The notes under the pieces are model-generated. The model was given only the letters and a program-made list of their open reading frames with translations, searched no databases and had not been told where the DNA came from. From positions 1 to 21,134 of the IMG/VR virus record IMGVR_UViG_3300046517_000316: a stretch of DNA of 21,134 nt; one strand, given 5' to 3'. The stretch is from a virus. A program made the translations under genes and the position numbers. Below are positions 1-21,134 of this stretch, one piece after another; position 1 is the first letter of the stretch; each line of letters begins with the position of its first letter.

Positions 1-2429
1 CCCTTGGCCCATTGGGAGGCGGGTTGTCCGGAGACGGCGCCCATGGCCCCGGCATAAACCTGCGGGTTGCGTTGCGCGTTCCAGGCCCGGTCGAACTGCG
101 CCAGTGAGGTATACTTGTGTGTTTGACCGAATTTGGTCTCGTTGTCCGCGAAGTGCGAAAGCGCGGCTTGTGAATAGTCCTGATTCGCCTGATTGGTTAT
201 CATCTGCATGTCGAGAATGGATTTGTTCGTGGCGTCTTGCAGATTGACGCCTGGGTTTGCGTCCTTGAACAGCTTGATTGCCTGATACCCGCCACGCGCG
301 CCAAGCACCCCCCGCTCCTGAGTCCCGGCGCCAACCAGTGCCAGCTTGCTGAACGCCTGTGCTGCATCCGCGCCCGAAAGGGTAGCGGATTCCTTTTCCC
401 ATCCCGTGACCGCGCTCGGCAGCCAGCGTTGCAGCCATGCCGATGCCGCTGTTCTCCACTCGGTGCCGGGACCGGTGCTGAACCGTTGCAGCACGTCCTG
501 CATTTCCTTGATGCGGACCTGATCGGCCTGCGCCTGACGACCGGCATCGCCAATCGCGGCGACCTCCTTGGAGTCTCGGTCGTATTGTGACTCGGCGACT
601 TTGTACTTCGCCGGATCGCGTTCGACCTCCTGTTGGGCGGGCGAATAGCCAGGGATCACGACATTGGAGCCGCCACGGGTCTGCGAACCGCTCGGCTCCG
701 GGAACCCAGGCGGAAGTTCGCGGGTGTTGACGCGCACGGTCTCCTTCGTAACCGGGTTTTCGCGCAGGACCGGCTGGCGATAGGTCTCGGTCGCGACCGC
801 GTAGCGCGCCTGTTCCTCGGGTGTCGCGGTGCCGTTGGCGACCTTCGGCCCAAGCTCCATGACGTCCCTCTGGGCCACGGCGGTATCCCGCTGGGCAGGC
901 TGAAACTCCGGCTTTTCCGTTCCGGTGGTGTCGATGAAGGCGTGCTGTGCGGGGTCGTAGACGTAGTGTGGTAAGGGTTTCGCCGCGCTGACCTGTTCCC
1001 CGGTGATCGCCTTCGTCCCGATGCCGGTCTTCGGATCGTATGAGACGCTGTCGGCCTGCATATAGAGCGCGGCCTGGGCGCGGAGACTGGCGGCCAGTGC
1101 CTTGGTTCGTCCGGTCGGGTCCACCACCATATCCAGCATCTGCGCGCGGCGGTTCAGCTCCATCGCCGCCTGGAATTGCGGCGAGTTCTGCCCCGTCGCC
1201 GGTCGGGTGGCCGGAGGAGCTGGAGGCGGCGGCGGGACGACGGGAGCGGGCGGTGGCGTGGCGGCGGCCATTGGTGGGGCAAGGGGGTTCCCCGGTCCCC
1301 TGATCGTGATCCCCGGCAATCCCGTCTGATACAGCGTGTTCGGCTGCTCGACCGGCGGCAGGGGGGTCTGTCCGGCGCCGGGGCCGGCGGTGTCGGTGCC
1401 GCCCAGACGCATGGCGAGGCGGGATGGTTCGACGGCGGGCGCTTCCTCCGCCTGCCCCGTGACGATCGGCGCACCCGGCACTGGCACCAGCGGGGCGAAC
1501 CCAGGTTGCGGCGGCGCGGTTGGCGCGGCCGCTGACGCGGCACCGGGTGCCCCTGCCGGTGGCGCCCCCGCGACCCGTGGCCCCGTGTAGGGATTGAACG
1601 GCGGTGGAGGCGGTGCGCTCGCGACACGAGGGCCGGCGGTGCCGGGGGCGAACGTAAGTGCCGGCGTGCCGGCGAGAGCGCCCACCGTCTGATTGGTATC
1701 CAGGGGACCGAACCGCGACCGCAGGAGTGTCTGCGTGCGAGGCCCGAACCGGCTCAAGGGGATCACCGATGCGACCTGGGCCTGGACCTCACGCGGGGCC
1801 GACATGGCGGTGGGATACTGATTGACATCCACGCCAGCCTGTTTCGCGAAGTCCCGCCACGTCGCCGTCTGTATCTGAAAGTGCCCCTGACTGATCTCGC
1901 TCGCGTTGCCGCCCTGCGCCAGGGTCAATCCACGGCTGTCCTTGTCAACGCCGCTTACGATGTTCTTGTCGCCGCTCTCGATGGAGGCCAGCGCGTCCAT
2001 GAACGATCCGCCGCCGCTACCGCCGCCTCCACCCGTCCCCGTGTTCCCGTACGTCAGCGGCGCGCTCGCCGCCCTTAGCGCATCCGTCACACCCGGCGCC
2101 GTCAGCAGTCCGGTTTGATACTGCTGCGGCACGGTCAGGCCGCGTTGGACAAGACCCTGGACCGCCGCGTGGCCGGGATAGTCCGCAGGCGCGTTGCGCG
2201 CGAAACCCTGGCGTTGCAGATCCGCGATCATGCCGGGATAGGCCGCCGCCGCGTCGGCCTCGGACATGCCCAGTAGCGAGCCGGCGGCGCGTCCGACCAT
2301 CTCCATGTCCGTGGCACCGATCTTCTGCCGGCCTTCGATGGTCTGGTTAGCCGCCTGATCGATCGCCGCCTGATTGTACATGACGTTGGGCGTCGGATCG
2401 GTGATCTGCCATTGGGTGAACTGGGGCAT
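1..2429 (-). CDS. Phage ejection (internal virion) protein with lytic-transglycosylase-like domain, 3' end outside window
   Basis: The frame is open from the ATG at 2429 to the window edge, giving at least 809 residues; the C-terminus is missing. An SD-like AGAGGTGG lies about 10 nt before the ATG, 2 nt after the stop of the preceding gene. Residues 1-125 are soluble and helical, followed by a Gly/Ser linker (about 128-142). Residues 143-240 look like a degenerate SLT-type transglycosylase: the segment SIESG has the candidate catalytic Glu at 151, then SQGHFQIQ and TWRDFA at 180-195. A Pro/Ala-rich stretch follows (about 265-410), then a long helical region. Its place at the end of the virion operon, after a p32-type gene, matches P22 gp20/gp16-type ejection proteins, some of which carry muralytic domains. 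The inferred role is local peptidoglycan opening during DNA entry. The transglycosylase call rests on motif pattern only. Confidence 0.72.
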   Translation of the reverse strand, partial: MPQFTQWQITDPTPNVMYNQAAIDQAANQTIEGRQKIGATDMEMVGRAAGSLLGMSEADAAAAYPGMIADLQRQGFARNAPADYPGHAAVQGLVQRGLTVPQQYQTGLLTAPGVTDALRAASAPLTYGNTGTGGGGGSGGGSFMDALASIESGDKNIVSGVDKDSRGLTLAQGGNASEISQGHFQIQTATWRDFAKQAGVDVNQYPTAMSAPREVQAQVASVIPLSRFGPRTQTLLRSRFGPLDTNQTVGALAGTPALTFAPGTAGPRVASAPPPPPFNPYTGPRVAGAPPAGAPGAASAAAPTAPPQPGFAPLVPVPGAPIVTGQAEEAPAVEPSRLAMRLGGTDTAGPGAGQTPLPPVEQPNTLYQTGLPGITIRGPGNPLAPPMAAATPPPAPVVPPPPPAPPATRPATGQNSPQFQAAMELNRRAQMLDMVVDPTGRTKALAASLRAQAALYMQADSVSYDPKTGIGTKAITGEQVSAAKPLPHYVYDPAQHAFIDTTGTEKPEFQPAQRDTAVAQRDVMELGPKVANGTATPEEQARYAVATETYRQPVLRENPVTKETVRVNTRELPPGFPEPSGSQTRGGSNVVIPGYSPAQQEVERDPAKYKVAESQYDRDSKEVAAIGDAGRQAQADQVRIKEMQDVLQRFSTGPGTEWRTAASAWLQRWLPSAVTGWEKESATLSGADAAQAFSKLALVGAGTQERGVLGARGGYQAIKLFKDANPGVNLQDATNKSILDMQMITNQANQDYSQAALSHFADNETKFGQTHKYTSLAQFDRAWNAQRNPQVYAGAMGAVSGQPASQWAK

Positions 2430-2431
2430 GG

Positions 2432-3148
2432 CTAGATCTGCCACCTCTGGTTCGGATCGGACGACGTAACGTATGGCCGGTTATCGACCGGGTTGATAAC
2501 GGTCGAGTCCGTCGCGGGTTGACCACCGCCGCCGCCGCCCGCGAGCGCGTTCTGATACCCCATATTGCCGAGGTAGCTGGTGGCCGCGTTGCCGACGCCC
2601 TTGGCGGTGTTGCCGTAGATCGAGGACAGCGCGCTGCCGAGGCTCAGATCGGTCTGCGCGATCCCCTCTCCGGTTTTCAGGCTCGCCGTCCCTTGCCCGG
2701 CGGCGGCGTTCTCACCGAGTTTCGATATATCGAAAAGACGATTGTAGTAGTTCGTGAACTCCTGATCCGCGAGCCCGGTGCCAAACGTCTGCTCCGCCTT
2801 CAATACGGCTCCCGAGCGCCCGAAGCCCTGTGCCGCCGCGCCCGCGTCAACGGCGCGCAGACCCTGGTCGAGCGACCACTGGTAACCTGGGGACGCCTGG
2901 AAGTTGGCCCGCGCGGCGTTGGCGGCATCCGGCCCGTTCAACCCGAGCAGGTCTCCGGTCGCCGTGTTCGCCTGCCCGCCGCTCGCGGCCCACGGCATCA
3001 GATCCTTGCGCGCCCGTTCCTCGGCGGCCTGTTGCGCGGCGTTGGCCTTGCTGGCCGCGTCCCTGGCGGCGTTGGATTGCAAAACCCCTCCAACGACGCT
3101 GGCGGTGGCTCCTACTCCGGCGGCGACGGCGGCGGCGGCAAAGGGCAC
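2432..3148 (-). CDS. DNA transfer protein p32-like internal virion protein
   Basis: This 238-residue protein starts at GTG 3148, preceded by a good SD (GGAGG, about 9 nt upstream). The N-terminus is Ala/Gly-rich and hydrophobic (residues 1-25), followed by an Ala-rich helix. The central block resembles the family commonly annotated as phage DNA transfer protein p32: SPGYQWSLDQGLRA at about 86-99, then GRSGAVLKAEQTFGTGLA and QEFTNYYNRL. The C-terminus has a Gly-rich run before the last 30 residues. Such proteins lie beside the ejection proteins of P22-like phages and are thought to leave the virion with the DNA. Its location, directly before the transglycosylase ejection gene, fits that role. 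The family resemblance is strong; the function is inferred. Confidence 0.8.
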   Translation of the reverse strand: MPFAAAAVAAGVGATASVVGGVLQSNAARDAASKANAAQQAAEERARKDLMPWAASGGQANTATGDLLGLNGPDAANAARANFQASPGYQWSLDQGLRAVDAGAAAQGFGRSGAVLKAEQTFGTGLADQEFTNYYNRLFDISKLGENAAAGQGTASLKTGEGIAQTDLSLGSALSSIYGNTAKGVGNAATSYLGNMGYQNALAGGGGGGQPATDSTVINPVDNRPYVTSSDPNQRWQI

Positions 3149-3151
3149 GGC

Positions 3152-3499
3152 TCAATCCTCCAGAACGAGGTTGTGGTGTTCGGCGATCGGCGGTTCGCCA
3201 TCCGCTTCGGCATGGTCGGCGTTGTGGATGCACAATAACCCCGTGGCCGGGGTGAGCGTCAAAAACGCGTGCATCATATGCGCGGGGATCGAAATGAGCG
3301 ACGGCGCGTGGAAGTCGCCGAGTTGAACTCCATCCCGCCACACTCTGACCGCTCCGGACGTTACCGCCGTGACATGACCCCATCGGTGGCTGTGTTGGGG
3401 TAGCAACGTCTCCGCGTCGGGCACGGTGTAGGCCTTCACGTAGATGCCCTCGAAGATGGTGAGCGCCTCGGTGATCGGTTGGTTGGGCGCGCGTTTCAT
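3152..3499 (-). CDS. Small cupin-fold protein
   Basis: This 115-residue protein starts at ATG 3499, which overlaps the preceding hydroxylase stop (ATGA), so the two are probably translationally coupled. The frame stays open upstream, but the extension is Arg-rich and antisense-like to the neighbour, so I chose the overlap start. The cupin pattern is visible: HSH at 36-38 with H42 where motif 1 normally has Glu, Gly49, and a second motif with PAHMMH at 72-77 giving H74/H77. These histidines could bind a metal. The length fits a single-domain cupin. Substrate is unknown. Cupins coupled to a 2OG oxygenase suggest a shared pathway or partner, but this is inference. An SD is not obvious. Confidence 0.7.
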   Translation of the reverse strand: MKRAPNQPITEALTIFEGIYVKAYTVPDAETLLPQHSHRWGHVTAVTSGAVRVWRDGVQLGDFHAPSLISIPAHMMHAFLTLTPATGLLCIHNADHAEADGEPPIAEHHNLVLED

Positions 3500-4053
3500 T
3501 CTTCGACCCTCAGACAAATTATCAGAGTCGTTCGCATGTCGTTTCCATCGTTCGAAATTGAATGCGGGCGGGTATTGTCGAACTCGAATATCTCGCCATC
3601 TCGGAACACCTGCTCGTCGCCATCGCACTCCACGATGCACCGCGCGTTAGCTTGCAATACCACATAGCATTTGCGGTTGTAGCGTTGGGCGTGCCATGCG
3701 TCAGCGTCACTGTGACGCTTGATGCGACCGCCCGGTGGCAGTCGTGTGCAAAGGATGCCGCCGATCTCCACCGCCCTCTGTGACGTCATCAGGCCCCATG
3801 TAAGCCGGTGAATCGACGGCAGTTTGTCCCACACCGGATAGAATACGCATTGCCCTGGCCAGTTGTAGTCCTCCGGCTCCCGCAGCGTTTCACGCGGGAA
3901 ATATCTGATCCACAGGTCGGAGGTCAGATCGCCATGCGCGGTGTCCTCGCGCTCCTTACGTTCGGCGTATTGACCCCATTCCGGCACAGCGTCGAGTTCC
4001 GCCAGTATCGGCGCCACGTCCAGGCCCGTGTGCAGAAGTCTGAAATTTCGCAT
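3496..4053 (-). CDS. Aspartyl/asparaginyl beta-hydroxylase-like 2OG-Fe(II) oxygenase
   Basis: This 185-residue protein starts at ATG 4053, directly after the stop of the previous gene (TAG-ATG with no gap). The C-terminal half carries the double-stranded beta-helix signature of the Asp_Arg_Hydrox family: HSD with H114/D116 as Fe ligands, then GEIFEFDNTRPHS with the distal ligand H164, and R174 as a candidate 2-oxoglutarate-binding residue. The N-terminal half has many aromatic residues (W26, W48, Y51, Y63, W65). Family members hydroxylate Asp, Asn or Pro side chains, or related small molecules; here the target is unknown. It lies inside the tail/ejection module and is coupled to a cupin gene. 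A virion protein or a host factor are both possible targets. Confidence 0.82.
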   Translation of the reverse strand: MRNFRLLHTGLDVAPILAELDAVPEWGQYAERKEREDTAHGDLTSDLWIRYFPRETLREPEDYNWPGQCVFYPVWDKLPSIHRLTWGLMTSQRAVEIGGILCTRLPPGGRIKRHSDADAWHAQRYNRKCYVVLQANARCIVECDGDEQVFRDGEIFEFDNTRPHSISNDGNDMRTTLIICLRVEE

Positions 4054-4608
4054 CTACCTGACTCTACGTCCCCACAACATGCCAGTCACCGACGCGCCCC
4101 CGCTTGTGAACCCGCACTGCGCCACGAGGTAGACCGTCGTGTCGGCGCTGACATTGATCCGCTGATCGCCGCCCGTTCCCAGACGTAGTTGATTGGCGGT
4201 GGCCGACCCGGCGACCCTGGCGGATATCACGTTGAGCGTGGCCGAGGCGATGGAGCAGCTCGCCGCCGCGTAGGTCGTGGCCCCGGTCGGGTTGAATATG
4301 ACATTCCCCGCCACATCCCAGTCGCCCGGCGTCAGCACGAGGCTACATATGTTCTGGAGCGACCCGTTGCTCAGTCCCACGGATGCCCCGCTGGGCGTGA
4401 ACAGATACTCGCCGATATCCCCCGCCACCGCGTCGGAGCCGTCCGTGACGCCTTTGTTCTTCGTCGCGGCGATGGCCAGGGCGTTAACCTGATCCGACAA
4501 GCTCTGATGATACTCGGTCCACGCCTGCGAGTGCTGCTGACCCGAGGGGTAGTCAGCGATCGGCGCGTCGTGAAACGGCGGATCGATGAGCTTCGGTGCC
4601 GTCGCCAT
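4054..4608 (-). CDS. Phage tail-associated structural protein, unknown function
   Basis: The ATG at 4608 overlaps the gp10-like stop (TGATG), giving 184 residues; a GTG one codon upstream (4611) is the alternative. The N-terminus (about 1-55) is polar and helical and ends with SDQVNALAIAATKNK. The rest is beta-rich, with a block TPGDWDVAGNVIF that recurs in small phage tail or fibre-associated proteins, then repeated Ser/Thr/Ala strands. There is no signal peptide or membrane segment. The position after the tail hub suggests a small tail accessory or adhesin. I recognise the style but cannot name a specific function. Confidence 0.65.
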   Translation of the reverse strand: MATAPKLIDPPFHDAPIADYPSGQQHSQAWTEYHQSLSDQVNALAIAATKNKGVTDGSDAVAGDIGEYLFTPSGASVGLSNGSLQNICSLVLTPGDWDVAGNVIFNPTGATTYAAASCSIASATLNVISARVAGSATANQLRLGTGGDQRINVSADTTVYLVAQCGFTSGGASVTGMLWGRRVR

Positions 4609-6110
4609 CACGAGGCCCCCGGCGCGATGTCGGCGCTGAGCGCGAAAAGTCGCGTGAGTCCGTGTACCGTAATCCGATAACTCCGTTCGCGAAACGATCC
4701 TAGCCGTGTGGTGAAGACACGGTGGCGAAACGCCCCTGGTGCCCCCGCCGACATGACGCGCGGGGGTTTAAAGGTTCGCGCACCATCGTCCGACCAGTCG
4801 AGACTGACCGGCCCCGGCGTCTCGGCCGAACCCACCTCCATCTCAACCTCCGCACGAGAACAGAACGCCCGCGCTCCGCGAACGCTACTGACCGTAATCG
4901 GCGGCAGAGTCGCCTGCCTGATCACGGTCACGCCCGCGTCGACCGGCCACATCGCGATTGTGTAAATCTGCCCGGTCGAACGATCTCCGAACAAATGCAG
5001 CGCGTTATTGTCGGTCGCCGCGACCCACGCCGCCCACGGCGCGTGCCCGTCCGTGCTGGTCGAACGTTCGTGCCACTTCTCCGTAGACGCGTCATAGACC
5101 AACGTCCGGTTGTCGATCGTCGTCAGGCAATAGAACCAGTGACCTCGGAAGGCGTGCGTCATCGCGTCCAGGCTGACGGAATTGCCGCCGATGATCGCTT
5201 CGATGGCATGCGTCGAAACCCGCTTCGGCACGTAACCGTTGCTGCGGTAAACAATGCCGTCGAGGCCCATCCACCACACCGATCCATCGGCGCGGCAGAC
5301 CGACATAGGCGAGCCGGTGCCGACATTGATCACCCCTCCGGACATGCGGCGGAACGGAAAAAACGAGATCCCCGGCGTCGTCTCCAATCCACTCGACCCC
5401 GCGTCATACCAGACCTCGAAACCGTTCTCACCCACCGTCCAGACCTGTCCGCGATGCGCGATGACCCGGCGAACCGCGTTCGGCATGGCATCGGAAAAGA
5501 CAAAATCCAGCGCGTCGAAGCTGAGTGGGTCGAGCAGCCGCGAGATGAACCATTGCGATGTGTCGCCGAGCGAACTGAACGCAAAATACCCGTCCACGTA
5601 ACAAACCGACGAGGCGCCGGGGAAGTCCGGATCGGTGATCAGGTTCAACGCATCGCCGGGCAGATGCCCGCAGGTATAGGCCCGAGGTGCCACGCAGATC
5701 ACGCAGGCGAGCGGCCCCGCCGCGATGGAGACGAAGCTGTTCCACGGACTTGTCCCCGCGTCCGCCGTGCCGACATCGAGCAGGATCTCGGGAACCGGGC
5801 TCCCGTCCGGCGCGAACCGCAAACGGTAGGCTTTCGTGCCGCTCACGAAGTAAATGACGCCAGGCGCGTCGTCGTTCATCGCCAGGATTGGGTCGATGCC
5901 GACCGAGAGATAGGGCAGCAGCGCGGGTGTGGAGACCAGCGGCGTCTCCGTGCGCGCGTCGGCGGGCGCATGCTCCAGCATCAGATTCAGCAACGTCTTG
6001 TGGACCAGCGGCAGCGATGGATGCTCGTACGTCTCCGTGGGAAACGGCACGCGCCGCATCCCGGTCTTCGGCTTGAGCGCGTCCTGAAGTTGGGTGAGCG
6101 TGTCGGACAT
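4608..6110 (-). CDS. P22 gp10-like tail hub / packaged DNA stabilization protein
   Basis: This 500-residue protein starts at ATG 6110 with a 1-nt stop/start overlap (TGATG) with the S74 fibre gene; the in-frame upstream extension is antisense shadow and was left out. It is rich in short beta motifs with aromatic residues. The most telling block is about 203-255: DFVFSDAMPNAV, RRVIAHRGQVWTVGENGFEVWYD, then FFPFRRMSGG, GSVWWMGLDGIVYRSNGY and KRVSTHAIEAI. This order matches P22 gp10 (472 aa), which forms the hexameric hub below the gp4 ring and plugs the packaged head. The length agrees with that family. It is less certain whether it alone makes the hub in this phage. Confidence 0.78.
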   Translation of the reverse strand: MSDTLTQLQDALKPKTGMRRVPFPTETYEHPSLPLVHKTLLNLMLEHAPADARTETPLVSTPALLPYLSVGIDPILAMNDDAPGVIYFVSGTKAYRLRFAPDGSPVPEILLDVGTADAGTSPWNSFVSIAAGPLACVICVAPRAYTCGHLPGDALNLITDPDFPGASSVCYVDGYFAFSSLGDTSQWFISRLLDPLSFDALDFVFSDAMPNAVRRVIAHRGQVWTVGENGFEVWYDAGSSGLETTPGISFFPFRRMSGGVINVGTGSPMSVCRADGSVWWMGLDGIVYRSNGYVPKRVSTHAIEAIIGGNSVSLDAMTHAFRGHWFYCLTTIDNRTLVYDASTEKWHERSTSTDGHAPWAAWVAATDNNALHLFGDRSTGQIYTIAMWPVDAGVTVIRQATLPPITVSSVRGARAFCSRAEVEMEVGSAETPGPVSLDWSDDGARTFKPPRVMSAGAPGAFRHRVFTTRLGSFRERSYRITVHGLTRLFALSADIAPGAS

Positions 6111-7153
6111 CAGACGCCTTCGAGTGTCGCCACGCGCGCGGTGAGCGTCGTTATGAGGTCGTTCAGTTCTTTGATCGCGTTGACGTTGAGCGCGGTCAGC
6201 GTTGACTCGGTCAACGCCAGCGTCGACTCGCCGTCCCGCGTGAGAACCATACCGGAATCCCACACCGCTTCCGGCACGATGGGTTGCACGTCCTGGGCGA
6301 TGAAGCCGATTTCCTCCGGTGCCCCCGGCTGCACGCCTGGATGGTCGCGGGTGAACGACACCGGCTGAAGCTGGAGCACCTCGGCGAGGCCCTTGGTCGT
6401 CGGCGTGATGCCGGTCTTCACGCGCCGGTCGGAAATGTTTTGATAGGCGCCAACACCACCCACCGCCGCGACCGAATTGAAACAGAGTCCGTCCGACGCA
6501 CGCATGTTCCACATCGGCACGCTGTTGCTGATCCAGTTCAGCGCCCCATCCGTCTGGTTCCATTCCCAGTAATATTGCGCGCCGAAGAAGAATTTCCGCC
6601 CCACGCCGCCCGGTGCGAAACCGAACACGCCCGCCACGTTCCAGACCGCCTGATCGGCCAGGACATACTGCGGCGAATGGATCGCGCCCCCGGCGCTGAC
6701 GTCGCCCGTGGTGAAGAGATGGCCGAGACGATCGAGCGACATTTGTACGCCGATGTCCGATGTCCAGGCGCGCGTGCCGCCGGCCGCGTACCAGATGTCA
6801 TACCAACCGGCGGCATGAGCCTGAATGTGATTGCCATCCGGCGCCGGCACCGTGAATGACCATGCGTAGGCATCCGACGAAGACAACCGGAAGAAGTCGC
6901 CGTAGAAGCCTTGCGCGGTGAGGCTGCCGGTGACCGATCCGCCCGTCGTGCCCAGCACCGGCACCCACGCCCCATTCTGCCGGCCATAGGGCGAGTTGGT
7001 CGTCGGTGCCTCGGAAATGGCGCCGGTGTGAAAATAGTTCTTCAGCGCCAACGCTGAGAACCGCCCGGTCCCGGTCTTGTCGGCGACGACTGACGAACTG
7101 TCGGTCACGGCGCCGAGGTCTGGCAGATCGATGACGCGAATGGTGCCGGACAT
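6110..7153 (-). CDS. Tail fibre/spike with C-terminal S74 intramolecular chaperone domain
   Basis: This 347-residue protein starts at ATG 7153, with GTGGAG about 12 nt upstream. The N-terminal 100 residues are typical of fibre attachment regions (FSALALKNYF, TGGSVTGSLTAQGF). The middle is beta-rich and aromatic. Residues 240-347 form a Peptidase_S74 (ICA) domain: ISDRRVKTGI with the candidate autocleavage dyad S241/K246, then VLQLQPVSF and EEIGFIAQDVQPIVPEAV, ending in a helix predicted to trimerise (about 324-345). In the family this domain templates trimer folding and then cuts itself off N-terminal to that Ser. It is the last fibre of the cassette and precedes the tail hub, so it is a likely receptor-binding fibre. 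Confidence 0.85.
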   Translation of the reverse strand: MSGTIRVIDLPDLGAVTDSSSVVADKTGTGRFSALALKNYFHTGAISEAPTTNSPYGRQNGAWVPVLGTTGGSVTGSLTAQGFYGDFFRLSSSDAYAWSFTVPAPDGNHIQAHAAGWYDIWYAAGGTRAWTSDIGVQMSLDRLGHLFTTGDVSAGGAIHSPQYVLADQAVWNVAGVFGFAPGGVGRKFFFGAQYYWEWNQTDGALNWISNSVPMWNMRASDGLCFNSVAAVGGVGAYQNISDRRVKTGITPTTKGLAEVLQLQPVSFTRDHPGVQPGAPEEIGFIAQDVQPIVPEAVWDSGMVLTRDGESTLALTESTLTALNVNAIKELNDLITTLTARVATLEGV

Positions 7154-7155
7154 GA

Positions 7156-7755
7156 TCAGGATGTCTCCACTTGCAGGAGGGTGTCGGAGGTGATGATGGG
7201 CCGCAGATCGTCGGTCGTCAGCCACAGCAACGAGGGTGCCACGGGCGGTTTGGGCAGCGGCGGGGGCACCCGCGAGACCATGGGCCTGACGTGCAAATGT
7301 CCCTCGGCCAGCAACTGCGCCTCGCCGCCGTCAAACGCATCGTAGTAAGCGGCCCAGCGACAACGCCTCGGCCATGTGTTCATGGTGCCGGAGGGGATAC
7401 GGATCTCGAACGTGCCGGCACTCACATCGTAAATCGTGCCCGTGGCTGACCACAGCACCGTCCCAGGCCCGGCGACGCCGCCGCCGTACCAACCGCCCCA
7501 GCCGTAGTCATCGCCAGACCCCCACCCGCCGAAGTGTGGTCCGTAGCCGCCCCGGCTGTCGGGCCAGACGAACATCGAGACATTCGACCCGCCGAGGTTT
7601 TCGGCCAACTCGATCGGCAGCGCGTCGGGGCTGTCGCGATCGACGATTGAAACGAGCAGGGTGACGCTGTCGGTGCCGCCCAGGACCAGATCGCGCGTGG
7701 GCACGCGGACGGGAGAGACGCGGTCGAGCGGCAGCGTGAGGGTGAGGGCGGTCAT
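7156..7755 (-). CDS. Beta-rich phage structural protein, possibly baseplate/fibre linker
   Basis: The likely start is ATG 7755, which overlaps the stop of the 31-aa microgene (ATGA); GTG 7764 is the alternative. The product has 199 residues. The N-terminus alternates hydrophobic strands (LTLPLDRVSPV, SVTLLVSIVDRD) like Ig-type N-terminal domains of phage upper baseplate proteins. A Gly/Trp/Tyr-rich insert follows at about residues 66-95, with repeated GWG and GGY units. The C-terminal part is Pro-rich (PPPLPKPPVAP) and ends without a recognisable domain. It lies inside the fibre cassette between a microgene and the S74 fibre. I do not recognise a named family with confidence. Confidence 0.65.
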   Translation of the reverse strand: MTALTLTLPLDRVSPVRVPTRDLVLGGTDSVTLLVSIVDRDSPDALPIELAENLGGSNVSMFVWPDSRGGYGPHFGGWGSGDDYGWGGWYGGGVAGPGTVLWSATGTIYDVSAGTFEIRIPSGTMNTWPRRCRWAAYYDAFDGGEAQLLAEGHLHVRPMVSRVPPPLPKPPVAPSLLWLTTDDLRPIITSDTLLQVETS

Positions 7756-7847
7756 CGCAGCCACAGGAACATTTTGCCAAACTCATGGAACACCGTCGCG
7801 GCCTTGGCCTTGCCTTTCGGACCCAGGCCCGTGGTTGATTTCGCCAT
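7752..7847 (-). CDS. 31-aa basic microprotein, possibly a truncated DUF6496-like protein
   Basis: The ATG at 7847 has one of the best ribosome binding sites in the window (GGGGAGGT, about 7 nt upstream), which overlaps the TAA stop of the membrane-protein gene. Its TGA overlaps the next ATG (ATGA), so it bridges two genes with no free space. The peptide is Lys-rich, begins MAKSTTGLGPKGKAK and ends in FGKMFLWLR. The segment with HEFGK resembles the N-terminal half of small DUF6496-type phage/bacterial proteins, which continue for another 25 or so residues; here the frame stops. It may be a shortened relative or a coupling peptide. Translation is well supported; function is not. Confidence 0.6.
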   Translation of the reverse strand: MAKSTTGLGPKGKAKAATVFHEFGKMFLWLR

Positions 7848-7852
7848 ATCGC

Positions 7853-8074
7853 TTACCTCCCCTGAGCCTGAAGACACTTGTCGAGGATCTTTGTGAGCAT
7901 CGTATTCCTGGCCTCGGTGTTATGGGAAAATGTGTAGCTGGCGACACCAAGGAAGCAAATGTTCAGGACGATAAGTACGACGAAGCCCGCCGGTAATGCC
8001 TTTATCAACCGTTCCGGCACCGTCGCGAGGATGTGCGTGGGCGAGCGGCCATTGCCATTGGCGTGCTCGCTCAT
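7853..8074 (-). CDS. Small single-pass membrane protein
   Basis: This 73-residue protein starts at ATG 8074, overlapping the zinc-finger gene stop (ATGA). Residues 1-22 are a polar leader almost identical to that of the upstream zinc-finger protein (18 of 22 residues). One transmembrane segment follows at about 29-48 (FVVLIVLNICFLGVASY), then a short amphipathic C-terminus with a single Cys (C67). Small single-helix proteins of this type are frequent near phage tail and lysis genes; a spanin-like, holin-accessory or exclusion role is possible, but nothing in the sequence decides. The longer in-frame ORF upstream overlaps the neighbour and was not used. Confidence 0.7.
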   Translation of the reverse strand: MSEHANGNGRSPTHILATVPERLIKALPAGFVVLIVLNICFLGVASYTFSHNTEARNTMLTKILDKCLQAQGR

Positions 8075-8364
8075 TCCGCCGCCGCCTTCCGTTCCTTTTC
8101 CTTCCGCGCGGTCAGTGCCAGCCTCGACAGGACCCCAGGCATGCTCCGTTGCATATACCGGTAGAGATCGTAGGCTTCCCGTATGCGCTCGTTCTTGGCG
8201 TGGTCTCGCCGGAGGGCGTGACAGCGTTTCGAGCAATACTTTTTGTTCGGCACGTATTTCTTACCGAACGTGATCTCGGCGTTGCAGACGGCGCAACGAC
8301 GTTCCGGCACCGTGGCCAGGATACGTGCCGTGGAGCGACCATTGCCGTTGGTGTGCTCGCTCAC
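8071..8364 (-). CDS. Small zinc-finger protein (CxxC...CxxxC)
   Basis: This 97-residue protein starts at GTG 8364, overlapping the lectin stop (GTGA). The leader (1-22) matches the leader of the downstream membrane protein. A four-Cys module follows with C24-x2-C27 and C44-x3-C48, plus His49, as in MYM/FCS-like or treble-clef zinc-binding units. The C-terminal half is a basic helix rich in Arg/Lys (about 50-97). This could bind nucleic acid or act as a small adaptor. It sits between adhesin genes, where a regulator is unexpected. No SD is evident; expression is probably coupled to the preceding gene. Confidence 0.7.
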   Translation of the reverse strand: MSEHTNGNGRSTARILATVPERRCAVCNAEITFGKKYVPNKKYCSKRCHALRRDHAKNERIREAYDLYRYMQRSMPGVLSRLALTARKEKERKAAAE

Positions 8365-8999
8365 GCCAGCACCATGACGCGCGCGTCTTGCGTAATAACA
8401 GGCGTGTTCACGCCGCTGTAAACCGATAGGTCATCGATATAAAACTCAGCAGGCGGCGACGGGCCAATGTTCACTCCCACGACAAAAACAGTCGAGACGA
8501 AGGTGCTGCCGCTGCCGCCACGCGTATCGCCCGAGAACGTGCCCACGACGGTTCCGTCAACGGTCAGTTTCGCGGTGCCAGCGGCGGCGGACGTTACTTC
8601 AAATACGTAATGGTGCCACGCGTTGGTGGTAACGGAGAACGTAAACCACGATGTTCCAGACTGAGCCAGTCCGCACGTACCGGCTCCCGTCGCGGTGACC
8701 GAAACACACGCGCTACCACCGGCAATCGTTGGTGTGAACCCGATGAACTGCGCAAGCGTGGTCGCGCTGCCACTGCTGTTCGTCCACATCCAGAAATCGG
8801 CATACCACTGCGATGGACTGGAACCCAGTGGACGCGAACAACTCGAAACGACACCGCCAGTGCCAGCGCCCAGTGATTTCGTTCCGGCGTGTGCCTGTGA
8901 TGTCAGAACGAGCGAATGCGCGTCTCCGGTCCACGGCGCGGAGATCGCGGCGCCCGTCGTGTAGCTCTCAAAAGTGTCGGTCCAGATGAGCGTGCCCAT
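8361..8999 (-). CDS. Concanavalin A/LamG-like jelly-roll lectin protein
   Basis: This 212-residue protein starts at ATG 8999. It shows the order of strands typical of LamG/ConA-like sandwich domains: an N-terminal FESYTTG segment, SQWYADFWMW, then NAWHHYVFEVT followed by KLTVDGTVVGTF and a closing FYIDDLSVYSG near residues 186-196. The motifs 'WHHY...V..DG' and 'IDDLSVY' are characteristic of phage and bacterial carbohydrate-binding jelly rolls. There is no catalytic motif visible, so binding to host surface glycan is more likely than cleavage. It is part of the adhesin cassette, after the second fibre gene. Confidence 0.75.
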   Translation of the reverse strand: MGTLIWTDTFESYTTGAAISAPWTGDAHSLVLTSQAHAGTKSLGAGTGGVVSSCSRPLGSSPSQWYADFWMWTNSSGSATTLAQFIGFTPTIAGGSACVSVTATGAGTCGLAQSGTSWFTFSVTTNAWHHYVFEVTSAAAGTAKLTVDGTVVGTFSGDTRGGSGSTFVSTVFVVGVNIGPSPPAEFYIDDLSVYSGVNTPVITQDARVMVLA

Positions 9000-9003
9000 C
9001 AGA

Positions 9004-9627
9004 CTAAACCCGTGAACACAGCAGAGTTATTCCGATATCCGAAAGAGTAGCGTCGGAGGTCGGGGCAACGCACTGCAGTACGTCACCCGCCGCCATCGTC
9101 GCACCGCTACCAGCGAGTGTCGCGCTCGTGTTGCTCGCACTGGTCACTGTTACCGTCCCGATGGGTGTGATCGTCGTGCCAGCCGTAATGCGGTTGACGA
9201 CAAAACCCGCATTGCTGGTCGCTTTGACGCTGTCATACACGGTGCATCCGGCGAGGCTTGCGGGCACGACCAGTGCCATCGCCATCGGCGCGTTGACGAT
9301 AGCGCCCGTGGCGGGTTTCCCGGAGAAGCTGAAGGTGATCGGCACCTGGGCAACCTCGGCGGGCAGGCGCGCATAAGCCAGCGTACCCGTACTTATATTA
9401 CTGGCGTTCGTCGTATCCACCGTGGCTGATGCAGCGAAGCTTACGCCATTGGTCTTCAGCACGGTCGGGTTTGGGTACGTTCCGCCCAGGTCGCCGCCAG
9501 CCGCGCCGGATGGACCCATCGTGCTGATGATCGATGTCCACTTGGTGCCGTCCCAACGCCACGACACGCCAGCGGCGTTGAATATCTGACCATCTGTGGG
9601 CGGCGAGGGAAAGTCCAACGGGGGCAC
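9004..9627 (-). CDS. Tail fibre protein
   Basis: This 207-residue protein starts at GTG 9627 with a strong SD (AAGGAGG, about 8 nt upstream). The N-terminal 40 residues (FPSPPTDGQIFNAAGVSWRW) resemble the chitin-binding-like or fibre-tip entry segment of many phage fibres. Next come GPSGAAGGDLGGTYPNPTV and the ASNISTGTLAYARLP block, both frequent in tail fibre shafts. The C-terminal 100 residues are Ala/Thr/Ser-rich beta repeats ending in LSDIGITLLCSRV. No enzymatic motif is seen. It probably forms a trimeric fibre or a tip on the collagen-containing fibre encoded upstream. Confidence 0.75.
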   Translation of the reverse strand: MPPLDFPSPPTDGQIFNAAGVSWRWDGTKWTSIISTMGPSGAAGGDLGGTYPNPTVLKTNGVSFAASATVDTTNASNISTGTLAYARLPAEVAQVPITFSFSGKPATGAIVNAPMAMALVVPASLAGCTVYDSVKATSNAGFVVNRITAGTTITPIGTVTVTSASNTSATLAGSGATMAAGDVLQCVAPTSDATLSDIGITLLCSRV

Positions 9628-9629
9628 GG

Positions 9630-9830
9630 CTAAGCCTCCTTCATCGCCGCCACTCGCGGCACCATCGGCTGTGGATCATCCGCCACGACATGGTTCGCGC
9701 ACTGCCCCTGGATCGACGCGATCAATGGCGCGACAACGGCGTAGGGAACCGGCGCCTGGGCGATCACACGCAGCACGGTTTCCCATGTTTGCGCGTCGAG
9801 GGTGATGCTGATGCGATCGGTGGGGGTCAT
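9630..9830 (-). CDS. Small conserved-type phage protein, unknown function
   Basis: This 66-residue protein starts at ATG 9830 and overlaps the fibre stop (ATGA). It is mostly helical: ITLDAQTWETVLRVIAQ followed by VVAPLIASIQGQ. Short proteins of this pattern are common beside phage fibre genes, where they are annotated as hypothetical. There is no signal or membrane segment. No clear SD precedes it, so translation may depend on coupling to the fibre gene. A chaperone or assembly factor for fibres would fit the position but is not shown. Confidence 0.65.
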   Translation of the reverse strand: MTPTDRISITLDAQTWETVLRVIAQAPVPYAVVAPLIASIQGQCANHVVADDPQPMVPRVAAMKEA

Positions 9831-11374
9831 GCGCCGATCAGTCCATACGCCGTGAGGTCATCGATCAGTGCCTTGACGTGCTCGGCCAGCACCGGAAGTG
9901 TGACCGATGTCGTGGCGAACGTCGCGCGTGTCGCGGTGCCGGTTGGTGCGGTGTAGCCGGTTGGTTTGGCTATGGGTACACCACCGTTGAAACCAACGGT
10001 GCCGCAGTAGAACGGCACCTGTAACTGAAACAACGTCGACGCGGCGGCGAACACCGAGCCAAGGTAGCCGCCACTGGCGTTGTAGGAGTACAGGAACAGG
10101 TTGTTGCTCGCATCCGTCGATAGTTTCCACCGCAACGTGTTCGCCGTAGCCCAGTGAAATCCATTGTCGGCGCCAGACGCGCCGTTGACGGTCATGGACC
10201 GCGCACCAGTGCCCGTGCCGACCTGGAGATCAGGACCCGTCACCGAACCAGCCAGTGTTATGGTTCCAGCACCAGACGGTGTTAAAACCAACGTCGCGTC
10301 GGTTCCCGATCCCGTGGCATTAATACTCGCCACCGCCGTGGCCGATCCAGTTGTTCCCACGATCCAGCCAACGCGTTGTCCGACCAGCATCGTCTCGGCG
10401 TAACCGTCATTATACACAGCGCGGGTATGATCGATCCCGTGCATCCATGAGCCGTCCGTCTGTATCGGCCCGTAGGGATAAAGCGCGCCTGTCCCGGTGA
10501 TATCACCGGTCATATAAATCGCGCGTCCGGTCTGTCCGACGATGCTGTTTGGCTCGATCAGATAGCCGTTGTAGAATTTGACTGGAAATCCCGTGCTGTT
10601 TGGGAGACCGGAACGACTGACACTATAAGCCCATGTCGCATTCTTTCCTTCACCAGCACCACCACCGAAAGTCAGGTTTTCCGCCACCATGAGCAAACCG
10701 CCGGTAGGATTGGCGCTGGTCCGATCACGCATCCATCCGGCGTCCTTGCCGCGATTAACCACGTTCAACTCAGCGATAAGACAGGAAAAGTTGTTGACGG
10801 CATCATTAGGTGATTGCGCTACCATGAAGGCCGATTGATACACCGGCACGCCGCTGGTCACCGGCAGCACGGGATCAAAAATCCCCATGACCATCATCGA
10901 CGTGTCGAAACCGGCTTCCTTACCCGCGCTGAAATAATCAAATCGGACACCGGCCGTCATGTGCGGCCCTCGATTGGTCGTGGTCGCGTAAATGCCCGAA
11001 ACACCGTTCGCCGGTCCCGCGTAGTCGGTAAACACTTGCAGCGCATTACCGGTTGTTGAATGAAACTCCGTCGGTCCCGTCACCGTCCCGCCCGTCAGCG
11101 GCAGGAAACTCCCCTCGAGCGTGCTCGCGTCGATGCTGTTGGCGGACACCCATTGTACGGACGTTCCATCATCGTATTGGACGAAGAGCTGACCTGAGTT
11201 TGAATCCCACCACAACAGCCCGAACTCATCCGCGCTCGGTGTCGTGCCGATGATGGCTTTTCCAGGTCCTTCCGGACCCATCGGACCAGGGGGGCCGGGC
11301 GGGCCGATCCACCGTAACGGATCAGGCGGCCCCTCGGATGTTACATAATCGGAATATCTAAGTTTGTAGGCCAT
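9827..11374 (-). CDS. Large tail fibre with collagen-like segment
   Basis: This 515-residue protein starts at ATG 11374. After a short attachment segment (1-21) comes a Gly-X-Y collagen-like run at about residues 24-37 (GPPGPPGPMGPEGP), then a shaft entry with LLWWDSNSGQLFVQYDDG, a typical phage fibre block, and LTGGTVTGP. The middle is a long beta-rich region with many aromatic residues, and the C-terminus (YTAPTGTATRATFAT to ALIDDLTAYGLIGA) matches the common end of proteobacterial phage fibres. It opens the fibre cassette after the gp4-like gene and is the largest adhesin here. A GGAG lies about 14 nt before the start. Confidence 0.82.
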   Translation of the reverse strand: MAYKLRYSDYVTSEGPPDPLRWIGPPGPPGPMGPEGPGKAIIGTTPSADEFGLLWWDSNSGQLFVQYDDGTSVQWVSANSIDASTLEGSFLPLTGGTVTGPTEFHSTTGNALQVFTDYAGPANGVSGIYATTTNRGPHMTAGVRFDYFSAGKEAGFDTSMMVMGIFDPVLPVTSGVPVYQSAFMVAQSPNDAVNNFSCLIAELNVVNRGKDAGWMRDRTSANPTGGLLMVAENLTFGGGAGEGKNATWAYSVSRSGLPNSTGFPVKFYNGYLIEPNSIVGQTGRAIYMTGDITGTGALYPYGPIQTDGSWMHGIDHTRAVYNDGYAETMLVGQRVGWIVGTTGSATAVASINATGSGTDATLVLTPSGAGTITLAGSVTGPDLQVGTGTGARSMTVNGASGADNGFHWATANTLRWKLSTDASNNLFLYSYNASGGYLGSVFAAASTLFQLQVPFYCGTVGFNGGVPIAKPTGYTAPTGTATRATFATTSVTLPVLAEHVKALIDDLTAYGLIGA

Positions 11375-11377
11375 GTC

Positions 11378-12022
11378 TCAGAAATACTCCGCCGGAACAC
11401 GTTCACCGCTCGTCGGCAGCGCGACATACCGATAGACCGCGATCATTGCTTTGACCGCGTCGGCGGGATCTGTTTTGAGGCCGAACATCGGCGCCAGCGC
11501 ATCGGCGGCGAGGGTGACGTAGGACGTGCCAACCGCATCGGGGATGTCAAAGACCGACCACCGCGCGATGCCACGCATCGCCAGGTCATCATGCACCGCC
11601 TGAACCGCCTGGTTGGCGTTGTCGTCAGCACTGATGACCATCGCGCCTTTGCGAACACGCGCCTCCAGCATGGCCACGTTGGCCGGATCGGCGGCCTTGC
11701 CGAAGCTCGACGCCATCTGCGCCGCCGTCAGCTTCACGTACTCCTCGACGAACGCGCGCGGGATGGCGGCGCCGTCCCACCACACCACACCCTGAGCATC
11801 GAGCGCGGCGTGGACGGACGCGACCTTGTCGAGCGCCAGCGCCTGATCACTGGCCAACGGCACCTCGTCCGAGGCGATGACGCCCAGCTCCACGAGCGCC
11901 ATCGTCGCGATGGTGGCGACCGGCACCCGCTCGGTCAGCGTCGGTGAGTCGTCCAGTGGCACCACGCGGATACCGAGAAGCCTGAGCGCCTGCTGACCGA
12001 GGGTGGGGACGGAGACGGTCAC
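11378..12022 (-). CDS. Putative head-tail adaptor, P22 gp4-like, with internal duplication
   Basis: This 214-residue protein starts at GTG 12022 with GGGGAG about 10 nt upstream. It is all-helical by composition. Residues 62-128 and 135-201 align as two repeats sharing VH..L...G...W....IP.A...YV.L.A......FG...DPA; the first unit has VH at 70-71 and the second at 143-144. A second, weaker repeat links residues 8-27 and 39-56 (AL..LGI followed by Asp and Pro). Gene order (after coat and Ig protein, before fibres and hub) matches P22 gp4, the ring between portal and gp10. The assignment rests on order, size and helical composition more than on direct sequence identity. Confidence 0.6.
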   Translation of the reverse strand: MTVSVPTLGQQALRLLGIRVVPLDDSPTLTERVPVATIATMALVELGVIASDEVPLASDQALALDKVASVHAALDAQGVVWWDGAAIPRAFVEEYVKLTAAQMASSFGKAADPANVAMLEARVRKGAMVISADDNANQAVQAVHDDLAMRGIARWSVFDIPDAVGTSYVTLAADALAPMFGLKTDPADAVKAMIAVYRYVALPTSGERVPAEYF

Positions 12023-12040
12023 GGATGCCGCTCCCCGCCG

Positions 12041-12790
12041 CTACCTGCCGCCGCGTGAGCGCGCCGCGCCCGGATCGGCGATCGTCAGAGCCACCGAGGG
12101 AGGTGCCGCCGTCGAGCCCGAGGCATTGGTGGCGGTGACAATGCAGGTCGCCGTCTTGCCAACATCAGCCACGGTCACGGTATGGGTCGCGGAGTCAGTG
12201 CCCACGACCGCGCTGTCCACGGACCACTGGTAGCCGTACGTCGTCGGCTCGCCCGACCAGGTGCCCTGGGTGCAGGTCAGCGTGTCGCCCGCCTGGGTGA
12301 CGGCGGGGACGGCGGTGTTGGCCGGCGCACCCGTGCCGCCGCCGCCTTCGGGGGGCGTGGTCGGGATCTGACTGTCGCCCGTGACCCCGCCCGCCGCGAG
12401 GCTGGACATCCGCGTGGCGGTGCCCGAGACGGCCGTGCCGGTGCGTGTGACCGGCGGCGGCGGTGTCGGCTCCCACGGCACGCCTGTCGGCGGTCCCGAG
12501 GGTGCCGTCGGATCGAGGCCGACGGCGATCAGGCTCGCGTCCCTGGCCACGGTGTTTTCCTCGATCGTGCCGCCCGCTCCACCTCGCGCGCCCTTACTGG
12601 CCAGGCTGTTGTAATCGAGGATAACCTGCGCGCCGATCGAGGACGCCGCCATCTGCTCAAGCTCCTCCGCCGTGTGCGGGGAGGGGACCGTCGCTCCGGT
12701 CGCGCTCGTCGTCCCGTGCGCCGCTCCGGTGACGTGGGACGAACGCGTTGCCGCCTTCGTGTCGCCGTTGTCGTGTGGTCTGGATGCCAT
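12041..12790 (-). CDS. Ig-domain protein, probable capsid decoration or neck adhesin
   Basis: This 249-residue protein starts at ATG 12790 with GGGAG about 8 nt upstream. Residues 1-90 are polar and helical, with a low-complexity beginning. A Pro-rich linker follows (about 94-114). Residues 157-237 form an Ig-like domain with the classic pattern C173, W189 and C216 (LTCTQGTW, YGYQWS, KTATCIVTATN). The domain ends near residue 238 and the tail is Arg/Gly-rich. Phage Ig domains are mostly found on exposed capsid or tail proteins and bind weakly to mucus or cell surface glycans. The position between the coat gene and the adaptor favours a decoration protein. The role is inferred. Confidence 0.7.
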   Translation of the reverse strand: MASRPHDNGDTKAATRSSHVTGAAHGTTSATGATVPSPHTAEELEQMAASSIGAQVILDYNSLASKGARGGAGGTIEENTVARDASLIAVGLDPTAPSGPPTGVPWEPTPPPPVTRTGTAVSGTATRMSSLAAGGVTGDSQIPTTPPEGGGGTGAPANTAVPAVTQAGDTLTCTQGTWSGEPTTYGYQWSVDSAVVGTDSATHTVTVADVGKTATCIVTATNASGSTAAPPSVALTIADPGAARSRGGR

Positions 12791-12809
12791 GTTGATACTC
12801 CCGTTCGGG

Positions 12810-13637
12810 TTAGAGGAGACGGCCCAGGCGTTGGGCGTAGACGATGGGGTCGGTCGAGTTCTTCTTCACGTTGCAACTCGCGCAACAGAGTTGGAGGTTA
12901 GAGATCCAGTTTGAGCCGCCTTTGGAGAGCGGAACGATATGGTCCGCGTGGTGGCCTTTCTTCAGGGGTTCGCGGCAATAGGCGCATTTGCCCTTTTGGG
13001 CCTTGAATAGTGCCTTAAGTTCCGCAGCTGTGTGATTGCCTTCGGCGCTCGCCAACGATGCCCGATAACGCAATTTGATGGCCCGCAAGACTTCTGGATT
13101 ATCCTTACGATATTGCAGCACCCTCTCCGGAAATCGTTCGCGGTATGCTTGTGTGTAGCCTCGCTTTTTATCCGGGTTTGCTTTTTCCCATATGTCGTTG
13201 ACGGCTTTACGCTGCTCCTTGGTCGCCTCGCGGTATGCTCTGTAATATTCCGCGTTGGCGGCCTGCCAGCGTCGAGTATATTCAACGCCGCGCGCCGGAT
13301 CGAGGTGATACAAGCGCCGCCATTCGGCCCGTAACGTCTCCGGGTCCGTCGTTGCTTTTTTGTGCAGATATCGTTCGTGGCTGACGGCGTTTTTCTGCTC
13401 GCGATGCGCGTCGTCCCATTCTTTGGTCCTGCTCCGCTTCGCCGCAGCTTGTTCGTCCGTCATCGCTTCCACCCTGGTGCAAGCAATGCAGCCGCCGTCA
13501 ACCGTCTTTCGTTCACTGATGTGGCCGTGTTTCCGGCACGGCCTGTCCGGACCCATGAAGTAGCGCTTCAACCCCAGAGCCTTCGCCTGGACGCGCGTGA
13601 TTATCTCACCGCTATACGGTATGTAGGAAACAGCCAT
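12810..13637 (-). CDS. HNH homing-type endonuclease (freestanding)
   Basis: The likely start is ATG 13637 (275 residues) with AAGGTGAG about 10 nt upstream; the in-frame extension to 13733 has no support. The N-terminus has a zinc-knuckle-like unit (C34, H37, C50, C53, in PCRKHGH and GGCIAC), as in many phage HNH proteins. A long basic helical region (60-200) follows with many Arg/Lys/Tyr. The C-terminal HNH nuclease has C218/C221, DH at 232-233, NLQ near 247 and C-x2-C at 252-255 followed by N256. It lies downstream of the coat gene, a frequent insertion site for freestanding homing endonucleases. It probably cuts a related phage's late region. Confidence 0.88.
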   Translation of the reverse strand: MAVSYIPYSGEIITRVQAKALGLKRYFMGPDRPCRKHGHISERKTVDGGCIACTRVEAMTDEQAAAKRSRTKEWDDAHREQKNAVSHERYLHKKATTDPETLRAEWRRLYHLDPARGVEYTRRWQAANAEYYRAYREATKEQRKAVNDIWEKANPDKKRGYTQAYRERFPERVLQYRKDNPEVLRAIKLRYRASLASAEGNHTAAELKALFKAQKGKCAYCREPLKKGHHADHIVPLSKGGSNWISNLQLCCASCNVKKNSTDPIVYAQRLGRLL

Positions 13638-13674
13638 ATTCGGGCACTCACCTTGCTCGTTGTGGTTAGATGCT

Positions 13675-13722
13675 CGTGGAGTGCTGATAACACTCCACGG
13701 CATCGCCTCAGTGTAGCACTGA
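13675..13722. repeat. Two adjacent hairpins after the coat gene
   Basis: Between the coat stop (13762) and the HNH start (13637) lies a perfect 9-bp inverted repeat (CGTGGAGTG at 13675-13683, 7-nt loop, CACTCCACG at 13691-13699), with a second 6-bp stem TCAGTG/CACTGA (13708-13713 and 13717-13722, loop TAG). No T-run follows on the minus strand, so a simple Rho-independent terminator is not supported. It could reduce read-through from the coat gene, protect mRNA ends, or mark the endonuclease insertion boundary. Confidence 0.45.
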
Positions 13723-13761
13723 AGGGCGAACATCTGCTACTGCTTTACCGTTGCGATATCA

Positions 13762-14871
13762 TTACGCATCGGCGACCGCAGACGAGAAGATCGAGACAAT
13801 TCCCGCATCGACCGGCTTCGTCGTATCGACTGTCGGATCAGTGCCAAAACGTAACTTGCCGATGCCACGCATCTCCTGGATGCCGACCCCGTGCATATAT
13901 CCATAGTCGCGCGTGTTCGTCGTGCTCTTCATCCGTTGCGCCCACGCAACACCCAACGCCTGCGCGCCGCACAACGCCGACATGGCCACATCGATGCCGC
14001 CGCCGCCCGCTCCGGTGATGACCGGCATCTCTGGCACTTCGCGGATTATTACGCCATTGTACATAATGTCGCCGGCCGTGAAGAGCGGATTGTCGCGGCC
14101 ACGATCCCACGCATATTGCATCGCGTTGATGATGACGGGGTCCGTCATCAGGTCACGGAATGGCAATGAAGGCACGAACATCACGAACCATTCCTCGTCG
14201 TCATTGACGGAGACGGGGCGGATGCGCGGCGAGGCGGTGCGGGCTATGCGCTTGGCCAACGTGATCGTGGCGGCGGTCAGTTTGCCGGTCGCGGCCACGA
14301 TGGTGGCCAGGGCGGTCGCCATGACACCAGAGACGGCGTTCGCCTTGGAGTTGCCGAACAGCACCCGGTCGGCGTTGTTGACCATCCAGGTGTTGCGCTG
14401 GCCGGCGGTGGCCGCCGCATAGGATACCTGCACGTTGCCATCGGCGGTGATCGCCTCCAGCGACGTGATGATGTCGTTCCGCATCTTCTCCAGTTCCCAG
14501 ACCATCAGGGCTTCCCTGGCGGCCTCCCGGAGGTCGATGACGCTCTTCTGCTCGTCCCAATCCGACACCGCGACCGCGTGGCGGAACGCCGAGACGACGA
14601 GGTTCAGGCTGCGGGCGTTGAGTATTTCCTCATTGCCCTCCAATACGGTGTTTCCGGTTACGCCGGCTCCGACCAGTCGCCTGACGGTCGGGAAAACGAC
14701 GGTATCCCCGGCTTTTCTGGTGAGGTCTTCCCTCACCTGGATCATGGAACCCATCTGGGTGCCCATGTATCTGGCGAACTGATTCTTCCTGACGTACTCA
14801 GTAAAAAAGTCAGAGTCCCAGATAAGCGGGGTCAGACCCGGTCTCGCCGGGGTCACATTCATATCAGCCAA
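13762..14871 (-). CDS. Major capsid protein, N4-gp56/DUF4043 family
   Basis: This is a 369-residue protein. The N-terminal block WDSDFFTEYVRKNQFARYMG, the AGDTVVFPTVRRLVGAGVTGNTVLEGNEE segment (about 54-83), and FRHAVAVSDW... with DLREAAREAL match the N4-gp56-type major capsid family. The middle and C-terminal regions (ADRVLFGNSKANA, DEEWFVMFVPS, ALGVAWAQRMKSTTNTRDYG, GVGIQEMRGIGKLRFG) also fit phage coat proteins. The start is TTG at 14871: AGGAG lies 9 nt upstream, whereas the first internal ATG (14862) would be 18 nt away. The gene is flanked by HNH endonuclease genes, the upstream one divergent. The family match is firm; fold details are inferred. Confidence 0.88.
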   Translation of the reverse strand: MADMNVTPARPGLTPLIWDSDFFTEYVRKNQFARYMGTQMGSMIQVREDLTRKAGDTVVFPTVRRLVGAGVTGNTVLEGNEEILNARSLNLVVSAFRHAVAVSDWDEQKSVIDLREAAREALMVWELEKMRNDIITSLEAITADGNVQVSYAAATAGQRNTWMVNNADRVLFGNSKANAVSGVMATALATIVAATGKLTAATITLAKRIARTASPRIRPVSVNDDEEWFVMFVPSLPFRDLMTDPVIINAMQYAWDRGRDNPLFTAGDIMYNGVIIREVPEMPVITGAGGGGIDVAMSALCGAQALGVAWAQRMKSTTNTRDYGYMHGVGIQEMRGIGKLRFGTDPTVDTTKPVDAGIVSIFSSAVADA

Positions 14872-14885
14872 CCGACTATACTCCT
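14869..14885 (-). promoter_or_regulatory. SD and unusual TTG start of the coat gene
   Basis: On the minus strand AGGAG (14885-14881) lies 9 nt before TTG (14871-14869). The next in-frame ATG (14862) would need an 18-nt spacer, so the SD position selects TTG. For a coat gene, which needs high expression, a TTG start is odd. A 6-bp hairpin (CGAGTT/AACTCG, 14892-14897 and 14904-14909) lies just upstream of the SD. Confidence 0.55.
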
Positions 14886-14946
14886 AGAACACGAGTTGTT
14901 GGAAACTCGCTTTCTCTCGGATGAGCGTTGTGCTATTCATGTGGCC

Positions 14947-15477
14947 ATGCCAACAAAAGTCATCCCTTCCACCGAACTCACCGCCGCCATGGTTCGGCGT
15001 GCTCTGGACTACGATCCGGCGACCGGACTGTTGTTCTGGCGACACCGTGACGACGTCTTGCCTCGGGTGAATAAACGCCTCGCCGGCAAGCCAGCGGGGT
15101 GCAGGGATGGTCAGTATGGCTACCTCTCGGTGAGGCTTCATGATCGGCTGTATCAGGCTCATCGCCTGATCTGGCTGCACATCACGGGAGAATGGCCCAC
15201 CGGAGTCCTCGACCATGTCGACGGGAACCCGTCGAACAATGTCTGGAGCAATCTGCGGCCGGCCACGCGAGCGGAGAACAACCGAAACCAACGCAACCGC
15301 CGGGATGGCTTTCTGAAAGGCGCGGTTCGAGAACCCAAGACAGGGCGATGGACAGCCATGATCACGCTGGGCCGCAAGAACCATTACCTCGGCACCTTCA
15401 GCACCCAGGAAGAGGCACATGCCGCCTACACGGCAGCGGCCAAGCGTCTCCACGGGGAGTTTGCACGGTTCGATTGA
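14947..15477 (+). CDS. HNH endonuclease with AP2 DNA-binding domain, opposite strand
   Basis: This 176-residue protein starts at ATG 14947 on the plus strand, against the rest of the cluster; the in-frame extension further upstream is antisense to the coat gene and was rejected. Residues 55-112 are an HNH_3-type nuclease (YLSVRLH, AHR with H72, LDHVDGNPSNN with D89/H90, NLRPAT). Residues 122-176 are an AP2 DNA-binding domain (GRWTAMI, YLGTFSTQEEAHAAY, LHGEFA). This pair is the classical phage homing endonuclease architecture. No good SD precedes the start, so expression may be low. Its orientation shows an independent insertion between the scaffold block and the coat gene. Confidence 0.92.
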   Translation: MPTKVIPSTELTAAMVRRALDYDPATGLLFWRHRDDVLPRVNKRLAGKPAGCRDGQYGYLSVRLHDRLYQAHRLIWLHITGEWPTGVLDHVDGNPSNNVWSNLRPATRAENNRNQRNRRDGFLKGAVREPKTGRWTAMITLGRKNHYLGTFSTQEEAHAAYTAAAKRLHGEFARFD

Positions 15478-15482
15478 GAAAT

Positions 15483-15649
15483 CGGCGACGCCCGGATAAA
15501 GCCCGGCGACGGCTCAACGCCCGATCAGTCCCCCGGCGACGGGGTCGCGCTGCTTAAGGGCCAGCGGTGCCCGGCGCCCGTATCAACCCCGGCGACGGGT
15601 TGCCTTCACTTCCGCCAATACGCCCGTGTTGTTGCCCGGCGACGGCGGC
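15483..15649. repeat. Cluster of small hairpins sharing the loop CGGCGAC
   Basis: The heptamer CGGCGAC occurs five times in 161 bp (starts 15483, 15504, 15534, 15590, 15637). Four copies are flanked by complementary but different stems: AGCC/GGCT, CCCC/GGGG, CAACCC/GGGTTG, and GUUGCC/GGCGGC, the last with two U-G pairs that form only in plus-strand RNA. The first copy has no stem. The copies are unevenly spaced (21, 30, 56 and 47 bp). They follow the plus-strand HNH gene and overlap the 3' end of the opposing ORF. Function unknown; could be a 3' UTR element, a convergent terminator or a protein-binding site. Confidence 0.55.
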
Positions 15650-15831
15650 GGTTGCTTAGGCTCGGCTACGTACTCTGGCTCAGCCTCGTAATCACTTACG
15701 ATGGCCTCGATCCGTATAGCATCGGCGAGGCAGGCAACGATAGTCCCACGCTTCTCGGCCTCACTCTCGGGCACGCGGCGCTGGAGCCGCGCGGCGTAGA
15801 GGATGGTGGTCATGGTGGCGAGGTCGGTCAC
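15583..15831 (-). CDS. Hypothetical protein, 82 aa
   Basis: The likely start is GTG 15831, overlapping the holin-like stop (GTGA); an ATG at 15813 is the alternative (76 residues). The first 50 residues are a plausible helical protein with mixed charge (RVPESEAEKRGTIVACLADAIRIEAIV). The second half is acidic then Pro-rich, and the last 24 residues are encoded by DNA with the CGGCGAC repeats, so this tail may be poorly conserved. No domain is recognised. It follows a holin-like gene in the same direction and could belong to a lysis-related pair, without evidence. Confidence 0.55.
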   Translation of the reverse strand: MTDLATMTTILYAARLQRRVPESEAEKRGTIVACLADAIRIEAIVSDYEAEPEYVAEPKQPPPSPGNNTGVLAEVKATRRRG

Positions 15832-16019
15832 CTGATCGACACGGGCCGCAGTGGGATCTCACCCAGCAGCATCGACACCAGGACCAGGATGAAGATGAGT
15901 GCCACGATGGCGATCGCGATCGTACCGAACGGGGCGGGCAACGGAAGCAACTGGATGACCCAGACGATCACGCCCAGGATGAGGCAAAGCACGAGCAGCC
16001 ATATCAGCAGCGTAATCAT
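15828..16019 (-). CDS. Holin-like small membrane protein, two helices
   Basis: The ATG at 16019 is preceded by a strong SD (AAGGAGGG, about 9 nt upstream). The 63-residue product has two hydrophobic segments, about 3-24 and 31-53, separated by a short turn with prolines (LPLPAPFG), and a short basic C-terminus (RPVSIR). This is typical of small phage membrane proteins annotated as class II holin-like, but there is no endolysin gene next to it in the window, so the lysis role is not confirmed. The larger in-frame ORF upstream is Arg-rich and not supported. Confidence 0.72.
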   Translation of the reverse strand: MITLLIWLLVLCLILGVIVWVIQLLPLPAPFGTIAIAIVALIFILVLVSMLLGEIPLRPVSIR

Positions 16020-16108
16020 TACTCCGTCCCTCCTTGCGTTCCGCCGAGCGCCGCCGCTGATCCGCCCGCCATCAGGCCGGCGAGCCCGTAGCGGCGGATT
16101 AACAACAA
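16019..16108 (-). CDS. Possible microgene before the holin-like gene, 29 aa
   Basis: From a TTG at 16108 (or 16105) the frame gives a 29-residue peptide with a small hydrophobic stretch (RRYGLAGLMAGGSAAALGG) and a TAA that overlaps the holin-like ATG (TAATG). The SD of the holin-like gene lies inside it. No SD or ATG supports its own start apart from the internal ATG in the GLM segment. It fills part of the otherwise gene-free stretch 16020-16190. Low confidence. Confidence 0.22.
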   Translation of the reverse strand: MLLIRRYGLAGLMAGGSAAALGGTQGGTE

Positions 16109-16190
16109 ACAGCTTGACCCGCGCAGACCCGTTAACGTAGAGGATCGCCGCGCCCGCGCCTCGGGGCTTCTCAGGGGTAGGTATTGACGC

Positions 16191-16430
16191 ATGACACATG
16201 CAAATCGCGGCCGGATTACCGCAGCCGCCCGTTCCTTCGCTGACTCCCGTGAGACAAGCGATGAAGTCGCGCAGGCGATCTTCAATCGCACGTCCGATGA
16301 TGCCGAGGTGCAGCGCATCTGGGTAGAACCCACGCCATCGGAAGAAAAGGCGATCCTGGCCGAAGCATGGCGCCTGGCTGACCCTGACGAGGAAATGCTG
16401 TTCTGGGGTGGACGACACAGGCGGCCCTGA
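16191..16430 (+). CDS. Plus-strand hypothetical protein, 79 aa
   Basis: The ATG at 16191 follows a weak SD (TAGGT, about 9 nt upstream). The product is a balanced, acidic helical protein with clear protein-like sequence (DEVAQAIFNR, PTPSEEKAILAEAWRLADPDEE) ending in LFWGGRHRRP, unlike the Arg/Ser-rich opposite-strand reading. It is convergent with the ART-like gene (20 nt apart) and divergent from the holin-like gene. Together with the HNH/AP2 gene it is the only plus-strand gene I accept. No known family is recognised. It may be a small accessory protein with its own promoter. Confidence 0.55.
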   Translation: MTHANRGRITAAARSFADSRETSDEVAQAIFNRTSDDAEVQRIWVEPTPSEEKAILAEAWRLADPDEEMLFWGGRHRRP

Positions 16431-16449
16431 ACGGTCTGATCGGCGCCCG

Positions 16450-17217
16450 TCATGGCGGCACCTTCACCGCCACTGATGGGTCATGCAGTACGATCACATC
16501 ACCGATCGGCACCTTGGAACGGCCCTCTCTGGAGAAGAGATCCCCAAACGATATCCGCGCGCCAGGAAGCCCAGCCTCCTTCGCCTCTCGTAATGCGTCC
16601 TTGAAATAGTTATCCGCGTCCAACGCATGGTATGCACTGCCGTCATAATAATCGTTGATGTGTTGCTGGGCACTCGGATAGCCCTCATCTTTGGCCCACT
16701 TTTCCAGATCCGCCTTGGCGTCTTTTTCCAGTAATGGGTGGTTTATCTCAAATTCGTGGACAATATCCCCGTAATCCTTCGCGTGAGCCTTGCTCGTGGT
16801 CAAATAATACTCGTCTGAGTGTTTGACGCCCTGCGCCCACCTGTCCGCCATGGCCCCGGTTCCAACGCGCGTCGGATCAAGCGCAGTCATCTCATTCGGT
16901 GAACCATGGAATGCCCTGACCATGCCCAACAGATTCCCACTTACAACGCCGCCCGTGTCGAGGCCAAGCGCCGGGTTGTCCATGCGCGCCGCGCCCTGTG
17001 CCGTCATCTGCCCGGTAGCCGGGTCGATGAACTGCCCGACCGGCCCGGCGTAGGTCGTCGGTCGTGGCATACCCGCGCTTTGCAACGTCTCGGTGCCCAC
17101 GGGGTTGTCGGAACGCCAGATCCGGGCGGGATCGTCGGGCGGAAAGAGGTCGTTGCGCGCCGTGTCCAGGTTCTGATTCTGGAACCCCGCCAGCAGCCGA
17201 TTGAACCAACCGGACAT
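16450..17217 (-). CDS. Putative ADP-ribosyltransferase-like (polyvalent ART type) phage protein
   Basis: This 255-residue protein starts at ATG 17217, 2 nt after the scaffold stop. The N-terminal 100 residues are polar and look like a phage structural segment (IDPATGQMTAQGAARMDNPA). From about 101 there is an ART-like domain: RAFHGSPNEMTALDPTRVGTGAMADRWAQG, where H104 in the FHGS motif would be the NAD-binding His, then YYLTTSKAHAKDYG (Y137/Y138, A145, Y149), and a C-terminal GDVIVLHDPSVAVKV resembling the '..VVFDP..IK' end of polyvalent-protein ARTs. The third catalytic residue (Glu/Gln) is not evident; D240 is a candidate. A long insert (about 160-225) is unusual. Its site between scaffold and coat suggests it may be packaged and injected, as T4 Alt is. 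Confidence 0.62.
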   Translation of the reverse strand: MSGWFNRLLAGFQNQNLDTARNDLFPPDDPARIWRSDNPVGTETLQSAGMPRPTTYAGPVGQFIDPATGQMTAQGAARMDNPALGLDTGGVVSGNLLGMVRAFHGSPNEMTALDPTRVGTGAMADRWAQGVKHSDEYYLTTSKAHAKDYGDIVHEFEINHPLLEKDAKADLEKWAKDEGYPSAQQHINDYYDGSAYHALDADNYFKDALREAKEAGLPGARISFGDLFSREGRSKVPIGDVIVLHDPSVAVKVPP

Positions 17218-17219
17218 CG

Positions 17220-18083
17220 CTACCGCCGCCGCTCCGGTCGTTTCAGTATGTCATCGATACTCATTGGCCCAGCGTAACCATTGGTGCCACGTGGAGCGGC
17301 GCTGCGTGCATTGGCTAAAGAAGGTGGAAGACCAGCCGCCGGTGAAATAACCGGAGACCTGGATAATTCTGATTCCATTTTTGCCCGTTCTTCAGCGGCT
17401 ATCCTGGCCCGGTACGCTGCCGGGTCGGTGCCGATTTCCTCGTGCAGCCGCGCCGTCGCGTTGTCGTCGATCATCCACTGATACGGGTGCGGTTTGCTGT
17501 AGAGCTCGTTCCACAGTCTCGGATCGGCCTCCGTCCGTTTCTTGAAATACTCCGTCTCGCGATCGATGACCTCCTTACCGTGCTTGTCGAGCGCCATCAT
17601 CTCGGACGTGTTCAGCCGCTCGTTCAGGACGACGCCGCGCACCCGCCTGGTATATCCCTCGGGATCGCGCGCCGGGTCGATCGGCTCGGCGAACGGCGGG
17701 GGCGTGGACTGTGGTGGCGGCTTCTTCGCCTCCTCCAGCTGCCGAGCCAGCATGTCGCGCTCGGCCTCGGCCTTGCTCGCCCGCTCCACCCAGTTCTGCC
17801 GCCGCTGCCGTTCCTTCTCGTAGGCCGTGCGCGGGACGTTCGGCTGGCCGGGTTCGACCTCACCCGGCTCGGCGTCGTCGTCCGGGTCCGGTGTAACCGG
17901 TTCATTTTGGCTGATTTTTTTGGCTGAATTTGGCTGAGATTTGGCTAAATCTGGCTGAGATTTAGCTGGCACGGCCTCCGGCGCCCGCTCCGGCGCCTTC
18001 TCAGCGGGCGGCGCGGATGATGCCTCGCCCTCCGGGTTGCCGCTTTTCAGGAAGGCATCAAGCTGGGTTGTCGTGTCAGACAT
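17220..18083 (-). CDS. Scaffold-like head assembly protein
   Basis: This 287-residue protein starts at ATG 18083 with a 1-nt overlap with the portal stop (TGATG). It is highly charged and rich in Pro, Glu, Lys and Gln. An N-terminal region with short repeats (about 40-62) precedes an acidic patch (68-78), then a coiled-coil-like stretch (about 85-120, EKERQRRQNWVERASKAEAERDMLARQLEEAKK). The C-terminus is helical with a basic end. This composition and the position right after the portal match P22 gp8-type scaffolds (303 aa), although no direct sequence match can be stated. The internal AT-rich repeat is reported separately. Confidence 0.7.
   Translation of the reverse strand: MSDTTTQLDAFLKSGNPEGEASSAPPAEKAPERAPEAVPAKSQPDLAKSQPNSAKKISQNEPVTPDPDDDAEPGEVEPGQPNVPRTAYEKERQRRQNWVERASKAEAERDMLARQLEEAKKPPPQSTPPPFAEPIDPARDPEGYTRRVRGVVLNERLNTSEMMALDKHGKEVIDRETEYFKKRTEADPRLWNELYSKPHPYQWMIDDNATARLHEEIGTDPAAYRARIAAEERAKMESELSRSPVISPAAGLPPSLANARSAAPRGTNGYAGPMSIDDILKRPERRR
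17907..17972 (-). repeat. AT-rich tandem repeat inside scaffold gene
   Basis: TTGGCTGA or a one-base variant occurs at 17907, 17920, 17930, 17941 and 17951, and a 21-bp period joins 17931-17951 to 17952-17972. It encodes the repeated AKSQP units of the scaffold-like protein at residues 40-62. The base composition is well below that of the surrounding GC-rich DNA. Confidence 0.7.
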
Positions 18084-20206
18084 CAGGCCTCCCCTCCCGG
18101 TTGTTCCGGCGGCGCGAGCGCGTTGTGCCGCGCGATCATCATGTCACCGACACGCTGCACCGCTGACTGCCGCAGATCCCCGGCCCGCGCCTCGTCCACC
18201 GCCGCCTTCGCGTGCATCCCGCGCAGGTTCGCCACATCCATCAGCGCCTGAACCTCGGGCGGCACGACTGTTCCAGGCTCACTCGGCGGATCAGGCGGCG
18301 CGTTCATGTCGGCGAACATGCCATGCACGTCGGCGATGTGATGCACCGTCGCGTGCTGCCGCTCCTTGGCCAAAGCAAAGTCGGCCGCCGCCTTGGCCTG
18401 GGTCGCAGTGGTATCGGCCTGGGCTTTGTCCTGCGCCATCTTCTGCATGGTCTGCTGCTGCTGCGCCTGCGCCTGCTGGTGCTCTTTCAGCATCTCCAAC
18501 AGTTCGTCCTTGTTCCGCAGGTTGCTGGCCGCGATCAGGATCTCCGGCGGGATCAGACCCGGCTGCGTGCCGGCCAACTGAATCAACACCTGGAATTGCT
18601 CGGCCTGGATCGATGGAACGTCAATGCCCTCTTCGATCGTGATATCGATGTCCATGTCCGAGATATCGTTGTCGATCCGTATCACCTGTTCGAGCCGGGG
18701 ATCACCGGGCACGATCTGCATTTGTTGCATCGCCTGAGCGCGCTGCTGCTCGGGCATCGCCGCCAGTTCGTCCATGAGCCGCACCGGCTGATTAATGCCG
18801 ACGTATTTCGTCGAGCCAAGATCGTCCGTCACATGAACAAAACGGCCTGCCGTCCAATACTGACGCGCGGCCATCCAGGAGACCTCGTAGACCGTCCGCG
18901 ACCACATCCGCAGCGTATCGGCGATCGGCTCGTGGGTCGCGGCGCCGCCCGCCTGTTGCGCCAGAATGGCCCGGCCCGACAGTTCGCGTGGATCGGTGCC
19001 GCTCATCGCCGCGTTCGGCCCGGACGCCTGCATTTCCGCCGTCGCGTGTTCCAGCAACTTAAACTGGCCCTGGGCGAGTTCCCCGCCTTCCTGTATCTCG
19101 AACTTCATGCCGGGATTGATGGAGATGTACCCGTCCGGCTTCGCCACTTCCCGCCGCGCCTTGTCCTGATCCGCGACCGCCCCATCTTCCGCGATGACCT
19201 GCCTCACGCTCAGAAGGTGCAGCGCTTTGCTGCGTCGTTTATTGATTTCGTCTTGCACGGAAATGAGATTGCGGACCATACCGTAACGATTGTTTTCCCG
19301 ATCGACGTGCGCGGACGCCATGATGAGGCCGGACGTTGATTTGCCCTTGTTGCCCCGGAATGGCGACTTCATCGGTTCGGCCAGGAAACCAACTCGGGTC
19401 AAGGTCGAGACCCACCATTCATTCTTCTCCTGCCAGTGCATCTGCACGATGCGGACGCGCTCGCGCCTACTGTCGCACCAGACGATATCGTGCGGCCGGT
19501 CGGTGTAGCTGCCGGTCTGCGTCGCGAACGTATCGGATATCAGGTCTTCCGCGTCGGGCCACATCTCGTATGCCTGATCGCGATCCAGCCAGATGACAAT
19601 GCCTTTGTAGCGCGCATCACTGAAATCCAGGCGGCGGCTGTGCGGGTCCCAGAACAGGCGATCGAACGGGACCTGAGTTATGGTGATGTTCGCACCACCC
19701 TGCCCGTCGTCCTCCAACGCCAGATCGGCGCCGCCGGCGCCCTCGACCATCAGGCTTTCATAAACGTCCGAGCGGATCAGGGGGAAATTGTTGTCGTCGG
19801 AAATGTATCGAAGCCCTTGTGTCGCGGCGTCGGCCTTGTCCTCGTCGATTGGGTTGCGGGCGAACGCCTTCGGATCGGTGCGCGACTTGCGCTCGAGGCC
19901 ACACATCAGCTCGACTTTATCGGCGATCTTATTGATCGTGATCTCAGGCTGACCGCGCGCCTTCAGCGCCTCCTTTTCCGCTGAGGACCACTGGTATCCG
20001 TCCTTATAGTCACGGTCGCGTTGCGACATGCGCCGACCATCGGCGGTCGCGGTCTCGCAGTCCTCGAACCATTTGACCTGCTTCGCGTGGAGATCGTCGA
20101 GATCGCGCGGGTAGCGGTCGGACGCGATGCCGGGACCGCCCTTCGGCCGGGACGCCTCGGCGGCCTCCGGGTCTGTCGGCGGGTCGGGGTAGAGGGCCTG
20201 GCTCAT
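18083..20206 (-). CDS. Portal protein, P22 type
   Basis: This 707-residue protein starts at ATG 20206, overlapping the previous stop (ATGA). The family features are clear: an N-terminal helical segment with DGYQWSSAEKEALKARGQPEITINKI (about 66-91), VPFDRLFWDPHSRRLDFSDARY, GNKGKSTSGLI and VRNLISVQDEINKRRSKALHLLSVRQ, then SGPNAAMSGTDPRELSGRAILAQQAGG. A Gln/Ala-rich helical region (about 570-625, HQQAQAQQQQ) precedes the C-terminus, similar to the barrel helix of long P22-type portals (725 aa). It forms the dodecameric DNA channel that binds terminase. Length and order agree. Confidence 0.9.
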   Translation of the reverse strand: MSQALYPDPPTDPEAAEASRPKGGPGIASDRYPRDLDDLHAKQVKWFEDCETATADGRRMSQRDRDYKDGYQWSSAEKEALKARGQPEITINKIADKVELMCGLERKSRTDPKAFARNPIDEDKADAATQGLRYISDDNNFPLIRSDVYESLMVEGAGGADLALEDDGQGGANITITQVPFDRLFWDPHSRRLDFSDARYKGIVIWLDRDQAYEMWPDAEDLISDTFATQTGSYTDRPHDIVWCDSRRERVRIVQMHWQEKNEWWVSTLTRVGFLAEPMKSPFRGNKGKSTSGLIMASAHVDRENNRYGMVRNLISVQDEINKRRSKALHLLSVRQVIAEDGAVADQDKARREVAKPDGYISINPGMKFEIQEGGELAQGQFKLLEHATAEMQASGPNAAMSGTDPRELSGRAILAQQAGGAATHEPIADTLRMWSRTVYEVSWMAARQYWTAGRFVHVTDDLGSTKYVGINQPVRLMDELAAMPEQQRAQAMQQMQIVPGDPRLEQVIRIDNDISDMDIDITIEEGIDVPSIQAEQFQVLIQLAGTQPGLIPPEILIAASNLRNKDELLEMLKEHQQAQAQQQQTMQKMAQDKAQADTTATQAKAAADFALAKERQHATVHHIADVHGMFADMNAPPDPPSEPGTVVPPEVQALMDVANLRGMHAKAAVDEARAGDLRQSAVQRVGDMMIARHNALAPPEQPGGEA

Positions 20207-20604
20207 ACGGTCGCGATCGCTATCCAGGTGCCGCCTCCCTGGCTCACGTAGAGCCGCGCGCCAGCCGCCCCGTCGGTACGCACCCAAATGCTACCGGATG
20301 GCTGCGTACCGGCGGCGACCCCCGTACCGGCCGCGATCGTCGGCGAACCGCTGGCCCCAAGCACGATCGAGCCGATGTTCGCGGTCGCCGCCGGGTTTAC
20401 GTCGATGTCCACGGCGGGGCCGCCAGTGCTGGTCGTGCCGTCCGATCGGTTACCGTCCGATTGCAGGCCCGCCAGCACATCAGCGGCGACCTTGGCCGCG
20501 TTGGCCTCGTACGTGGCGGCATATGCGCCTCGGATTGCCTTCGCGGTATTGCTCAACGGATCGATCACGACCTGAGCGCCCCGTCCCGTCGCTGTCGCCG
20601 GCAT
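20203..20604 (-). CDS. Small phage structural-type protein, 133 aa
   Basis: The ATG at 20604 has a strong SD (GGGAGG, about 8 nt upstream), which selects it over the longer frame up to 20754. The first 50 residues are helical and Ala-rich (DPLSNTAKAIRGAYAATYEANAAKVAADVLAGL). The rest is beta-rich and Gly/Ala/Ser-rich, ending GSIWVRTDGAAGARLYVSQ...WIAIATV, a motif shared by many phage head- or fibre-associated proteins. It lies just before the portal. No specific function is recognised. Confidence 0.65.
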   Translation of the reverse strand: MPATATGRGAQVVIDPLSNTAKAIRGAYAATYEANAAKVAADVLAGLQSDGNRSDGTTSTGGPAVDIDVNPAATANIGSIVLGASGSPTIAAGTGVAAGTQPSGSIWVRTDGAAGARLYVSQGGGTWIAIATV

Positions 20605-20606
20605 GG

Positions 20607-20819
20607 TCAGGCCTCCCGCTGTTGTGTGATCACTTCTCGTATCGACGGCTGTTGCCGCGCCGCGTCCATCGCGTCGGCCAGCAACGAGCGCAGCCACTCC
20701 CGCTCGACCGTGTATCCAAGGTCCTCGGCCGCCGCCATCGCCGCGTCGGCCCACCTGTCGGCATCGTCGCGCACCGAACGCTGGAACTCCGCGCCGGACA
20801 ATGTGCGAATGTCAGTCAT
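20607..20819 (-). CDS. Hypothetical protein, 70 aa
   Basis: The ATG at 20819 has a strong SD (GGAGGGG, about 6 nt upstream) and a TAATG overlap with the 36-aa gene before it. The product is fully helical and acidic (FQRSVRDDADRWADAAMAAAEDLGY, WLRSLLADAMDAARQQ). No domain is recognised. It lies between TerL and portal, in the packaging block; a small helper of packaging is conceivable but not shown. Confidence 0.65.
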   Translation of the reverse strand: MTDIRTLSGAEFQRSVRDDADRWADAAMAAAEDLGYTVEREWLRSLLADAMDAARQQPSIREVITQQREA

Positions 20820-20929
20820 TAATCCCCTCCGGCGGATGATACATCCGCCCAATTTGACGCTTTTCCGCCAGTTATCAAGCGATTATCAGTTAGTCCCCTG
20901 ATCTGTCCCCGTTTCATGCGGCTGGTCAT
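20819..20929 (-). CDS. 36-aa microprotein between TerL and the packaging block
   Basis: The ATG at 20929 is preceded by GGAGGG (about 8 nt) and overlaps the TerL stop (TGATG); its TAA overlaps the next ATG (TAATG). It therefore fills the whole space between two genes exactly. The peptide is basic at the N-terminus (MTSRMKRGQIRG) and neutral after. No family is recognised. The perfect fit and SD argue that it is translated. Confidence 0.55.
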   Translation of the reverse strand: MTSRMKRGQIRGLTDNRLITGGKASNWADVSSAGGD

Positions 20930-21134
20930 CACGCCACCCTCCAGTCGCGCACTTCGTTGTCGTCTCGATTGAACGCCGCATCCCAGGAGTCACGGGGCTT
21001 CTGCCGCTCCATATCGCGAACGTAAGGACGTGACATCATGGCGTATCTGCAATTATGCACGAGAACGCTGTTGGCGAAGTATTCCTCAGCCTGGGCCACT
21101 GAGAGGTTGTAGACCCTTTGCCTTCCGGCGGTCG
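20929..21134 (-). CDS. Large terminase C-terminus interrupted by an intein, 5' part outside window
   Basis: Only the last 67 codons are visible. The frame begins with an intein C-terminal block: VYNLSVAQAEEYFANSVLV followed by HN, then Cys as the +1 residue (C codon at 21051-21049). This matches intein splicing blocks F and G (HN|C). After the junction come RYAMMSRPYVRD and about 30 more residues to a TGA at 20931-20929; 'RYAxMSRP' is the usual end of phage large terminase nuclease domains. The intein would lie in the nuclease domain close to the C-terminus. The position upstream of portal fits TerL. The rest of the intein and any homing endonuclease are beyond the window. Confidence 0.8.
   Translation of the reverse strand, partial: TAGRQRVYNLSVAQAEEYFANSVLVHNCRYAMMSRPYVRDMERQKPRDSWDAAFNRDDNEVRDWRVA
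21052..21134 (-). mobile_element. C-terminal end of an intein in TerL
   Basis: The last visible intein residues run up to H(21057-21055)-N(21054-21052), after which the extein resumes with Cys. The penultimate His and terminal Asn, with the preceding EEYFANSVLV block, are the standard C-terminal splicing elements. The N-terminal Cys/Ser block and endonuclease domain cannot be seen here. Confidence 0.75.

What the first reader, a model, noticed from the sequence alone, without database searches (positions are those of the whole stretch)
16450..17217. ART-like (ADP-ribosyltransferase) protein encoded between scaffold and capsid genes
The FHGS...VGTG motif, the YY...A..YG block and the VIVLHDPS end follow polyvalent-protein ART families. 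Its place within the head module suggests a head-packaged effector injected with DNA, as in T4 Alt. The third catalytic residue is not clear and there is a long insert, so it might be a divergent or inactive member.
Basis: partly seen in the sequence, partly recalled or inferred. Interest (0 to 1): 0.72.

Follow-up and report, generated by a model that had tools for sequence, protein, structure and literature searches.

The report
Swappable ADP-ribosyltransferase in phage-head operon
The gene is a divergent member of a known family of phage enzymes predicted to tag host proteins with ADP-ribose; related phages carry different effector domains behind the same first ~90 amino acids, as in a delivery protein with exchangeable warheads, though packaging, injection and activity are unproven.

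Summary
The ORF is real but lies on the MINUS strand (16450-17217, 255 aa), in a P22-like podovirus head operon: portal, putative scaffold, this gene, capsid. It has two modules. Residues 1-91 are a leader. The rest is a short ART-like domain, a divergent relative of ART-PolyVal. Direct Pfam support is weak (E=0.049), but its 68%-identical relative scores 1.9e-4 and a profile of canonical phage ARTs recovers it (5e-5). H104, Y138 and D226 align with the family's H-Y-D triad and are invariant in the wide alignments. D226, not the 'VIVLHDPS' end, is the likely third residue.

The main new observation is domain exchange. Three leader families each occur with this rare ART type and with the canonical ART. 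The first also carries DUF7178 and an unknown domain. Leaders are 78-92% identical within closest pairs; the rare ARTs are 62-68% identical across families. DNA breakpoints fall at the leader/effector boundary, a scar of the canonical gene remains downstream, and the portal tree requires three separate changes. This resembles MuF polymorphic toxins with a different leader. Best reading: a head-packaged, ejected ART effector. Packaging and catalysis are inferred; AlphaFold failed (pLDDT 43), so the fold is untested. New variant of a known kind.

The parts
16450..17217 (-). 255-aa ORF: leader + divergent ART-PolyVal-like domain
   Evidence: relatives L002 and L016
16945..17217 (-). N-terminal leader module (residues 1-91), shared at 70-92% identity by phages with other C-terminal domains; possible head-targeting module (inferred)
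16453..16941 (-). Divergent ('class B') ART domain, residues 93-255
   Evidence: class-A HMM E=5.3e-5, reciprocal search; alignments A7 and A10
16906..16908 (-). Codon of H104 (HGS), predicted catalytic/NAD-binding histidine, strand 1
   Evidence: invariant in 50 ARTs
16804..16806 (-). Codon of Y138 (EYYLTT), predicted NAD-stacking tyrosine, strand 2
   Evidence: invariant in 50 ARTs
16540..16542 (-). Codon of D226 (SFGDL), best candidate for the third (D) residue of the H-Y-D triad
   Evidence: aligned with invariant YLD aspartate in A7 and A10; not so aligned in small subsets
16102..16943 (.). Segment with no detectable DNA similarity to the homologous locus L007, i.e. the exchanged cassette
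   Evidence: blastn breakpoints; alignment A2
16034..16101 (-). Scar: 68 bp, 88% identical to the 3' end of the canonical ART gene of L007 (IIRRYGLAGLMAGG tail), left beyond the new stop codon
16191..16430 (+). Convergent 79-aa YccJ-like ORF inside the exchanged segment; role unknown
   Evidence: PF13993 E=1.2e-5, NF007554 3.8e-6; not found at any other fetched locus
17220..18083 (-). Putative scaffold gene immediately upstream (2-nt gap); position-based assignment
18083..20287 (-). P22-like portal
   Evidence: PF16510 3.3e-116
13762..14871 (-). Major capsid protein
   Evidence: PF13252 2.9e-48, phrog_334 9e-72

Best explanation
The protein is a late-expressed minor head protein with two modules. 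The N-terminal leader, translated straight after the scaffold, carries the protein into the prohead and lets it leave with the DNA. The C-terminal domain is a divergent H-Y-D ADP-ribosyltransferase of the ART-PolyVal kind. Once ejected into the new host it uses NAD+ to ADP-ribosylate a host target early in infection, to take over the cell or blunt a defence. The effector domain is exchangeable: recombination at the leader/effector boundary has exchanged the canonical ART and this rare type in at least three lineages, and in the same leader family has brought in DUF7178 and another large domain. Shown here: homology to ART-PolyVal, conserved H/Y/D candidates, head-operon linkage on one strand, modular exchange with DNA breakpoints and a scar. 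Inferred: packaging, ejection, catalysis, target, and the leader's role.
For: ART homology: PF18760 E=0.049 for this protein, 1.9e-4 for L002, 4.8e-3 for L016. An HMM of 31 canonical phage ARTs, run against 7002 ORFs, ranks this type straight after the canonical ones (L002 3.9e-6, window 5.3e-5, L016 0.017), and the reverse search returns the canonical ARTs; hhalign 88%. H104, Y138 and D226 are invariant in 50-row and 28-row alignments; PMC5512222 gives the family's active site as H (strand 1), Y (strand 2), D (strand 5). Modularity: the leader is 92% identical to L007 (canonical ART) and 79% to L011 (DUF7178, PF23802 8e-27), while the C-domains are 23-27% alike; L002/L035 leaders 78%, L016/L063 83%; yet the three rare ARTs are 62-68% identical to each other with leaders of 34-39%. 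DNA identity stops at 16944 against both L007 and L011; in L016/L063 it resumes 3 nt after the ART stop codon. Portal tree: three changes forced, bootstrap 3-3. Linkage: 39 of 66 canonical loci show a portal, terminase, scaffold or capsid homologue, always on the ART's strand (portal 34/34); phiGT1 has one between portal and scaffold. Prior knowledge: about 44% of phage ARTs lie in head-packaging contexts (PMC9503650).
Against: The Pfam score is below the gathering cut-off for every member tested of both types at this locus. The HMM match covers mainly the first ~90 residues of the domain. The D226 assignment depends on the alignment: small subsets place it differently, and A10 rows were chosen to keep three other motifs in register. 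Two AlphaFold runs failed (pLDDT 37 and 43) and Foldseek found nothing at E<=0.001. No virion proteomics was available. The leader has no recognised packaging domain.
Confidence: 0.6

Rival explanations
1. ART-like effector that is NOT packaged: made late in infection and acting inside the same cell, its gene merely riding in the head operon.
For: No direct evidence of packaging; the leader has no known virion domain; the head operon tolerates other insertions such as two HNH genes.
Against: The leader is conserved separately from the effector and stays in the head operon while effectors change. The gene lies at three alternative places within the head module, always on its strand. Class-A domains match phrog_873, a 1277-residue 'head and packaging' family.
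Confidence: 0.2
2. Degenerate, catalytically dead ART used as a structural or binding module.
For: Strong divergence, a different central region, uncertain third residue; rare (three distinct sequences in the viral collection).
Against: H, Y and a D are invariant in all three members; codon-position differences show constraint; spread to three lineages by separate exchanges suggests a useful function.
Confidence: 0.12
3. Toxin with immunity, MuF-like, used against competitors or to set the lysis/lysogeny choice, with the convergent YccJ-like ORF (16191-16430) as immunity or antitoxin.
For: Same plan as MuF toxins (constant head-linked N-terminus, variable C-terminus; PMC5576092). The small ORF lies inside the exchanged segment.
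Against: The YccJ-like ORF occurs at none of the other fetched loci with the same ART type. MuF immunity candidates follow the toxin gene, this one is antisense. Whether the phage is temperate is unknown.
Confidence: 0.08

Closest known systems
ART-PolyVal (PF18760), Tox-ART-HYD2 clade of phage polyvalent proteins (Iyer et al. 2017, PMC5512222)
   Same: HGS...GTG motif, Y motif followed by A..Y, GxPG, candidate H-Y-D triad, phage head-gene context
   Different: Short single-domain effector rather than a large multidomain polyvalent protein; extra segment before Y138; different central region; below the Pfam cut-off
Canonical ART genes of the same P22-like head operons (e.g. L007, L013, L063 here; phiGT1_5, QLB38217.1)
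   Same: Same leader families (L007, L013, L063), same operon, alternative allele at the same locus
   Different: Canonical ART is 27-32% identical to this type, longer, and ends in a tail (YGLAGLMAGG in L007) that remains here only as a scar
MuF polymorphic toxins (Jamet et al. 2017, PMC5576092)
   Same: Constant N-terminus linked to head/packaging genes plus variable C-terminal effector, ART among them
   Different: No MuF domain found; leader is ~90 aa and unrelated; phage is P22-like; no conserved immunity ORF seen
T4 Alt
   Same: Phage ART proposed to be delivered from the head
   Different: Alt/VIP2 clade with R-S-E active site; delivery and host targets are experimentally established for Alt, not here

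Membership tests
ART-PolyVal (PF18760) | Profile score above Pfam's gathering cut-off (31.2 bits) | tested here: not met
   14.8 bits; L002 22.7, L016 18.1; canonical members at this locus also fail it, e.g. L007 28.2
ART-PolyVal (PF18760) | Detectable profile homology to canonical phage ARTs | tested here: met
   E=5.3e-5 in 7002 ORFs, reciprocal
ART-PolyVal (PF18760) | H in strand 1 and Y in strand 2 | tested here: met
   H104 and Y138 invariant in 50 aligned ARTs; strand positions not verified structurally
ART-PolyVal (PF18760) | D in strand 5 | tested here: inconclusive
   D226 aligns with invariant YLD in A7 and A10 but not in small subsets; no reliable model
ART-PolyVal (PF18760) | ART fold | tested here: inconclusive
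   AlphaFold pLDDT 43, pTM 0.32; no Foldseek match at E<=0.001
ART-PolyVal (PF18760) | NAD+-dependent ADP-ribosyl transfer | not testable with these tools
   needs biochemistry
MuF polymorphic toxins | MuF domain (PF04233/PF06152) at the N-terminus | tested here: not met
   Pfam scan shows no MuF match in any leader-bearing protein tested
MuF polymorphic toxins | Constant N-terminus with variable C-terminal effectors | tested here: met
MuF polymorphic toxins | Small immunity ORF next to the toxin | tested here: inconclusive
   a YccJ-like ORF is present but antisense and unique to the window
T4 Alt-like head-packaged ART | R-S-E active site | tested here: not met
   H and Y motifs instead; clade definition from PMC5512222
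T4 Alt-like head-packaged ART | Protein present in the virion and ejected | not testable with these tools
   no proteomics of this phage

The most novel reading that the evidence does not exclude
P22-like podoviruses carry a polymorphic head-ejected effector system distinct from MuF: short leaders in the head operon act as packaging/ejection signals, and interchangeable C-terminal effector cassettes (two ART types, DUF7178, at least one unknown domain) are swapped by recombination at the leader boundary, presumably under an arms race with hosts.
Probability: 0.5. Interest if true: 0.72.

Novelty: new variant of a known kind. Interest (0 to 1): 0.52.

Why it matters
ARTs near phage head genes are known, and delivery is usually argued from position alone. 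Here the leader and the effector evolve apart, which gives a defined ~90-residue candidate for a head-targeting and ejection module in P22-like phages, and a way to find further effectors: read whatever is fused to the leader. DUF7178 and the C-terminal region of L105 become candidate injected effectors by this logic. If the leader works as a signal it could be tested directly by fusing it to a reporter.

Tried and rejected
Single-sequence AlphaFold (pLDDT 37) and a 28-row alignment (pLDDT 43): no usable model; Foldseek hits all E>=2.7 and ignored. PDB sequence searches gave only chance hits; one ADP-ribosylating toxin at E=0.68 is not significant. Cutting canonical ARTs into fragments to improve the alignment misaligned them and was dropped. 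Genome-contig scans with the ART type and with the leader found no relative, so no host is assigned; phage and plasmid collections had no true relative. A pattern for the GDxIxLHDP end found no further member. A PHROG hit of L007 to a 'virion structural protein' over leader residues (E=0.027) did not recur with leaders alone and is not used. The 144-aa minus-strand ORF 16019-16453 was rejected as a gene: it is antisense to the YccJ-like ORF and ends in the scar.

Full report
OBSERVATION. The window is a 21,134-base virus record. The ORF is at the stated coordinates but on the minus strand: 16450-17217, 255 aa. Upstream in the operon are a P22-like portal (18083-20287) and a 287-aa ORF in the scaffold position (17220-18083); downstream is the capsid (13762-14871). 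The scaffold assignment rests on position only.

WHAT THE DOMAIN IS. PF18760 (ART-PolyVal) is the only Pfam hit, E=0.049, below the curated cut-off. Relatives improve this: L002 (68% identical in the domain) gives 1.9e-4 and L016 4.8e-3. Only three distinct sequences of this type ('class B') were found in the viral collection: window, L002/L003, L016/L017. The canonical type ('class A') is common: 384 matching stretches, best 80 kept. A class-A profile searched against 7002 ORFs from all loci ranks class B immediately after class A (L002 3.9e-6, window 5.3e-5, L016 0.017); the class-B profile returns class A in reverse. The aligned part is mostly the first 90 residues.

ACTIVE SITE. The published configuration of these ARTs is H in strand 1, Y in strand 2, D in strand 5 (PMC5512222). 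In a 50-row alignment of both classes, H104, Y138 and D226 are invariant, and again in a 28-row alignment. Rows of the latter were chosen to keep Y, the putative strand 3 and GxPG in register, not D. D226 lies in SFGDL and aligns with the invariant YLD of class A; the D of class A 'VVFD' varies (VVFS, VVFN), so the 'VIVLHDPS' end is unlikely to be the catalytic residue. In small subset alignments D226 is not placed opposite YLD, so this is a best estimate. Two structure predictions failed, so the fold is not confirmed.

MODULAR EXCHANGE. The first 91 residues recur in other phages, after the scaffold-position gene where the locus shows it, fused to other domains: canonical ART (L007 92%, L013 70% leader identity), DUF7178 (L011/L012, PF23802 8e-27; leader 79%) and an unrecognised large region (L105). 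Two further leader families show the same A/B alternation: L002 (B) with L035 and L068 (A), and L016 (B) with L063, L042 and L094 (A). Leader identity within the closest pairs is 78-92% while class A versus B domains are 27-32%; the three class-B domains are 62-68% alike while their leaders are 34-39%. DNA similarity between window and L007 is 86% through putative scaffold and leader, stops at 16944, and resumes at 16101-16034 with the 3' end of the canonical gene, now beyond the new stop codon: a scar of replacement. Against L011 it stops at the same base. In L016/L063 it stops near the end of the leader and resumes 3 nt after the ART stop codon. In a portal tree, class B needs three changes, forced by well-supported branches, each member having class-A relatives; window's closest is L007 (91% identity). 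Direction of replacement is read from the window's scar and from rarity; it is not proven for the other two.

HEAD LINKAGE. Of 66 class-A loci (some redundant, many truncated), 39 contain a detectable portal, terminase, scaffold or capsid homologue and every one is on the ART strand (portal 34/34, terminase 22/22). The gene occurs between terminase and portal, portal and scaffold, or scaffold and capsid. The cultured phage phiGT1 has a class-A gene between portal and scaffold and a published virion proteome (PMC10386132), whose table could not be opened. A survey found about 44% of phage ARTs in contexts suggestive of head packaging (PMC9503650).

INTERPRETATION. The best reading is a head-carried, ejected ART effector with an exchangeable C-terminal domain, working like MuF polymorphic toxins (PMC5576092) but with a different leader and no MuF domain. 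Packaging, ejection, catalysis and target are inferred. Rivals are a non-packaged ART, a dead ART, and a toxin with an immunity protein. The YccJ-like ORF (16191-16430, plus strand) inside the exchanged segment could be an immunity candidate, but it is absent at the other loci.

NOVELTY. The enzyme family and the idea of head-packaged ARTs are known. New are this short divergent ART type and the repeated exchange of effector domains behind head-operon leaders in P22-like phages; no paper found in the library describes it, which is not proof of novelty.

Noticed in passing
window 16191-16430 (+): 79-aa YccJ-like ORF (PF13993 1.2e-5), antisense in an otherwise minus-strand head operon, inside the exchanged segment; unique among fetched loci.
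   Followed up: partly
window 14740-15477 (+): HNH_3 + AP2 homing-type endonuclease (PF13392 3e-15) on the plus strand next to the capsid gene; a similar gene lies at the same place in L007 (7604-8221, -).
   Followed up: partly
window 12810-13733 (-): Second HNH endonuclease (PF01844 3.8e-12) downstream of the capsid gene.
   Followed up: no
window 3496-4053 (-): Aspartyl/asparaginyl beta-hydroxylase-like protein (PF05118 9.5e-11) next to a cupin-like ORF (3152-3640), close to an ejection-protein homologue (2432-3148, phrog_598 5e-23).
   Followed up: no
L011:1391-2956 and L012:1677-3242: Same leader fused to DUF7178 (PF23802 8e-27), a family of unknown function; by position a candidate injected effector.
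   Followed up: partly
L105:5836-8118: Same leader type fused to a ~660-residue C-terminal region without significant Pfam, PHROG or NCBIfam match.
   Followed up: partly
L007:6001-7023 and relatives: Canonical ARTs of this locus end in a conserved glycine-rich tail (RRYGLAGLMAGGGAAA) after the ART domain, possibly membrane-active; missing from the divergent type.
   Followed up: no

What the first reader, a model, noticed from the sequence alone, without database searches (positions are those of the whole stretch)
20929..21134. Intein in the large terminase, inserted just before the conserved RYAxMSRP end
The visible frame reads a typical intein C-terminal block (YNLSV...EEYFANSVLV, HN) followed by +1 Cys and then the terminase end. 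Known terminase inteins occur in phages; the insertion here is near the C-terminal end of the nuclease domain, so packaging would depend on splicing.
Basis: partly seen in the sequence, partly recalled or inferred. Interest (0 to 1): 0.75.

Follow-up and report, generated by a model that had tools for sequence, protein, structure and literature searches.

The report
Terminase intein hiding out-of-frame endonuclease
The end of this viral contig is the tail of a self-splicing insert (intein) in a phage DNA-packaging enzyme; in its relatives the insert carries, hidden in a second reading frame of the same DNA, a complete gene for a DNA-cutting enzyme that probably spreads the insert, a layout found here in about a hundred phage sequences but not in any paper I could search.

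Summary
In detail: window 21132-20929 (-) reads 27 residues of an intein C-terminus (…VYNLSVAQAEEYFANSVLVHN), then +1 Cys and the TerL tail. The contig ends there. A 99% identical IMG/VR homologue (L002) shows the rest: TerL nuclease domain, EDHAADS | 347-aa intein | CRYAMMSRP. Intein-less alleles with identical C-exteins exist.

The unexpected part is the endonuclease, which is not in the intein frame. The middle of the intein (about 220 codons) is a low-confidence linker in that frame; the -1 (+2) frame of the same DNA encodes a 249-aa HNH_3/zinc-finger protein with its own start and stop. Its last 15 codons lie in the window (21133-21086). The layout is present in 105 sequences, nearly all TerL inteins, including phages TJE1 and Highwayman and genomes of many phyla; none is in-frame. 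The HNH frame is conserved and has Shine-Dalgarno sites; the intein frame is kept stop-free far beyond chance but is otherwise unconstrained; free-standing relatives sit beside terL and have stops there.

Best explanation: a splicing intein whose homing endonuclease is translated separately from an overlapping gene. Precedent: the ShiLan hidden HNH, which lacks splicing domains. New variant; splicing and cleavage untested.

The parts
20929..21132 (-). 3' part of terL, open at the contig edge: end of intein plus C-extein
   Evidence: 99% identical to L002:1960-2160
21052..21132 (-). last 27 residues of the intein (blocks F and G, ending in HN)
   Evidence: TIGR01443 E 1.4e-5; coordinates
20932..21051 (-). 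C-extein of TerL, 40 residues starting with the +1 Cys (CRYAMMSRP...DWRVA)
   Evidence: 100% identical to intein-less alleles such as L010-L013 over the 39 residues after the Cys; coordinates
21086..21133 (-). 3' end of the nested HNH endonuclease gene in the -1 (+2) frame: DRRKAKGLQPLSGPG and stop, overlapping intein block F
   Evidence: same residues end the HNH ORF L002:1257-2003

Best explanation
The window holds the end of a TerL intein inserted right after the catalytic motif III of the TerL nuclease domain. Most likely the intein splices itself out after translation, leaving active TerL. Its homing endonuclease is not part of the spliced protein. It is an HNH_3 endonuclease with zinc-finger repeats, translated by internal initiation on the terL mRNA from a separate ORF that lies wholly inside the intein coding region in the -1 (+2) frame. 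It would cut intein-less terL at or near motif III, and repair would copy in the intein together with its hidden gene. Because the gene overlaps, the intein frame only has to avoid stop codons there and encodes an unstructured linker. Shown here: the anatomy, the conservation pattern, stop avoidance, start sites, family breadth, intein-less alleles and intein exchange between terL backbones. Inferred: splicing, translation of the HNH, its cleavage site, homing.
For: Anatomy: L002, L003, L006, L007, L084 have blocks A, B, F, G in frame with TerL and the HNH ORF at +2. Family: 64 of 80 pattern hits in IMG/VR and 32 of 71 in genome contigs are HNH ORFs lying fully inside a longer ORF; with single loci 105 in all, 100 at +2 and 5 at +1, none in-frame. 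Hosts are TerL with intein: of 64, 50 match phrog_2 TerL, 58 Pfam Intein_splicing, 48 TIGR01443. HNH frame is real: PF13392 E 2.8e-14, model pLDDT 89.8, identity 54-69% against 31-45% in the intein frame and 27-47% in the third frame. Intein frame kept open: mean chance 0.06 per case under synonymous recoding, product about 1e-124 over 72; of the intact free-standing relatives examined all but L243 carry stops in that frame. Own starts: SD matches of 5 or more bases at 43/160 start codons near the HNH N-terminus against 5/201 inside. Splicing halves model at pLDDT 93-98, linker mostly below 60, matching gp41-1 and RecA inteins. Mobility: L002 and L083 share a 98-100% identical intein in TerLs 89-93% identical nearby and about 65% farther out; L083 and L003 share a near-identical backbone upstream but different inteins.
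Against: No experiment. The window itself shows only 27 intein and 15 HNH codons. In the window's own lineage the SD is weak (GGTGAT, 11 bases upstream). HNH target site unknown; flanks of intein-plus and intein-less alleles were only 42-85% identical, so a homing event was not caught directly. Rows are related by descent, so the 1e-124 product is not a strict probability.
Confidence: 0.88

Rival explanations
1. The HNH has a packaging role (as HNH proteins beside terminases such as HK97 gp74 do) and is not a homing enzyme.
For: Free-standing relatives sit directly beside terL in several phages; HK97 HNH cooperates with terminase (discussed in PMC10448857).
Against: Presence is sporadic: close relatives with the same C-extein lack intein and HNH. 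Nested forms lie inside a splicing element, move between terL backbones and decay (L069, BL3).
Confidence: 0.06
2. The HNH is made by -1 ribosomal frameshifting from the N-intein, giving a fusion, not by internal initiation.
For: The HNH frame is -1 in 100 of 105 cases.
Against: A stop in the HNH frame usually lies just upstream of its ATG/GTG (median 4 codons). Slippery heptamers are not enriched (17/105 against 28/105 in a control region). SD sites are enriched. Five cases are +1. The bias is explained by that frame being intrinsically stop-poor.
Confidence: 0.05
3. The overlap is an artefact: sequencing frameshifts broke an in-frame HNH, or the HNH ORF is a chance reading frame.
For: Conventional inteins carry in-frame endonucleases.
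Against: About a hundred independent sequences, several cultured phages, the same offset, own starts and stops, conserved HNH frame.
Confidence: 0.01

Closest known systems
ShiLan domain and Pacc40 gp60 insertion (PMC11855218)
   Same: An HNH endonuclease gene hidden out of frame in an insertion that stays open in the host frame; sporadic, apparently homing.
   Different: ShiLan has no splicing blocks and is thought to stay in the protein; it sits in a DNA methylase. Here a complete intein surrounds the hidden gene and the host is the essential TerL.
Mycobacteriophage TerL inteins TerL1-a to -e, TerL6-f, Pham3880-g (PMC5050341)
   Same: Inteins in phage large terminases, with mobility.
   Different: All those lie in the ATPase domain and the tested ones act as conventional intein endonucleases; these lie at nuclease motif III and carry the HNH out of frame.
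Fractured genes: split inteins with a free-standing endonuclease gene between the halves (own knowledge: Dassa et al. 2009; not read here)
   Same: Endonuclease encoded separately from the intein splicing halves.
   Different: There the intein is physically split and the ORFs do not overlap; here the intein ORF is continuous and overlaps the endonuclease ORF. Phage BL3 looks like a split derivative.
Collaborative homing with free-standing endonucleases near introns (discussed in PMC10448857)
   Same: The endonuclease is not fused to the splicing element; relatives of this HNH sit beside terL.
   Different: Here the gene lies inside the intein coding sequence, so element and endonuclease are copied together.
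I-HmuI, HNH homing endonuclease (PDB 1u3e)
   Same: Only PDB sequence match to the HNH profile, E 0.0014.
   Different: I-HmuI is encoded in a group I intron (own knowledge) and lacks the repeated CxxC zinc motifs.

Membership tests
intein (protein-splicing element) | Block A with nucleophile at position 1 | tested here: met
   C1 invariant in 30 inteins; in L002; not visible in the window
intein (protein-splicing element) | Block B TxxH | tested here: met
   T60 (90% or more) and H63 (invariant) in A2
intein (protein-splicing element) | C-terminal (H/S)N followed by C/S/T | tested here: met
   HN|C in the window; TIGR01443
intein (protein-splicing element) | Intein-less alleles of the host protein | tested here: met
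   L008-L032 and others
intein (protein-splicing element) | Splicing activity | not testable with these tools
   no experiment
conventional full-length intein | Endonuclease domain in frame between blocks B and F | tested here: not met
   linker in frame has no domain; HNH in the +2 frame
HNH_3 endonuclease (PF13392) | Profile match above the gathering score with conserved HH...N motif | tested here: met
   52.9 bits against 24.8; H51, H52 and N60 invariant
homing endonuclease | Cuts the empty allele of its host gene | not testable with these tools
   only indirect: sporadic presence and intein exchange
ShiLan-type hidden HNH insertion | Out-of-frame HNH, host frame open | tested here: met
ShiLan-type hidden HNH insertion | No splicing domains | tested here: not met
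   splicing blocks present
large terminase TerL | ATPase and RNase H-like nuclease domains in the host ORF | tested here: met
   L003 ORF holds GGARGGGKT and nuclease motifs; L090-L092 match Terminase_6N/Terminase_3/3C

The most novel reading that the evidence does not exclude
TerL nuclease motif III is a global phage hotspot for a class of inteins whose homing endonuclease is always encoded in an overlapping out-of-frame gene with its own ribosome-binding site, so that the spliced element and its mobility gene are two proteins from one DNA stretch; the arrangement arose by free-standing HNH genes beside terL entering mini-inteins out of frame, and its decay yields mini- and naturally split inteins.
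Probability: 0.65. Interest if true: 0.9.

Novelty: new variant of a known kind. Interest (0 to 1): 0.8.

Why it matters
Textbook inteins carry their endonuclease as an in-frame domain. Here a large, widespread set keeps the endonuclease as a separate, overlapping gene. This widens the models of how endonuclease genes enter inteins (no in-frame fusion needed), offers a route to mini- and split inteins, gives a rare dense case of overlapping coding with one frame under protein selection and the other only under stop avoidance, and means that endonucleases are missed in annotated phage terminases. It also puts the ShiLan element, unexplained by splicing, next to a splicing counterpart.

Tried and rejected
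Extension of the contig: none is held. tblastn of the 67-aa tail in cultured phages: no match. Chance pattern hits were removed by hand: L121 and L130 in IMG/VR; L224, L226, L235, L259, L268, L270, L276 and the short L227, L262, L267 in the genome set. Foldseek of the HNH model gave no match below E 0.085, only weak zinc-finger matches and I-HmuI. Programmed frameshifting considered and not supported. Search for a homing event with near-identical flanks did not find one. Tree labels for nested rows failed to register in the change count; only the free-standing group (13 changes, at least 3 forced by starred branches) is usable, and many forks are open.

Full report
Observation. The frame 21132-20929 (-) is open at the right end of the record and reads an intein C-terminus, +1 Cys and a TerL tail. 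The intein end passes the TIGR01443 cut-off (25.2 against 15.6 bits). Nothing lies beyond: the assembly held is the window itself.

Completing the gene from relatives. A scan of IMG/VR gave 80 loci. L002 (99% identical tail; 94% identical DNA over 211 bases) and L003/L004 (89%) carry the intein in one long TerL frame...GEDHAADS | CFVAGTIIETARG...GTEDHPVF... | ...VYNLSVAQAEEYFANSVLVHN | CRYAMMSRP. L003 and L004 show the TerL ATPase motif GGARGGGKT upstream. The intein is 347 aa in L002, 283 in L003, 346 in L006 and 342 in L007. Many relatives lack it, among them L010-L013 with 100% identical C-exteins (EDHCGDxxRYAMMSRP). The insertion lies directly after the conserved DHxxD of nuclease motif III; that this is the catalytic motif rests on general TerL knowledge.

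The hidden gene. In the intein frame the middle of the intein is rich in S, T, A and R and has no recognisable domain. The +2 (-1) frame of the same DNA encodes an HNH protein (L002:1257-2003, 249 aa) with HIHHRD...NNQPDNL and repeated CxxC motifs. It scores 52.9 bits to PF13392 HNH_3. Its stop lies inside block F. The last 15 codons (DRRKAKGLQPLSGPG*) are in the window at 21133-21086.

Breadth. tblastn in annotated phages found the HNH in TerL genes of Tetrasphaera phage TJE1, Acinetobacter phage Highwayman and Rhodobacteraceae phage LS06-2018-MD07; in all three the HNH is at +2 and the TerL frame holds the intein blocks. A human gut phage contig, MT838676, is a further case. Free-standing relatives lie directly downstream of terL in PAE1, SN1, Poludnitsa, vB_EauM-23, CL2 and Ec1-ASingh, between terL and portal on the other strand in Shemara, and upstream of terS in BP10. 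Of the 80, 64 are HNH ORFs fully nested in a longer ORF with intein ends (one further nested hit, L121, is chance). Of the 71, 32 are nested, in contigs labelled Bacteroides, Frankia, Janthinobacterium, Planctomycetota, Patescibacteria, Simkania, Alphaproteobacteria, archaeal MAGs and others. With single loci this makes 105: 100 at +2, 5 at +1, and no HNH-frame ORF longer than 331 aa, so none is in frame with its host. Scans of the 64 IMG/VR host ORFs: 50 match phrog_2 TerL, 48 match phrog_30251 TerL, 58 match Intein_splicing, 48 match TIGR01443. Of 32 genome hosts, 24 match phrog_2. Insertion points differ by a few residues but cluster at motif III (DH|C, HDD|C, DA|C, DS|C).

Which frame is selected? 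Among L002, L084, L006, L007 and L003 the HNH frame is 54-69% identical, the intein frame over the same DNA 31-45%, the third frame 27-47%; differences concentrate at HNH third positions. So the HNH protein is conserved and the linker is not. The intein frame is nevertheless always open. Recoding each HNH with its own codon usage leaves that frame open in 6% of trials on average (0% for the other offset); the product over 72 cases is about 1e-124. Rows share ancestry, so this is an index, not a strict probability. A natural control agrees: intact free-standing relatives carry 1-25 stops in that frame, with L243 the one exception seen; L222 also has none but may be nested or truncated. The low stop density of this offset also explains why +2 dominates.

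How is it translated? The first ATG/GTG lies a median of 4 codons after the upstream stop in the HNH frame. Start codons near the HNH N-terminus have Shine-Dalgarno matches of 5 or more bases in 43 of 160 cases, internal ATG/GTG in 5 of 201 (Fisher p 5e-12); L114 has AAGGAGGT 5 bases upstream. Slippery heptamers are not enriched (17/105 against 28/105). Internal initiation is favoured. In the window's lineage the SD is only GGTGAT at 11 bases.

Structures. The L002 intein model is confident for residues 1-88 and about 310-347 (pLDDT mostly 93-98) and poor for the linker; Foldseek's best matches are gp41-1, RecA and DnaB inteins. The HNH model has mean pLDDT 89.8; no solved structure matches well as a whole, while the sequence profile finds only I-HmuI, E 0.0014.

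Mobility and decay. L002 and L083 have inteins 98-100% identical although the adjoining N-extein is 89-93% identical and the part beyond about 600 bases only about 65%; L083 and L003 have an almost identical upstream TerL but inteins 66% identical. This points to recent exchange. L069 has a 141-aa mini-intein with an out-of-frame remnant of the HNH tail. In Brochothrix phage BL3, gp2 ends in an N-intein after EDKDNH and gp3 holds a C-intein and CIDATRYAFEND, with an out-of-frame HNH remnant between: probably a natural split intein. In a tree of 150 HNH proteins the free-standing form needs 13 changes, at least 3 forced by well supported branches, so nested and free forms have interchanged; many forks are unresolved.

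Comparison. The nearest published case is the ShiLan domain, an out-of-frame HNH in a methylase for which no splicing domain was found (PMC11855218). Mycobacteriophage TerL inteins lie in the ATPase domain (PMC5050341). My searches of open-access full text found no intein with an out-of-frame endonuclease; subscription papers and preprints were mostly out of reach.

Verdict. Splicing, HNH synthesis and homing remain to be shown by experiment.

Noticed in passing
L292 (NC_015254.1, Brochothrix phage BL3) 727-2607: terL is split: gp2 ends in an N-intein, gp3 has a C-intein and the C-extein, with an out-of-frame HNH remnant between; likely a natural split intein in a cultured phage.
   Followed up: partly
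L069 around 1100-1600: 141-aa mini-intein at the same TerL site with an out-of-frame remnant of the HNH tail: a decay stage.
   Followed up: partly
L005 3-443: A different TerL intein a few residues upstream (VLSSN|TESEDHAADS), also with an HNH tail at +2.
   Followed up: partly
A4 host set (L105 and L164 are the longest hosts, about 1200 aa): Two of 64 host TerLs match in-frame LAGLIDADG_3, suggesting a second, conventional intein elsewhere in the same protein; which members was not checked.
   Followed up: no
L025, L027, L035: Intein-less TerL alleles that already have Cys at the +1 position (DSCRYAMMSRP): ready targets or former intein carriers.
   Followed up: no
window 12810-13733 (-): HNH/endonuclease VII-like gene (phrog_1035 E 2.4e-23) close to the capsid gene.
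   Followed up: no
window about 14578-15477 (+): ORF on the opposite strand that by eye resembles AP2-HNH endonucleases (LDHVDGNPSNN...GTFSTQEEAHAAY), next to the start of the capsid gene.
   Followed up: no
PHROGs phrog_30251: A 799-position 'terminase large subunit' profile that matched 48 of 64 hosts, in L103 over the intein region (protein 363-696); it seems built from intein-bearing TerL.
   Followed up: no
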